Source: Bacteroidaceae bacterium
GTDB lineage: Bacteria; Bacteroidota; Bacteroidia; Bacteroidales; Barnesiellaceae_A
NCBI GenBank assembly: GCA_017935645.1
Contig: JAGBHF010000080.1
Location: 1 to 56,703 of the forward strand
Reading direction: 5' to 3'
DNA length: 56,703 nt
Each line of letters opens with the position of its first letter. Positions within the stretch are counted from its first letter, which is position 1. The translations under genes and the position numbers were made by a program. Of the stretch, positions 1 through 56,703 are shown one piece after another. Below the pieces are notes generated by a model. It was not told the origin of the DNA. It worked only from the letters and a program-made list of their open reading frames with translations, and did not search any database.

Positions 1-1
1 T

Positions 2-673
2 CCCATCTGGAAAGAGGTGATTTTTCACCAAACCAACGAACAATATTTCGTAACAAACACCACACGAGAACAAGGCAAATGGGAAGAACATCCATTCTTT
101 CAAGCAGCAAAGATACACCCCACCGCCATACACCCGATACTAAGCATAGGCAGTGCCGAAAAGAGTGCCTCGCTATACACGCTCAAGCTACCCCACTCAC
201 ACAGCACCCTACACCGACCCACCCCATCCAACTCACTCAAAGAGAGTCACTCGCACCATCACTCACCCTTTCACTGTGCCATAATCTGTGTCAATCACGA
301 TGGCACTCTCGACTCGACCTTCGAGCACATTCCGCAAACACCCATCAGTGAAGATTACTACACCACACAAGCACCCAATGGCGAAGAACACATTGCAGCC
401 TCTATCCCCCTGCTATCGCAAGTACCAAGGTTACTGGTACTTATACACAATAACACAGACAATATCACGCACATCACACCCAAGCCCGACTTCTTCGAAT
501 TAATAGAGTCCGAAACATCACTCCTAAAATTGGTCGATAATCACCCCAACATACACACATTCAGCGACACAAACGTCATAGGCAATATCAGCGAAATAAA
601 TCGCACAACATTCAGTTATTTTATTATAAGCCATTGCAATTTCGACCACTTAAAAGAGAGCCGAAACAAATAA
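2..673 (+). CDS. Hypothetical protein, 5' end outside the window
   Basis: I do not recognise this protein. The frame is open from the first bases of the window, so the gene almost certainly begins upstream; an internal GTG at 17 is only a fallback start. About 223 residues are visible, ending in TAA at 671-673. The visible part is rich in His, Thr, Ser and Pro near its start (a HSHSTLH stretch), with no membrane segment, signal peptide or catalytic motif that I can name. The C-terminal half alternates hydrophobic strands with polar loops (LLSQVPRLLVLIHNN) and looks like a folded soluble domain. Codon use resembles its neighbours. The following 196 bases hold only the mce promoter. Confidence 0.6.
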   Translation, partial: PIWKEVIFHQTNEQYFVTNTTREQGKWEEHPFFQAAKIHPTAIHPILSIGSAEKSASLYTLKLPHSHSTLHRPTPSNSLKESHSHHHSPFHCAIICVNHDGTLDSTFEHIPQTPISEDYYTTQAPNGEEHIAASIPLLSQVPRLLVLIHNNTDNITHITPKPDFFELIESETSLLKLVDNHPNIHTFSDTNVIGNISEINRTTFSYFIISHCNFDHLKESRNK

Positions 674-795
674 ACACACCCTCAAACAACGTCATTCAAG
701 CACTATATCAGCACCATAGAGAATAAGCCTCGCATAGGCGTGTAATTTATAATGTGTTTTTAAGGATTTCTTTAGTTTTTTTGGATATTAAATTG

Positions 796-803
796 TATCT
801 TTG
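796..803 (+). promoter_or_regulatory. Bacteroidota -7 promoter element for the mce-mmd operon
   Basis: TATCTTTG matches the TAnnTTTG -7 consensus of the Bacteroidota primary sigma factor. Transcription would begin near 810, giving a leader of about 60 bases before mce. The -33 region has only a weak match (TTAG at 772-775, 20 bases upstream). Confidence 0.55.
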
Positions 804-869
804 CATCGCTGTGGTTATACAACCACGCAACCAAACTAAAAATTCTGTTTAACTTAATATCAATAGACA

Positions 870-1283
870 ATGGAACTTTCTCACATTGAACACTTGGGTA
901 TAGCTGTAAAAAGTCTTGAAGAGGCTATCCCTTACTATGAGAACATCTTAGGTCTCAAATGCTACTCTATCGAAGAGGTAGCCGACCAAAAAGTAAAAAC
1001 CGCTTTCTTCAAAGTAGGTCAAACCAAGATTGAGTTGCTCGAGCCCACCAGCCCCGAGAGCACAATCGCAGGCTTCATTGAAAAACGTGGCGAAGGCATC
1101 CACCACCTTGCATTTGCAGTAGCTGACGGCGTAGCCAACGCATTGGCCGAAGTAGAAGCTAAGGGTGTTCGCCTCATCGACAAGGCTCCCCGCAAAGGTG
1201 CTGAAGGCCTCAACATCGCCTTCCTCCACCCCAAATCAACTGCCGGCGTATTAACCGAACTTTGTGAAAATCCTAACAAATAA
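870..1283 (+). CDS. mce: Methylmalonyl-CoA epimerase
   Basis: The protein has 137 residues, the usual length for the family, and is a two-module vicinal-oxygen-chelate (glyoxalase-like) protein. It interconverts (R)- and (S)-methylmalonyl-CoA in the cytosol, linking methylmalonyl-CoA mutase to the decarboxylase encoded downstream. The family's metal ligands can be placed at His8 (IEHLGIAV), probably Gln51 ([12 protein letters not shown]), His79 in [11 protein letters not shown] and Glu130 (LTELCE). The ATG at 870 is supported by the immediate match of residues 4-13 to the family start. It is the first gene of a five-gene operon, with mmdA starting 6 bases after its stop. The mutase genes themselves are not in this window. 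Confidence 0.95.
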
Positions 1284-1289
1284 TAAAAA

Positions 1290-2843
1290 ATGAGCAATCA
1301 ACTCGAAAAAGTAAAAGAGCTTATCGCGCTACGCAATGAAGCTCGTTTGGGTGGTGGCGAGAAAGCCATTGCCAAACAACACGAACGTGGTAAATATACC
1401 GCTCGTGAGCGTATCAACCAACTCCTCGACGAAGGTAGTTTTGAAGAAATCGACATGTTTGTACGCCACCGTTGCTACAACTTTGGTCAAGAGAAGAAGT
1501 CATATCTCGGTGACGGTGTTGTAACAGGTTATGGTACAATCGAAGGTCGTCTTGTTTACGTATTTGCACAAGACTTCACCGTATTCGGTGGCTCACTCTC
1601 TGAGCAAATGGCCATGAAGATTTGCAAAGTAATGGACATGGCAATGAAGATGGGTGCTCCCATTATCGGTATCAACGACTCAGGTGGTGCACGTATCCAA
1701 GAAGGTATCAACGCCCTCGCCGGTTACTCTGAAATCTTCCAACGCAACATCATGGCTTCGGGTGTAGTACCCCAAATCTCAGGTATCTTTGGTCCTTGCG
1801 CCGGTGGTGCTGTTTACTCTCCCGCCCTCACCGACTTTATCGTGATGGTAAAAGAGATATCTTACATGTTCCTCACAGGCCCCGCAGTTGTTAAGACTGT
1901 AACAGGCGAGGACGTAACACAAGAGCAACTCGGTGGTGCCGAAATGCACTCAAAGACATCGGGTGTAGCACACTTTGCTTGCGAAACAGGTGACGAAGGT
2001 CTCGACGTTATCCGCCGACTCATCAGCTTCATCCCCCAAAACAACCTCGAAGAGGCTCCCGTACTTCCTTGCGAAGACCCCATCGACCGTCTCGAAGATT
2101 CGCTCAACGAAATCATTCCCGACAGCCCCAACCAACCCTACGATATGTACCAAGTTATCGGTGCTATCATCGACAACGGTGAGTTCCTCGAAGTACAACG
2201 CGACTTCGCTCGCAACATCATCATCGGTTTTGCACGTTTCAACGGTCAATCAGTAGGTATCGTTGCCAACCAACCTCAATACCTCGCCGGTGTACTCGAC
2301 TGCAACGCTTCGCGCAAAGCAGCTCGTTTCGTACGTTTCTGCGACGCATTCAACATTCCTTTGGTAACTCTCGTAGACGTTCCCGGATTCTTGCCCGGTA
2401 CAGGTCAAGAGTACAATGCAGTTATCTCACACGGTGCTAAGTTGCTCTACGCTTATGGCGAGGCTACAGTACCCAAAGTAACTGTAACATTGCGCAAGTC
2501 TTACGGTGGTTCACACATTGTGATGAGCTGTAAGCAACTCCGTGGTGACATGAACTACGCATGGCCTACTGCCGAAATCGCCGTTATGGGTGCATCGGGT
2601 GCTGCTGCCGTTCTCTATGCTAAAGAAGCTAAAGAGCAAGCCGATCCCAAAGCATACATCGCCGAAAAAGAAGCCGAGTACACCAAGTTGTTTGCCAAGC
2701 CCTACAACGCAGCTCGCTACGGTTACATCGACGACGTTATCGAGCCTCGCAACACTCGCTTCCGCATCATCCGTGCATTGGAGCAATTGCGCACTAAGAA
2801 ACTCGTGAACCCCGCTAAGAAACACGGTAACATTCCTCTATAA
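1290..2843 (+). CDS. mmdA: Methylmalonyl-CoA decarboxylase / acyl-CoA carboxylase carboxyltransferase subunit
   Basis: This 517-residue carboxyltransferase has the two crotonase-like halves typical of propionyl-CoA carboxylase beta and MmdA proteins. It moves the carboxyl group between methylmalonyl-CoA and biotin on the carrier protein encoded at 3835-4263. The oxyanion-hole glycine motifs GGARIQEG (about 132-139) and GPCAGGA (about 168-174) are visible, as is the C-half motif [13 protein letters not shown]. Sequence alone does not separate decarboxylase from carboxylase. The neighbouring sodium-pump membrane subunit, with no biotin carboxylase gene nearby, argues for the decarboxylating, sodium-exporting complex. 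Its codon use suggests high expression. Confidence 0.93.
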
Positions 2844-2862
2844 TCCTTAAAAACATATCAAT

Positions 2863-3804
2863 ATGAACAAAAATAAATTTGGAATATTGAGCATGTTGCT
2901 TGCTGTTGTCGTGGCATTTACATCATGTAAGCCCGCGGTAGAAGGCGAAGAAACCGGTAGCAAAATTCTCATCAACGAGATTTTGATAACCAACGAAACC
3001 AACTACCAAGACGATTACGGCATGCACAGCGCATGGGTAGAGTTATTCAACAAATCATACGGTAGCTACAACGTAGCATCTCACATGCTCAAGTTTAGCG
3101 ATACACCCGGAGACACAGTTGAATATTTTATCCCCAAAGGCGACGTGCTCACACTCGTTCCACCTCGTCAGCACACTCTTTTCTGGGCCGACGGACAACC
3201 CAACCGTGGTACTTTCCACGTTAACTTCACACTTGACCCCACTAAGGAGTCGTGGATAGGTATCTTTGACGGTGGTAACAAACTCCTCAACGAGGTTACT
3301 ATCCCCGCCAACATCTTGGCTGCCGATCAATCTTATGCTCGTGCCATTGATGGAGAGAACGAGTGGGAAATACGTGGTGCAGGTACTACCAAGTATGTAA
3401 CACCCAGCACCAACAACTTTACCCTCGACAAGAACGTGAAGATGTCAAAATTCAAGACTCAGGATGCCAACGGTATCGGTATGGCTATCTCAGCCATGTC
3501 TGTAGTATTCTCTGGCTTGTTGTTGTTATTCATCATCTTCCGCACCATTGGTAAGATTTCTTCATGGTGGGCAATGCGTACAGCAAGCAAAGCCAAAGGT
3601 CTCAGCGAAGAAGAGACCAAAGAGGCAATGGCCAAGGGTGCTACTCCTGGTGAGGTGTTTGCCGCTATTGCAATGGCCATGCACGAGATGCAAGAAGATG
3701 CACACGACTACGAGGACACCGTTCTCACCATCCACCAAGTGGAGCGTCGTTACTCTCCCTGGAACTCTAAGATTTACTCTTTGCGTGACCTTCCCAGAAA
3801 ATAA
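2863..3804 (+). CDS. OadG-family decarboxylase subunit with an N-terminal lamin-tail-like domain
   Basis: The 313-residue protein begins with a lipoprotein-type signal ending at Cys22 (AFTSC). Residues about 34-170 resemble a lamin-tail (LTD) beta-sandwich domain, with a start like ILINEIL and WVELFNKS. A single membrane helix follows at about 205-230 (GIGMAISAMSVVFSGLLLLFIIF), then a cytoplasmic tail of about 80 residues, the usual OadG part. Classical OadG is only about 80-100 residues and anchors the carboxyltransferase to the sodium-pumping beta subunit, so this protein is far longer. If the Cys is lipidated, the LTD-like domain would lie outside the inner membrane. Its place between mmdA and the biotin carrier supports the role. 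The domain call is made by eye. Confidence 0.8.
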   Translation: MNKNKFGILSMLLAVVVAFTSCKPAVEGEETGSKILINEILITNETNYQDDYGMHSAWVELFNKSYGSYNVASHMLKFSDTPGDTVEYFIPKGDVLTLVPPRQHTLFWADGQPNRGTFHVNFTLDPTKESWIGIFDGGNKLLNEVTIPANILAADQSYARAIDGENEWEIRGAGTTKYVTPSTNNFTLDKNVKMSKFKTQDANGIGMAISAMSVVFSGLLLLFIIFRTIGKISSWWAMRTASKAKGLSEEETKEAMAKGATPGEVFAAIAMAMHEMQEDAHDYEDTVLTIHQVERRYSPWNSKIYSLRDLPRK

Positions 3805-3834
3805 TTTAATTCATAACATTCAAAATTAAGAACA

Positions 3835-4263
3835 ATGAAAGACTATAAATATACCATTAACGGCAATATTTATAAGGTAACAATCGGAGACATCGAAGAA
3901 AACGTTGCCCACGTAGAGGTAAACGGTACTCCCTACCTTGTCGAAATGGAAAAAGTGGTAAAAACCGTTGCCAAACCCGTAGTAAAAGCTCGCCCCACAA
4001 CACCCGCAGCTCCTACTACACAACTCAATCGCCCCTCTGCAGCAGCAGGTGCAGGTACTATCAAATCGCCCCTTCCCGGTGTTATCCTCAATGTTAAAGT
4101 TAACGTTGGCGATACAGTGAAGAAAGGTGACACAATCATCATCCTCGAAGCCATGAAGATGGAGAATGCCATCAAAGCCGACCGCGACGGTAAGATTGCA
4201 TCTATCAGTGTTAAACAAGGAGAGTCGGTTCTCGAAGGTGCTGCTCTCGCAACTATAGAGTAA
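3835..4263 (+). CDS. Biotin carrier subunit of the methylmalonyl-CoA decarboxylase complex
   Basis: The 142-residue protein ends in a biotinyl domain with the motif EAMKMENAI, whose Lys108 is the biotinylation site. A flexible Ala/Pro/Thr-rich linker (about 44-75) precedes it, and a short N-terminal beta-rich segment probably docks onto its partners. It carries the carboxyl group from the carboxyltransferase (MmdA) to the membrane decarboxylase encoded next. The stop is one base from the start of that gene, so translation is probably coupled. The layout matches the gamma subunit (MmdC) of sodium-pumping decarboxylases. Confidence 0.93.
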   Translation: MKDYKYTINGNIYKVTIGDIEENVAHVEVNGTPYLVEMEKVVKTVAKPVVKARPTTPAAPTTQLNRPSAAAGAGTIKSPLPGVILNVKVNVGDTVKKGDTIIILEAMKMENAIKADRDGKIASISVKQGESVLEGAALATIE

Positions 4264-4264
4264 T

Positions 4265-5425
4265 ATGGGAGGATTTGGTGATTTTTTAGTTCAAAACCTC
4301 GGCGATTTCTGGACATATACCGGTATATACAACGCTACATGGCAACACTTCGCCATGATTGCCATCGGTATATTCTTCATCTATCTCGCTGTGGCGAAGG
4401 AATTTGAGCCCATGCTCCTTATTCCTATCGGCTTTGGTATGCTTATCGGTAACATTCCATTCAACATGGATGCCGGTTTGCAAGTAGGTCTCTACGAACA
4501 AGGCTCTGTACTCAACATCTTCTACCAAGGTGTACAACAGGGTTGGTATCCCCCGCTCATCTTCTTGGGTATTGGTGCTATGACCGACTTCTCGGCTCTT
4601 ATCTCTAACCCCAAATTGATGCTTATCGGTGCTGCCGCCCAATTTGGTATCTTCGGTGCATATATGATTGCGCTCGCTCTCGGTTTCGACCCCATGCAAG
4701 CAGGTGCTATCGGTATCATCGGTGGTGCTGACGGTCCTACAGCTATCTTCCTTTCATCGAAACTCGCTCCCAACTTGATGGGTGCTATCGCAGTATCGGC
4801 TTACTCTTACATGGCTCTCGTGCCTGTAATTCAACCGCCTATCATGCGACTCCTCACCACTCCCAAAGAGCGCGTTATCCGCATGAAACCTCCTCGCGCT
4901 GTATCGCACACAGAGAAGGTGATGTTCCCCATCATCGGCTTGTTGCTCACTTGCTTCCTCGTACCCTCTGGTCTTCCTTTGTTGGGTATGTTGTTCTTCG
5001 GTAACTTGTTGAAAGAAAGTGGCGTTACTCGTCGTTTGGCTGAGACTGCTCGCGGTCCGCTCATCGACGTTATCACCATCTTGCTCGGTGTTACCGTAGG
5101 TGCTTCTACACAAGCCTCTGAGTTCCTCACTGTCGATTCAATCCTCATCTTTGGTCTTGGTGCATTGTCATTCATCATCGCTACCACTTCGGGTGTATTG
5201 TTCGTGAAGTTCTTCAACCTCTTCTTGAGCAAAGAGAACAAGATCAATCCTCTCATTGGTAACTCTGGTGTATCGGCTGTACCCGACTCGGCTCGTATCT
5301 CACAACACGTTGGATTGGAGTATGACCCCACCAACTACTTGTTGATGCACGCTATGGGTCCCAACGTAGCAGGTGTAATCGGTTCGGCTGTTGCCGCCGG
5401 TGTATTGCTCGGATTCTTACTATAA
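4265..5425 (+). CDS. mmdB: Sodium-pumping decarboxylase beta subunit (OadB/MmdB)
   Basis: This 386-residue integral membrane protein has about nine to eleven hydrophobic segments. It decarboxylates carboxybiotin and uses the energy to export sodium ions. The family motif GGADGPT is at about 153-159, with Asp156 at the position of the sodium-binding aspartate of OadB. SAYSYMALVPVIQPP (about 178-192) is another conserved membrane segment. The ATG starts one base after the biotin carrier stop. The gene ends the operon and is followed 15 bases later by a strong hairpin terminator. MmdB and OadB cannot be told apart by sequence, so the name rests on the mce and mmdA neighbours. Confidence 0.93.
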   Translation: MGGFGDFLVQNLGDFWTYTGIYNATWQHFAMIAIGIFFIYLAVAKEFEPMLLIPIGFGMLIGNIPFNMDAGLQVGLYEQGSVLNIFYQGVQQGWYPPLIFLGIGAMTDFSALISNPKLMLIGAAAQFGIFGAYMIALALGFDPMQAGAIGIIGGADGPTAIFLSSKLAPNLMGAIAVSAYSYMALVPVIQPPIMRLLTTPKERVIRMKPPRAVSHTEKVMFPIIGLLLTCFLVPSGLPLLGMLFFGNLLKESGVTRRLAETARGPLIDVITILLGVTVGASTQASEFLTVDSILIFGLGALSFIIATTSGVLFVKFFNLFLSKENKINPLIGNSGVSAVPDSARISQHVGLEYDPTNYLLMHAMGPNVAGVIGSAVAAGVLLGFLL

Positions 5426-5440
5426 TAACACAACCTAAAT

Positions 5441-5470
5441 AAAAGACTGTCCGTAATTGGACAGTCTTTT
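5441..5470 (+). terminator. Rho-independent terminator of the mmd operon
   Basis: A perfect 12-base stem (AAAAGACTGTCC with GGACAGTCTTTT) encloses a six-base loop and ends in a T-run. It lies 15 bases after the mmdB stop. Confidence 0.9.
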
Positions 5471-5516
5471 ATTTTCAAACAATTGTTTAACGCCTCTTTA
5501 TATACTATATATAATC

Positions 5517-5804
5517 ATGGTAGACATCAAAAAACTTTACGACACCTATGTAACTTCACAACCCTGTGGAAAAGACATAGACTTCACGACAATCCTGTCG
5601 CCCTACACACAACAACTCGCTATCACCATTACAGAGGAGGAGATTATATTGGAGAAAAATCATACTCCGCTTAATCGAATACCTAAAAAGAATATATTTG
5701 CCGTAGTAGATGAGGAGAACTATATATATATCATACTCCGTGCAAGCATCTACATTGTCAACAAAACTACTGGCGAAGCTCGAATAGACATTCGCAACTT
5801 CTAA
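5517..5804 (+). CDS. Small hypothetical protein
   Basis: I do not recognise this 95-residue protein. It has no signal peptide or membrane helix and looks cytosolic. An in-frame ATG at 5457 would add 20 residues but lies inside the preceding terminator hairpin, so the ATG at 5517 is preferred. The second half has regularly alternating hydrophobic residues (ENYIYIILRASIYIVNKTTG), suggesting a small beta-rich fold. It stands alone, 92 bases after the mmd operon, and is followed by a hairpin terminator. Confidence 0.65.
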   Translation: MVDIKKLYDTYVTSQPCGKDIDFTTILSPYTQQLAITITEEEIILEKNHTPLNRIPKKNIFAVVDEENYIYIILRASIYIVNKTTGEARIDIRNF

Positions 5805-5858
5805 TCATGCGACAGACATCGCATACTGCTCCGAAAACAACACATCTTATATATAGCA

Positions 5859-5899
5859 ACAGCAGCCACACACATACGGGATGGCTGCTGTAATTTTTT
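5859..5899 (+). terminator. Terminator between the 5517 gene and the convergent 5912 gene
   Basis: A perfect 10-base stem (ACAGCAGCCA at 5859-5868 with TGGCTGCTGT at 5882-5891) is followed on the plus strand by AATTTTTTA. It serves the plus-strand gene and may also end minus-strand transcripts, where the T-run is poor. Confidence 0.75.
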
Positions 5900-5911
5900 A
5901 TAATGATAATG

Positions 5912-7099
5912 CTACTTCATTGTTACACGAAGGGGCGATGCCAATGCCTTGGCATAACTACGCATATACGAGAACCAATCATCGGGAGTATCAAAGCCCC
6001 ATTCGCTCCATCCGGCTCCGGTATAATAAGTGTAAATCTCACCCGGCTGATACTCGTGTTGCATAAGCAGATAACCCTCAATACCGCGCACTGCCTGTTC
6101 CTCTTCATCAAGACAAGCCACTCGCGTTTGCACAGGTATGGCTGTAGCCATACCCACATACACTCGACCATTGACACTATCAGTCGGCTCGGCACAAGCC
6201 ACATAGCGCAACTCGGTATCGTGCTCAATAAGAGCATCGATATCATGCAACGCAATACCCGTCACAACTTGCACCGGCTTGGTTAAGTGGTGATATACGA
6301 CACTCACCTTGTTTAGTTGACAAGCCTCGTTGAGCGTTATTACACGCGTCTCTACGACAGTATCTCCATCCAAGACAATAGGGCTGTAACGAAGGCTTAC
6401 AGTAAAGCGCAAAGGGCCATTATTCAGTATCTTATAGGCCTCACATCGGCGAGGATAGAGCATATTGCCTTGAGCATCGAGCAATGCTGTAGCACCCGCT
6501 CCCAACGATGCGCCTACATCGTAGCAGTCGGCAAGTATAGCACTACCCCCAAGTGTGTCAGCAATAAGCACATCGTCACACGCTTCACAGGCTACACTAT
6601 CGCCATTGATGCCGGCAAAATATTGCGGAATAACCGGTGTGTCGACGCGCTTAACCCACACGTCATAACCACAATTCCGTTCACGCTCAACATCTTTTTC
6701 AGGCCCGCTCACACAGAAGGCGATACGTCCGTTTTCCCAAGCTATATCGCCCTCTCTATCATAGTGAGCACCTACGGCACATGCATCGAAGTGCTCCGGC
6801 ACACCCGGAATGATACGATAATAGTCGGTCATACCTACCCCTACAGGATGTGGCACAAAAATCAACTTATTATTAAAGGTGATTTGGTAATAGACTTGGA
6901 AACCATGAACATCCAATACGATTATCGAAGTGTCTTCGGTAAGTTCAAGACGATGCAAAACATCGGCATAATCGAGCTCAACCATCTCGTTTATACGCAC
7001 CTCATCGGTAGGATTATACACCTCAACGAGAAGTCCGGTAGGCTCATTACAAGACAACAACGAGAACACAATCAATGACAATAGCAATATTTTCTTCAT
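5912..7099 (-). CDS. DUF4861-like lipoprotein
   Basis: The protein has 395 residues when started at the second Met (complement of 7097-7099), which begins a textbook signal: MKKILLLSLIVFSLLSC. The Cys is the lipidation site, so the mature protein is probably anchored in the envelope. An upstream ATG would add five residues. The remainder is beta-rich and resembles DUF4861 proteins, a Bacteroidota family often encoded near carbohydrate genes; its activity is unknown to me. Landmarks include NPTDEVRINEMVELD after the signal and GAGWSEWGFDTPDDWFSYM near the C-terminus. It starts 21 bases after the stop of the minus-strand glycosyltransferase and is probably co-transcribed. Confidence 0.75.
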   Translation of the reverse strand: MKKILLLSLIVFSLLSCNEPTGLLVEVYNPTDEVRINEMVELDYADVLHRLELTEDTSIIVLDVHGFQVYYQITFNNKLIFVPHPVGVGMTDYYRIIPGVPEHFDACAVGAHYDREGDIAWENGRIAFCVSGPEKDVERERNCGYDVWVKRVDTPVIPQYFAGINGDSVACEACDDVLIADTLGGSAILADCYDVGASLGAGATALLDAQGNMLYPRRCEAYKILNNGPLRFTVSLRYSPIVLDGDTVVETRVITLNEACQLNKVSVVYHHLTKPVQVVTGIALHDIDALIEHDTELRYVACAEPTDSVNGRVYVGMATAIPVQTRVACLDEEEQAVRGIEGYLLMQHEYQPGEIYTYYTGAGWSEWGFDTPDDWFSYMRSYAKALASPLRVTMK

Positions 7100-7120
7100 A
7101 GGCTTTATAAGCATAAGAGT

Positions 7121-8332
7121 TTAACGCAGATGTTGCCAAGTAAAATTACTCTTCTTGCTACGCTTATCGCGCATCGAATAATAGAACGTAAAGATGGGGC
7201 GTACCAAGAGATACAGAGGCGCCAAACCGGGCTTTACCGACTCGCCCAACATGCGCCCTACACAACGATACACATACCATATAAGTATCCACATCAGCAT
7301 GGCAATAACAAAGACTATCGCCAATGCTATAATATATGATAATGTACCCACAAGCGCTTGTGGTAACAACATTGCCACAGCTGCTATCAACACTGCCCAA
7401 AAGAGCATATATACAACCGTCTCAATAGCAAATATGGTGCGCGACGAGGTACGCAAATACTTGGACGTAAAGTTGTATCGCATACGCAACTCACCCCACG
7501 CCTCACGCACATCTTCATGAAAACTCTCGACAATACTATCAGGCGATACTTCGATGCGGGTATTACGACCATTAGCAATCTCATTTACCAACAAATCATC
7601 ATCTCCGAAGTGCAGGTTGAGCTTAGACGAAAAACCCTTGTTGGCAAAAAAGACCTCTTTGCGGTACGCAAGGTTGCTTCCCACTCCCATATAGGGCTTT
7701 TTCATGATGGCAAATGAGAAATATTTCATGGCAAAAAGAGCCCGATTGAAGACCTGAAAACCGCTCTGCTTTGCACCGAACTTATCCATCATGCGGGTAT
7801 ATCCCAACACCACATCTACGCCCGGCACAAAATTTCTCGCAATAGAACTCAACCAATTATCACTCACAGGCTTACAATTCGATTCAGTCAATACTATCAC
7901 ATCATTTTTAGCGGCTTTTATACCCAGGGTAATACCCAGCTTTTTGCGACTTACATTATACACTGTATCAGGTATTCCGGTCTGATATACATTATCATGC
8001 TCACACTCATACAGAGCTATGGCATTTTGCACCTCAAATGACACTCCATCATTGACCACAATCACCTCAAATTGCGGATACTTCTGTGCAAGCAATGCGG
8101 GCAATAAATTGGGCAAATCCTCAGCCTCCTCGGCATGAGCATATACCACAATCGACACCGATGGCAAGGCTGTTGCATACCCCACGCGTGAGGCCAGTGC
8201 ACGACGCACATAGCAAGGCACAGGGTTATAAATTGCAAACAAATACACCAATTCTATTATAAAAAGAAGCAATAATAGCAGTAAAGCTACTACTTGAATA
8301 GGCGTAAAGCCCCATATTGTAAATAGAAACAT
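7121..8332 (-). CDS. Membrane-bound family 2 glycosyltransferase
   Basis: The 403-residue protein has an N-terminal membrane helix (about 8-30), a GT-A domain (about 55-290) and two or three C-terminal membrane segments. The nucleotide-sugar fold is clear: SIVVYAHAEEAEDLPNLLPA, then FEVIVVNDG. The later GDDDLLVNEIANG and the WGELRMRY segment match the acceptor and product-release parts of processive GT2 enzymes. The usual DxD metal motif reads TESNCKP here. It probably transfers sugars at the cytoplasmic face of the inner membrane. It diverges from the exopolysaccharide operon across 295 bases, so a role in the same or another surface glycan is plausible. Donor and acceptor cannot be told. 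Confidence 0.85.
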   Translation of the reverse strand: MFLFTIWGFTPIQVVALLLLLLLFIIELVYLFAIYNPVPCYVRRALASRVGYATALPSVSIVVYAHAEEAEDLPNLLPALLAQKYPQFEVIVVNDGVSFEVQNAIALYECEHDNVYQTGIPDTVYNVSRKKLGITLGIKAAKNDVIVLTESNCKPVSDNWLSSIARNFVPGVDVVLGYTRMMDKFGAKQSGFQVFNRALFAMKYFSFAIMKKPYMGVGSNLAYRKEVFFANKGFSSKLNLHFGDDDLLVNEIANGRNTRIEVSPDSIVESFHEDVREAWGELRMRYNFTSKYLRTSSRTIFAIETVVYMLFWAVLIAAVAMLLPQALVGTLSYIIALAIVFVIAMLMWILIWYVYRCVGRMLGESVKPGLAPLYLLVRPIFTFYYSMRDKRSKKSNFTWQHLR

Positions 8333-8360
8333 ATTACTACGACGATTGATTTTAGTACCG

Positions 8361-8368
8361 CAAAAATA
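8361..8368 (-). promoter_or_regulatory. -7 promoter element for the minus-strand glycosyltransferase gene
   Basis: On the minus strand this reads TATTTTTG, matching TAnnTTTG, and lies 29 bases upstream of the ATG at 8332. No clear -33 element was found. Confidence 0.45.
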
Positions 8369-8403
8369 CTAAATTCTTTGTAAAAAACAGTATAAAATCA
8401 CCC

Positions 8404-8415
8404 GCATTATAATGC
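8404..8415. promoter_or_regulatory. 12-base perfect palindrome in the divergent promoter region
   Basis: GCATTATAATGC is perfectly self-complementary and lies between the two divergent operons, upstream of both -7 elements. It could be an operator for a dimeric regulator, but 12-base palindromes also arise by chance in AT-rich spacers. Confidence 0.3.
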
Positions 8416-8599
8416 TCTCAACAAAGAGTGTAAGCAAGAAAAATGCAATACGTAAAAAACAAGAATAGTATCATTCATATCTACCTATATATCAAAAAGA
8501 TACAAGACAAAATATTTTTTCCGCCATTTTATTCAATACAAAACACAATAATAAACGGTATTTGTTCGTTAAAAAGGTGTATAATAAAGAAAAAAATAA

Positions 8600-8607
8600 T
8601 ATCTTTG
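8600..8607 (+). promoter_or_regulatory. -7 promoter element for the exopolysaccharide operon
   Basis: TATCTTTG lies 20 bases upstream of the wza-like ATG at 8628, so the leader would be about 14 bases. No good -33 match is visible at the expected distance, suggesting a regulated or weak promoter. Confidence 0.5.
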
Positions 8608-8627
8608 CCACGCTAAAAAAATATCCT

Positions 8628-9437
8628 ATGAAAAGATACATACTTTTAATCTCACTTATTGCAACAATATTGACATCTTGCACCCCAACCAAGGAAATGA
8701 CATACTTCCACGACTTGGCGCAAACCGCAGATATAGTGCAAACTATACCCGATTCAATCAAAAATTTCGAGAGTGTTATTGAACCCGATGATATGTTGAC
8801 AATATCGGTAACTGCATTAGACCCTAACGCAGTAGCCATATTCAACCTCCCCTTGCAAAGCTATCTTGCACCCGGTGTAACCGAACTCATGACTACCCCT
8901 GCACTGCAAACATTTATGGTCAACAGCGAGGGTTACATCGACTATCCTGTGTTGGGAGCCTTAAAAGTAAGCGGCATGACTCGTGACGAACTTACAAACT
9001 ACCTCAAGAAAGAGATAAGCAACTACGTTGAAGATCCCATTGTATCGGTACAATGCACCAATTACAAATTCACCATCTTAGGCGAAGTAGCACGTCCCGG
9101 ATCATACGAGTTTGGCAGTGAGCGCATCACCCTGCTCGATGCTCTTGGTAAAGCCGGCGATATGACCATTTACGGTAATCACACCAACGTACTTCTCATT
9201 CGCGAAGTAGAAGGTGTACGGTCATTCCATCGTATCGACCTCACACAACCCGACATCTTCACATCGCCCTACTACTACTTGCAACGCAACGACATCGTGT
9301 ATGTTGAGCCCAACAAAGCTCGTCAAGGCGCTGCTCGCTATAGCCAAGAGAATCAATACCTTATATCGGTAGTAAGTGCCGTTACATCGGCTGCTTCGGT
9401 TATTGTATCACTCTGTATCGCACTCTTTGTAAGATAA
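8628..9437 (+). CDS. Polysaccharide export lipoprotein, Wza-like
   Basis: The protein has 269 residues from the ATG at 8628. This start puts a lipoprotein signal at the N-terminus with its Cys at residue 18 (ILTSC); an earlier in-frame Met would bury the signal. A polysaccharide export domain (about 45-145) is followed by an SLBB-type domain (FTILGEVARPGSYEF, about 150-235). The C-terminus ends in a hydrophobic helix (VVSAVTSAASVIVSLCIALF), the segment that forms the outer-membrane pore in Wza. Bacteroidota versions are shorter than the 380-residue E. coli Wza, as here. It is first in the export operon, ahead of its kinase partner. Confidence 0.92.
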   Translation: MKRYILLISLIATILTSCTPTKEMTYFHDLAQTADIVQTIPDSIKNFESVIEPDDMLTISVTALDPNAVAIFNLPLQSYLAPGVTELMTTPALQTFMVNSEGYIDYPVLGALKVSGMTRDELTNYLKKEISNYVEDPIVSVQCTNYKFTILGEVARPGSYEFGSERITLLDALGKAGDMTIYGNHTNVLLIREVEGVRSFHRIDLTQPDIFTSPYYYLQRNDIVYVEPNKARQGAARYSQENQYLISVVSAVTSAASVIVSLCIALFVR

Positions 9438-9466
9438 TATTAACATTGCATATAAACACATACTAT

Positions 9467-11806
9467 ATGAGCCAATCCAACTTGAACAACGAAACTATCA
9501 ACTTGATAGAAATCGTAAAAACCATTAAAAACAACTGGTTGATATTCCTTATATCAGTGATTTGCTGTGTAGGTTTAGCCTTTACTTATTCCAAGATAAG
9601 CAAAGACAAATATGTTGTGGTATCAAACATCATGATACGACAAGACACATCGTCTTCATCGGGCAACATGGTAGGCTCATTCATGCAACAAATGGGATTG
9701 GGCAATCTTATGGGACAAACTGTAAGCGTCGATGACGAGTTGCATGTTATCACATCACACTCACTCATGTACGAGACAGCCCAAAAGATGGAGCTCAACA
9801 AGATGCACATCTTCAAGGAGAGCTTCTTCAATCGCTGGGTTGAGTTTGATGGTTACGCCGTAGATGTAACAGACATCAACAACGTATGCGACACCCTTCG
9901 CCGCTCGCTCAACTTCAAGGTAAAGGTAAACAAAGAGGGTCGTGCCAACATCAAGGTAAACTCGGGCTTCTTCAAGGAGTATGCCAATGTTAAGAATGTT
10001 GAGCTTCCTTATACATTGAACACCATCTATGGTGACTTTGTCGTAACATTTACACCCGACTATATACCCGGCGAGAAATACAACTATAATGTACGCGTAT
10101 CGGGTTATGACTACACTGCCGAGGAGTTGGGCAAAAATGTATATATGTACATCCCCGACAAGATGTCGAACCTCATTACTCTCACCATCGAGACTCCCTA
10201 TATCGAGTATGGTAAAGAGTTACTCAACACCATCTGCGACCTCTACAACAAACGCGGTATAGACGAGAAGAATATCGAGGCTACCAACTCGGAGCGCTTT
10301 ATCGAAGAACGTCTTGAAATAATCCGAGCCGAACTTACCGATGCCGAAAAACGTGTTGAAGAGTACAAGAAGGAGCACAACCTCTCGGATATCGAAACCG
10401 AGATAAAAGCCGTACTTGAAAACAACATTCAATCGCATCGACAACTCATTGAGGCCGAGACAATGGCTCAAGTATTGGATCACATCATCGACTTCCTCGA
10501 CAAACCCGAGAACAAGTATGAGATGGTTCCCTTCACACCCGGCATGGAGATTGGTGCTGCAAGCTTTATTGAAAGCTACAACAAATTGGTACTCACACGA
10601 CTCAACATGTTGGCAAGTGCCAAGGACGGCAGCCCCGCACTCAGCTTGATTGAAAAGCAAATCGATGCCTCACGCGAGAATGTTATCACATCATTGCTCA
10701 CATCCAAGGCAAGTAACGACATTGCTCTTAAAGAGTTGCGCAAGCAAGAAGATAAAATCACTTCACGCATTAGCACAGCTCCTACTCAAGAGCGTGAATT
10801 CATCTCAATCTACCGCCAAAAGGTTATCAAAGAGGAGTTGTACATATTCTTATTGCAAAAGTATGAAGAGAATGCCTTGACATTGGCTATCACATCACCC
10901 AAAGGTCAAATCGTCGACCGCGCATTCAACTACAACAAGCCCTCAAGCCTCTCAACCATGATGTTGCTCATCATCGGCTTTATTATCGGCTTGCTCATAC
11001 CTTCGGCTTACCTTTATATCAAATATCTCTTCCGCACTAAATTCAGCAGCAGAGAAGAACTCGAACAAATCACCCGTGTACCTATTTTGGGCGAAGTATG
11101 TGTCAACCACTCGAAGGAGCGTGTTGTTGTCAAGGAAGGCGACACAAGCTCTATTGCCGAGCTATTCCGCTTGATGCGTACCAACCTCCAATTCTTGCTC
11201 ACCGGTAAGAAAGACAAGGTTATATTGCTGACATCATCGGTAAGCGGTGAGGGTAAATCGTTTGTGAGTGTCAACCTCTCTATATCATTGTCACTTCTCA
11301 AGAAACGCACAATCATTATTGGTCTTGACATTCGCAACCCCCAATTGGCCGAATACATGAACCTGAAGGCCAAGTTGGGTATGACCAACTACCTGGCTTC
11401 GGAGGAAATCAGTATCGACGACATCATTATACCTTCAAACATCAATCCTCAATTGGATGTAATTGTTGCCGGTCCTATACCTCCCAACCCTGCCGAGTTG
11501 TTGCTCAACCAACGCTTGGACGACCTTTTCAACCAGTTGCGCGAACGATATGACTACATCATTATCGACTCGGCTCCTGTAGGCATGGTATCAGACACAT
11601 TCTCACTCACACGACTGGCCGATACCACCGTATATGTATGCCGCGCCAACTACACACTTCGCGACCACATTCGCTACTGCAACACTATCGTTGCCGAAGA
11701 ACGCTTGCGTAATGTTTCGTTGGTTATCAACGCAACTACTGCCAAGCAAGGTTATGGATATGGCTATAACCAAAATGGCGAGCGCGTAAGAATTAAGAAT
11801 AAATAA
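9467..11806 (+). CDS. Wzc-like polysaccharide co-polymerase and tyrosine kinase
   Basis: The protein has 779 residues from the ATG at 9467, which is preferred over a Met seven residues upstream. It has a Wzz-type N-terminal region with a membrane helix (about 25-45), a long periplasmic coiled-coil region and a second membrane helix (SLSTMMLLIIGFIIGLLIPSA). A cytoplasmic BY-kinase domain follows, with Walker A SVSGEGKS (about 590-597), A' IIGLDIRNPQ and Walker B YIIIDSAP (about 697-704). The C-terminus has a short Tyr cluster, YGYGY, the usual autophosphorylation site. It sets chain length and links synthesis to export. No matching tyrosine phosphatase gene is in the window. Confidence 0.93.
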   Translation: MSQSNLNNETINLIEIVKTIKNNWLIFLISVICCVGLAFTYSKISKDKYVVVSNIMIRQDTSSSSGNMVGSFMQQMGLGNLMGQTVSVDDELHVITSHSLMYETAQKMELNKMHIFKESFFNRWVEFDGYAVDVTDINNVCDTLRRSLNFKVKVNKEGRANIKVNSGFFKEYANVKNVELPYTLNTIYGDFVVTFTPDYIPGEKYNYNVRVSGYDYTAEELGKNVYMYIPDKMSNLITLTIETPYIEYGKELLNTICDLYNKRGIDEKNIEATNSERFIEERLEIIRAELTDAEKRVEEYKKEHNLSDIETEIKAVLENNIQSHRQLIEAETMAQVLDHIIDFLDKPENKYEMVPFTPGMEIGAASFIESYNKLVLTRLNMLASAKDGSPALSLIEKQIDASRENVITSLLTSKASNDIALKELRKQEDKITSRISTAPTQEREFISIYRQKVIKEELYIFLLQKYEENALTLAITSPKGQIVDRAFNYNKPSSLSTMMLLIIGFIIGLLIPSAYLYIKYLFRTKFSSREELEQITRVPILGEVCVNHSKERVVVKEGDTSSIAELFRLMRTNLQFLLTGKKDKVILLTSSVSGEGKSFVSVNLSISLSLLKKRTIIIGLDIRNPQLAEYMNLKAKLGMTNYLASEEISIDDIIIPSNINPQLDVIVAGPIPPNPAELLLNQRLDDLFNQLRERYDYIIIDSAPVGMVSDTFSLTRLADTTVYVCRANYTLRDHIRYCNTIVAEERLRNVSLVINATTAKQGYGYGYNQNGERVRIKNK

Positions 11807-11828
11807 GCTAACATCAAGCCTGCAAACA

Positions 11829-13223
11829 ATGGCACGAAGTAGAGGTAAAGAATTCCTCAACACGTTCTCTATCTACGCAATAGGAACTGTAGGTGCAAAG
11901 CTGATAGCCTTTGCCTTGATGCCATTGTACACTTTCTTCTTGGCCAAGGACGAGATGGGTTACTTCGACTTGTCGATAACACTCATCATGATGTTGGTAC
12001 CTTTTATAACATTCGACCTGCGCGACGGTGCATTCCGCTTTCTTATAGACAAGAGTTGTCCGCACCCGCAAAAGGATGTTATTTCATTTGTTATTCGCAC
12101 GCTCACCCGCAACAGTATTATCATAGCCATTATATCGGTTATTGCCTATTATTACCTGTCGCACCTACCCTATTATCCCGTAATAGTGGCTACACTTATC
12201 GTGTATGCCTGCTATGAGGTAATGATACAGGTAGTGCGTGGTATGGGACACACTCGATTCTTTGTGGGGATAGGCATTATCAACACACTGCTTATACTCA
12301 TCCTCAGCATCATATTCCTCGTAATATGCAAGATGGGGGTATTGGCAATCTTCTTGGCCAACCTTATCAGCCGCATCATATCATTGGCTATTATAGAGGC
12401 TCGCATCAAGTTTATCCCCATGTACTTCAAGCACCGCAAAGAGTGTAGCAAGGGGGTAGGTAAAGAGCTGCTCAAGTACACAATTCCACTACTCCCCAAT
12501 GTATTGGCATGGTGGCTGATTGAGAGTTCGAGCAAAGTATTCATCGAGGAGTACCTCGGACTTGAGTACAATGGTATATTTGCCATAGCCGTCAAGTTCT
12601 CCAACATCCTGCAAATAGCAGCCGGTATCTTCTATCAAACATGGCAAGAAATCGCCATCAAGGAGATAAACTCGACCGACCACAACCACTTTTTCTCAAA
12701 GATATTCAACAACTACTTCTTTTTACTCAGTTCGACAGTTGTCTTGGGCACATTGGGCTTGCGCATCATATACCCCTATATCGTTGCCGAGAGTTATCAA
12801 GAGAGTTACATATACATTTACCCCTTGTTTATTGCAGTGCAATTGCATGCGATAGGTTCGTTCCTTGACCTTGCATACCAATGCTCTCGCAAGACACACC
12901 GCGGTCTACCCTCGATTATATCAACAGCCATACTGGCTATTGTATTATATTATTTCACAGTTACGCGTTGGGGTCTTATGGGTATCTCGGCATCACTCAT
13001 CATATCGTATGCCTACTTGATGATATACCGCCTGTTCGACACACGTTTCTGCTTCACAATCGTGCCCAACCGCCTGTTTATCATATCACTGCTCATTCTT
13101 GCTGTAGGTGGCATGTTGGCTTATATGCCCATTCCTATATGGATAATAACAACGCTCTTTGTGGTGGGCTTTGTAGCACTTGCATTCTATGCACGTCGCA
13201 TATTAAATCTTAAAAAGGTATAA
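11829..13223 (+). CDS. Wzx-type polysaccharide flippase
   Basis: The 464-residue protein consists almost wholly of hydrophobic segments (about 12-14 membrane helices), as in the MATE/PST flippases that move lipid-linked repeat units across the inner membrane. The N-terminus (NTFSIYAIGTVGAKLIAFAL, about 11-30) is the typical opening helix of the family. It follows the kinase gene by 22 bases and is followed within 3 bases by the polymerase gene. The sugar unit carried cannot be read from the sequence. Confidence 0.9.
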   Translation: MARSRGKEFLNTFSIYAIGTVGAKLIAFALMPLYTFFLAKDEMGYFDLSITLIMMLVPFITFDLRDGAFRFLIDKSCPHPQKDVISFVIRTLTRNSIIIAIISVIAYYYLSHLPYYPVIVATLIVYACYEVMIQVVRGMGHTRFFVGIGIINTLLILILSIIFLVICKMGVLAIFLANLISRIISLAIIEARIKFIPMYFKHRKECSKGVGKELLKYTIPLLPNVLAWWLIESSSKVFIEEYLGLEYNGIFAIAVKFSNILQIAAGIFYQTWQEIAIKEINSTDHNHFFSKIFNNYFFLLSSTVVLGTLGLRIIYPYIVAESYQESYIYIYPLFIAVQLHAIGSFLDLAYQCSRKTHRGLPSIISTAILAIVLYYFTVTRWGLMGISASLIISYAYLMIYRLFDTRFCFTIVPNRLFIISLLILAVGGMLAYMPIPIWIITTLFVVGFVALAFYARRILNLKKV

Positions 13224-13226
13224 GAG

Positions 13227-14633
13227 ATGGGAGCAATACTATTTATCGTCATATCGGTATTGGTGTATACCCTCAAGATACTCCACAACTCACGCGAACT
13301 CACATTCGACAAGTGGTGCGAGATATTCATCTCTTTCTTTATATTCACCAACTGTATTGGTTTTGGTCTGCCTCTTATTGAGCTCGACCGTCAATATGTC
13401 GATGGTATCTTCGGATACAAATACAGGCTTGAGGTATATATGCTCATCACGCCCGTATTTCTTGTAGTGTTATCAAGGCGTATGCAATGGAATTTTATGA
13501 AAATTCCTTGGTATGTTATTCTGGGTATAATCTTCTTTGCAGGCATCAATATCTTCAATCCCGCCAACCCCATAGTTTCATCTACGGTACTTGCCGTGGC
13601 GCAGATATTGAGTTACTTGCTGTTCCTATATATGCTATGTAGCAGTGTTAAAATCGACACATTGCTGCGAGGTATATACGAAGGACTCGTATACACGACC
13701 CTACTTCAACTCGTACTCACTATATGCTATCCCATCTTGGGCATAACACAAGTTGTAGAGTTGTTCCGTGAGGGTGTATCAATTCGTGCCGCCGAACGTC
13801 CGGGTGCTCCGGGTACATTCAACCACCCCAATGCCTTGGGTGGATACATGGCTATGACATTTGCATTCTTTACGGTATGCTATTTTATGGGTTACAACAA
13901 GCGCAAGAGTCTGTTGGTGGGTATTGCCGCCTTCTTTGTGCTGATATTCACCTTCTCACGTACAGCGTTGCTTGCGTCGTTGGCTACCACTATACTTATC
14001 GTGCTCATATACCGCACACGCGAAAGTTCTATTTTCACTATCAAGAACTTTTTCACCATGATTCTGCCCATGCTCATCATGGCTACCGGACTCATCTTCC
14101 TTACGCCTATCAAGGATAGCTTTATCGGTAGCAACATGGACGAGATGATGTTGGCGCGTATGATGCACTTTTACTGTGGATATGAGATTATCGGTGAATA
14201 TCCTTGGCTGGGTCTTGGACTGAACACCCACCTCGAATACATTCGTAGTAATATCTCCTTCGGATCGATGTTTGGCGACATCAACAAGATATTCTGGCGA
14301 GCCGAGGAGTTCATGGGTTCAAACCCCATACACAATGTACCGCTCATACTCTTGTCGGAGTTGGGCATTGTAGGTACACTCCCCATTGTATACTACATTA
14401 TTCGTCAATTTGTCAAGATAAAATCGACCTTACGAGGCGAATATAATGAGTCATACAAGATTATATCACTCTTTGGCATAGCACTCATCAGCTACATATT
14501 CATACACGGCATGGCCGACTGGGCTCCGGTGAGCACCTTGATGCGCAATGTGTGGATTCTCGTATTCTTTGTTATGGCAATAGACCATTACAAATGGGAG
14601 AAAGATACACCCGAAGAGAAGGTCGATAAATAA
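13227..14633 (+). CDS. O-antigen ligase/polymerase family protein (Wzy-like)
   Basis: The 468-residue polytopic protein has about eleven membrane helices and one large extracytoplasmic loop. In that loop GAPGTFNHPNALGGYMAM matches the motif of Wzy_C/O-antigen ligase proteins, and LGLGLNTHLEYI followed by NPIHNVPLILLSELG are also typical. It most likely joins repeat units on the periplasmic side, taking units from the flippase encoded just before it. Given the adjacent flippase and Wzc, a polymerase role is more likely than a lipid A ligase role. A 146-base gap with its own promoter follows. Confidence 0.88.
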   Translation: MGAILFIVISVLVYTLKILHNSRELTFDKWCEIFISFFIFTNCIGFGLPLIELDRQYVDGIFGYKYRLEVYMLITPVFLVVLSRRMQWNFMKIPWYVILGIIFFAGINIFNPANPIVSSTVLAVAQILSYLLFLYMLCSSVKIDTLLRGIYEGLVYTTLLQLVLTICYPILGITQVVELFREGVSIRAAERPGAPGTFNHPNALGGYMAMTFAFFTVCYFMGYNKRKSLLVGIAAFFVLIFTFSRTALLASLATTILIVLIYRTRESSIFTIKNFFTMILPMLIMATGLIFLTPIKDSFIGSNMDEMMLARMMHFYCGYEIIGEYPWLGLGLNTHLEYIRSNISFGSMFGDINKIFWRAEEFMGSNPIHNVPLILLSELGIVGTLPIVYYIIRQFVKIKSTLRGEYNESYKIISLFGIALISYIFIHGMADWAPVSTLMRNVWILVFFVMAIDHYKWEKDTPEEKVDK

Positions 14634-14648
14634 GGCTACAAGCCGTAG

Positions 14649-14670
14649 TTGCACAAAAAATTGTGTGCAA
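14649..14670 (+). terminator. Possible hairpin attenuator in the capsule operon
   Basis: TTGCACA (14649-14655) pairs with TGTGCAA (14664-14670), followed by ACTTTTGAG. It lies 15 bases after the polymerase stop and just before a promoter. The stem is short and the T-run is only four, so it is at best a weak terminator. Confidence 0.35.
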
Positions 14671-14673
14671 ACT

Positions 14674-14705
14674 TTTGAGAGTTTCAAATATAATGAGTAT
14701 GTTTG
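14674..14705 (+). promoter_or_regulatory. Full -33/-7 promoter inside the capsule locus
   Basis: TTTG at 14674-14677 and TATGTTTG at 14698-14705 are separated by 20 bases, a full match to the Bacteroidota housekeeping promoter. Start of transcription near 14712 would give a 68-base leader to the GT4 gene at 14780. The last three plus-strand genes could thus be expressed apart from the export genes. Confidence 0.7.
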
Positions 14706-14779
14706 TATATTGACACATCTGACGATGTATACCGAGTAATGCACGTAAAGAAAAACCACTATACAACAAACATATAGCC

Positions 14780-15859
14780 ATGACAAACAACTATCTTGTA
14801 CCCATAGAAATATCGCAACAGGTGATAATGGTGGGAGTAAAACGAGACACCCCCGGAGGCATGGCCGCTGTTATCAACTCTTACTATCAATATATCGATA
14901 AGCTGCAATACATAACTTCGTGGAAGTTGGCTTCAATGCCTATCAAGGCGTGGTATGCATTGAGTTCGATTGTGCAATTTACCCTTGCACTCATTTTCAA
15001 CCGGAATATCAAGATAGTACATATACAAGGTGCTGCCAATGCATCGTTCTCACGCAAAGCCGTATTTGTCAATATAGCTCGACGTTTTGGCAAAAAGGTC
15101 ATCATGCACCAACATGCCTGCGACTTTGTCGAATACTATGATAACCATAAAAACAAGGCGTGGATTACACAGACCATTAATAACTGCGACCGACTCATAG
15201 TCCTATCGCAATGGTGGAAAGAATATTTCACATCAATAGGCGTAGCCGCCGAAAAGATTGTCATCCTCAACAACATTGTCACTCCCCCTCAGCAACCTGT
15301 CAAACGCAATACCGACGGAAAAATCAGACTGTTGTTTTTGGGCGAAATAGGCAAGCGCAAAGGCATATACGACCTTCTCACAGCTATTGCCAATGAGCGC
15401 GAATACTTTGCTCAACACATCGAGTTGCGCATAGGTGGCAACCTTGAGGAGGAGAAGCTGCAAGCCTTTATCCGCGACCACAAATTGGGCGATTTTGTCA
15501 CCTTCATGGGGTGGGTATCGGGCAACAAAAAGCGAGAGTGCCTCGAATGGGCACATATATACATCCTACCCTCTTACAACGAAGGATTGCCCATAGGCAT
15601 ACTCGAAGCTATGAGCTATCGCATGCCCATTATATCGACACCGGTGGGTGGTATACCCGAGGTTGTAAAACAACATCACAATGGTATATTGGTACAACCT
15701 GGCAACCACAGTGAAATAAGCAAAGCTCTGCAATATTTCATAGCCAACCCTCAGCACATAGCGCAATATGGTGAGGCGAGCTACACATTGGCACAACCCT
15801 ACTTCCCCGAGAGTGTAATGGGGAGCTTGTGTAAAGTATATAGCGACTTATTAAAATAG
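14780..15859 (+). CDS. Family 4 glycosyltransferase
   Basis: The 359-residue cytosolic or peripheral GT-B enzyme has the family 4 layout. The N-terminal acceptor half carries the glycine loop RDTPGGMAAVINSYY (about 22-36). The C-terminal donor half contains RLLFLGEIGKRKGIYDLL and the EX7E-type motif YNEGLPIGILEAMSYRMPII (about 270-289), whose glutamates bind the nucleotide sugar. It retains the donor's anomeric configuration, as the family does. It opens the second transcription unit of the locus, 6 bases ahead of the WecG-type gene. Sugar specificity is unknown. Confidence 0.9.
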   Translation: MTNNYLVPIEISQQVIMVGVKRDTPGGMAAVINSYYQYIDKLQYITSWKLASMPIKAWYALSSIVQFTLALIFNRNIKIVHIQGAANASFSRKAVFVNIARRFGKKVIMHQHACDFVEYYDNHKNKAWITQTINNCDRLIVLSQWWKEYFTSIGVAAEKIVILNNIVTPPQQPVKRNTDGKIRLLFLGEIGKRKGIYDLLTAIANEREYFAQHIELRIGGNLEEEKLQAFIRDHKLGDFVTFMGWVSGNKKRECLEWAHIYILPSYNEGLPIGILEAMSYRMPIISTPVGGIPEVVKQHHNGILVQPGNHSEISKALQYFIANPQHIAQYGEASYTLAQPYFPESVMGSLCKVYSDLLK

Positions 15860-15865
15860 TTACAG

Positions 15866-16624
15866 ATGGAAACGACCCGTTTACTCAATATCGACATCCA
15901 ATGCATCACCCAAGATGAGTTGCTAAGGAACATGACCGAGGGTGTATTATATACGCCCAATGTCGACCACATGGTTGAGCTACAAAAGAATAAAGCTCTA
16001 TACGATGCCTATCAAGAGGCCGAATGGATTGTATGTGACAGCCGTATACTCCAACTATTCTCGCGATTACTGAAAAAGAGAATTCCCGAGGCGATACCCG
16101 GTTCGAGCCTTTTCCCCGCCTTCTACCAATACCACCGCAACAATCCCGATTGTAAGATATTTCTGCTTGGAGCCGCCCCGGGCATAGCTCTCAAGGCACA
16201 ACAAGAGATAAACACCACCGTAGGGCGCAACATCGTTGTGGGTGCACACTCGCCCTCATTCGGATTTGAAAAGAACGAAAAGGAGTGCATGGAATTGGTC
16301 GACATCGTAAACCAATCGGGAGCCACCGTACTGGTTGTGGGTGTAGGTGCTCCCAAACAAGAGTGCTGGATACACCGCTACCGCAAGTATATGCCCAACG
16401 TCAAGATATTCATGGCCTTGGGCGCAACAATAGACTTTGAGGCCAAGACACTGAAACGAGCACCTGCCGTATGGCAAAAGATGCATATGGAGTGGTTCTA
16501 TCGTTTCTTGAACGAGCCCAAACGCTTGTTCAAACGATACTTTGTGCGCGACCCTCAATTCTTTGCGTATCTGCTCAAACAGATATTAGGACTCTACCGC
16601 AATCCCTTTAATCAACCCCAATGA
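15866..16624 (+). CDS. WecG/TagA/CpsF family glycosyltransferase (GT26)
   Basis: The 252-residue length is normal for GT26 enzymes, which add N-acetylmannosaminuronic acid, N-acetylmannosamine or glucose to lipid-linked sugars at the inner face of the membrane. Family signatures are VDHMVELQKN near the start, the catalytic-region Asp in IVCDSRILQL, VVGVGAPKQECWI (about 154-166), and RAPAVWQKMHMEWFYRFLNEP near the end. It sits 6 bases after the GT4 gene and one base before the pyruvyl transferase gene. The exact donor cannot be inferred. Confidence 0.9.
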   Translation: METTRLLNIDIQCITQDELLRNMTEGVLYTPNVDHMVELQKNKALYDAYQEAEWIVCDSRILQLFSRLLKKRIPEAIPGSSLFPAFYQYHRNNPDCKIFLLGAAPGIALKAQQEINTTVGRNIVVGAHSPSFGFEKNEKECMELVDIVNQSGATVLVVGVGAPKQECWIHRYRKYMPNVKIFMALGATIDFEAKTLKRAPAVWQKMHMEWFYRFLNEPKRLFKRYFVRDPQFFAYLLKQILGLYRNPFNQPQ

Positions 16625-16625
16625 C

Positions 16626-17768
16626 ATGAAAATAGGTATTCTTACATACTACGGCGACCTTAATTGTGGCACAAATCTACAAGCATACGCTACTCTCACC
16701 GCTGTACGGCAACGTCACCCTAACGACCTTGTCGAAGTGATACCTTTTCATTCATTTCGCCCCGACCGCAAGCCCTACTTGTCCAATGCCACCCTCCGTT
16801 CGTTGCTGAACGATTGGCGACGTATCAAACTTTACAGCCGATTTAAAAAGGAGGTGCTTGGGGTCACTAACGACCGTATCATTACCGATATCCCCGAGGC
16901 GCGACAGTACATCAAAGAGCGCAACTACGACATCATATATATCGGAGCCGACACTCTGCTCGAACTCGACCGTCTGCCTCAAGGCTATAACGACATCTCG
17001 GCCTACTGGCTTTCGCCCGACATCAAGGCTCGCAAGGTATTATTGGCGGCTTCATGCAAGAATACCGAGTATAGCAACCTTAGCAAAGCTCAGGTCGAAA
17101 AACTTTCGGCTGCCATAGCCGACTTTACGGCTTGTGGTATTCGGGACATCACTACATACAATCTGCTCAAGCACTTCATCAACCCCGAGCAGATACAGAT
17201 GATACCCGACCCCACCTTCTCGCTACCCATAGAGTATGCCCACATTGAACAATACTTGCAACAAAATAAGATAGACATACCCAAGCGTAGTATCTGCTTC
17301 CACACCTATCGCACCGATAAGTGGTGTAAAGAGGTGGCTGAGCACTTCAAGGGTAAAGGCTATACAATTGTGTCGTTGCGTCCTGCTCCTTGGGCCGATA
17401 TCGTACTCAACGGCCTTTCGCCACTGGAACAATTGGGTGTATATCGATACTTCAGCGCTATTGTTACACACCGCTTTCACGACACCATCTTTGCACTGAA
17501 GAATGGCATTGCACCTCTTACCTATGTGTCCGATAGCACATACACAACGACATTGGGCAACTCCAAGTGCTCATCGTTGATAGAGGATTTCGACCTATAT
17601 CCCCACCACATCATCGACAATCCGGCTCAACTGACAGCCGCACACTTCATTGAGCGAATAGAGAAGATTATCGCCACCTTCGATAGTCGCAAAGAGGATA
17701 TTGAACGCAAGATTACTTCATGCGCTCAAACATACATCGACTTCCTCCACGAGAGTATAGCCGACTAA
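16626..17768 (+). CDS. Polysaccharide pyruvyl transferase family protein
   Basis: The 380-residue protein starts with MKIGILTYYGDLNCGTNLQAYA, the typical opening of pyruvyl transferases in Bacteroidota capsule loci. THRFHDTIFALKNGIAPLTY (about 280-299) is the conserved C-terminal nucleotide or PEP-binding segment. The enzyme would add a pyruvate ketal from phosphoenolpyruvate to a sugar, giving the polymer a negative charge. It is last in its plus-strand group, and its end overlaps by 4 bases the end of the convergent nitroreductase gene. Related proteins do not all have proven activity. Confidence 0.87.
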   Translation: MKIGILTYYGDLNCGTNLQAYATLTAVRQRHPNDLVEVIPFHSFRPDRKPYLSNATLRSLLNDWRRIKLYSRFKKEVLGVTNDRIITDIPEARQYIKERNYDIIYIGADTLLELDRLPQGYNDISAYWLSPDIKARKVLLAASCKNTEYSNLSKAQVEKLSAAIADFTACGIRDITTYNLLKHFINPEQIQMIPDPTFSLPIEYAHIEQYLQQNKIDIPKRSICFHTYRTDKWCKEVAEHFKGKGYTIVSLRPAPWADIVLNGLSPLEQLGVYRYFSAIVTHRFHDTIFALKNGIAPLTYVSDSTYTTTLGNSKCSSLIEDFDLYPHHIIDNPAQLTAAHFIERIEKIIATFDSRKEDIERKITSCAQTYIDFLHESIAD

Positions 17769-18754
17769 CGGTGTACTTGATAATAAGACTCGACAGGATT
17801 GCGGTGCGACACAGCCACCTTATACGACTCCTTGTAAGCACCTATACCTATTATCATCACAGGCACTTCGTTGGATGGTATAGCAAAGATTTTCTTCAAC
17901 TTCCGGGTCTGATTGGTCTTGTAAGCTGTTGTCAGCGGTATCGTTGCCAATCCCTTATAGTGTAGTGCAAGAAGCAAATCCATGGCAAACAAGCCCCCAT
18001 CGACAAACATCTGATGACGCTCGTTGATAAAATAGCGACGCATATCAGCAGTAATCAATACGGCATATTGCATATCGTGGCCAAAGCCATTCGTTCCGCC
18101 CTGAAAGTCGAACAATTGATGTGCCTTAGCACCTTCATAGATATGTGCAAAAGCCGACTGACGATTGCAAGCCGAGGGAGTCTTACGCGCAATGTCTATG
18201 GCTGCAATGATATCGTTAAGGTCGACTACAGCGCGGGTATCGAAGTCGCGTATCGAACAACGGCTCTGTGAGAATACGTCGAACGGAGCTTTGGTCGCCT
18301 CGAGGGTATCGGCCTTGCTACAAGTGGCAATACCGGCCGCCATCTCTTCTCTCAGCGTATATGCCTTCTTAAGCACCTCATACCGAGCCTCAACAGCCTC
18401 AACCGGGCATCCGTTAGTGCGATTAAAATCAATATAATTGGCTATAACGGCCATAGACTCATCGATTGAGGCCGACGGGAAACGGCTCACATACAACAGA
18501 AGGTCGTCTATCAACGCCAACACCTTGGGTTGGCCAAATCCCATACGCACCGAGCCTATCGACATGCCCTTCTCGATAGCATGTGTGCGGATACAAAGGT
18601 CGGCGGCAAACTTCACCTCGTCGTGCATCATATTCGACGCACCCAAGTGCTTGCTTTGGCTACAAGCCTCAAAGAAAGCCTCGAGCATTAAACGAAACAG
18701 CAGGATAACTCTATTGTGGCGTATGAACAGGCGCACTCTCTCTTTCAGTCTCAT
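17765..18754 (-). CDS. Nitroreductase family protein of the polysaccharide locus
   Basis: This 329-residue protein has an unusual helical N-terminal half (about 1-155, including IRTHAIEKGMSIGSVRMGFG) followed by a nitroreductase FMN fold. SRCSIRDFDTRAV (about 164-176) is the usual FMN-binding start, with TPSACNRQS and the C-terminal IIGIGAYKES. Such longer nitroreductases recur beside pyruvyl transferases and glycosyltransferases in surface polysaccharide loci, but I know of no proven reaction. Modification of a sugar or lipid carrier is possible. Its ATG overlaps the stop of the upstream GT4 gene by 4 bases (ATGA), which suggests translational coupling. Confidence 0.82.
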   Translation of the reverse strand: MRLKERVRLFIRHNRVILLFRLMLEAFFEACSQSKHLGASNMMHDEVKFAADLCIRTHAIEKGMSIGSVRMGFGQPKVLALIDDLLLYVSRFPSASIDESMAVIANYIDFNRTNGCPVEAVEARYEVLKKAYTLREEMAAGIATCSKADTLEATKAPFDVFSQSRCSIRDFDTRAVVDLNDIIAAIDIARKTPSACNRQSAFAHIYEGAKAHQLFDFQGGTNGFGHDMQYAVLITADMRRYFINERHQMFVDGGLFAMDLLLALHYKGLATIPLTTAYKTNQTRKLKKIFAIPSNEVPVMIIGIGAYKESYKVAVSHRNPVESYYQVHR

Positions 18755-19842
18755 ATAGTCTCAAAAAAGCGTTTATACTCCGCCAATATACTCTCCGACG
18801 AATACTTTTGGGCAATTGTTTTTTTCAAATTTTCGCACACCGTCGCATACTCTTGCTGCGACAGCGACACCGTCTTCATCAACACCTCTGCAAGGCTATC
18901 AACATCGTTCACCTCAAAGAGGAAGCCATCCACGCCGTCGGTAACGTGCTCGGTAAATCCGTCAATACGAGTAGCTATCACCGGCATTCCATAGTTATAG
19001 GCTATCATGTGAGGCCCACTCTGAGTAACATTCTCGTATGGCAACACCAGATAATGGTGTCGTGCAAATATATCGGCAACCTCTTCGTCAGCAATGCGAT
19101 TGGGTGTAAACGTTACCGAGCACTTCAACTTATCAATCATCGCTTGATAATAGGGTACATTGTCACAAGAGCCCAGCACCGACACATGCACTCGGCATTG
19201 CACATCGTCGGGCAACTTGGCAAATGCCTGCAACATTACATCGAGGCGCTTGTTTTGTCGCACATTACCGAAGAACAAGAAACTGACCTTATCCTCAGCA
19301 GGAACTACACCGGCTGTGGGTGTGCCATAATCCTTGAGCGACAACGGTGTGTACATGATGTGCTTACCACTGTACATCGCCTCAAACTCGGCACGTGCAT
19401 GTTGCGAGAATAGGTGAAAGTGCTTGTGACGACCGAATACGTACGACAAATACATCTGCGACAGGCGTCGATTATGCCAGCCGGCGTACGAAGCAACATT
19501 GTGCGTAGCATGCACCATCTTGGCAGTAGGCAAGTAAAAGTCCAACACCGGATACATATAAGGCACCTCCATGGCATCGACATATATTACATCCGGAGCA
19601 AATTTCTTTATCTGCTTCGCTATATCGGCATAGAAAGAGATACACTTGGGGTTGCGACGACGATAGGGTATGCGTCGCTTATATATATTGCAATCGGCTG
19701 TTATCTCGGGCACAGAAATTTTTCTGTCAAAACCTTGAATTATATACCATTCAACCTCATACTCACTCGTCAGATGCGGAACAATAGGGATATCCACATC
19801 CACAAAGTAATCGGCCGTAATCCAAGCTATACGTTTTTTCAT
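18751..19842 (-). CDS. Family 4 glycosyltransferase, minus-strand capsule arm
   Basis: This 363-residue GT-B glycosyltransferase has VSFLFFGNVRQNKRLDVMLQ in the donor half (about 205-225) and a C-terminal motif around RHHYLVLPYENVTQSGPHMIAYNYGMPVI. The second glutamate of the usual EX7E pattern is replaced (SGPHMIAYN), as in some GT4 subfamilies. It begins 17 bases after a TATCTTTG promoter element, so its leader is very short. An AGGAG lies only 3 bases before the ATG, closer than a normal Shine-Dalgarno. The gene is coupled to the nitroreductase. Sugar specificity is unknown. Confidence 0.87.
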   Translation of the reverse strand: MKKRIAWITADYFVDVDIPIVPHLTSEYEVEWYIIQGFDRKISVPEITADCNIYKRRIPYRRRNPKCISFYADIAKQIKKFAPDVIYVDAMEVPYMYPVLDFYLPTAKMVHATHNVASYAGWHNRRLSQMYLSYVFGRHKHFHLFSQHARAEFEAMYSGKHIMYTPLSLKDYGTPTAGVVPAEDKVSFLFFGNVRQNKRLDVMLQAFAKLPDDVQCRVHVSVLGSCDNVPYYQAMIDKLKCSVTFTPNRIADEEVADIFARHHYLVLPYENVTQSGPHMIAYNYGMPVIATRIDGFTEHVTDGVDGFLFEVNDVDSLAEVLMKTVSLSQQEYATVCENLKKTIAQKYSSESILAEYKRFFETI

Positions 19843-19858
19843 TATCTCCTTTTTTTTG

Positions 19859-19866
19859 CAAAGATA
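19859..19866 (-). promoter_or_regulatory. -7 promoter element for the minus-strand GT4/nitroreductase operon
   Basis: TATCTTTG on the minus strand matches TAnnTTTG and lies 17 bases from the ATG, predicting a leader of about 10 bases. Confidence 0.55.
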
Positions 19867-20043
19867 ATAAAAGAAGGCTTATATACATTACAATACTTAC
19901 ACATTATAATCCAAAACAAAATCTCTTTTTATTAAATAAGTTTTTGTCTCTTCACCATCCAATACAATGAATATTGACATATGCTATTTTTCATACACAC
20001 ATTTCTTATAAATATAAATTTATGTTAAATATTTATACATTTA

Positions 20044-20075
20044 TTTGGAAAAGTAAAAATAATTACATATATTAG
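20044..20075 (+). promoter_or_regulatory. -33/-7 promoter of the small exported peptide gene
   Basis: TTTG at 20044-20047 and TATATTAG at 20068-20075 are spaced by 20 bases; the -7 box has one mismatch to TAnnTTTG. Transcription starting near 20082 gives a leader of about 24 bases. Confidence 0.6.
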
Positions 20076-20105
20076 CCATGCACTTAACTATTAACACCAA
20101 ATACC

Positions 20106-20288
20106 ATGAAGAAAAAAATCTTTTTAACATTAGTCGTAGTAGCTATGACTATTGGAGGTGCATCAGCTGCATTTTTATACACAGCATGGTGCGGAGTACA
20201 AACTATCACAGTGGACCCATCTTTTTTTGACTCCCCAGAAGAGGCTTTAGATTTTTATAGGGAGTTGGATGAAATTCTGTGTGGTTAA
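20106..20288 (+). CDS. Small exported two-cysteine peptide
   Basis: The 60-residue protein has a clear signal peptide (MKKKIFLTLVVVAMTIGGASA), with cleavage likely after GASA or GASAA near residue 22. The mature part of about 38 residues is acidic, aromatic and carries just two cysteines, each followed by Gly (TAWCGV and the C-terminal LCG). These could form a disulfide in the periplasm or outside the cell. I do not recognise the family, and it does not match the NVEALA peptides I know. It has its own promoter and is separated from the GLPGLI gene by a hairpin (20301-20325), so it is probably made in excess over the downstream genes. It may be a structural peptide, signal, toxin or ligand of the downstream barrel. 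Confidence 0.7.
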   Translation: MKKKIFLTLVVVAMTIGGASAAFLYTAWCGVQTITVDPSFFDSPEEALDFYRELDEILCG

Positions 20289-20300
20289 CAAAACTAACGA

Positions 20301-20325
20301 AGGCTGTGTTTCTCAAACACAGCCT
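20301..20325 (+). terminator. Hairpin between the peptide gene and the GLPGLI gene
   Basis: A perfect 11-base stem, AGGCTGTGTTT with AAACACAGCCT, encloses a 3-base loop. The following CTATTAACTT has no good T-run, so partial termination or a 3'-end stabiliser is more likely than full termination. Confidence 0.65.
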
Positions 20326-20348
20326 CTATTAACTTAAAATTTTCACTT

Positions 20349-21179
20349 ATGAAAAAATATACAACAATCTTTTTTATCTTATTTACGCTCCTTAGTTCTG
20401 CTCAGCTTCCCAAGGAGTATCTCAATCAGCCGGCAAATCTAAAACCTATTATCAAACTTGACAATAGCATAATGCAGTGTGTATATCAACATACTACATA
20501 CGACCCGGATTTAGAAAAATATGAAGACACATACGAGATACTGGAAATAGGCAGCAACTATAGTAAGTATGGGAATTATGGAGCATATCAGCTCGACTCG
20601 GCACTACATACTTACAATGGTGCGACGTTGACCAACGGACAATATGCTATACTATTTAAAAAATACGACCCCAATTATGAATGTATCATTAAAAATAAGA
20701 AAAACGAAAATTTAGAACACTACGGCAAAGTATTCATAGACTATTATATTTACGAAGAGCCTATACCTCAAATAAAATGGGAACTTGAAGGAGGTAAAGC
20801 CATTATATGCGGGTACACTTGCCACAAAGCAACAGCCACATTTCGCGGTAGACAGTGGACGGCATGGTACAGCGACATACCCGTTGACAATGGACCGTGG
20901 AAATTAGGAAATCTTCCCGGGCTTATACTTAAAGCCGAAGACGCTACAGGCGAACATATTATTGAGGCTATCATACTGAAGCAGGACAAAGCTAGTATAG
21001 GTTACAGAAAATTTCTCTACAGTCGCACAACTCGCGAAAAGTACAACAAGTCATTGAAGGAGTATAAGGAAGAGGCTCACAAATTCTTTCAAGGTGAGTT
21101 ACAACCCCAAAACCCTGATGGTACGCCGATGAATATACCCAAACGTAAATTGTTCTACAACCCATTAGAAAAAGAATAA
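20349..21179 (+). CDS. GLPGLI family exported protein
   Basis: The 276-residue protein has a Sec signal (FFILFTLLSSAQ, cleavage near residue 19). Its hallmark block reads ATFRGRQWTAWYSDIPVDNGPWK and then GNLPGLILKAED (about 186-197), a one-residue variant of the name-giving motif (Asn for the first Gly). The family is restricted mainly to Bacteroidota, and its function is unknown. Members are often encoded beside an outer-membrane barrel with a carboxypeptidase-regulatory-like domain, as here: the next gene starts 5 bases after this stop. The upstream small peptide gene makes a three-gene cassette. Periplasmic location is inferred from the signal. Confidence 0.88.
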   Translation: MKKYTTIFFILFTLLSSAQLPKEYLNQPANLKPIIKLDNSIMQCVYQHTTYDPDLEKYEDTYEILEIGSNYSKYGNYGAYQLDSALHTYNGATLTNGQYAILFKKYDPNYECIIKNKKNENLEHYGKVFIDYYIYEEPIPQIKWELEGGKAIICGYTCHKATATFRGRQWTAWYSDIPVDNGPWKLGNLPGLILKAEDATGEHIIEAIILKQDKASIGYRKFLYSRTTREKYNKSLKEYKEEAHKFFQGELQPQNPDGTPMNIPKRKLFYNPLEKE

Positions 21180-21184
21180 GTTAT

Positions 21185-23800
21185 ATGAATAGAGTATGTT
21201 GCATATTAGTGATGCTATTATACTCTGTTACTCTGTGCTGTGCCCAGCTTACTATTTCGGGGGTTATCACAACACAGGACGGTGAGAGCATAGTAGGCGC
21301 ATCGGTAAGGGTAACGAATAGTGATAATAAAATACTTGCCTATGCCATAAGCAATACGTTAGGCAAATACACAATTACACTTAACGATACGTTGCCCCGA
21401 CAACTGTGCATAACATACTCATGCATAGGATATAAAAAGATTGTACGCACTATAGAGTGTAAAGACGCAATCGAAGTGATTGACATACAACTGCAAGAAG
21501 AGAACTTTGAAATAGAAGAAATTATTGTAAAAGCCCCTGCCATAAAAAGGATTGGCGATACAATACAATATAATGTAGGAGCATTTGCAAGCCAAGCCGA
21601 CCGCAGTATTGAGGATGTGATAAAGAGACTTCCCGGCATACAGGTCGACAACAGCGGACGCATTTTTTACAACGGCGAGGCTATCAATAATTTTTACATC
21701 GAAGATATGGACTTGCTGGGTGGCCGATATGCCATTGCAACACAGAATATCAATCCCGATGAAATTGCCACGGTGAGTATTTATGAAAATCATCAACCCA
21801 AGCAAGTGCTTAAGGATGTTGTCATAAGTGACCGTGCGGCACTAAATCTGCGATTGAAAGATAAGAGCAAACTTCGTCCCATCGGCTATGCACACGCCGG
21901 CGGTGGATATGGCGAGGGCATCAATTGGCTGGGAGAGCTGTTTGGGATGCAAATATCAGAGAAAAACCAGACTATCGTCACAGCCAAAGGTAACAATACA
22001 GGCAATACTTATATACACGAAACACAATTGCTTACCGATAATAAAACCGACGAAACCGTGGCCTACAATATCTTCACACAACATCCATTCGGCACAATAA
22101 ATATACCCACGTCACGATACTACCGAAACACTTCGGCATCAACATCTGTCAATACACTTTTCAAAATTGACAAACATCTAAAAATAAGGGCATACGCCGA
22201 CTATAGCTACGAAAACAACAACTACTTCAATGAGGTGGAAATCGGCTATATGAGTATCGACAATGCGTCTATAAGAGTTGTAGAGAGCAATCGTGCAAGA
22301 TTGAACAACCACATTGTAAATGTGAACTTCAATATCGAAAACAATAACAATAGGTCGTATATATCAAACGACCTTGCCCTGAAAGGTCGCTTTTGCGACA
22401 ATACCTACAACGTAAACAACAATAACATCCTGCAACAATCCCTCAACAATAACGACTACCATATTACAAACGAGTTTGCCGGCATATTTAAAAACGGTCG
22501 CAACATATTCGATGTAAAGTCTCTTATCTCTTTTGGCTCCACACCTCGCAACGAGATTGTAGCAACCATTCCGGCAACAGACTCTTTGATAGTAACACAA
22601 ATAGCTACGGGCATGGCCTTTCACACACTCGAGAGTACATCCTACTCGTGGCTCATCAGTCAGGTGTCGCTCTTGGGCATCGAGGCCTCTTTTGAGGCTT
22701 TCTACGACCGGTTTTCTTCACAAAACGACCCAATCCCAACCCCCTCACGGCAAGGCAATGAAGTATCGGGATATAAAATAGTAACATCGGTCGTTCCATT
22801 TTATCAACTCAAGAACGAACATCTTACATGGCGCACCGAGATACCTCTAAGAATGTATGATATAGAATATCGCAATATAATAACCGGTGCCAAGCACCCA
22901 CTGCACAAGCCCTATATCGATATAAAGTCGAGCCTATATTTCAATCTCTTCGGCAGCATAAAAACCACCTTGTCAATAGGACGAGACCATACGATAGGCG
23001 ACATACAAGACTATATTACCACCCCTATATATACCACATACCGCCAACAAATTGCACTTGGAACGGGCAATTTAGGTATCAGAAGCAACAATTATATATC
23101 TCTGTCGGCCAACTATCGTAACAGCATAGAGGGCATATTTGCATCCTTGCGCACATCATACAATGTCATAACAAGCAACGAAATATCAACAACCTCAATC
23201 ACGGCCGATGAGGTTACATACGGACATATAACAACCGACAACAAAGGTAGCAATGCCAATCTGTTCTTTAATCTATCCAAGAATCAACGAAACTGGAATA
23301 CAACATTCACCCTATCGGGCGGAGCAATCTACCTAAAGAGAATGACACAAAGAGAGTCACAATTACTCAACGTAAAAACCCAAAATTACAGTATAGGGGC
23401 TGATATTCACAGCACCTTCTGGAATGAACGCATAAGCGGAAGGGTCAACCTCAGATATGGTGTTACGTCACAAACAACCGACATGCAAACAGATAACACT
23501 AACCTGCACGATTGGTTACTGACAGCCGAACTTTCGGTTTTCCCGGTCACATCATTGGAAATATTTTATACGTTGCACTATAACAAATCGGACTTGGCAA
23601 CCAACTCGAGTGCCGAAAACATTTTTATGGATAGTGGCATACGGTATAAAGATAAAGATTGGGTAGTTGAACTCAGAGGAAAAAACCTCACCAATGCGCA
23701 AGTTTACTCTTATAGTTACATAAACAACTACGACACATACACCTACAGTTGTCTTCTACGTCCCATCGAATTTATCCTCTCGTTTCAATACAGCTTCTGA
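21185..23800 (+). CDS. TonB-dependent-receptor-like outer-membrane barrel with CarboxypepD_reg domain
   Basis: The 871-residue protein has a signal peptide (about 1-20, ending CCAQ) and an N-terminal carboxypeptidase-regulatory-like beta-sandwich (about 22-110, GVITTQDGESIVGASVRV). A plug-like domain (about 118-215, RLPGIQVDNSGRIFYNGEAI) is followed by a long beta-barrel that ends in Phe (FILSFQYSF), as outer-membrane barrels do. It is the usual partner of GLPGLI proteins. By family analogy it could import or bind a peptide or small ligand using TonB energy. No SusD-like partner is next to it, so it is not a classical glycan-uptake pair. An AQ-rich TonB box was not obvious. Confidence 0.87.
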   Translation: MNRVCCILVMLLYSVTLCCAQLTISGVITTQDGESIVGASVRVTNSDNKILAYAISNTLGKYTITLNDTLPRQLCITYSCIGYKKIVRTIECKDAIEVIDIQLQEENFEIEEIIVKAPAIKRIGDTIQYNVGAFASQADRSIEDVIKRLPGIQVDNSGRIFYNGEAINNFYIEDMDLLGGRYAIATQNINPDEIATVSIYENHQPKQVLKDVVISDRAALNLRLKDKSKLRPIGYAHAGGGYGEGINWLGELFGMQISEKNQTIVTAKGNNTGNTYIHETQLLTDNKTDETVAYNIFTQHPFGTINIPTSRYYRNTSASTSVNTLFKIDKHLKIRAYADYSYENNNYFNEVEIGYMSIDNASIRVVESNRARLNNHIVNVNFNIENNNNRSYISNDLALKGRFCDNTYNVNNNNILQQSLNNNDYHITNEFAGIFKNGRNIFDVKSLISFGSTPRNEIVATIPATDSLIVTQIATGMAFHTLESTSYSWLISQVSLLGIEASFEAFYDRFSSQNDPIPTPSRQGNEVSGYKIVTSVVPFYQLKNEHLTWRTEIPLRMYDIEYRNIITGAKHPLHKPYIDIKSSLYFNLFGSIKTTLSIGRDHTIGDIQDYITTPIYTTYRQQIALGTGNLGIRSNNYISLSANYRNSIEGIFASLRTSYNVITSNEISTTSITADEVTYGHITTDNKGSNANLFFNLSKNQRNWNTTFTLSGGAIYLKRMTQRESQLLNVKTQNYSIGADIHSTFWNERISGRVNLRYGVTSQTTDMQTDNTNLHDWLLTAELSVFPVTSLEIFYTLHYNKSDLATNSSAENIFMDSGIRYKDKDWVVELRGKNLTNAQVYSYSYINNYDTYTYSCLLRPIEFILSFQYSF

Positions 23801-23947
23801 CATCACACAAAGAAAGGTTGCTAAAATGTAATATTCTACAACCTTATAAAAAACTTTTACACACGCATCATTGTTTTCATAATACAGTAACAATAGCCCA
23901 ATATTGTTGCAAGGAAAGTTTTCATATTAAACCTTAAAATCAGTGTT

Positions 23948-24604
23948 ATGAAAAAGGCAATTCCCATTCTACTCTTGGCTATGGCATTTATTGCCTGCCA
24001 AAAAGATCCCGACTTCAATCAATTGTCGAGCGATCTTATCGTCTATACCAACCACGACAAGAGTGCCAACTTTAGCAAGTACACAACGTATGCCATCCCC
24101 GACAGCATATTGGTACTCGACGACAAGAGCAAACCCACTTACTTTGCGGCCGACGACCCTCGTACCACCGCCATCGTAAATGCTATCAACAGCGAAATGA
24201 AAACACGCGGATATATCGAAGTACACAATAATGCCGATGCCGACATAGGTATACAAGTGAGCTATGTGAAAGACACCAATACGATTATCTCATACGCTGC
24301 CAGCAACCCTTATTGGTGGTACGGATACGACTATTATTGGCCGGGCAGCTATTGGAATCCCTATTGGTGGGGGTGGACACCTTCATACGCCTATCCTATC
24401 AGCTACACCTACACTATAGGCTCATTGATTATCGAGATGATTGCGCTGGAAGATGCCAATGCCGCAACCAAGAAGATACCCGTGATATGGACTGCTTACA
24501 TGGCCGGTATATTGTCGAGCAACCAACTCAACATCAACCGCACAGTATCGGGTATATATCAGGCATTTGAGCAATCGCCCTACATACAATCGGGTGTAAA
24601 ATAA
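23948..24604 (+). CDS. DUF4136-like lipoprotein, copy 1
   Basis: The 218-residue lipoprotein has a signal ending in AFIAC (Cys17). The following FSKYTTYAIPDSI and the paired-residue pattern up to ADADIGIQVSYV match the DUF4136 family of envelope lipoproteins. The middle has a remarkable aromatic stretch around residues 118-145 (NPYWWYGYDYYWPGSYWNPY), then a C-terminal segment ending with the family-like SGIYQAFEQSPYI. It is followed after 49 bases by a beta-barrel gene, and the pair is repeated downstream at 25446-26751. Function is unknown; binding to the barrel or to glycan through the aromatic stretch is conceivable. Confidence 0.8.
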   Translation: MKKAIPILLLAMAFIACQKDPDFNQLSSDLIVYTNHDKSANFSKYTTYAIPDSILVLDDKSKPTYFAADDPRTTAIVNAINSEMKTRGYIEVHNNADADIGIQVSYVKDTNTIISYAASNPYWWYGYDYYWPGSYWNPYWWGWTPSYAYPISYTYTIGSLIIEMIALEDANAATKKIPVIWTAYMAGILSSNQLNINRTVSGIYQAFEQSPYIQSGVK

Positions 24605-24653
24605 AGCGTGTAACACACACCCTACACAATAACCTTTTAAAAAACATACAGCA

Positions 24654-25280
24654 ATGAAAAAGATAACAAAAATATTAGCTACCGGCCTCCTTATGCTATG
24701 CTTGAGCGCAACCATGACAAGCCATGCACAAATCCTGAAAGGAGGATATTTCACCGTCGATTGGCAATTTAATGCCCCCGTCAGCAACGATTATGCCCCC
24801 GTGGCAAGTGGCTGGGGTATGGCATTTGAAGGCGGTTATTACATTATACCCAACATGTCGCTGGGATTGTTTATCTCGTACCACACCAACAACAAGTACA
24901 TTGGCGAGCAGGTACTACACCTGAGCAGTACCGAAAGCCTCTACACCGACCAACAGCACTCCATCTACCAAGTACCCTTTGGTGTAGCATCGCGATGGCG
25001 ATTTATCAAAGAGGGTATGTTCGAGCCATACATCGGTGTGAAACTCGGTGCTATGTACACCCGCATGGAGTCGAACACACAGGTGTACACCTATTACCAA
25101 GACCGGTGGGGATTTAATGTACAACCCGAGATAGGCATGAGCCTCTATCCCATGCCATCCAGTCGCACCGGTATACACCTCGCCCTCTACTACAGCTACT
25201 CGACCAACAAGAGCCACGTGCTCACATACAATATCGATGGCTACAACAACATCGGATTTCGATTGGGTATATCGTTTTAA
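24654..25280 (+). CDS. Outer-membrane beta-barrel protein, copy 1
   Basis: The 208-residue protein has a signal peptide (about 1-25, ending SHAQ). The rest is built of amphipathic strands with aromatic girdles (GYFTVDWQFNAP, GWGMAFEGGYYI, LALYYSYSTNKS) and a C-terminal Phe (GFRLGISF). That predicts a small outer-membrane barrel of about eight strands, like OmpA/OmpX-type proteins. It forms a pair with the preceding lipoprotein and is closed by a terminator at 25302-25329. No enzymatic motif is visible. Confidence 0.82.
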   Translation: MKKITKILATGLLMLCLSATMTSHAQILKGGYFTVDWQFNAPVSNDYAPVASGWGMAFEGGYYIIPNMSLGLFISYHTNNKYIGEQVLHLSSTESLYTDQQHSIYQVPFGVASRWRFIKEGMFEPYIGVKLGAMYTRMESNTQVYTYYQDRWGFNVQPEIGMSLYPMPSSRTGIHLALYYSYSTNKSHVLTYNIDGYNNIGFRLGISF

Positions 25281-25301
25281 TACTACACAATAACGACTAT
25301 C

Positions 25302-25329
25302 AGGAGCACCCGCAGTGGTGCTCTTTTTT
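25302..25329 (+). terminator. Terminator after the first lipoprotein/barrel pair
   Basis: The 7-base stem GAGCACC (25304-25310) with GGTGCTC (25317-25323) is followed by six T residues. Confidence 0.85.
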
Positions 25330-25402
25330 ATTACAGTACCACATTATTTTACATATCGAGCATTTTTTACATCAAATTACTTTTAAAACAAATTAATTAC
25401 AC

Positions 25403-25410
25403 TATATTTG
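25403..25410 (+). promoter_or_regulatory. -7 promoter element for the second lipoprotein/barrel pair
   Basis: TATATTTG matches TAnnTTTG, with a weak TTTT at 25381-25384 in the -33 area (18-base spacer). The leader would be about 30 bases. Confidence 0.5.
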
Positions 25411-25445
25411 CACAAAAATAAGCACAACATCTAACAAACACTTAT

Positions 25446-26093
25446 ATGAAAAAATTATTGCCATTATTACTCCTTACAATCATCGTTACCGGATGTCAGA
25501 AGGAGCCCGATTGGGGTAAATTATCAAACGACTTGTTGGTATACACCCACTACGATGAAGAGGTTGACTTTACAAAGTACAATACATTCTACATCCCCGA
25601 TAGTATACTCGTACTCGACAACAGCAAAAAGGAGCCGGTGTACATATCAAGCAACGACATCCGCGCCCATAGCATCTTAGAGGCTTTGACCGACGAAATG
25701 ACACGTTGCGGATATACACAGGTATACGACCGTGCCGATGCCGACTTGGGTATTATCACCAGTTACGTCAAGCGTACCAGCACTTATGTTGGCTATGACT
25801 ATCCCTACTGGTGGTTTGACTTCTACTACTATTGGCCATTCGACTATTGGGATCCCTACTATTACGATTGGTATCCCTACTATCCTTATCCCGTAACATA
25901 CTCATATACAACAGGTACTATTGCGGTTGAAATGATAGCATTGAAAGATGCCGACACATCGTCCAAGATGTTACCCTTTGTATGGACAGCCTGCATGGCA
26001 GGTATAGAGTCGAGCAATCAGATTAACATCTCGAATGCCATAGCCGGTATATATCAGGCATTTGAACAATCGCCTTATATCAATGCACAATAA
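25446..26093 (+). CDS. DUF4136-like lipoprotein, copy 2
   Basis: The 215-residue protein is a paralog of the lipoprotein at 23948. It shares the signal ending in a lipobox Cys (VTGC, Cys17), then KEPDWGKLSNDLLVYTHYD and YNTFYIPDSILVLD. The aromatic middle is even denser, with WWFDFYYYWPFDYWDPYYYD and further Tyr/Pro repeats at about 120-150. The C-terminus again reads AGIYQAFEQSPYI. Its promoter lies between the first pair's terminator and this gene, so the two pairs can be regulated separately. Function is unknown. Confidence 0.8.
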   Translation: MKKLLPLLLLTIIVTGCQKEPDWGKLSNDLLVYTHYDEEVDFTKYNTFYIPDSILVLDNSKKEPVYISSNDIRAHSILEALTDEMTRCGYTQVYDRADADLGIITSYVKRTSTYVGYDYPYWWFDFYYYWPFDYWDPYYYDWYPYYPYPVTYSYTTGTIAVEMIALKDADTSSKMLPFVWTACMAGIESSNQINISNAIAGIYQAFEQSPYINAQ

Positions 26094-26127
26094 CAGCCTA
26101 TATACACACATCATAAACACGACTACA

Positions 26128-26751
26128 ATGAAGACAACAAAGATATTAGGCATCATAATGCTACTATGTGCCGCAATAATGCCCTGCACAGCACACGCAC
26201 AACTATACAAGTCGACCTATTACAACATCGATTGGCAACTAAATACACCTGTATTCACCGACTATGCCAACGTAACAAGCGGTTGGGGTATGAACTTTGA
26301 GGGTGGATACTATGTATCATCCAAGATAGCCGTGGGTCTCTATGGCTCATTCCACACCAACAACGAATATGTAGAGCCTCAAGTACTGCAACTCAACTCG
26401 TCAAGCAACCTTTACACCGACCAAGTGCAAAGTATATTCCAAATCCCCTTTGGAGCCTTGATTAAATATCGCTTTATCGAAGACTCGATGTTTGAGCCAT
26501 ACGTAACAGCCAAGCTCGGTACAAACTATGTACGCATGTCATCAATCAACAACGTATTGGACTTCTACAGCGACTCATGGGGCTTCAATGTTCAACCGGA
26601 GGTAGGTGTTTCGATATTCCCCTCGGCACACAACCGCATAGGTATACACTTGGCTTTGTATTACAGCTACTCGACCAATCAAAATCAATGCCTTGTATAC
26701 AACCTCAACGGACTTAATAACGTCGGCTTCAATATCGGTATAACATTCTGA
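26128..26751 (+). CDS. Outer-membrane beta-barrel protein, copy 2
   Basis: The protein has 207 residues from the ATG at 26128, which places a signal peptide at the N-terminus (ILGIIMLLCAAIMPCTAHAQ). An upstream ATG that overlaps the preceding gene would add 22 polar residues and is rejected. It is a clear paralog of the barrel at 24654, with matching YYNIDWQLNTP, GWGMNFEGGYYV, SYSTNQNQ and a terminal Phe (GFNIGITF). A strong terminator follows. Confidence 0.82.
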   Translation: MKTTKILGIIMLLCAAIMPCTAHAQLYKSTYYNIDWQLNTPVFTDYANVTSGWGMNFEGGYYVSSKIAVGLYGSFHTNNEYVEPQVLQLNSSSNLYTDQVQSIFQIPFGALIKYRFIEDSMFEPYVTAKLGTNYVRMSSINNVLDFYSDSWGFNVQPEVGVSIFPSAHNRIGIHLALYYSYSTNQNQCLVYNLNGLNNVGFNIGITF

Positions 26752-26797
26752 CAAACAACACATACGACCCATATACATCCGACGTCGTATCATACCG

Positions 26798-26841
26798 CCA
26801 CTCTCAAATGCGTAATTAAGACATTTGAGAGTGGTGTTTTT
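26798..26841 (+). terminator. Terminator after the second lipoprotein/barrel pair
   Basis: A perfect 13-base stem (CCACTCTCAAATG at 26798-26810 with CATTTGAGAGTGG at 26822-26834) is followed by TGTTTTT. Confidence 0.9.
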
Positions 26842-26853
26842 GTAAAAAAATAC

Positions 26854-26861
26854 TATATTTG
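26854..26861 (+). promoter_or_regulatory. -7 promoter element for the wzi-like gene
   Basis: TATATTTG lies 20 bases upstream of the ATG at 26882, immediately after the preceding terminator. There is no clear -33 box, because the terminator occupies that place. Confidence 0.45.
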
Positions 26862-26881
26862 CATTGATACAATTTAATGTC

Positions 26882-28438
26882 ATGAAGAAAATACTATTCA
26901 CACTACTTCTCATCACAACACTCGCGCCTTATGCGCAGTCGCAGGATGAGGTTACATTCCGCACCGAGGCTGCAGCACATGCTGCAACGGGTACATTTGC
27001 TCCTTACTATATGACAGCCAACAAGTATGGTACGGTGGCTAATGGATGTGGCGGATATTTGCGTGCAGGCGCATTTATAGAGATGGATACCACCAAGCGT
27101 TTTTCTTACGCTGCCGGTATCGACCTCATGGGTATATATGAGACTACATCGCCCACCCGTCGCTGGGAGAATGGCGGTTTTACAACCATCAACAACCGCC
27201 CACAGATATTTCGCATCCAACAACTCTATGCCGACATTAAGTATCGCGCAGTATTCCTATCGGTAGGTATGCGTGAGAATGCTCATGAAAATATCTTCAC
27301 CAACCATCGACTCTCGTCGGGCAACTTGATCCTATCGGGCAATACCCGCCCAATACCCCAAATCAGAGCCGGTTTTCACCGTTTTGTTGACATTCCGTTT
27401 ACCAACGGATGGGTACAATTAAAGGGAGAATTGGCGTATGGTAAATTTCTCGGTGACGAATATTTGAGAGATCACTATAGCCACTATTCATCATTTATCA
27501 CCACCAACATTTACTATCACTACAAGTCGTTATACTTCCGCAGCAACCCCAAACAGCCATTTGTATTCACTTTTGGTATCGAGGATGGTGTGCAATTCGG
27601 TGGTGACATGGATACATACCGCGATGGTGTGTTGGTATCTTCTACTCAATCGCCCATAACATTCAAGTCGTTCTTGCAAGCATTTGTACCGAGCGCCGGC
27701 GACGAAACCGCAGCCCCGGGCGACCAATTGTTTGTATATGGCAACCACATAGGCTCGATAAATATGGCAGCCGAATATACCTTTGAGGACCGTTCGCAAA
27801 TACGTGCCTACACCCAGTGGCTGTATGAAGACGGTTCGGGACTGAACAAGCTTAACGGCTTCGACGGACTATGGGGATTGGCCTATCACACCCACCGTCG
27901 TTCGGCTGTATCGGATGTTGTGGTAGAATACATAGGCTTGAATAATCAGAGCGGTGCCATCCCTTGGCAACCCACAGATTGGCCCGGCACACAAATAACT
28001 ACCGCCACTTCGGGTGGTGACGACTACTACAACAACTTCCTCTTCAATGGTTGGCAACAAGGTGGCTTTGGCATAGGTACGCCCATGTCACCCTCTATCA
28101 TGTACAACACCGATGGTTATATGCGCTACCTCAACACCCGCGTGAGAGGCTATCATGTAGCTATACAGGGCTACTTCCTCAATGATTGGCAATATCGTTT
28201 CATGACATCCTACCGTCAGGCATGGGGCACGCCCTTTATTCCGGCTCGCTATGACTTGTGTCAGTTTGCATCATTACTGGAATGCACCTATACTCCGGCC
28301 AAACTCGACGGATGGCAGTTTTGTGCAGCCCTTGCCGTCGATGCAGGCAACCTCATTGGCGACAATTGGGGTATCAGCATCAGCGTTGTTAAAAGCGGTT
28401 CACTCTTTAAGTTCAATAAAAAATCGGATAAGAAATGA
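26882..28438 (+). CDS. Capsule assembly Wzi-like outer-membrane protein
   Basis: The protein has 518 residues from the ATG at 26882, giving a clean signal peptide (ending YAQSQ near residue 21). The early TFAPYYMTANKYGTV block (about 42-56) is the typical start of Bacteroidota Wzi-family proteins. The remainder alternates amphipathic strands suited to a large outer-membrane barrel of about 18 strands. In other bacteria Wzi binds exported capsule at the surface. Its distance of 7 kb from the polysaccharide locus is compatible with shared use but not proof of it. Its stop overlaps the ATG of the next gene (ATGA). Confidence 0.82.
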   Translation: MKKILFTLLLITTLAPYAQSQDEVTFRTEAAAHAATGTFAPYYMTANKYGTVANGCGGYLRAGAFIEMDTTKRFSYAAGIDLMGIYETTSPTRRWENGGFTTINNRPQIFRIQQLYADIKYRAVFLSVGMRENAHENIFTNHRLSSGNLILSGNTRPIPQIRAGFHRFVDIPFTNGWVQLKGELAYGKFLGDEYLRDHYSHYSSFITTNIYYHYKSLYFRSNPKQPFVFTFGIEDGVQFGGDMDTYRDGVLVSSTQSPITFKSFLQAFVPSAGDETAAPGDQLFVYGNHIGSINMAAEYTFEDRSQIRAYTQWLYEDGSGLNKLNGFDGLWGLAYHTHRRSAVSDVVVEYIGLNNQSGAIPWQPTDWPGTQITTATSGGDDYYNNFLFNGWQQGGFGIGTPMSPSIMYNTDGYMRYLNTRVRGYHVAIQGYFLNDWQYRFMTSYRQAWGTPFIPARYDLCQFASLLECTYTPAKLDGWQFCAALAVDAGNLIGDNWGISISVVKSGSLFKFNKKSDKK

Positions 28439-28878
28439 AAAAGCTCATATACATAGCCCTTACCATCATCACAGTAACACTCACCTCTTGCATGCAAAAT
28501 GGTGGCAACATAGGGTATCTGTACGGTCAATGGCGACTCGAGGAGGTTAAACATGACAATGTCACTACAGCATGCGATACGGTGTTTTTCTCTTTTCAAT
28601 CGGATGTATTCCAAATTCGCAAGATTATATACGACTCATACGATTACTCGGTGTTTATGGGATTGTATGAGCATCAAGATGATGTTATCAAGTTCAACAT
28701 TTACAATCACAACAGCAAGGAGATATTGAGCGAAGATGATAAGCAAGTAGCACTCAGCGATATATCATCGCTATACATCGACACATTGTTTCCGCTATTC
28801 AAGGTCGTAGCGTTGGATAACCGTTACATGACGTTGGAATACAACGACAACCGCTACTACCTCAAGAAGCTCAACTAA
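28435..28878 (+). CDS. Small lipocalin-like lipoprotein
   Basis: The 147-residue lipoprotein has a lipobox at LTSC (Cys19). Its LYGQWRLEEV segment (about 29-38) followed by alternating short strands up to YMTLEYNDNRYYLKKLN resembles the lipocalin-like small lipoproteins common in Bacteroidales. The ATG overlaps the stop of the wzi-like gene, so the two are probably translationally coupled and may act together at the outer membrane. No ligand can be named. Confidence 0.7.
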   Translation: MKKLIYIALTIITVTLTSCMQNGGNIGYLYGQWRLEEVKHDNVTTACDTVFFSFQSDVFQIRKIIYDSYDYSVFMGLYEHQDDVIKFNIYNHNSKEILSEDDKQVALSDISSLYIDTLFPLFKVVALDNRYMTLEYNDNRYYLKKLN

Positions 28879-28923
28879 CGGTACTACTTAATACTGTGTT
28901 TCAGATAGGTTGCTTATCGGCAA

Positions 28924-29481
28924 CTACAGATACCGCACCTTATACTCATCCTCCTCAACCGAGCGTATAGGGTATATGCGTCGCATACCCACCTCGCCCT
29001 TATTCTTATAAGCGGCTTCTATCAAGATATGCTTGCGCGTCTTATCAAGTCGCACTACACTTTTATACAAATCATATCGCGTCAGGATTCCTGCTTTCAT
29101 GGTCATGTTCTTGGTATCCTCGTATAATCCCTGACCTAAATAGCCCAGCACCTCACCCTGCTCGAAGAACATATCTTGATAATACGACACAGCCGACCAC
29201 ATTCTTATACGATGTGAGTAATAGACACTATGATTCATATCATTGATACGCTCGATGGCCATAAAGCAATGCTGTTCGGGACCTACCAACAACCACACCC
29301 CCTCCCAATCGTCTACGGCAGCGGTATCGAGATAAGCCACAAAACGCTCTTTATCGAGAGGTTCGGGAAACTCTATCAATGGCAACTTATACCCCTTGGT
29401 AACGCCATAGTAGGGGCTACAGCTTACTATCGACAAGAGTATTACTACTCCTATAAAGCTGTATATCATCCCCCTATGCAT
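28924..29481 (-). CDS. Hypothetical lipoprotein
   Basis: The protein has 185 residues from the ATG at complement 29479-29481. A Met four codons later would give an equally good signal; the longer upstream frame overlaps the DUF3078-like gene and lacks sense. The signal (IYSFIGVVILLSIVSC) ends in a lipidation Cys. I do not recognise the mature part, which is rich in strands and aromatics (HSVYYSHRIRMWSAVSYYQD). It starts 8 bases after the stop of the gene at 29490, with which it is probably co-transcribed. Confidence 0.65.
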   Translation of the reverse strand: MHRGMIYSFIGVVILLSIVSCSPYYGVTKGYKLPLIEFPEPLDKERFVAYLDTAAVDDWEGVWLLVGPEQHCFMAIERINDMNHSVYYSHRIRMWSAVSYYQDMFFEQGEVLGYLGQGLYEDTKNMTMKAGILTRYDLYKSVVRLDKTRKHILIEAAYKNKGEVGMRRIYPIRSVEEDEYKVRYL

Positions 29482-29489
29482 ATATACTT

Positions 29490-30932
29490 TTATATCTTGT
29501 ACGAGAAGCCCAGACTGAGCAACTCCTTGATTTGCCAAAAGCCCAATTTAGGATCGGGAGCCACGCTATTGTCATATCGCAAGTCGACATACAAGCGAGC
29601 CGAGAAGTAGGTCGAGAATGAGAAGTCGAGCGAATTGGTCCACTCCAACAACACATTCTTATAGTTGGTAAACGCATACAAGTGCGACATCCATCGTATA
29701 TTGTAGCGCAAATCCCATGTCAACGTATAATCCAATGACGAACCTATATCGTTACGAGCACGACCGTTATCGATACCAAACTTCACAGGGTCGATGCTGG
29801 GTAATGCCACAAAACGAAGGTTGTAAGAGAGGTGCGACAAGGTGAGGGTGTGCGACAACTTGACAGGTTTCTCATAAGCAAACGAATAAGAGAGACCGAC
29901 ACCGACATTCAACTCACCCGGCGAGAGGAATTCAGCTTGCTTTTCAGTCGAATTGGCTGCATAGTTGGTAAGCAACTGTGTCTTGAACAACATCGATGCC
30001 GAATAGTACCACTTACCAAAGGCCTTGTAACCGAATTTCGAATTTATCTGGAATAAATCCTCACTCACACGCACACTATGTACAGTATCCTCGGCCGAGG
30101 TAGTAAGGTTAAACTTCCATTGTATCAAGTTCTCAAACAGCAACTTACCGCTGGGGTCATTATAGTTGAACGTGAAGAGTTGGTCGCTCAACAAGTTCAA
30201 ACTGCTATTGCCGCCTTGATACCAATTGTCCGACACATACACTTGTGACAATTGTATATTGCTACTGAACGATGTTCTCCAACGTTTTATTTTCACAGGC
30301 TTACTCTCCAATGCCGAAGTTATAATCTCTCGAGGTTTCTCAACAATTGTTATAGTCTGCTTGGTAGGGTCATTTATGATGACATACTCTTTAGGAGCCT
30401 TGGGTAAGTTTTCATAGTTATACTTCACCAAGTCAGGGCGATTTACTATCAGATAGTTACGAGCCGAACGCATGCGACCGGCCAAGCGTTTCTCGCGTTG
30501 CAACCATGTATCACGGCTCGACAGAACAGCCTCTTTATCTATCTTATAAGTCTGCGGAAGGTATTGCACATTGGCAACAGTAAGGCCTTCGTAAGGTATA
30601 TTTTCATACTTCTCAAAGACGAGAGGCATAAACAACAGACTTGTCGCATAACGAGGCAATCCATTATCCTCAACAGGCTCTACCTTATACAGTTGCCACA
30701 ACGAATCGGAAATGATAATAGTACTGTCAGTCACAATGATACAGTCGTGAGCCACACTATCCGGGCCGGCTACAACAGTATTATTTACCATTGTCGTATC
30801 ACCAACTATTGCAGATGTATTATTTACTGTAACAGAGTCATTGGGAGTAATAGCACTACCGGCAACATCTTGAGCAAAAACGGGAGTAAGGATAGCCGAG
30901 AGTAAAAGGCTGATGAATATAAATTGTCGCAT
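29490..30932 (-). CDS. DUF3078-like outer-membrane protein
   Basis: The protein has 480 residues from the Met at complement 30930-30932, giving the signal MRQFIFISLLLSAILTPVFA. A Thr/Val/Asp-rich stretch of about 80 residues follows, then a domain beginning WRTSFSSNIQLSQVYVSDNWYQGGNSSLNLLS, which resembles DUF3078 proteins of Bacteroidota. The last 250 residues look like a beta-barrel (FNYNDPSGKLLFENLIQWKF, ending LGFSYKI). Function is unknown. A near-consensus -7 box (TATCTTCG, complement of 30971-30978) lies 38 bases upstream and diverges from pyrG. Confidence 0.75.
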   Translation of the reverse strand: MRQFIFISLLLSAILTPVFAQDVAGSAITPNDSVTVNNTSAIVGDTTMVNNTVVAGPDSVAHDCIIVTDSTIIISDSLWQLYKVEPVEDNGLPRYATSLLFMPLVFEKYENIPYEGLTVANVQYLPQTYKIDKEAVLSSRDTWLQREKRLAGRMRSARNYLIVNRPDLVKYNYENLPKAPKEYVIINDPTKQTITIVEKPREIITSALESKPVKIKRWRTSFSSNIQLSQVYVSDNWYQGGNSSLNLLSDQLFTFNYNDPSGKLLFENLIQWKFNLTTSAEDTVHSVRVSEDLFQINSKFGYKAFGKWYYSASMLFKTQLLTNYAANSTEKQAEFLSPGELNVGVGLSYSFAYEKPVKLSHTLTLSHLSYNLRFVALPSIDPVKFGIDNGRARNDIGSSLDYTLTWDLRYNIRWMSHLYAFTNYKNVLLEWTNSLDFSFSTYFSARLYVDLRYDNSVAPDPKLGFWQIKELLSLGFSYKI

Positions 30933-31143
30933 AGCTAAAACGTAATTTTGCAAAATAATCTTTTATTCTGCGAAGATAGTATAAATTCACGTTAAAACGG
31001 CTATAACGCGGTTGAAATTTACATCGAATTTTTCACCCTGCAAATACAACTTTTTCAAGACACTACACACCGACAATACCCCCTCACACAAATCTCTTTT
31101 TATTTATTGACTATTATATTGGGGTAATGTCGATAATTTTTCA

Positions 31144-31151
31144 TATTTTTG
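31144..31151 (+). promoter_or_regulatory. -7 promoter element for pyrG-yidC
   Basis: TATTTTTG matches TAnnTTTG; a TTGG at 31119-31122 could serve as -33 element with a 21-base spacer. The leader is about 44 bases. Confidence 0.5.
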
Positions 31152-31189
31152 TAGGCGTATTTTTTCACCAATAAGTTCAACACAACTAA

Positions 31190-32800
<1,611 letters not shown>

Positions 32801-32836
32801 TGGCTTAACAAGAACATTATAACATTAATAATAGGT

Positions 32837-34780
32837 ATGGATAAAAACACAATCATTGGATTTGTATTGATGATTGCGGTTGTAATCGGTTTCTCATGGT
32901 TTACACAACCATCGGCCGAGGAGATACAAGCACAACAACGATACAATGACTCTATTGCTGCCGTTGAGGCAGCCAAGGCCCTTGAATTGGCAGCATGGCA
33001 AGAGCAAGCCGATGCTCAAGCACAAGCAGCTATGGCCAACATCGAAGTAGACAGCCTCACTGCCGACTCGTTGCACAAAGCCGAGATGTTTGCTCAATAT
33101 GGTGCATTTGCTACAGTAGCTGAAGGTGAGGATCAAACCATCACCCTCGAAAACAACGTTGTCGCACTCGAATTTTCGAGTCGTGGCGGTTACTTGCGCA
33201 AGGCTACGCTTAAAGATTACAAAAACTACACCGGCAAAGATACTACCAACGTAGTACTCTTCGAAGATAACGACAACCACTACGGATTCATCTTCAAGAC
33301 CGGTGCTCGCGTTATAGACACACAAAGTCTGTACTTCACCCCCACAGCTACCGACAGCACAGTCGATATGACACTCAACTTGATGGGTGGTGCTCAGTGG
33401 AACATACGTTACACCTTGCCCGAAGATAGTTATCGCCTGCAAATGGAAATAACTCAGAACGGCATGGAAAAGGTTATCCCGCAAAATATTGTCAACCTCG
33501 ACATGTATTGGGACCTCAAGATGCCACGCCAAGAGAAGGGTCGCATGTTTGAGCAAAACAACAGCGCCTTGTACTACAAGTATGTAGGCGACGATGTTGA
33601 CAAACTTCGCGAGAAAGGCAACCACGACAAGTATGTCAAGACAAGTCTCAAATGGATTGGCTACAAAGACCAATTCTTTACCTCGGCTTTCATTGCCGAC
33701 AACAACTTCAACGAGGCTTTCCTCGTAACTGAAGACCTTGAGAAAGACCCCAAATACCTCAAGAAATTCCACAGCGAGGCTCTTATCAACTATACCTCAA
33801 GCAACCCGCAAGTAGGCAACTTCTCGTTCTTCCTCGGCCCCAACGACTACAAGCTGTTCCGCTCGTACGACAAGGGTGTTGACAAAGACGACCGCCTCGA
33901 CCTCGACCGCGTTATCCCCTTGGGTTGGCCCTTGTTCCGCTGGATCAATACTCTTATCATTATCAACGTGTTTGACTTCCTCAGCCAGTTCATCAGCAAC
34001 TACGGTCTTATCATCTTCTTGCTCACTATATTCATCAAGCTCATCTTGTTCCCCTTCACCTACAAGTCGTACAAGTCGCAAGCCAAGATGCGTGTTATCC
34101 AACCGCAAATGCAAGCACTCAACGAGAAGTATCCCAACCCCGAGGATGCCATGAAGAAACAAAATGCCATGATGGAGCTATACAGCAAGGCCGGTGTAAA
34201 CCCCATGGGCGGTTGCTTACCCATGTTGTTGCAAATGCCCATCCTCGTGGCTATGTTCTCATTCTTCCCCTCATCAATCGAGTTGCGTGGCGAGTCGTTC
34301 TTGTGGGCCAAGGACCTCTCATCATACGACGCCATTGTCGAATGGGATACATACATCCCCCTTATCAGTAGTACATTTGGCAACCACATCAGCCTCTTCT
34401 GCTTATTGATGACCATCACCAACATCCTTTACACCAAGGTGACTATGGATCAAAGCGGACAAAATACCATGCCCGGTATGAAGTGGATGATGTACCTCAT
34501 GCCCTTGATGTTCTTGTTCTTCTTCAACAACTATGCAGCAGGTCTTAGCTACTACTACTTCCTCTCATTGTTGATTACAATCATCCAAACATGGGCTTTC
34601 CGCAAGCTTGTCGATGAGAAGAAGGTATTGGCACAATGGAAGCTAATGCCAAGAAGCCCCGCAAGAAAAGCGGATTTATGGCTCGTCTCGAAGAGGCTCA
34701 ACGCCAACAAGAGGCCCTCTTGCGCGAACAACGCAAGCAACAAGCCAAGCACAACGGCAAAGGTCGCCAATAACAGATAA
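32837..34780 (+). CDS. yidC: Membrane protein insertase YidC, with apparent 3' frameshift
   Basis: The 647-residue translation inserts and folds inner-membrane proteins with or without SecYEG. It has an N-terminal membrane helix (TIIGFVLMIAVVIGFSWF), a periplasmic beta domain (about 100-350) and the conserved insertase helices with GGCLPMLLQMPILVAMFSFF (about 457-476). The last 47 residues after Gln600 do not resemble YidC. In the +1-base frame the same DNA reads MEANAKKPRKKSGFMARLEEA and continues to RQ and a TAA at 34771-34773, the basic tail expected in Bacteroidales. One A seems missing in CAA-(A)TG at 34634-34637. This is either a sequence error or a real mutation that changes the ribosome-binding tail. 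Confidence 0.93.
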   Translation: MDKNTIIGFVLMIAVVIGFSWFTQPSAEEIQAQQRYNDSIAAVEAAKALELAAWQEQADAQAQAAMANIEVDSLTADSLHKAEMFAQYGAFATVAEGEDQTITLENNVVALEFSSRGGYLRKATLKDYKNYTGKDTTNVVLFEDNDNHYGFIFKTGARVIDTQSLYFTPTATDSTVDMTLNLMGGAQWNIRYTLPEDSYRLQMEITQNGMEKVIPQNIVNLDMYWDLKMPRQEKGRMFEQNNSALYYKYVGDDVDKLREKGNHDKYVKTSLKWIGYKDQFFTSAFIADNNFNEAFLVTEDLEKDPKYLKKFHSEALINYTSSNPQVGNFSFFLGPNDYKLFRSYDKGVDKDDRLDLDRVIPLGWPLFRWINTLIIINVFDFLSQFISNYGLIIFLLTIFIKLILFPFTYKSYKSQAKMRVIQPQMQALNEKYPNPEDAMKKQNAMMELYSKAGVNPMGGCLPMLLQMPILVAMFSFFPSSIELRGESFLWAKDLSSYDAIVEWDTYIPLISSTFGNHISLFCLLMTITNILYTKVTMDQSGQNTMPGMKWMMYLMPLMFLFFFNNYAAGLSYYYFLSLLITIIQTWAFRKLVDEKKVLAQWKLMPRSPARKADLWLVSKRLNANKRPSCANNASNKPSTTAKVANNR

Positions 34781-34799
34781 TATCATAACCCCATAGCAA

Positions 34800-34831
34800 G
34801 AGGGCGCGTCAGAAAAATTTGACGCGCCCTC
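34800..34831 (+). terminator. Hairpin terminator after yidC
   Basis: A perfect 12-base GC-rich stem (GAGGGCGCGTCA at 34800-34811 with TGACGCGCCCTC at 34820-34831) is followed by ATTCGTTTC. It lies 19 bases after the listed stop of yidC. Confidence 0.8.
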
Positions 34832-34877
34832 ATTCGTTTCAGCACCATATCTACAGGCTCATTACAAGGAGTTATTG

Positions 34878-34893
34878 GTGTCCGATAAAAATT
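34878..34893 (+). repeat. Dispersed motif GTGYCCGATAAAAATT, copy 1
   Basis: GTGTCCGATAAAAATT matches the motif at 40421-40436 with one difference. With flanks the two agree at 21 of 24 positions, both on the plus strand and in intergenic DNA. It may be a remnant of a mobile-element end. Confidence 0.4.
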
Positions 34894-34906
34894 GAAGATG
34901 TTCCTT

Positions 34907-35815
34907 TTACCGCTGTACGGTTGTGTATATGTTAGCAATTCTATTTAAAAGAATACCTGAGGTGGTAAAGTCTCCTTCTACCCCACTGTATATTTCCTGA
35001 CCGTTGGTTGAAAAACTTATTAATTTTTCCATACTTGTAGGTCGAAACAATGTTTCGGTCTGTATCGGAGTTATGCCGTTTACTATACACCCTATACCTT
35101 CTATCCAATATGTTGTGTAATACTTAGGATTGGGGGCGAAATTTTTTTCGGCTCTTACTTGCATCACACGTCGCTCCTTGCCATCACACAAGGTTATTGT
35201 CGATGTATTTTTTGTTTCAAAAAACCAAAAAACATCATCTTTTGCAAGGTTTAGAGAAATTATATGAGTTTCATATATGTTATCGGCATCCGGTATTCCT
35301 CTAAATAATTGCCATATAACAAAATCCTTTTCGTATAGCAACACGGGACTTGTGTAGTGTGCCACATAGAACTGCCGAGCCAATTGAATAAATACATCAT
35401 CGGGATGTTCGTCGGCATTACCGATGTAAAGATTTTCCTTATCGCTACAAATATAATGCGCGTCGGGGAAAATACGTGGAAACTTTTCGCCCATGTATAC
35501 AGTATCACCTTTGCCTACTGTCGGTTTATAGTGGAAATAGTAATATAGCTTTTTACAGATTTTTCCATTAAAAAGGGAGTCCCCTTGTATTACTTGGGTC
35601 ATGTATACATCTCTTTGGGATGTTGTAGTATCGTTACCAACAATTTCTGTTATAACATGCTTTGTTGTCAGCTTGAATACCCATTTATTACCATCTTCGA
35701 GAGGCGAAATATACTCCGAGGCATCTTTCGGCGGAACGGGTATAAGTGTTTCTTCACAGCCACAAAGAAGTACAAAGCTTAGCAGTAACAATGTTGTTTT
35801 GAATATTTGTTTCAT
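34907..35815 (-). CDS. Hypothetical lipoprotein
   Basis: The 302-residue lipoprotein has signal FKTTLLLLSFVLLCGC, with Cys20 as the lipidation site. I do not recognise the mature domain. It is beta-rich with many Tyr, Phe and Asp/Thr residues (SPLEDGNKWVFKL after the signal; IEGIGCIVNG near residue 245), a pattern common in Bacteroidales lipoproteins of unknown role. The WIEGIG-type segment appears in several such proteins. It is a single minus-strand gene, and no good promoter match was found in the 288 bases upstream. Confidence 0.7.
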   Translation of the reverse strand: MKQIFKTTLLLLSFVLLCGCEETLIPVPPKDASEYISPLEDGNKWVFKLTTKHVITEIVGNDTTTSQRDVYMTQVIQGDSLFNGKICKKLYYYFHYKPTVGKGDTVYMGEKFPRIFPDAHYICSDKENLYIGNADEHPDDVFIQLARQFYVAHYTSPVLLYEKDFVIWQLFRGIPDADNIYETHIISLNLAKDDVFWFFETKNTSTITLCDGKERRVMQVRAEKNFAPNPKYYTTYWIEGIGCIVNGITPIQTETLFRPTSMEKLISFSTNGQEIYSGVEGDFTTSGILLNRIANIYTTVQR

Positions 35816-36055
35816 GATATTAGGTATTTAATATTATTTCATGCGCAATTTATCGAAATTTTGTATGGCAGTCAATAATACAATACAAATGCTAACGTAT
35901 ATTAACAAACGGGGGGGTAATTGTGTTTTATTAACAATCATTGATATCCGATAAATAAAGAGTATTGCCATGGGGATGTACCACCGATGACAATACTCCG
36001 TTTCAAAGGTTTTTTATGCAGCCTCAGTTTCACAACTGTGGTTTTCCTTATATAG

Positions 36056-36074
36056 TACTACCTTGGCGGTAGTA
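36056..36074. terminator. Possible hairpin downstream of the TPR gene
   Basis: TACTACC (36056-36062) pairs with GGTAGTA (36068-36074) around a 5-base loop, 30 bases beyond the minus-strand TPR stop. There is no real T-run, so it is a weak candidate. The rest of 35816-36103 shows no gene; it includes a G7 run at about 35911-35917. Confidence 0.35.
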
Positions 36075-36103
36075 TATATGTCAAAATTTTGTTCTCCTAT
36101 ACA

Positions 36104-37696
36104 TCAAAACACATCACTGTAACTTCTCACCAATTCGCGGAAATCGGGTTCATTGCGCAATGGAGCCAACGAAACAGGTGAGTCGTACTCGAAGTATAGA
36201 TTGAAATAGTCGCCATAGCCGGCCTTGAGAGCTTCTTCGAGGTATTGATATGCCTTAACCTTATTGCCGGTACATGTATATAGACATGCAGCGTTGTAAT
36301 AATCTTCGGGCGAAGGGATACCTTTTATCGACGTCATCACTTGTTGCATCCACTCCTCAGCCTCTACCACACGACCTAAGCGCGCCAAGGCAAATCCTCG
36401 ACAGGTTGTGAATTCGGGGGCATGCTCAGGGATATTCAACAACAACTCATAGTTGCGTGTGGCCGATTCGAGGTCTTGCAACAGGGCATACATATCACCA
36501 CGCAACAAGTATAGGGTTGCATCATCGGCATTGCTTAGCACAGCCTCGTTGTAGTAGCCCAAGGCTGCCTCATAGCCACGTTGTTCGGTAGCAAGCATGG
36601 CACGTTGCGAGAGGACATCCTTGTGAGTCATATCGAAAGTTGAAGCCACAGACAAGTCCTCGGCAGCCTTTTCGTAGTCACCCATTACACGATATAGTTT
36701 GCTACGGGTAATGAAATATGACATCTGGTCGCCTTTCATTACAATAGCTTTACTTATATCATCAAGGGCATAGTCAAACTGCCCCAATCGCATATAGCAG
36801 TATCCGCGATTGTAATATACCGAATGGAAGTGCAGGTACTTTTGCTCGACAATGGTATTCCAGTCTTGTATCGAGGCCGAATAGTGCTGATTATTCATGT
36901 GTATGCTACCACGAATGAAGTAGAAAAAGCCCTTTTCATCGGCGGTATCGATAGCTTGCGACAGTGCAGCAATAACCGGCTCGTAAGCAACTGCCGAGAG
37001 AGCATTGATACCGGCTACCGAGCGACGATTGTCACCAAAGGTCATGGCGGTAATATAGTCGTTGGCAGCCTTTTGCCACTCGCCCATCTCCTCATAGACT
37101 TCGGCGCGTGTTATATAGAAATCGACATTGGTAGGATTGGCTTGCTGTGCCTTGTCCATATATTCATGACACATTCCTATATTGTTCTCTTTATGAGCGA
37201 TAATAGCCAAGCCCAAATAAGCCTCTTGGCTACGAGCGTCGCGACGCAAGAGCAACTGATAATCGTCTTTGGCTTGCTTGTAGTCGCCCATCTCACGCAA
37301 GAGGTCGGCACGACATATCAAAGAGAATCGTGACGAGGAGTCGAGAACAAGAGCTTCGTTGAAGTCGTCAAGAGCCTTCATATCGTTGTCTTGTATCTGG
37401 TATATAAGGCCACGCACGGTATAGGCTTGCGACAGGTCCGATGCCTCCTCGCGAGGATAATACTTGATAGCTTGATTTAAATCGGCCATCGCCTTGCCGT
37501 AGTCGTTGTATTTGAAATACTCCTTGGCTCTATTGAAATAGGTTTCGTAATCCTCGGGATTCTCTTGCAACATAGCTGCGTAAGTGTCCATAACAACACG
37601 CACCATGGGGTTGCTCATGTAATTATTGCCTTGTGCCCACGCCACAAGGGGCATGAGTAATAAGAGTATAAATAGTGTGCGGAATGTGATTCTCAT
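36104..37696 (-). CDS. Exported tetratricopeptide-repeat protein
   Basis: The 530-residue protein has a signal peptide (ILLLLMPLVAWAQ, cleavage near residue 22). Nearly all the rest is TPR-type helix pairs of 34 residues: examples are NRAKEYFKYNDYGKAMADLNQ (about 49-69), TRAEVYEEMGEWQKAANDYI and NRGYCYMRLGQFDYALDDISK. At least ten units can be seen. It is probably periplasmic or at the envelope and serves as a binding scaffold; the partner is unknown. It is the last gene of a minus-strand run with rsmE (29-base gap) upstream. Confidence 0.85.
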   Translation of the reverse strand: MRITFRTLFILLLLMPLVAWAQGNNYMSNPMVRVVMDTYAAMLQENPEDYETYFNRAKEYFKYNDYGKAMADLNQAIKYYPREEASDLSQAYTVRGLIYQIQDNDMKALDDFNEALVLDSSSRFSLICRADLLREMGDYKQAKDDYQLLLRRDARSQEAYLGLAIIAHKENNIGMCHEYMDKAQQANPTNVDFYITRAEVYEEMGEWQKAANDYITAMTFGDNRRSVAGINALSAVAYEPVIAALSQAIDTADEKGFFYFIRGSIHMNNQHYSASIQDWNTIVEQKYLHFHSVYYNRGYCYMRLGQFDYALDDISKAIVMKGDQMSYFITRSKLYRVMGDYEKAAEDLSVASTFDMTHKDVLSQRAMLATEQRGYEAALGYYNEAVLSNADDATLYLLRGDMYALLQDLESATRNYELLLNIPEHAPEFTTCRGFALARLGRVVEAEEWMQQVMTSIKGIPSPEDYYNAACLYTCTGNKVKAYQYLEEALKAGYGDYFNLYFEYDSPVSLAPLRNEPDFRELVRSYSDVF

Positions 37697-37725
37697 AAGA
37701 ATATTGTCATTAATATATTACTTGA

Positions 37726-38442
37726 CTATTCAAGCGATGCTATCTCGTTGATTGTGTGAATGGTGTGGCACGCCACAACACCGGCAGTTTCGGTACGCAA
37801 GCGCGAGGCTCCCAACGATATAGGTCGGTATCCGTTGGCCATGGCCAATGCTACCTCCTCGGGACTGAAATCACCCTCGGGACCTATCAATACACGCACG
37901 CGCTCACCGGGCCTGTAACATTGCGACAAGAGTTGTCGCTCGCTGTCGGCATGACAATGCGCTATGAACTTTTGCCCATCATACTCCTCCTTTACGTAAC
38001 GCTCAAAGGGTGTCATCTCATCAAGACGTGGCAACACAGCCTTAAGGCTTTGCTTCATGGCCGATACGAGTATTTTCTCGATGCGCTCACGCTTGAGTTC
38101 CTTACGCTCTGAGAAACGGCACAAAAGAGGCACAATGGCATCGATACCCATTTCGGTAGTCTTTTCGGCAAACCATTCGATGCGGTCGAGGTTCTTGGTG
38201 GGAGCAATAGCTATCTCAATGGCACCGGCCCAATGAGCCGGTTGCTTGCGCTCCTCAATGATGCGCACCCCACAACGTTTATTGTGAGCCAAGGTTATCT
38301 CGGCGCGGTAAAAAGTTCCGCGACCATCTATCAAGCCTATCTCGTCGCCTTCACTCAATCGCAACACACGCACACAATGTCCACTCTCTACCTCGGGCAA
38401 CGTGAGCGTTTCGGCTATTTCGGGAGTATAAAAGAGATGCAT
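37726..38442 (-). CDS. rsmE: 16S rRNA (uracil-1498-N3)-methyltransferase
   Basis: The 238-residue SPOUT methyltransferase methylates N3 of U1498 in 16S rRNA, using S-adenosylmethionine. The N-terminal PUA-like domain (about 1-70) binds RNA. The C-terminal knot carries LIGPEGDFSPEE (GPEG at 187-190) and SLGASRLRTETA (about 209-220), the SAM-binding motifs. The length matches the family. It lies 12 bases after the nucleoside transporter stop and belongs to the same minus-strand run. Confidence 0.94.
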   Translation of the reverse strand: MHLFYTPEIAETLTLPEVESGHCVRVLRLSEGDEIGLIDGRGTFYRAEITLAHNKRCGVRIIEERKQPAHWAGAIEIAIAPTKNLDRIEWFAEKTTEMGIDAIVPLLCRFSERKELKRERIEKILVSAMKQSLKAVLPRLDEMTPFERYVKEEYDGQKFIAHCHADSERQLLSQCYRPGERVRVLIGPEGDFSPEEVALAMANGYRPISLGASRLRTETAGVVACHTIHTINEIASLE

Positions 38443-38454
38443 ATCCTACGTGTT

Positions 38455-39681
38455 TTATGCTTTAATTTCGTCGGGATTGTGCTTATAACGGAATACTATA
38501 GCGAACAATACAGCCACTACCAATGCATACGCTGCAAAGATAAACCAAGAGTCGGGCCAGCCATACATATCGACCACTTTACCGGCAGCGTACGAACCAA
38601 GTGTTGCACCAAAGCCATTGGTCATCATCATAAACACACCTTGAGCACTGGCGCGTATAGCAGGTGTTGTCTCCTTCTCGACATAGAGCGAGCCTGAGAT
38701 ATTAAAGAAGTCGAATGCGACACCATATACTATCATAGAGAGGATAAGCATCCACACACCTGTACCGGGATTGCCCAAGCCGAGGAGACCAAAACGCAAC
38801 ACCCATGCCAACATACTGATAAGCATAACGTTCTTGATACCATAACGCTTCAAGAAGAAGGGAATGAGCAGTATACACAGTGTCTCGCTCAATTGTGATA
38901 ACGAAATGAGAATGTTGGCATGCTCGACACCGAAAGTTCCGGCATACTCGGGGATAGCGCCAAAGTGATTGGTCAAAAAGCTATTGGCAAAGGCATTGGT
39001 AATCTGCAACGACACACCCAAGAACATCGAGAAGATAAAGAATACAGCCATGCGCTTCTCCTTGAACAAGGCAAAGGCACGCAAGCCCAATGTATCAACC
39101 CAATTACCTTCAGGGGCTTTCTTGCTCACCTCACAATGAGGCAGGGTAAACGAATAGCAACCCAACACGATTCCTACAGCAGCCGAGAAATAGAGCTGGT
39201 TTGCACTCTGTGCAAAACCAAGAAGGTCGACTGCAATCATCGAACAGATAAAGCCCACTGTACCCCACACACGTATGGGCGGAAAATCCTTGATTGTATC
39301 AAGGCCACTCTTGGCTAATGCATTGTAGGCAACAGTATTAGACATCGATATAGTAGGCATATAGAAGATTACTGCCAACAAGACTGAGGCATAAAGAGTC
39401 GAATACTCGGTCTGTGTAGCTGCAAAAATCATACATGCGGCACTCAACAAGTGCAACATTCCCAACAGACGTTGAGCGGGTATCCAACGGTCGGCCACTA
39501 CGCCCATCAAGGCAGGCATAAAGAGTGAGGCAATACCCATGGTAGCAAAGAAGCTACCAATTTGCAGACCTGTAAATTGCAAGCTACCGCCAAGGTATGC
39601 ACCCAACGAGATAAGCCATGCTCCCCACACACCATATTGCAGGAAATTCATCACGATAAGACGCAACTTAATGTTTTTCAT
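38455..39681 (-). CDS. Nucleoside permease of the NupG-type major facilitator family
   Basis: The 408-residue protein has twelve predicted membrane helices. Its start, LRLIVMNFLQYGVWGAWLISLG (about 6-27), and PALMGVVADRWIPAQRLLG (the loop 2-3 region) match the nucleoside:proton symporters of the NupG family. It would import nucleosides across the inner membrane. It is preceded by the bifunctional nuclease gene (18-base gap) and followed by rsmE, so it shares a transcript with functionally unrelated genes. Confidence 0.88.
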   Translation of the reverse strand: MKNIKLRLIVMNFLQYGVWGAWLISLGAYLGGSLQFTGLQIGSFFATMGIASLFMPALMGVVADRWIPAQRLLGMLHLLSAACMIFAATQTEYSTLYASVLLAVIFYMPTISMSNTVAYNALAKSGLDTIKDFPPIRVWGTVGFICSMIAVDLLGFAQSANQLYFSAAVGIVLGCYSFTLPHCEVSKKAPEGNWVDTLGLRAFALFKEKRMAVFFIFSMFLGVSLQITNAFANSFLTNHFGAIPEYAGTFGVEHANILISLSQLSETLCILLIPFFLKRYGIKNVMLISMLAWVLRFGLLGLGNPGTGVWMLILSMIVYGVAFDFFNISGSLYVEKETTPAIRASAQGVFMMMTNGFGATLGSYAAGKVVDMYGWPDSWFIFAAYALVVAVLFAIVFRYKHNPDEIKA

Positions 39682-39699
39682 ACGATATATGTTTTTAGT

Positions 39700-40287
39700 T
39701 TATAATTTTCGTTTTCGCAATATCTGCTGTATCATAGCCGCCTCCTCATAAGCCTCTACCGCAACAGCATGCTCAATGCGACCTTGCAGCTCGGCATCAC
39801 TCATCGACTCATAGTCGTTATGAGATGCTTGCGATGAAGATGCTCCGTCATCCTTACTTTCAAGTTGCGAAGCCTCAAAACCCGCCACTTCGAGCACCGA
39901 TGATGCCATGTATATAGGCGACTGAGTGCGCAAGGCTATAGCAATAGCATCGGACGTGCGCGAGTCAATCTCCTCGAGGTGTCCATCCCTATTGAGCACC
40001 AATGTCGAGTAAAAAATCCCCTTGTCAAAGCGATATATATTTACCTCTTCGACATGCACACCACATCGTTCGGTAATACTTACAATAAGGTCGTGTGTCA
40101 TGGGACGTGGAGGCTCAAGATTCTCCATGCGAATAGCTATCGACTGCGCCTCGGCAGTACCTACCACCACCGGTATGCGACGGCTACCATCTTCCTCAGC
40201 CAACAACAACACAAAAGCACCCTGTTGCAAGTGGCTATAAGTTATGCCCAATACTTTTACACGTACTCTGTCGGTATTCACGCTCAT
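39700..40287 (-). CDS. Bifunctional nuclease (DUF151) with C-terminal UVR motif
   Basis: The 195-residue protein has a DUF151 domain (about 5-135) with LGITYSHLQQGAFVLLLAE, GTAEAQSIAI and SRTSDAIAIALR; family members cleave DNA and RNA in vitro. An acidic/Ser linker (DDGASSSQASHND) joins it to a UvrB/UvrC-type motif at about 160-195 (EAYEEAAMIQQILRKRK), which usually mediates protein contacts. The fusion is common in Bacteroidota. It is the first gene of a four-gene minus-strand run with a good promoter 62-98 bases upstream. Confidence 0.88.
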   Translation of the reverse strand: MSVNTDRVRVKVLGITYSHLQQGAFVLLLAEEDGSRRIPVVVGTAEAQSIAIRMENLEPPRPMTHDLIVSITERCGVHVEEVNIYRFDKGIFYSTLVLNRDGHLEEIDSRTSDAIAIALRTQSPIYMASSVLEVAGFEASQLESKDDGASSSQASHNDYESMSDAELQGRIEHAVAVEAYEEAAMIQQILRKRKL

Positions 40288-40355
40288 CGGCTTTTATAGA
40301 GTTTATACACTACTGCCCCGTGCAACCACACAATAGGGCAATTAACATCATATTG

Positions 40356-40385
40356 CAAATGTACACAATATCGAGCAAAAACAAA
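40356..40385 (-). promoter_or_regulatory. -33/-7 promoter for the nuclease-nupG-rsmE-TPR run
   Basis: On the minus strand, TTTG (complement of 40382-40385) and TACATTTG (complement of 40356-40363) are spaced by 18 bases. The leader to the ATG at 40287 would be about 62 bases. Confidence 0.6.
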
Positions 40386-40420
40386 GCCTATTTATCGTTA
40401 TAGATATAAAAAATCTATGG

Positions 40421-40436
40421 GTGCCCGATAAAAATT
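40421..40436 (+). repeat. Dispersed motif GTGYCCGATAAAAATT, copy 2
   Basis: GTGCCCGATAAAAATT is the second copy of the motif at 34878-34893. It lies between the terminator of the 40491 gene and the promoter of the nuclease gene. A weaker relative (CCGATAAA) is near 35950. Confidence 0.4.
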
Positions 40437-40440
40437 CAAC

Positions 40441-40471
40441 AAAAAAAAGAGGACGCACCGTCGGTGCGTCC
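40441..40471 (-). terminator. Terminator of the 40491-46338 operon
   Basis: Read on the minus strand, the 9-base stem GGACGCACC with GGTGCGTCC (40451-40459 and 40463-40471) is followed by CTC and a long T-run. Confidence 0.88.
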
Positions 40472-40490
40472 GTATGTCGGTGATAATTGT

Positions 40491-42212
40491 TTAAAACGTT
40501 AGTCCCAAATTGATATTAACTCCTGACAACCATTTATTTTCGTACATATTGTCGGGATAGTAATATACTGCTTTCTGCCAACGACCTTGGTAAGAAGCCG
40601 ATATATCAAAGCCCACCTTACTACTGAGGCGGATATTTATACCCAGTCCCGGAGCGACAAAGAAAGAACTGCCATTGTAGTTGGAATATTGGCTTTCTGG
40701 AATATTATTATGATAAATTATTACGCGCGAATCGGGCTCAAAAACATATCCCGCCGATAAGCTGAAAAAGAACTGCACCGGCTTACCGCCTGTTAGATAG
40801 GCTCGCATGTGGGCAAACAGCGGAAACTGCCAAGGACTACCATCGACATAAGTCTGTCCTTCGGTCTGCATTGCCGGTCGAAAATAGATGCAATCATCAT
40901 GATCGCTAAAATCAAACGATCCACCTATACCGGCTCCCAAGAACAGAGTATTGTTGAAACGCCATCCTGCGATATAATTGATTCCCAACATAGCCATCCC
41001 GAAGTATTCACTTACACCTTTTATCTGAACAGGCACACCGGTATAACCCACCTGCACAATCGACTCGAATTGCGATTGCATGGGTGTAGATAGAAGTTTT
41101 ATCCTTTCTGCTTTCCGCTGTGCTTCCTCTATTCTTCGCTGTGCTTCAGCTTGCATTTCTTCTGCTTTTCGTTTTGCTTCGGCCAGCTCTTGTTCCTCTT
41201 TCTTTTTTCTTTCCTCAAACTCGATACGCTGTTTTTCAATCTCTTCCTGCTCCAATTCTGCTCGGAATTTCTCAAATTCTTCATTGGGATACTGCGTATT
41301 GACTCCAAAGTTTTCACTCTCTTTCAATGGTGTCAAATCAACTCTTATTTCCACCAAACTGTCTTTAGCAATGGCTATATGACGACTGACTGTTTCGTAA
41401 CCTCTCAAACTCAATGTTACATCATATTCACCCACCGGGATAGAACGTGCAGGCATAGGAGAGTTGCCAAAGGATACATCATTTACTTTAATTTCGGCAC
41501 GAGGAGGATATGTAACAATTCGGAGTCGACCATGAACTTGTGATGAATCAACCATTGTCGGATTGACCAGAGGTTTCATCACCTTCATTACGTCTACGTG
41601 CTCACGGTCAATAACAACTCGACCACTCTCCGAAAGATAACCCGGCAGGCTCAATGTATAAGTATATTCACCATAGTGCAACTCCTCTTGCACCATAGTC
41701 TTTCCACTAAACACCTCTGCGCCATGATAGAAAAGGGTTAGTTGCGCCCCCTCGGGTTGGGTTTCGAAAAGCAAAAATCCATATTGGTCCATCAATTCCA
41801 ATTCGTCTACTTGTGGCGTATTCAATACAAGACGATATACCGTAGCTGCCTTGACAGACTCAAAGTGATAGAACCCATCATTCGTTTCGGTTTCTAACTG
41901 TCCAAAATGCGGATGGGTAATCTTCAATTTAATAGTTCCTTCAGGAACGTACACCCAATGCTCCGATAATTCAGGCTTATGAATAGCCTCTACAACACCC
42001 AATTGACCGTTTTCAAATTTAAAGCCACGCTGGGATGTAACAACTTTTATTATCGCACATCTATTTCCATTCCAATCATTTATAGAGTGATTAATGCGAG
42101 CATCTTGGTCATTAGGTTCCATCTTAAAACTCTCGACGCTGAAGCCGGACTGTGAAAAGACCGCTATTACGCCCAATAGCAAGCACAATAATAGAGAATA
42201 TAATCGTTGCAT
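40491..42212 (-). CDS. PEGA-domain, coiled-coil and barrel envelope protein
   Basis: The 573-residue protein has a signal peptide (SLLLCLLLGVIAVFSQ, about 5-20). The N-terminal half holds beta-sandwich repeats, the clearest being a PEGA domain at about 225-295 (RLRIVTYPPRAEIKVNDVSFG; VGEYDVTLSLRGYE). A charged coiled coil of Glu/Lys/Arg runs from about 310 to 380. The final 190 residues are amphipathic strands ending in Phe (GVNINLGLTF), a predicted outer-membrane barrel. PEGA domains often bind peptidoglycan or cell-surface polymers. It is the last of four exported proteins, 58 bases after the 42271 gene. Confidence 0.78.
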   Translation of the reverse strand: MQRLYSLLLCLLLGVIAVFSQSGFSVESFKMEPNDQDARINHSINDWNGNRCAIIKVVTSQRGFKFENGQLGVVEAIHKPELSEHWVYVPEGTIKLKITHPHFGQLETETNDGFYHFESVKAATVYRLVLNTPQVDELELMDQYGFLLFETQPEGAQLTLFYHGAEVFSGKTMVQEELHYGEYTYTLSLPGYLSESGRVVIDREHVDVMKVMKPLVNPTMVDSSQVHGRLRIVTYPPRAEIKVNDVSFGNSPMPARSIPVGEYDVTLSLRGYETVSRHIAIAKDSLVEIRVDLTPLKESENFGVNTQYPNEEFEKFRAELEQEEIEKQRIEFEERKKKEEQELAEAKRKAEEMQAEAQRRIEEAQRKAERIKLLSTPMQSQFESIVQVGYTGVPVQIKGVSEYFGMAMLGINYIAGWRFNNTLFLGAGIGGSFDFSDHDDCIYFRPAMQTEGQTYVDGSPWQFPLFAHMRAYLTGGKPVQFFFSLSAGYVFEPDSRVIIYHNNIPESQYSNYNGSSFFVAPGLGINIRLSSKVGFDISASYQGRWQKAVYYYPDNMYENKWLSGVNINLGLTF

Positions 42213-42270
42213 AATATTCTTACGAGTGGTTTTTATCTATTATAAAATCCTCTTTTTCAATCACTATTTA

Positions 42271-44115
42271 CTAAAAATGTTCAGGACCTATCAAGCCCCA
42301 TTCAGGGTCGGGTTCTTCTTGCCATGCCCTAATGTGTATAATGGGTTGTTGAGGATTGTTCACATCAACCATCAAGAAAAGGTATCCTGAATCGCCATAG
42401 TTGTCTGAGAAATAATCTTGTTTAATCTGAATGGCATACACTTCACCACCTTTGCCCATCTTCCTCACCTCATTGTTGGCGAACTTGATATTGACAAATT
42501 CATTGTATCGGAACACATTTTTCAGTCGCGCAATATACTCTTCCTTCGATACCTTTGTAGTGGTTACGTAGCGATTGTTCTGGTATCCCAATTCAGGAGA
42601 GCCTTCCAACTTTTCAACAACATTACCAACGATAATAAGTGCATCATCGGCAAAAATCGATTCCAAATAATCGGCACGCTTCAGGGCATAGGCCGTCTTA
42701 TAATTTTCAAGGAATGATGCAAGCACCTCCTTGGCCTGTTGACTCCAAGGCTTCGAATAGAAAATATCCTCCTTGGCCACTTCGCTCAATCCAAATGAGA
42801 TATTATCTATTTTGTCGGACTTATCGAAGACAAAAACGACATTCTCTACAAATTTGCGACCGGCCGAGAAAGAGAACTGCATGGGCACACTGCGACAAGT
42901 TACAAAGCCATTCAACTCGGCAAATGACAAATCGATACTGCTGTCTACAACCTTAGCCTTACCATAAGCTATAAGCTTATTGAAAAGCTCATAACCATCG
43001 GGGGTAAAGTAGGTTTCAACCGAGGCATAATTCTTCTTGCGTATAGCATCTACAACATTGTAAATGGTGATTTTATAGGATTCGACAGCCTCATTGCTCA
43101 ACGAAGTAACACTATCGGGAAGAGCAAGCGACTGGGCCGATGAGGCTACAGCATGGGGTTGGACTGTCAGGCTTATCTTAGCCGGCAGTATATTTTTGAC
43201 AAGAGGAACATCTACTTTCGCTTGGCGATAATTTATTTCGTCTACCGCATCAAGTACATCCGACACATCTCTACGTATGGTTGATTCGTTCCTATATTGA
43301 TACTCATACTCTATTTTTACTTGTTCAGGCTCATAGTCAGGTTGTAGCTCTATCAAAGCAATACCATCACGTACTGATATCAAATCACTCCAGTCAGCAC
43401 CATCATAATAGCGGAAATCAAGGCTTACCACCGGGCGCTCGTTATACGAAAATGAGACCTTGTAATTATTACTATCTTCTTGTTTACCAACAACTTTCGC
43501 CTGAATATTCGTAAATATTGTCTCCAGTTGTTGTGGCACAAAGATAGATGCTTTTTTAGAATCGGTGATATTAAAAGTGAACATCAAATCATCAGTCGGT
43601 CGCAGGCTGTTTAACATGATGTTGGCCCAATAGTAGTGACGAATTGCCCCACCGATATTGTTTTCATTCAAGGCTTCAACTGCTACTTTGGTAAATTCCT
43701 TGATAACCGACTTGCGCTCCTCAAATATCTTATCAACATCCGATTTCTTAATGTAATAGAGGTAATGGTAAGGGGTATCTGAAAGCAACAATTTCTCGGC
43801 ATTGGGTAAAGAACCGGATGTATAGGTCTTCACGACCTTTTCCACCTCAACAGAAGACGACACATTTTGACCATCTTGCTCATTGGCCACAGTTGTATTA
43901 ACCTCTCCGGTTACACGAACGCCAAATATCTGGATTAAAAGATCGTGCAATGCATTCTTTTCGGCTATCTCTCGAGATTGGCCATCGCCTTCTCCATATA
44001 TATAGGCTTCATCAGCCTTAATTACCTCTGCCTTTTCATAATTTCTTGTATAGTCTTGGGCATAACAATGCGCTATGATAGAGACTATCAATAGAGAACA
44101 AAAAAATCTTTTCAT
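42271..44115 (-). CDS. LPP20-like exported protein, large
   Basis: The 614-residue protein has a signal peptide (FFCSLLIVSIIAHCYAQ). The segment YIYGEGDGQSREIAEKNALHDLL (about 38-60), followed by VTGEV and SSVEVEKVVKTYTSGSL, resembles the LPP20 fold, in which many residues precede a helix with alternating Ala. The C-terminal part (about 440-614) contains a region like SnoaL/NTF2-type proteins (LENYKTAYALKRADYLESIFADDALIIVG) and ends YLFLMVDVNNPQQPIIHIRAWQ. Function is unknown. It starts 3 bases after the transglutaminase-like gene, and the same fold recurs in the first gene of the operon. Confidence 0.72.
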   Translation of the reverse strand: MKRFFCSLLIVSIIAHCYAQDYTRNYEKAEVIKADEAYIYGEGDGQSREIAEKNALHDLLIQIFGVRVTGEVNTTVANEQDGQNVSSSVEVEKVVKTYTSGSLPNAEKLLLSDTPYHYLYYIKKSDVDKIFEERKSVIKEFTKVAVEALNENNIGGAIRHYYWANIMLNSLRPTDDLMFTFNITDSKKASIFVPQQLETIFTNIQAKVVGKQEDSNNYKVSFSYNERPVVSLDFRYYDGADWSDLISVRDGIALIELQPDYEPEQVKIEYEYQYRNESTIRRDVSDVLDAVDEINYRQAKVDVPLVKNILPAKISLTVQPHAVASSAQSLALPDSVTSLSNEAVESYKITIYNVVDAIRKKNYASVETYFTPDGYELFNKLIAYGKAKVVDSSIDLSFAELNGFVTCRSVPMQFSFSAGRKFVENVVFVFDKSDKIDNISFGLSEVAKEDIFYSKPWSQQAKEVLASFLENYKTAYALKRADYLESIFADDALIIVGNVVEKLEGSPELGYQNNRYVTTTKVSKEEYIARLKNVFRYNEFVNIKFANNEVRKMGKGGEVYAIQIKQDYFSDNYGDSGYLFLMVDVNNPQQPIIHIRAWQEEPDPEWGLIGPEHF

Positions 44116-44118
44116 GAT

Positions 44119-45630
44119 TTAATCTAACTTTATAAGTCCTGCCGAAACGCCCTTATATTGAGGCATAGAAACTCCTATCGAAGCTCCTAAATAAGTAGGA
44201 TCGCACACTACATATTTTTTATCTTCATACAAGAACCAATCGCCATTAACCGCCTCAGGGAATGCGACAGCTGCAGCAAGATGGCCGGGATAACCAACCA
44301 AGAGAGCATCTAATCCCAACAAATCGCGTACCATGCGTGTAAATAGAATAGAACGATCCTCACAATCACAATAGGGATAATAGAGGGTTTCTTCCATGAA
44401 GAATATTCGTTCAGCACCCCATACTTTCTGGTCGACCTCATAGTCAAATCCGGTTTGCACCCAATTGAGCAAATACGATACAGCATCGTAGGGTGAAAGC
44501 CCTTCCAATCGTTCTTTCATCGGTGCGTACAAGGACTTCTCGACAGTTTCACTTACGGGCGTGTTGGCGTATATCGACCACTGCGTCATTTGATTGCCTG
44601 AATAGGTCGATATTGGGTAGGTATTATAAAAATCGATAAGATTCTTATTTTCATTGGCAACAAACGACATGTTAATATAACGACTCGACTCAATCTTTCG
44701 CTCTTCGGTATCATACTCTGCTAACACGGGCGATGAGTTGATAATCAACGACAACGGTTGTTCTCCGTCAAAAGGCACGTCACAGAACGCAAAGCGGGTC
44801 TGGTCGGTATTGTCATACAAATAGAATCCGCCCGGAAATCTTTTTACACCTGCACCATATATCGTATGATGGGTTGAATAAGACATCACAAGTCGGTTTT
44901 CGCCATCGGCTATTGCCAAGCGCATCTTATAACCCGATTGGCAATAAAGAAACGCTCTCAAAAAGACCGACTCGTTGGTATCTTCGCCCAAGAACTCGTC
45001 ACACAATACATCCAACATTTGCAGGTAGGCATAATCACAGAGCTTCATTTTCATTCTCAACTCAAGGCAATCGCGAATAAGATTGTCATACAACTCTCCG
45101 GAGCAATTTTTCCACTGCTCCGAAATAGCGAAACCATCAAGTGTAGAGAATTCAAAGCGATGACGTTCGTCAATGCGAACCTGGCAATTTGTTCCATAGA
45201 ACTCAAAATCGAACCACTCAATATTCAAGTTGGGTACTTCGAAAATAGGCACAACCGGTTGGGGTTGTTGAATAGGCTCAGGAAGAGTTATTACCAAGTT
45301 ATAAGGAAGAGGTTCTGTCACCTCGGTGTAAGCATTGGTATTCTCCGGAGCAACAGGCTGAACCGGGAAAACAGGTTCTTCTTGTGGTATGGGTACTGCC
45401 GGCTCACTCTCACGCGTACCCCATGTCTCTTTCAAAAACTCGGCATACTTAGCATTTGCTTCGTCTCGAAACTTGCGATATGCAAGTCGGTCAGCCTCTC
45501 TTTGCGACATAAAGACCGATTCAATCTCTTTTTTAAAGTCATTGAAACCATCCTTTTTTGTATCTTGTGCATTGACACCTATCGATATAAAGAGGAAAAG
45601 AAATAGAATAATACGTCCGGTAATACCCAT
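44119..45630 (-). CDS. Exported transglutaminase-like protein
   Basis: The 503-residue protein has a signal peptide (RIILFLFLFISIGVNAQ, about 6-22), a charged helical stretch (about 30-75), a Pro/Glu/Val-rich linker (about 78-130) and a C-terminal transglutaminase-like domain. The catalytic triad can be placed as Cys423 (YCDCEDRSILF), His450 (GYPGHLAAAV) and Asp477 (VVCDPTYLGA). All three are present, so the fold is probably active as a cysteine protease or crosslinking enzyme in the periplasm. The substrate is unknown; the neighbouring PEGA/coiled-coil and LPP20-like proteins are candidates. Confidence 0.8.
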   Translation of the reverse strand: MGITGRIILFLFLFISIGVNAQDTKKDGFNDFKKEIESVFMSQREADRLAYRKFRDEANAKYAEFLKETWGTRESEPAVPIPQEEPVFPVQPVAPENTNAYTEVTEPLPYNLVITLPEPIQQPQPVVPIFEVPNLNIEWFDFEFYGTNCQVRIDERHRFEFSTLDGFAISEQWKNCSGELYDNLIRDCLELRMKMKLCDYAYLQMLDVLCDEFLGEDTNESVFLRAFLYCQSGYKMRLAIADGENRLVMSYSTHHTIYGAGVKRFPGGFYLYDNTDQTRFAFCDVPFDGEQPLSLIINSSPVLAEYDTEERKIESSRYINMSFVANENKNLIDFYNTYPISTYSGNQMTQWSIYANTPVSETVEKSLYAPMKERLEGLSPYDAVSYLLNWVQTGFDYEVDQKVWGAERIFFMEETLYYPYCDCEDRSILFTRMVRDLLGLDALLVGYPGHLAAAVAFPEAVNGDWFLYEDKKYVVCDPTYLGASIGVSMPQYKGVSAGLIKLD

Positions 45631-45663
45631 ACCCTATGTAATATTTAAGTTATACAATATCAA

Positions 45664-46338
45664 TTACCAACCCAACTTGCTATCAAGTTCGTTGTGTAAA
45701 TCGGTGCCATTTTTCTCCAACTCTTGGCGAATAGCTTTTTTAGCTGATTCCATAGCCATTTTGTAGTTATAGGCAACGCGTACAAGCACTTCCTTATTTT
45801 TGTTATCAAGTTCGCGATAAGCCTCTACGACTGTAATAACACGGCCCAAACTTTGCGAAATCAAGCTCTTGCTTGCCGATACGGTCTTTACGATAGAAGC
45901 AGCTTCATTCTCGGGCAATTGTTCGTTGGCAATTGAAGTCTCCACCAACGCAGTAATCTCAATATGCAACTTCGAAGCGGCATCTTGACGAGCCAACTCC
46001 AATGCTTGCATCTTAGCGGCATCGTAAGATTCGCCAATACTCATAGCCTGACCGATTACATACAAAGGATAACCCGACTCATCCAACTCATATTGCATCA
46101 ACATTGAACGGTCAACTTGCTTCTCGAGTGACAAAGAACCGGGAGTTACTTTCCAACCCTCTTTTTTAAGGCGTTTAGCCTCATTACGAGCATCCTTCGA
46201 TACCTTCTTATCGAGTTCTTTACGTTGTTGTTTAACTTGCTCACTACGTTCTTTTTGTTGTGCTTTAGTCAGTTGTGCTTGAACAGGATTAACAGTGAAT
46301 AAACTTGCAATCAAAATAGAGAATAAGATCTTTTTCAT
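45664..46338 (-). CDS. LPP20-like exported protein, small
   Basis: The 224-residue protein has a signal (ILFSILIASLFTVNPVQAQ, about 4-22) followed by a Lys/Gln/Glu-rich helix (about 23-62). The LPP20-like part is YPLYVIGQAMSIGESYDAAK (about 90-109), then ALELARQDAASKLHIEITALVE and VLVRVAYNYKMAMESAKKAI. It starts the four-gene operon. Family members are outer-membrane-associated lipoproteins or periplasmic proteins of unknown role. No lipobox Cys is present, so it is probably soluble. Confidence 0.72.
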   Translation of the reverse strand: MKKILFSILIASLFTVNPVQAQLTKAQQKERSEQVKQQRKELDKKVSKDARNEAKRLKKEGWKVTPGSLSLEKQVDRSMLMQYELDESGYPLYVIGQAMSIGESYDAAKMQALELARQDAASKLHIEITALVETSIANEQLPENEAASIVKTVSASKSLISQSLGRVITVVEAYRELDNKNKEVLVRVAYNYKMAMESAKKAIRQELEKNGTDLHNELDSKLGW

Positions 46339-46384
46339 AGCTTCTTGTTTTTGATTTTACTAAAAGGTTAACATATTTTATTCC

Positions 46385-46392
46385 CAAAGATA
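46385..46392 (-). promoter_or_regulatory. -7 promoter element of the LPP20/transglutaminase operon
   Basis: TATCTTTG on the minus strand lies 47 bases upstream of the ATG at 46338. No good -33 box was found. Confidence 0.5.
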
Positions 46393-46459
46393 ATGTTTAA
46401 ATATCAAGAATGCTCAGTATTAACGCTTTTTAACTATATACACAGTGTTAGTGTATAAA

Positions 46460-46492
46460 AAATGCGCCCGAACCATAGGTTCAAGCGCATTT
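46460..46492 (-). terminator. Terminator of the fumarase gene
   Basis: On the minus strand an 8-base outer stem (AAATGCGC with GCGCATTT) and a 5-base inner stem (GAACC with GGTTC) are separated by a 2x2 internal loop and followed by a T-run. Confidence 0.85.
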
Positions 46493-46517
46493 GTATAAAT
46501 TTTCAAGCTATCGGTTA

Positions 46518-48161
46518 TTAGCACTTGCCGGGGCAGGTGGGCTTGATTTGTTTGAAGAAGTCGTTGCCCTTGTCGTCTACCAAGATGAATGCGGGGAAGT
46601 CCTCTACCTCGATTTTCCAGATGGCTTCCATACCCAACTCGGGATATTCCAAGCATTCTACTTTCTTGATACTGTTTTGTGCCAAGATAGCTGCAGGACC
46701 ACCTATACTACCCAAGTAGAAACCACCATGCTTGTGACATGCATCGGTAACTTGTTGACTGCGATTACCCTTGGCTATCATCACCATCGATCCACCATTC
46801 GATTGGAAGAGGTCGACATACGAGTCCATACGACCGGCTGTTGTGGGACCAAACGAACCTGAAGCCATGCCTATGGGTGTCTTGGCAGGACCTGCATAGT
46901 AAATGGGGTGATTCTTGAGATATTCGGGCATAGGCTCACCGGCATCAAGACGCTCTTTAATCTTGGCGTGTGCGATGTCACGACCTACAATAATAGTACC
47001 ATTCAACGAGAGGCGTGTCGCAACGGGGTACTTGGTGAGTTCGGCAAGAATCTCGCTCATGGGACGGTTGAGATCGATGCGTACGGCATCACCCTCGCCT
47101 GCTTGACGCAACTCCTCAGGTATGAGGGTTGAGGGTTGGTCGTCGAGTTTTTCAATCCACAAGCCATCTTTGTTAATCTTGGCCTTAATATTGCGGTCGG
47201 CTGAGCATGATACACCCATACCTACGGGGCACGAAGCTCCGTGACGAGGCAAGCGGATAATGCGAATATCGTGTGCGAAATATTTACCACCAAATTGTGC
47301 ACCATAACCCGATGCTTGAGCGGCTGCCAACACCTCTTTCTCCAACTCTACATCGCGGAAGGCTTGACCCCACTCGTTACCCTCGGTGGGTAGACGGTCG
47401 TAATACTTGGCTGATGCCAATTTTACGGTCTTGAGGTTGGTCTCGGCACTTGTACCACCGATAACAAATGCTACGTGATAGGGATGACAAGCGGCTGTAC
47501 CCAATGTCTTCATCTTCTCAACGAGGAAGGGAACAAGAGTCTTGGGATTGATAAGAGCCTTAGTCTCTTGATATAGATAGGTCTTATTGGCCGAGCCACC
47601 ACCCTTGGCAATGAACAAGAAGTTATACTCCATGCCATCAACAGCAAAGAGGTCAATCTGAGCAGGAAGGTTACAACCGGTATTTACCTCGTCATACATA
47701 TTGAGAGGTGCATTTTGCGAGTAGCGGAGGTTCTCCTCGGTGTATGTCTTGTACACACCCAACGAGAGTGCTTCTTCGTCACCACCACCGGTCCACACTT
47801 GTTGACCTTTCTTACCCATAACGATTGCTGTACCGGTATCTTGACAGAAGGGCAATACACCCTTACAAGCCACCTCGGCATTGCGCAACATGGTGAGGGC
47901 TACAAACTTGTCGTTATCACTTGCTTCGGGGTCGTTGAGCACTTTGGCTACCATCTCGTTATGTTCGCGGCGCATCATAAACGACACATCGCGCATAGCA
48001 GCATTGGCCAATTTGGTGAGAGCCTCGGGCTCTACCTCAAGGATTTGACGACCATTACATTCCGATACTGATACATGTTCCTTTGTCAAGAGGTAATACT
48101 CCGTTTCATCGGGCTTGACATTGGGGAACATCGGTTGATACTTAAAAGGTTTTGTTGCCAT
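46518..48161 (-). CDS. Class I fumarate hydratase
   Basis: The 547-residue iron-sulfur fumarase interconverts malate and fumarate in the cytosol; in this anaerobe it probably feeds fumarate respiration and succinate/propionate formation. Cluster-region cysteines are seen at Cys106 (LPFCQDTGT), in the TAACHPYH segment and in [15 protein letters not shown]. The C-terminal domain has [23 protein letters not shown] and the family-typical [15 protein letters not shown]. The length matches the fused FumA/FumB form (alpha and beta parts in one chain). Oxygen sensitivity of the 4Fe-4S cluster fits anaerobic life. Confidence 0.95.
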
Positions 48162-48220
48162 AGCAATTACAATATTTAGTTTCGATTTTATTTGTCGCTA
48201 TACGTTCATTTCAAGTACCG

Positions 48221-48252
48221 CAAATATAGTGAAAGGCACGAGAAAATACAAA
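48221..48252 (-). promoter_or_regulatory. -33/-7 promoter of the fumarase gene
   Basis: TTTG (complement of 48249-48252) and TATATTTG (complement of 48221-48228) are spaced by 20 bases, a full consensus match. The leader would be about 53 bases. Confidence 0.7.
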
Positions 48253-48303
48253 TCATACAAGTTTGAATTTTACCACTTACAGATAAAATAATTATAAAAA
48301 AAA

Positions 48304-48329
48304 GAGGCTGTGTCGGTCGACACAGCCTC
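48304..48329 (-). terminator. Terminator of the rpoBC operon
   Basis: The 11-base stem GAGGCTGTGTC (48304-48314) with GACACAGCCTC (48319-48329) is followed on the minus strand by seven or more T residues, 25 bases after the rpoC stop. Confidence 0.92.
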
Positions 48330-48353
48330 GATATAGAGTTTTACAGATAGTTA

Positions 48354-51300
48354 TTACATATCGGTAACGGCCTTGCGGTTGGCCATGCTACGCTCAAAGT
48401 CCTCTTTCGAGCCAACGATGAGGCGCTCATACTCGCGCAAACCTGTACCTGCGGGGATGAGATGACCACAGATTACGTTCTCCTTCATACCCTCGAGTGT
48501 ATCTACCTTGCCCACGATAGCAGCCTCGTTGAGCACCTTGGTAGTCTCTTGGAACGAAGCAGCCGACATGAAGCTCGATGTTTGCAATGCAGCACGTGTG
48601 ATACCTTGCAATATTTGCTCCGATGTTGCGGGGATTGCATCACGAACCTCGACAGTGCGCAAGTCACGACGCTTCAATGAAGAGTTCTCATCGCGCAAAC
48701 GACGGGCTGTTACGATTTGACCGGCACGGAGGTTTTGAGAGTCACCGGCATCAACCACAACTTTCTTGCCCCATATACGGTCGTTCTCGTCCATGAACTC
48801 GCGTTTGTCAACAATTTGTTGCTCAAGGAAGCGAGTATCACCCGGATCAAGGATATTAACCTTGCGCATCATTTGACGCACGATTACCTCAAAGTGCTTA
48901 TCGTTAATCTTCACACCTTGCATGCGGTACACGTCTTGTACTTCGTTCACGATATACTCTTGTACGGCTGTGGGACCCTTGATTGACAAGATGTCAGAGG
49001 GTGTGATAGCACCATCAGAGAGAGGTGTACCGGCACGTACATAGTCGTTCTCTTGTACAAGGATTTGTTTTGACAGGGGTACGAGGTATTTCTTGATTTC
49101 ACCGGTCTTCGATTCAACCGATATTTCACGATTACCGCGTTTGATCTTACCGAAGTGTACCTCACCGTCGATTTCAGACACGATAGCGGGGTTAGAGGGG
49201 TTACGAGCCTCGAACAACTCAGTCACACGAGGCAAACCACCGGTGATATCACCGGCCTTACCTTGTGCACGAGGTATCTTAACAAGTACCTCACCGGCAC
49301 GCATTGAGCTACCCTCATCGACCATCAAGTGAGCACTTACGGGCAATGAGTAACTGCGCAATACCTCACCATTCTCGTCAACGATAGTTGCCGAGGGCAC
49401 GCGGGTACGGTCTTTCGACTCGGTGATAATCTTCTCGCGCAAACCTGTTGTTTCGTCGCTTTCTACACGATAAGTAACACCTTCCTCTACGTTCTCGAAT
49501 ACCACCTTACCGGTAGCCTCCGAAATGATAACAGCGTTGAAGGGGTCCCATTCGCATATCATGTCGCCCTTCTTCACGGTAGCACCGTTGTTGAAGTAGA
49601 GTTTCGAACCATAAGGTATATTGGCTGTTGTAAGTACCATCTTGGTATTGGGATCGACAATGCGCATCTCAGCAAGACGACCTACAACTACAAGTTGCTT
49701 ATTATTATTGTCATCGATATAGTCAACAGTACGCAACTCTTCGATTTCGAGGATACCATCGTAACGTGAAGTAACATTAGAAACGGCAGCAATATTCGAA
49801 GCAACACCACCGACGTGGAATGTACGGAGTGTAAGCTGAGTACCGGGCTCACCGATTGATTGAGCTGCGATTACACCTACAGCCTCACCCTTCTGTACCA
49901 TGCGGTTGTTAGAGAGGTTGCGACCATAACACTTGGCGCACACACCCTTCTTCGACTCGCAAGTGAGTACCGAACGAATCTCGACACGCTCGATGGGCGA
50001 ATCTTCGATTTTCTTGGCAATAGCATCGGTAATCTCCTCACCCGAAGATACGAGCAACTCGCCTGTGAGGGGATGGAATACATCGTGTACCGATACACGA
50101 CCAAGGATGCGCTCGCTGAGTGTTGCAACAACATTTTCGTTGTCTTTCACCTCGGTGCATACAAGACCACGCAATGTTCCGCAATCCTCCTCGGTGATAA
50201 TCACGTCGTGAGCTACGTCGACAAGACGACGAGTCAAGTAACCCGCGTCGGCAGTCTTCAAAGCGGTATCGGCAAGACCCTTACGAGCACCGTGGGTTGA
50301 GATAAAGTACTCAAGCACCGAAAGACCCTCTTTAAAGTTCGACAAAATGGGGTTCTCGATAATTTGACCACCCTCAGCACCGGCCTTTTGAGGCTTAGCC
50401 ATAAGACCACGCATACCTGAGAGCTGACGAATCTGGTCTTTAGAACCACGAGCACCCGAATCGAGCATCATATATACAGAGTTGAAACCTTGGTTGTCGC
50501 TTGACAATTGTTTCATCAAGATATTTGAGAGGTTCGAGTTAACGTGTGTCCAAGTATCGATGATTTGGTTATAACGTTCGTTGTTGGTAATGAAACCCAT
50601 GCTATAGTTAGCCATGATTTGCTCAACCTCGGCATAACCCTCTTTTACGAGAGCCTCTTTCTCTGCGGGGATGATAACGTCGCCCAAGTTGAACGACAAG
50701 CCACCACGGAATGCCATCAAGTAACCAAGGTTCTTGATATCGTCGAGGAATTGAGCCGAGCGAGTTACACCACATACCTTGATAACACGGCTGATGATGT
50801 CGCGCAATGACTTCTTAGACAACACCTCGTTTACATAACCAATCTCTTTGGGTACATATTGGTTTACGAGCACACGACCCACTGAGGTATTCTCTACCAA
50901 GTGTTCGATGCGGTTACCTTCGGCATCAATATCTTCTACAATCACCGATACGGGAGCGTGCAAGTCTACCTTACCCTCGTTGTAGGCAATTTCAGCCTCT
51001 TCGGGACCGTAGAACTTAAGACCCTCGCCCAATGTACCGGGACGAAGTTTGGTAATATAGTAGAGACCGAGCACCATGTCTTGCGAGGGCACGGTGATAG
51101 GAGCACCATTGGCAGGGTTCAAGATGTTGTGAGCACCCAACATGAGCATTTGAGCCTCAAGAATAGCTTCGTTACCAAGGGGCAAGTGAACAGCCATTTG
51201 GTCACCGTCGAAGTCGGCATTAAACGCGGTACATGCAAGGGGGTGAAGTTGAATAGCCTTACCCTCAATCATGCGGGGTTGGAATGCTTGGATACCCAAA

Positions 51301-52622
51301 CGGTGAAGTGTAGGTGCACGGTTGAGCAATACGGGATGACCCTTCATTACATGCTCAAGAATATCCCATACCTCGGGACCCTTGCGGTCTACAATCTTCT
51401 TGGCCGACTTAACAGTCTTAACGATACCACGCTCGATGAGCTTGCGTATCACAAAGGGCTTGTACAACTCGGCAGCCATATCTTTGGGAAGACCACACTC
51501 GTGCATCTTCAATTCGGGACCTACAACGATTACCGAACGAGCCGAGTAGTCGACACGTTTACCGAGAAGGTTTTGACGGAAACGACCTTGCTTACCCTTC
51601 AAGCTGTCAGAGAGTGATTTCAAAGGACGATTAGCCTCGGTCTTCACAGCGCTTGACTTGCGAGAGTTGTCGAGCAATGAGTCTACAGCCTCTTGCAACA
51701 TACGTTTCTCGTTGCGCAAGATTACCTCGGGAGCCTTAATCTCCATGAGGCGTTTGAGACGGTTGTTACGTATAATTACACGACGATATAGGTCGTTAAG
51801 GTCAGATGTAGCAAAGCGACCACCATCGAGGGGAACCAAGGGGCGCAATTCGGGAGGAATTACGGGTACAACCTTGAGAATCATCCACTCGGGACGGTTG
51901 CGATCCTTTGAAGCACGGAATGATTCTACAACTTGCAGACGTTTCAATGCTTCGGTCTTACGTTGTTGCGAGCCATCCTTGCTGGCGCGGTCGCGCAACT
52001 CATAAGACAAGCCGTCCAAATCGATGCGTGACAAGAGGTCGTAAATGGCCTCAGCACCCATCTTGGCGATGAACTTGTTGGGGTCGTTGTCGTCGAGCAT
52101 TTGATTCTCACGAGGCAACTCCTCCATTACTTTCAAATATTCTTCTTCCGAGAGCAAATCGTATGTTTGGTACTCCTCTACGGGACCGGGTTGAACAACT
52201 ACATAGCGCTCGTAGTAGATAACAGCATCGAGTTTCTTGCTGGGCATACCCAACAGATAACCAATCTTGTTGGGCAATGAACGGAAGTACCAGATGTGGG
52301 CTACGGGAACAACGAGTTGGATGTGACCCATACGCTCGCGACGCACTTTCTTTTCTGTTACCTCCACACCGCAACGGTCGCACACAATACCTTTGTAACG
52401 GATACGTTTGTACTTACCGCAATGGCACTCATAGTCCTTAACAGGACCAAAGATGCGCTCGCAGAACAAACCATCGCGCTCGGGCTTGTAGGTACGATAG
52501 TTGATGGTTTCGGGTTTCAGTACTTCACCGCTCGAATTTTCGAGAATCTCTTCGGGAGATGCCAAACCAATCGTAATCTTCGAGAAGTTACTCTTTATTT
52601 TATTATCTCTTCTGAAAGCCAT
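48354..52622 (-). CDS. rpoC: DNA-directed RNA polymerase subunit beta'
   Basis: This 1422-residue catalytic subunit of RNA polymerase contains the N-terminal zinc ribbon ([20 protein letters not shown], about 66-85). The active-site motif [12 protein letters not shown] starts at Asn468; Asp470, Asp472 and Asp474 bind the catalytic magnesium. The second zinc site ([13 protein letters not shown]) is near residue 890. The length is typical for Bacteroidota. It follows rpoB by 84 bases, in which an imperfect hairpin lies (52668-52690). Confidence 0.98.
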
Positions 52623-52667
52623 ATTTTTCTTCTTACTAAAGAGTTGAATTTCTTATTTATTTCTCTA

Positions 52668-52690
52668 CTCTGTCCCTCATCGGGGCAGAG
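52668..52690 (-). other. Imperfect hairpin between rpoB and rpoC
   Basis: On the minus strand CTCTGCCCC and GGGACAGAG can pair with one C/A mismatch around a 5-base loop. There is no T-run, so it may be an RNA processing or stability element rather than a terminator. Confidence 0.4.
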
Positions 52691-52706
52691 CAGAGAGCTA
52701 TTTGTT

Positions 52707-55700
52707 TTAGTCTAATGTTACGCTGAGACCGAGACCACGCAACTCATGCAACAATACGTTGAGCGATTCGGGGATACCGGGAGTGGGCATAGCCTCACCC
52801 TTAACGATGGCCTCATAAGCCTTCGAACGACCTACAACGTCATCACTTTTAACGGTGAGAATTTCTTGCAAGATGTGTGATGCACCGAATGCTTCGAGTG
52901 CCCAAACCTCCATCTCTCCGAAACGTTGACCACCAAATTGAGCCTTACCACCGAGAGGTTGTTGTGTGATGAGTGAATACGGACCGATTGAACGGGCGTG
53001 CATCTTATCTTCAACCATGTGACCCAACTTAAGCATGTAGATAACACCTACAGTAGCGGGTTGGTCGAAGCGATCGCCTGTACCACCATCGTACAAGTAT
53101 GTCTTACCATAACGAGGCAAGCCTGCCTTGTCGGTCCACTCGTTCAAGTCATCGAGCGTAGCACCATCGAAGATGGGTGTAGCAAACTTCTCACCCAATA
53201 CCTGACCGGCCCAACCAAGAACTGTCTCGAAGATCTGACCCAAGTTCATACGAGAAGGCACACCAAGGGGGTTCAACACGATATCAACGGGAGTACCGTC
53301 GGCAAGGAAGGGCATATCCTCTTGACGTACGATACGCGAAACGATACCCTTGTTACCGTGGCGACCTGCCATCTTATCACCTACGCTGATTTTACGTTTC
53401 TTGGCAATATATACTTTGGCAAGTTGTACAATACCTTGGGGCAACTCATCACCTACCGACTCGTCAAATTTGCGACGACGCAACTCGGCATCGAGCTCTT
53501 TGTACTTACGCAAGTAGTTGATGATAGTGGTGCGGATAAGCTCGTTCTTGGCAGCATCCGATGTCCACTTGCTCACTTGTACTGTAGTATAGTCAATCTT
53601 ATTCAAGGCTGCGGCTGTGAACTTGCTACCCTTCGAGATAACATCGTCACCCAAGAAGTCCTTGACACCTTGCGATGTCTTGCCGGCAGTGAGAGTGAGG
53701 AGCTTGTCGACCAAGATGTCTTTCACCTTGTTCATCTTTACCTCATACTCGTCCTCGAGTTGTTGCAACTTGGCTTTGTCGCTCAAGCGCGATTTTTTCT
53801 TCTTCATGGCACGCGAGAAGATGTTGGTGCCAATAACAACACCCTTCAACGAAGGTGTGGCTTTCAAAGAAGCATCCTTCACATCACCGGCCTTATCACC
53901 GAAGATGGCACGCAAGAGTTTCTCCTCGGGCGAGGGATCAGACTCACCCTTAGGTGTAATCTTACCAATCATGATATCACCGGGATTTACACGAGCACCG
54001 ATGCGAATTACACCGTTCTCGTCGAGGTCCTTAGTGGCATCCTCGCTCACGTTGGGGATGTCGGAAGTCAACTCTTCCATACCACGCTTGGTCTCACGTA
54101 CCTCGAGGATATACTCGTCGACGTGTACCGATGTAAGGATATCTTCACGTACAACACGCTCGTTGAGCACGATAGCATCCTCGTAGTTGTAACCCTTCCA
54201 AGGCATGAATGCTACCTTAAGGTTGCGACCGAGTGCCAACTCGCCGTTTTCGGTCGAATAACCCTCAGTAAGGATTTGACCGTTGGTTACGCGTTGACCC
54301 TTTTGACAGATAGGACGCAAGTCGATAGTTGTACTTTGGTTAGTTTTGCGGAATTTGGGGATGTTATACTCTTTGACTGCATCAACAAACGAAGTAAACT
54401 CTTCGTCGGCAGTGCGATCGTAGCGTATGCGGATAGTTGTAGCATCAACATACTCGATAACACCCTCGCCCTCGGCAGTGATTTGGGTACGAGAGTCGCG
54501 GATGAGCTGACCCTCAAGACCTGTACCTACGATGGGCGACTCGCTACGCAACAAAGGAACTGCTTGACGCATCATGTTCGATCCCATCAATGCACGGTTA
54601 GCGTCATCATGCTCGAGGAAGGGAATCAATGATGCAGCAATAGAAGCAATTTGCGTAGGCGACACGTCCATGAGCTCTACTTGGTCGGGTGTGGCCAAGG
54701 GGAAGTCGGCATCAAGACGTGCTTTGATACGGTTGTTTACAAAGTCACCGTTATCTTTCAAGGGAGCGTTACCTTGTGCAATCACTTTACCCTCTTCAAC
54801 CTCGGCAGTGAGATATACAATCTCATCGTTGGCAAGATTTACCTTACCATCTTTTACAACACGATAGGGAGTCTCAATGAAGCCAAGGTCATTAATCTTG
54901 GCATATACACAAAGTGACGAAATAAGACCGATGTTGGGACCCTCAGGAGTCTCGATAGGACAGAGACGACCGTAGTGGGTATAGTGAACGTCACGTACCT
55001 CGAAACCTGCACGCTCGCGCGAAAGACCACCGGGACCGAGAGCCGACATACGACGTTTGTGAGTCATCTCGGCAAGGGGGTTGGTTTGGTCCATGAATTG
55101 CGACAATGCATTGGTACCGAAGAAGCTATTGATAACCGACGAGATAGTCTTGGCATTGATAAGGTCAATGGGAGTAAACACCTCGTTATCGCGCACATTC
55201 ATACGCTCACGAATAGTGCGAGCCATACGAGCCAAACCTACACCAAATTGGTTGTACAACTGCTCGCCTACAGTACGCACGCGACGGTTGCTCAAGTGGT
55301 CGATATCGTCCACATCGGTTTTCGAGTTGATAAGCTCGATAAGGTACTTGATAATCTCGATAATATCTTCTTTGGTAAGTACCTTAATGCTGGGATCGAT
55401 GGAAAGGTTGAGCTTCTTGTTCATACGATAGCGACCTACCTCGCCCAAGTCGTAACGCTTCTCCGAGAAGAAGAGGTTGAAAATCACCTCACGAGCACTT
55501 GCCTCATCGGCAGGATCGGCGTTGCGAAGTTGATGATATATATATTCGACAGCCTCTTTTTCAGAGTTACTGCTATCCTTTTGCAATGTATTGAAGATAA
55601 TAGCATAGTCGCTTGTATTGGCATCCTCCTTGTGCAAGAGAATACTTTGCACACCACTATCGAGGATAGTAGCGATATGCTCTTCGGTCAATACCGTCTC

Positions 55701-56519
55701 ACGCTCTACGACAACATCGTTACGAGTGATTGACGAAATCTCACCGGTATCTTCATCAACGAAGTCTTCTACCCAAGTGCGCAATACACGGGCAGCCATG
55801 CGACGACCAACGGCTTTCTTCAAGTTGGTCTTAGTAACCTTCATATCCTCAGCGAGGTTGAAGATTTCGAGAATGTCACGGTCGCTTTCGAAACCGATGG
55901 CACGCAACAAGGTAGTAACGGGCAACTTCTTCTTACGGTCGATGTAAGCATACATCACATTGTTGATATCGGTAGCAAACTCAATCCACGAACCTCTGAA
56001 GGGGATGATACGGGCCGAATAGAGTTTAGTACCATTGGCGTGATTACTTTGACCGAAGAATACACCGGGCGAACGGTGCAATTGCGATACAACGACACGC
56101 TCGGCACCATTGATAACAAAGGTAGCCTTATCGGTCATGTAAGGAATGGGGCCCAAATATACGTCTTGTATAACGGGAGCAAAATCCTCATGATCGGGGT
56201 CGGTACAGTAAAGTTTTAACTTTGCCTTTAAGGGCACGCTATATGTAAGTCCACGCTCAAGACACTCATCGATTGTGTAACGAGGCGGGTCGATATAGTA
56301 ATCAAGGAACTCAAGGACAAAATTATTCCTTGTATCGGCAATGGGGAAGTTTTCGGAAAAAACCTTGTATAAGCCCTCATTTTTGCGTCGCTCTTGGGGT
56401 GTATCCAATTGCAAGAAATCCTTAAATGACTTCAATTGCACCTCCAAAAAGTCGGGATAGGGCAGCGGATTTTTTATCGAAGCGAAGTTTACACGCGCTT
56501 TACGAGTAGTAGAAGACAT
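52707..56519 (-). CDS. rpoB: DNA-directed RNA polymerase subunit beta
   Basis: The 1270-residue subunit has a normal start ([20 protein letters not shown], about 21-40). The rifampicin-pocket region ([34 protein letters not shown], about 470-505) looks wild type, with the usual Asp, His and Ser residues in place. Near the C-terminus are [15 protein letters not shown] and [16 protein letters not shown], which contact the active site and beta'. It is transcribed with rpoC, downstream of an attenuator-like hairpin that follows rplL. Confidence 0.98.
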
Positions 56520-56565
56520 TAAATTATGAAATTTAGTGAACTTAATTTAAAATATAAACACAAAA

Positions 56566-56598
56566 GGTTAAGAATCATCCACAAGATGATTCCTAACC
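56566..56598 (-). terminator. Attenuator-like hairpin between rplL and rpoB
   Basis: The stem pairs 13 of 14 positions (GGTTAAGAATCATC at 56566-56579 with GATGATTCCTAACC at 56585-56598). On the minus strand it is followed by TTTTGTGTTT. A partial terminator here would lower rpoBC expression relative to the ribosomal protein genes, as is known in E. coli. A second small inverted repeat (ACCTG/CAGGT) is at about 56604-56618. Confidence 0.75.
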
Positions 56599-56620
56599 TA
56601 TTTACCTGTTAAACAGGTTA

Positions 56621-56703
56621 TTATTTAAGTTCAACTTCAGCACCAGCCTCCTCAAGTTCTTTCTTGAGACCCTCGGCTTCGGCTTTGGGAAGAGCTTCTT
56701 TAA
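56621..56703 (-). CDS. rplL: Ribosomal protein L7/L12, C-terminal end only
   Basis: Only the last 27 codons lie in the window; the start is beyond the right edge. The visible end (KEALPKAEAEGLKKELEEAG followed by AEVELK) is the conserved C-terminal helix and strand of L7/L12, which contacts translation factors on the ribosome stalk. The position directly before rpoB is the standard bacterial order. Confidence 0.92.
   Translation of the reverse strand, partial: KEALPKAEAEGLKKELEEAGAEVELK

Follow-up and report, generated by a model that had tools for sequence, protein, structure and literature searches.

The presence of two consecutive lipoprotein/β-barrel gene pairs on one contig of a Bacteroidaceae bacterium raises the question of whether such a module was duplicated as a unit and of what sets its two copies apart. 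Within the window, by which we mean the whole 56,703-nucleotide stretch that was analyzed, both units lie on the forward strand between positions 23948 and 26751. Unit A consists of lipA (23948–24604), encoding a DUF4136 outer-membrane lipoprotein of 218 aa, and barA (24654–25280), encoding a predicted 8-stranded outer-membrane β-barrel of 208 aa; unit B consists of their paralogues lipB (25446–26093; 215 aa) and barB (26128–26751; 207 aa). The barB start is most likely 26128, where the sequence aligns with the other copies, the ORF itself being open upstream to 26062/26083. Both lipoproteins score well over the gathering cut-off of PF13590 (DUF4136; 32.8 bits), at 96.9 bits (E 2e-27) for lipA and 85 bits (E 9.7e-24) for lipB, and they are the sole DUF4136 genes detected in this genome. 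The barrels score 45.9 bits (E 9.1e-12) and 44.2 bits (E 3e-11) against PF13505 (OMP_b-brl; cut-off 28.7 bits). An OmpW identity (PF03922) was rejected for them, barB reaching 13.5 bits, below the cut-off of 24 bits, and barA having no match. Over their full lengths, lipA and lipB are identical at 113/216 positions (52%) and barA and barB at 115/208 (55%), and the tandem paralogy proposed in a preliminary description of this DNA is clear from ORFs, Pfam, and identity alike. That description had also placed a terminator and a fresh promoter between the units, and both are present: an intrinsic terminator hairpin at 25302–25325 (−13.7 kcal/mol, z −4.05) and an exact TAnnTTTG −7 box of the housekeeping class, TATATTTG, at 25403–25410. 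A further terminator hairpin, followed by a T run, closes unit B at 26796–26836 (−24.6 kcal/mol, z −7.5). A scripted search returned no terminator after barA in the relative G003; the same script overlooked the 25302–25325 hairpin of the window. The spacers within the pairs, described as about 35–50 bases, measure 49 bases in pair A and 34 bases in pair B, and 165 bases separate pair A from pair B.

The association of the lipoprotein with the barrel is ancient and strict. We searched a lipoprotein profile and a barrel profile against the same 344 Bacteroidales genomes, of which they matched 69 and 60, respectively, and found a barrel gene 16–130 bases downstream at all 28 of the closest lipoprotein loci (E ≤ 1e-60). 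A same-strand downstream barrel accompanied 34/35 loci at E ≤ 1e-40 and 59/69 at E ≤ 1e-20, and the pairing weakened to 68/102 matches at the loose cut-off of E ≤ 1e-3. Seen from the other side, 65 of 71 barrel matches in these genomes adjoin a lipoprotein gene, and the median gap across the Bacteroidales pairs is 34–42 bases. With a refined profile, the barrel was found also at G292 and G178, which had first been scored as unpaired, and the loci fetched gave 64 pairs in total; six DUF4136 genes in these loci lack a barrel and are mostly short generic forms, lower in Trp and Tyr. A wider sample of 218 genomes from the phylum contained 42 with lipoprotein matches versus 9 with barrel matches, indicating that the strict subfamily belongs mainly to the Bacteroidales. 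Tandem pairs were found, among the 344 Bacteroidales genomes, in the genus of the window's organism only; elsewhere, two barrel matches per genome occur in 7/344, all at separate places. A wider conserved operon was considered and rejected, as no third gene is kept beside the pair across families. Near 8 of the distant pairs lies an additional barrel-like gene.

By sequence and predicted fold, the lipoprotein is closely related to BT2437 of Bacteroides thetaiotaomicron and belongs to the subfamily typified by PDB entry 4F54. The two match at E 6.3e-43 by sequence and 3.5e-69 by profile, and the predicted model aligns to 4F54 over 173 residues (Z 22.5, rmsd 2.3, 34% identity), with far weaker matches to the PDZ protein 4L8N (Z 10.9), PelC (8.4–8.6), and TraT (7.3–7.9). 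Querying four genomes of the family of G128 with the 4F54 sequence gave one match, at 54%. Eight strands make up the barrel model, whose matches include a Legionella Dot/Icm porin, OmpA, NspA, and OmpW (Z 15–18); barA carries a signal peptide and a C-terminal Phe that is invariant in 17 sequences, and the protein is predicted to be a small 8-stranded outer-membrane barrel. Both models are the best of five, with pLDDT of 77.4 for the lipoprotein, whose Trp/Tyr-rich loop is partly near 50, and 81.5 for the barrel, for which two of the five fell below 48; given these low-scoring regions, we do not interpret the loops.

Several features bear on where the lipoprotein resides. A BT2437 expression-library clone bound gut IgA of colonized mice on a standard diet at week 6 (PMC6831775), which fits surface or vesicle exposure without proving it; the main texts of PMC12596196, PMC13088901, PMC7366714, and PMC10994844 do not mention BT2437. 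The lipA product has a lipobox with Cys17 and a Trp/Tyr-rich insertion, and the mature proteins begin with CQKDPD (lipA) and CQKEPD (lipB). In Capnocytophaga, the consensus C-X-K-(D/E)2 acts as a surface export signal (PMC5080379). Neither start matches the full C-X-K-(D/E)2-X form, the Lys and first acidic residue being present and Pro occupying the second acidic position. Another signal, SDDDD, has been proposed in B. fragilis, so the lipoprotein may still be exposed at the surface.

The units also differ upstream of their genes. In Bacteroides, TAnnTTTG at −7 is the box recognized by the primary sigma factor, and a further motif, known as PM2, is made up of boxes near −10 and −30 (PMC7366714); non-canonical promoters with "TGTT" near −10 have been linked to ECF sigma factors (PMC12596196). 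Both pairs are present in eight of the nine genus genomes, the window's included, and the ninth, G007, has one. When the 150 bases ahead of the lipoprotein gene were scored for promoter patterns, TAnnTTTG preceded all eight B copies (shuffled mean 0.81) and none of the nine A-type copies, counting that of G007 (shuffled mean 0.99). A second pattern, AAC.TT-N11..14-TTGTT, was composed after the sites had been seen, so that its counts describe and do not test: it precedes 8/9 A-type copies (shuffled 0.06; the exception is G003_A), 0/8 B copies (shuffled 0.02), 9/22 close relatives with a single pair (shuffled 0.07; among the 22, a relative with no more than 28 upstream bases was scored as a miss), and 0/25 distant single-pair relatives, 17 of which have TAnnTTTG (shuffled 3.3). 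The single-pair relatives suggest that the A-type promoter is older than the B type. Among neighboring genes used as controls, TAnnTTTG lies upstream of 14780 in 4/4 genomes, 18751 in 6/6, 26882 in 6/7, and 29490 in 1/6; because 29490 is a possible unit-start gene that goes without the box in 5/6, the A copies are not alone in lacking it. The 28 bases preceding the lipB −7 box contain no −33 TTTG box, the spacing of which is variable in B. thetaiotaomicron (PMC7366714). A generic sigma-70 scan, which is of no use in this phylum, was uninformative (10 sites versus 9.0 expected). Judged by these motifs, A and B seem to depend on different promoter classes.

The element before unit A spans 23851–23891, with AAACTTTTACACACGCATCATTGTTTT at 23851–23877 and an extension to TACAGTAAC, and across the genus it is conserved ahead of pair A. 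In its longer form (≤3 mismatches), it occurs once per genome in 7/9 genus genomes, each time ahead of pair A or, in G007, of the one pair there, with 0/9 for the reversed control. The stricter core AAACTTT-N11..13-TTGTTNT has 25 sites in the nine genomes versus 8 for the reversed pattern: six lie before lipA (the G007 single pair included) and six before an orthologous 430-aa protein, and among the remaining 13 we recognized no common gene. The 430-aa protein is DcaP-like (PF19577, E 2.4e-14, 53.7 bits; cut-off 27 bits). Its gene, which is not adjacent to lipA-barA, is present in 8/9 genus genomes and is preceded by an A-type element in all eight, seven found by script and that of G006 among the strict sites, and by TAnnTTTG in none (0/8). 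This porin gene provides the most independent support for the element, which was defined on lipA and then met before an unrelated gene. With its TTGTT and an upstream box, the A element resembles the pattern of PM2, as far as the textual description of PM2 goes, and we infer that AAACTTT-N11..13-TTGTT of the A copies is an alternative-sigma, ECF-like promoter. Seven ECF sigma genes score over the Pfam cut-off, and within 150 bases upstream of them no A element was found (L150 has one at 199); we therefore name no sigma factor. On this evidence, an alternative sigma factor, probably of the ECF type, would transcribe copy A along with the DcaP-like porin, so that copy A would be made under particular envelope conditions, and copy B would supply the module in ordinary growth. 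The possibility of separate regulation raised in the preliminary description is strengthened beyond what was claimed there, both by the differing promoter classes and by an inversion in G005 of the block holding B, which places the pairs 8.3 kb apart and leaves both intact.

These observations are best brought together by a reading that we regard as probable, though by no means secure: an old two-gene outer-membrane operon was duplicated whole and in tandem, copy A lies in an alternative-sigma regulon and copy B behind a housekeeping promoter, and the lipoprotein and barrel act as a complex. From the gene pairing alone, we infer that the two proteins touch. In that case the barrel, embedded in the membrane, would anchor the lipoprotein or act as its partner in assembly, and the Trp/Tyr-rich insertion of the lipoprotein may lie against the membrane or a ligand. 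Docking of the lipoprotein on the small barrel is the best-supported form of such a complex, and a proposed precedent may be seen in BT1927/BT1926, in which a surface lipoprotein is encoded beside a predicted 8-stranded barrel proposed to be its anchor or secretion partner (PMC12578637). BT1927, however, is a phase-variable S-layer protein of 100 kDa, and we liken it to the present pair by description only. The same Pfam family is represented in a Burkholderia biofilm operon, whose DUF4136 protein neighbors a two-component system and is described there, in the portion of the paper available, with no barrel partner (PMC5192318).

A lesser though real possibility is that the lipoprotein and barrel are merely needed under the same envelope condition and are cotranscribed without contact. 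The DcaP-like porin lends this some weight, since it has an A-type element despite lying elsewhere and so shows that shared regulation needs no contact. Against it, adjacency and gene order are kept across many families in spite of differing promoters and neighbors.

All four genes are under purifying selection, with dN/dS against the nearest relative, G001, of 0.04 (lipA), 0.07 (barA), 0.10 (lipB), and 0.05 (barB) by Nei-Gojobori counting. Fixed differences between A and B in the eight genomes are few, 9 lipoprotein sites and 8 barrel sites, and they lend no support to the earlier suggestion that the copies may have diverged in ligand. The same paucity, with the strong conservation of both copies, is what one would expect if the copies were interchangeable and kept only for the amount of product, their promoter difference being drift. 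We consider such a dosage explanation unlikely because the promoter classes stay apart in all eight two-pair genomes, even where the inversion separated the units, and because the copies do not evolve alike: B copies evolve faster than A copies, with dN to G003 of 0.104 for lipA and 0.284 for lipB and of 0.170 for barA and 0.298 for barB.

A more specific architecture, in which the lipoprotein oligomerizes into a ring that sits on an outer-membrane barrel and serves polymer export, is suggested by PelC. The predicted fold matches PelC over 117–126 residues (Z 8.4–8.6, rmsd 3.8–3.9) and also matches TraT decamers (Z 7.3–7.9), and PelC-type lipoproteins dock on a barrel through a complex, PelBC, that requires a conserved Trp of PelC (PMC12141448). 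We find this architecture doubtful here. Z scores near 8 may reflect a common arrangement; PelB is a large TPR-barrel protein, whereas the present partner is a barrel of 207–208 aa with eight predicted strands and no TPR scaffold; and the lack of a third gene conserved beside the pair across families also counts against an export system of this kind.

The history of the locus shows that the lipoprotein and barrel were co-duplicated as a whole unit, in tandem, in one Bacteroidales lineage. The eight A copies and the eight B copies each form one clade in the lipoprotein tree (support 98/98 and 99/93), in the barrel tree (100/99 and 100/97), and in a joint tree computed without the three long-branched rows L040, L078, and L058 (100/99 and 100/99). 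The lipoprotein and barrel trees are concordant on the duplication, disagreement between them being what the preliminary description had named as evidence to the contrary. In a neighboring family (f109, three genomes), a single pair has the same genes downstream, for a 518-aa protein, a lipocalin, a 189-aa protein, and a DUF3078 protein. Since this pair occupies the same place, the pair stood at this site ancestrally, the tandem arrangement is derived, and the unit was duplicated whole in the lineage of this genus. The single pair of G007 groups with A in the joint tree (98/94), and duplication after the G007 split has AU p values of 0.051 (joint), 0.060 (lipoprotein alone), and 0.58 (barrel alone); G007 may have lost B or may never have had it. 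The uncertain place of G007 in the barrel tree is the one point in favor of separate duplications or transfer of the two genes, which we consider highly improbable because the A and B clades hold the same members in both trees and the locus is syntenic. Gene order was retained, as had been claimed, but spacing was not: the within-pair spacers vary, and some relatives have extra genes between the pairs, namely a DUF6169 gene in G001 and G006 and an antisense ORF in G004. In G001, the bases corresponding to 25321–25349 of the window are present on both flanks of the DUF6169 gene, so the 165-base spacing of the window may itself be derived.

The protein family and its fold were known already; what is new, as far as we searched, is the strict module together with its co-duplication and promoter switch. 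The literature covered by our search, seen in part, describes no barrel partner for DUF4136 proteins and no role for the BT2437-type subfamily. More tentatively than for the operon itself, we suggest that this widespread Bacteroidales module belongs, with the DcaP-like porin, to a small alternative-sigma envelope regulon, in which copy A would have stayed and from which copy B would have moved to a housekeeping promoter, giving induced and constitutive versions of the module. DUF4136 proteins are common in Bacteroidota, and one of them, of solved structure, is a gut IgA target in mice. For these proteins, the strict pairing indicates which partner to seek, and the shared promoter element indicates under what condition to look. 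Moreover, because the same module stands under two promoter classes in one genome, the costs and benefits of induced and constant expression would be directly comparable, and the A/B pair would serve as a natural experiment on the two modes of expression.

Pair A, the first of the two lipoprotein/barrel units, is preceded within 20013-23651 by a GLPGLI-family gene and a gene for an 871-aa carboxypeptidase-regulatory/TonB-receptor-like protein. The nearest relative (G001) is without this segment of the window, and the junction there shows an overlap of 5 bases. Because the last 150 bases of the 871-aa gene are still present in G001, both genes were probably deleted in that genome. Between pairs A and B lies a DUF6169 gene in G001 (locus L031:7740-8216) and in a second genome of the genus, G006 (L037:3802-4278); 29 bases of the window occur on either side of this gene in G001.

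On the strand opposite to the pairs, 28924-30953 holds a gene for a protein of 185-204 aa with no Pfam match and a DUF3078 protein gene, and both also accompany the pair locus in the neighbouring family f109. The 185-204 aa protein is fast-evolving (66% identity to G001). Near eight distant pairs (L042, L081, L082, L083, L088, L090, L095 and L100) there is a further small gene of a single family, two members of which scored just below the cut-off when tested against OMP_b-brl. The A-type element, the promoter pattern upstream of lipA, was found in the promoter region of a DcaP-like porin gene (L127:180-1472, on contig 50 of the window's own genome) in 8/8 genomes having the gene.

Synonymous divergence (dS) from G001 was 0.15-0.35 in lipA, barA, lipB and barB (23948-26751), against 0.5-1.25 in their neighbours. 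Divergence this low is what recent exchange would produce, as would the strong codon bias seen in genes for abundant proteins.

Follow-up and report, generated by a model that had tools for sequence, protein, structure and literature searches.

A modular gene cassette of Bacteroidales encoding a LapG-like candidate envelope protease with LPP20-like and PEGA neighbours

Related systems

The closest described counterparts of the locus considered here are the LapG or BTLCP proteins (Peptidase C93; DvhG, HvyA), which are secreted to the periplasm and combine a transglutaminase fold with a Cys-His-Asp triad and an Asp-Cys-Glu motif. This D-C-E motif is present in both LapG and DvhG, and in both a calcium site beside the catalytic cysteine is required for proteolysis; in DvhG the calcium ligands are the acidic residues on either side of that cysteine, and mutation of D316/E318 or C317 abolishes calcium-dependent cleavage (for DvhG, PMC13090378). 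The enzyme described here, called B, is encoded in a four-gene cassette (A to D) of a Bacteroidaceae bacterium (GCA_017935645.1, contig JAGBHF010000080.1, positions 1-56,703 of the forward strand; this whole stretch of 56,703 nucleotides is hereafter the window). It shares with the LapG group a predicted periplasmic secretion, the fold, the triad and the Asp-Cys-Glu motif, but differs in lacking a Pfam match to that group, in carrying about 340 additional N-terminal residues (a long helix and a helical lobe) and in its genomic partners, which are LPP20, NTF2-like and PEGA proteins, whereas those of LapG are LapD and a large adhesin. Crosslinking transglutaminases such as TG2 and factor XIII have the same fold and type of triad, but are structurally farther from B than LapG is. 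To our knowledge, the D-C-E-D motif is absent from eukaryotic transglutaminases.

Two further groups resemble parts of the cassette. The LPP20/FlgP outer-membrane proteins have an LPP20-like domain in common with C and, more weakly, with A, but the window proteins A and C lack a lipobox, C carries an NTF2-like fusion, and there is no flagellar context. Caspase-containing conflict systems (VMAP, iSTAND ternary) have caspase and transglutaminase-like peptidases as well as PEGA among their parts (PMC7159879), but they are built on NTPases, whereas the parts of the cassette are all exported and an NTPase is absent. A known defence system was also considered, and the failure of PADLOC to match any of the four window proteins argues against it.

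A literature search found no published description of a B-type gene set in Bacteroidales, in agreement with the preliminary description, whose author knew of no pathway with these four genes. The cassette is real and conserved, and it is apparently undescribed. Relatives of B are encoded at at least 568 loci in a species-genome collection, and the carriers include cultured Bacteroidales (Parabacteroides acidifaciens, Paraprevotella xylaniphila, Xylanibacter rodentium), which points to an envelope system that is common among gut bacteria and for which no published role was found.

Gene organization and expression signals

All four genes lie on the minus strand, at the places first given for them: gene A (45664..46338) encodes 224 aa with an LPP20-like domain at about residues 90-170; gene B (44119..45630) encodes 503 aa, a LapG-like enzyme of transglutaminase fold with Cys423, His450 and Asp477, in which Asp422 and Glu424 are candidate calcium ligands; gene C (42271..44115) encodes 614 aa with an N-terminal LPP20-like part, a middle beta region and a C-terminal tandem NTF2-like part; and gene D (40491..42212) encodes 573 aa with a conserved head at about residues 25-130 and PEGA repeats (best match 228-295). 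The C-terminal half of D, as read from its sequence and its relatives, is predicted to consist of a coiled coil (about 305-380) and a likely outer-membrane barrel (about 385-573). The gaps between A and B, B and C, and C and D are 33, 3 and 58 bases, and the cassette fills the space between a fumarase gene (46518-48161) and a bifunctional-nuclease-domain gene (39700-40287). The signal peptides earlier assigned to all four products could be recognized as type I-like N-terminal segments that would end in A or S followed by Gln (VQA-Q, VNA-Q, CYA-Q and VFS-Q for A to D).

A Bacteroidota-type -7 box (TAnnTTTG; TATCTTTG) stands upstream of gene A at 46385..46392 of the minus strand, although a single copy is weak evidence because the motif occurs 37 times on the cassette's strand of the window. 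The nearest relative has TATTTTTG at the same place, so that the box is conserved there, and TAnnTTTG occurs within 150 bases upstream of 14 of 49 A-family genes, as compared to 6% of control stretches. Downstream of D, a strong intrinsic terminator (GGACGCACCGACGGTGCGTCC with a T-run; GGACGCACC-GAC-GGTGCGTCC-TCTTTTTTTT) is found at 40451..40471 of the same strand; both signals had been pointed out before. Our best explanation of the whole is that the four genes form one operon for a protease system of the envelope (periplasm or outer membrane), for which we see about as much reason for belief as for doubt.

Gene runs around B and the caspase module

The surroundings of B were compared in 79 B loci from named genomes. 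Its gene run includes A or A2, a lipoprotein relative of A (family g6), in 51 loci, C in 19 and D or its relative D2 in 22, and all four components stand in one run in 15. The order A-B-C-D of the window is one of several, next to A2-C-D2-B (nine loci, with C doubled in one; the version of Parabacteroides acidifaciens), D-C-A-B (two loci) and A-C-D-B. The four-gene set thus belongs, as one of several versions, to a larger family of modular build, and the cassette is not unique. In some B-carrying genomes C and D are adjacent to each other at a distance from B (G068:C18, G148:C151, G076:C113, G101:C9), and the C-D pair may therefore be a separate module.

The commonest other run has the order A - DUF4384 protein - caspase protein - B. 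Among the 79 runs C and DUF4384 never occur together: 19 have C alone, 30 DUF4384 alone and 30 neither (Fisher P 2.5e-5). Apparently, a DUF4384 protein, usually together with an exported caspase, substitutes for C. Peptidase_C14 was recognized in all ten caspase-position proteins examined, with front parts that vary between Sel1, WG, LRR_5 and CARDB repeats, and 55 of 70 proteins at this position retain both caspase catalytic motifs. Exported caspases with exchangeable Sel1, WG or LRR_5 fronts adjoin B-family genes throughout Bacteroidales, at L074:6179-9244, L112:7577-9280 and L132:7437-9965, among others.

These neighbours could also fit a different task for B, as the activating component of a signalling cascade in the periplasm: it would cleave an exported caspase or a membrane sensor depending on the state of the envelope, with the C-D version as the caspase-free form. 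The sharing of a run by B and caspase proteins in many loci is in line with this idea, as is the presence of CHASE2-domain (sensor) proteins next to B in 14 of the 79 runs. In four loci (L098:7874-9139, and also L100, L105 and L128) two small non-exported genes stand between C or the caspase and A-B; by eye they look like an ECF-type sigma/anti-sigma pair, but Pfam does not recognize them as such, and this assignment was abandoned. Since the window cassette itself comes without a caspase, a sensor or a regulator gene, we regard such a cascade as unlikely.

The transglutaminase-fold enzyme

Transglut_core is the sole recurrent Pfam match across B and its relatives, and in B itself it stays under the Pfam cut-off (E 0.0086). 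The positions Cys423, His450 and Asp477, named as the catalytic triad in the preliminary description, are exact. Among 37 aligned relatives they are kept in 34, 37 and 36, respectively, and among 71 closer homologues in 70, 71 and 71, so the suggested check of triad conservation, like that of co-occurrence (below), speaks for a real functional unit. Around the cysteine, D422 is conserved in 70 of the 71 homologues, C423 in 70, E424 in 69 and D425 in all, and D400, E414, R426, H450, G463 and D477 are invariant. Besides B of the window, which has a signal peptide, a simple rule detects one in 116 of 127 B-family ORFs. In many of the more distant relatives B is 860-920 residues long (L040, L042-L047, L052-L057, L059, L060) and continues beyond the transglutaminase-like domain; in L053, the one examined, Pfam recognizes nothing in this added part.

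The AlphaFold model of B has a mean pLDDT of 91.4, and LapG entries take the best four places in its comparison by VIA-align (Z 10.8, 10.0, 9.9 and 9.6), those of L. pneumophila coming after that of P. fluorescens, which aligns with residues 304-503 of B over 137 residues at 2.8 A rmsd (Z 10.8). The best matches outside LapG are PNGase and a Parabacteroides distasonis protein, a putative protease (Z 9.0), and tissue transglutaminases follow at Z 8.6 (TG2, TG3 and factor XIII, Z 8-8.6). The active-site segments read GAGDCEDYAIAKY...AHMVL in LapG (structure database) and PYCDCEDRSILF...GHLAAAV in B, and an alignment of LapG relatives from plasmid records has an invariant D, DCED and H at places that match those of B. 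LapG sequences were retrieved with a consensus as query, and only the returned database sequences, with the plasmid genes to which the query led, were used as evidence. The profile of B matches the LapG relatives with a probability of 88.7 and a score of 46.9, as compared to 72.8 and 39.3 when 20 mixed Transglut_core proteins of Bacteroidales are taken together, and a score of 30.2 for the commonest Transglut_core subfamily; against single LapG relatives the score is 27-44 in five of six cases, against single, diverse Transglut_core proteins 13-23. The margin of LapG over other families of this fold is clear but modest. Searches of solved structures by sequence, with B or its profile, found no relative, so that it is the fold, the motif and the comparison of profiles that link B to LapG. 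A [D/E]C-x-D motif also occurs in other bacterial transglutaminase-like proteins, so that D-C-E alone is not specific for LapG.

Peptidase_C93 (PF06035) gives no Pfam match in B or its relatives, nor in any of 61 Bacteroidota genomes, and a LapD-type receptor or large adhesin is found neither in the window nor among the recurrent neighbour families of B. Because the family model fails and these partners are missing, B is not classed in Peptidase C93. Nevertheless, B is best read, from its model and sequence, as a LapG-like cysteine protease: fold and profile are closest to LapG, and the acidic residues that correspond to the calcium ligands of DvhG are nearly invariant in the B family, which suggests that B works like LapG and, by analogy, is probably calcium dependent.

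It could be argued that B has genuine transglutaminase (or deamidase) activity and ties proteins of the envelope together by crosslinks, so that, for instance, D or the LPP20 proteins become fixed in a stable assembly. The fold with its intact C-H-D triad, the similarity to TG2, TG3 and factor XIII and the Transglut_core match would all suit this, but LapG scores higher both in fold and in profile, and the Asp and Glu flanking the cysteine form the LapG calcium motif; we consider crosslinking quite unlikely. Of the earlier guess of a crosslinking or maturation system, the first half is thus disfavoured, LapG being closer and Asp-Cys-Glu being kept, whereas maturation by proteolysis is plausible and, of the two, the favoured guess.

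The exported proteins A, C and D

The LPP20-like and PEGA domains listed in the preliminary description find support in Pfam and profile comparison, weakest for A. LPP20 is weak in A (E 0.029, 15.2 bits) and just under the curated cut-off of 25.9 bits in C (E 3.1e-5, 24.8 bits), but the family (PF02169) matches 15 of 23 C relatives with E values down to 2.5e-8, and comparison of the profiles of A and C (probability 87.6) indicates a common LPP20-like region. The lipobox cysteine is absent from A and C of the window, the signal peptides of which are type I-like; A2 has a lipobox-like segment. In the model of C (pLDDT 79.2) an LPP20-like domain stands at the N-terminus and an NTF2-like one at the C-terminus (Z up to 14.7 for the latter), and a second NTF2-like domain in front of the latter is suggested by tandem NTF2-like matches and secondary structure.

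PEGA (PF08308) is clearly recognized in D (E 6.8e-14, 52 bits against a cut-off of 20.8) and is found in all 14 D relatives. Pfam makes no call for the barrel in the window protein, but the tails of D relatives are OMP_b-brl or OMP_b-brl_2 (E down to 8.8e-17), by which the barrel proposed earlier for D becomes probable. Common to the D-type proteins are PEGA repeats and a head some 100 residues long; the tail is exchangeable between an outer-membrane barrel and an FGE-sulfatase-like domain, the latter seen in D-like proteins at L033:15791-17572, L071:11418-13304 and L086:6895-8727.

LPP20-like domains in both A and C, and BACON-like and fimbrillin-like surface proteins next to D-type proteins in some loci, could also fit an assembly for envelope structure or adhesion, in which LPP20 proteins form a ring or disk of the outer membrane like FlgP, D is anchored at the surface and B trims the parts. 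This is improbable, as A and C of the window have no lipobox, the LPP20 similarity of A is weak and flagellar or curli genes are absent nearby.

Proposed mechanism

Gene content, conservation, fold, motif, secretion, co-occurrence, module exchange and presence or absence at one site were established by computation, whereas protease activity, calcium dependence, the parts played by A, C and D, the substrate, the trigger and any phenotype are inferred. In the preferred reading, B would be a secreted, probably calcium-dependent cysteine protease working like LapG; A and C would be exported LPP20-like scaffolds or regulators that hold or gate it; and D, an outer-membrane-anchored PEGA protein, would be its likeliest local substrate or docking partner. 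Upon a trigger, B may cleave or release D or act on another envelope protein. For this gated protease with D as substrate or partner, the arguments on either side appear to us about evenly weighted. At other loci the DUF4384 protein and an exported caspase, the binding module of which varies, stand in place of C and D, which suggests a common logic of LPP20 proteins and a LapG-like protease with an exchangeable recognition or effector pair. More tentatively, and with doubt prevailing, the whole may be seen as a widespread and undescribed protease system of the Bacteroidales envelope. It would be modular, LPP20-like proteins and a LapG-like protease being joined by either an NTF2-like/PEGA-barrel or a DUF4384/exported-caspase module (the caspase with variable binding repeats), and would act as an extracytoplasmic two-protease pathway of sensing and execution. 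If the system works as proposed, Bacteroidota would have regulated periplasmic proteolysis of the LapG type with partners of another kind, and the genetic setting would allow the function of exported bacterial caspases to be tested.

Co-occurrence and divergence at the site

Co-occurrence was examined in 149 Bacteroidales genomes (hypergeometric P, with kinship removed in part). Full-length C is present in 14 genomes, all of which also have B (P = 1.4e-10), and these 14 carry 14 different family labels, so that it is not one clade counted repeatedly. A is found in 20 genomes, 14 of them with B (P 2e-6), the head of D in 15, 12 of them with B (P 1.4e-6), and C together with the D head in 12 (P 2.5e-13). 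The gene-neighbourhood search proposed earlier thus has the families co-occurring across Bacteroidales families beyond chance. That the four genes are unrelated neighbours, sharing a transcript by accident, might be read from their patchy presence (B in 35 of the 149 genomes of the order and in four of nine of the genus), but is hardly credible given this co-occurrence, the repeated clustering in distant families in varied gene orders and the presence or absence of the whole block at one site.

In five congeners (L149, L150, L152, L153, L155) the fumarase gene directly adjoins the nuclease gene and the cassette site is empty; among the congeners examined, the cassette was seen at this site in two genomes alone, that of the window and G150 (L148). 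Between these two, identity is 98.5% for fumarase, 73% for A, 77% for B, 51% for C and 54% for D (partial). Such fast divergence of C and D would agree with exposure at the surface or with conflict as the driving force, but the same pattern would result if the genes had been replaced by recombination. The bifunctional-nuclease-domain gene at 39700-40287 has 44-78% identity in congeners, as compared to 92-98% for the flanking fumarase.
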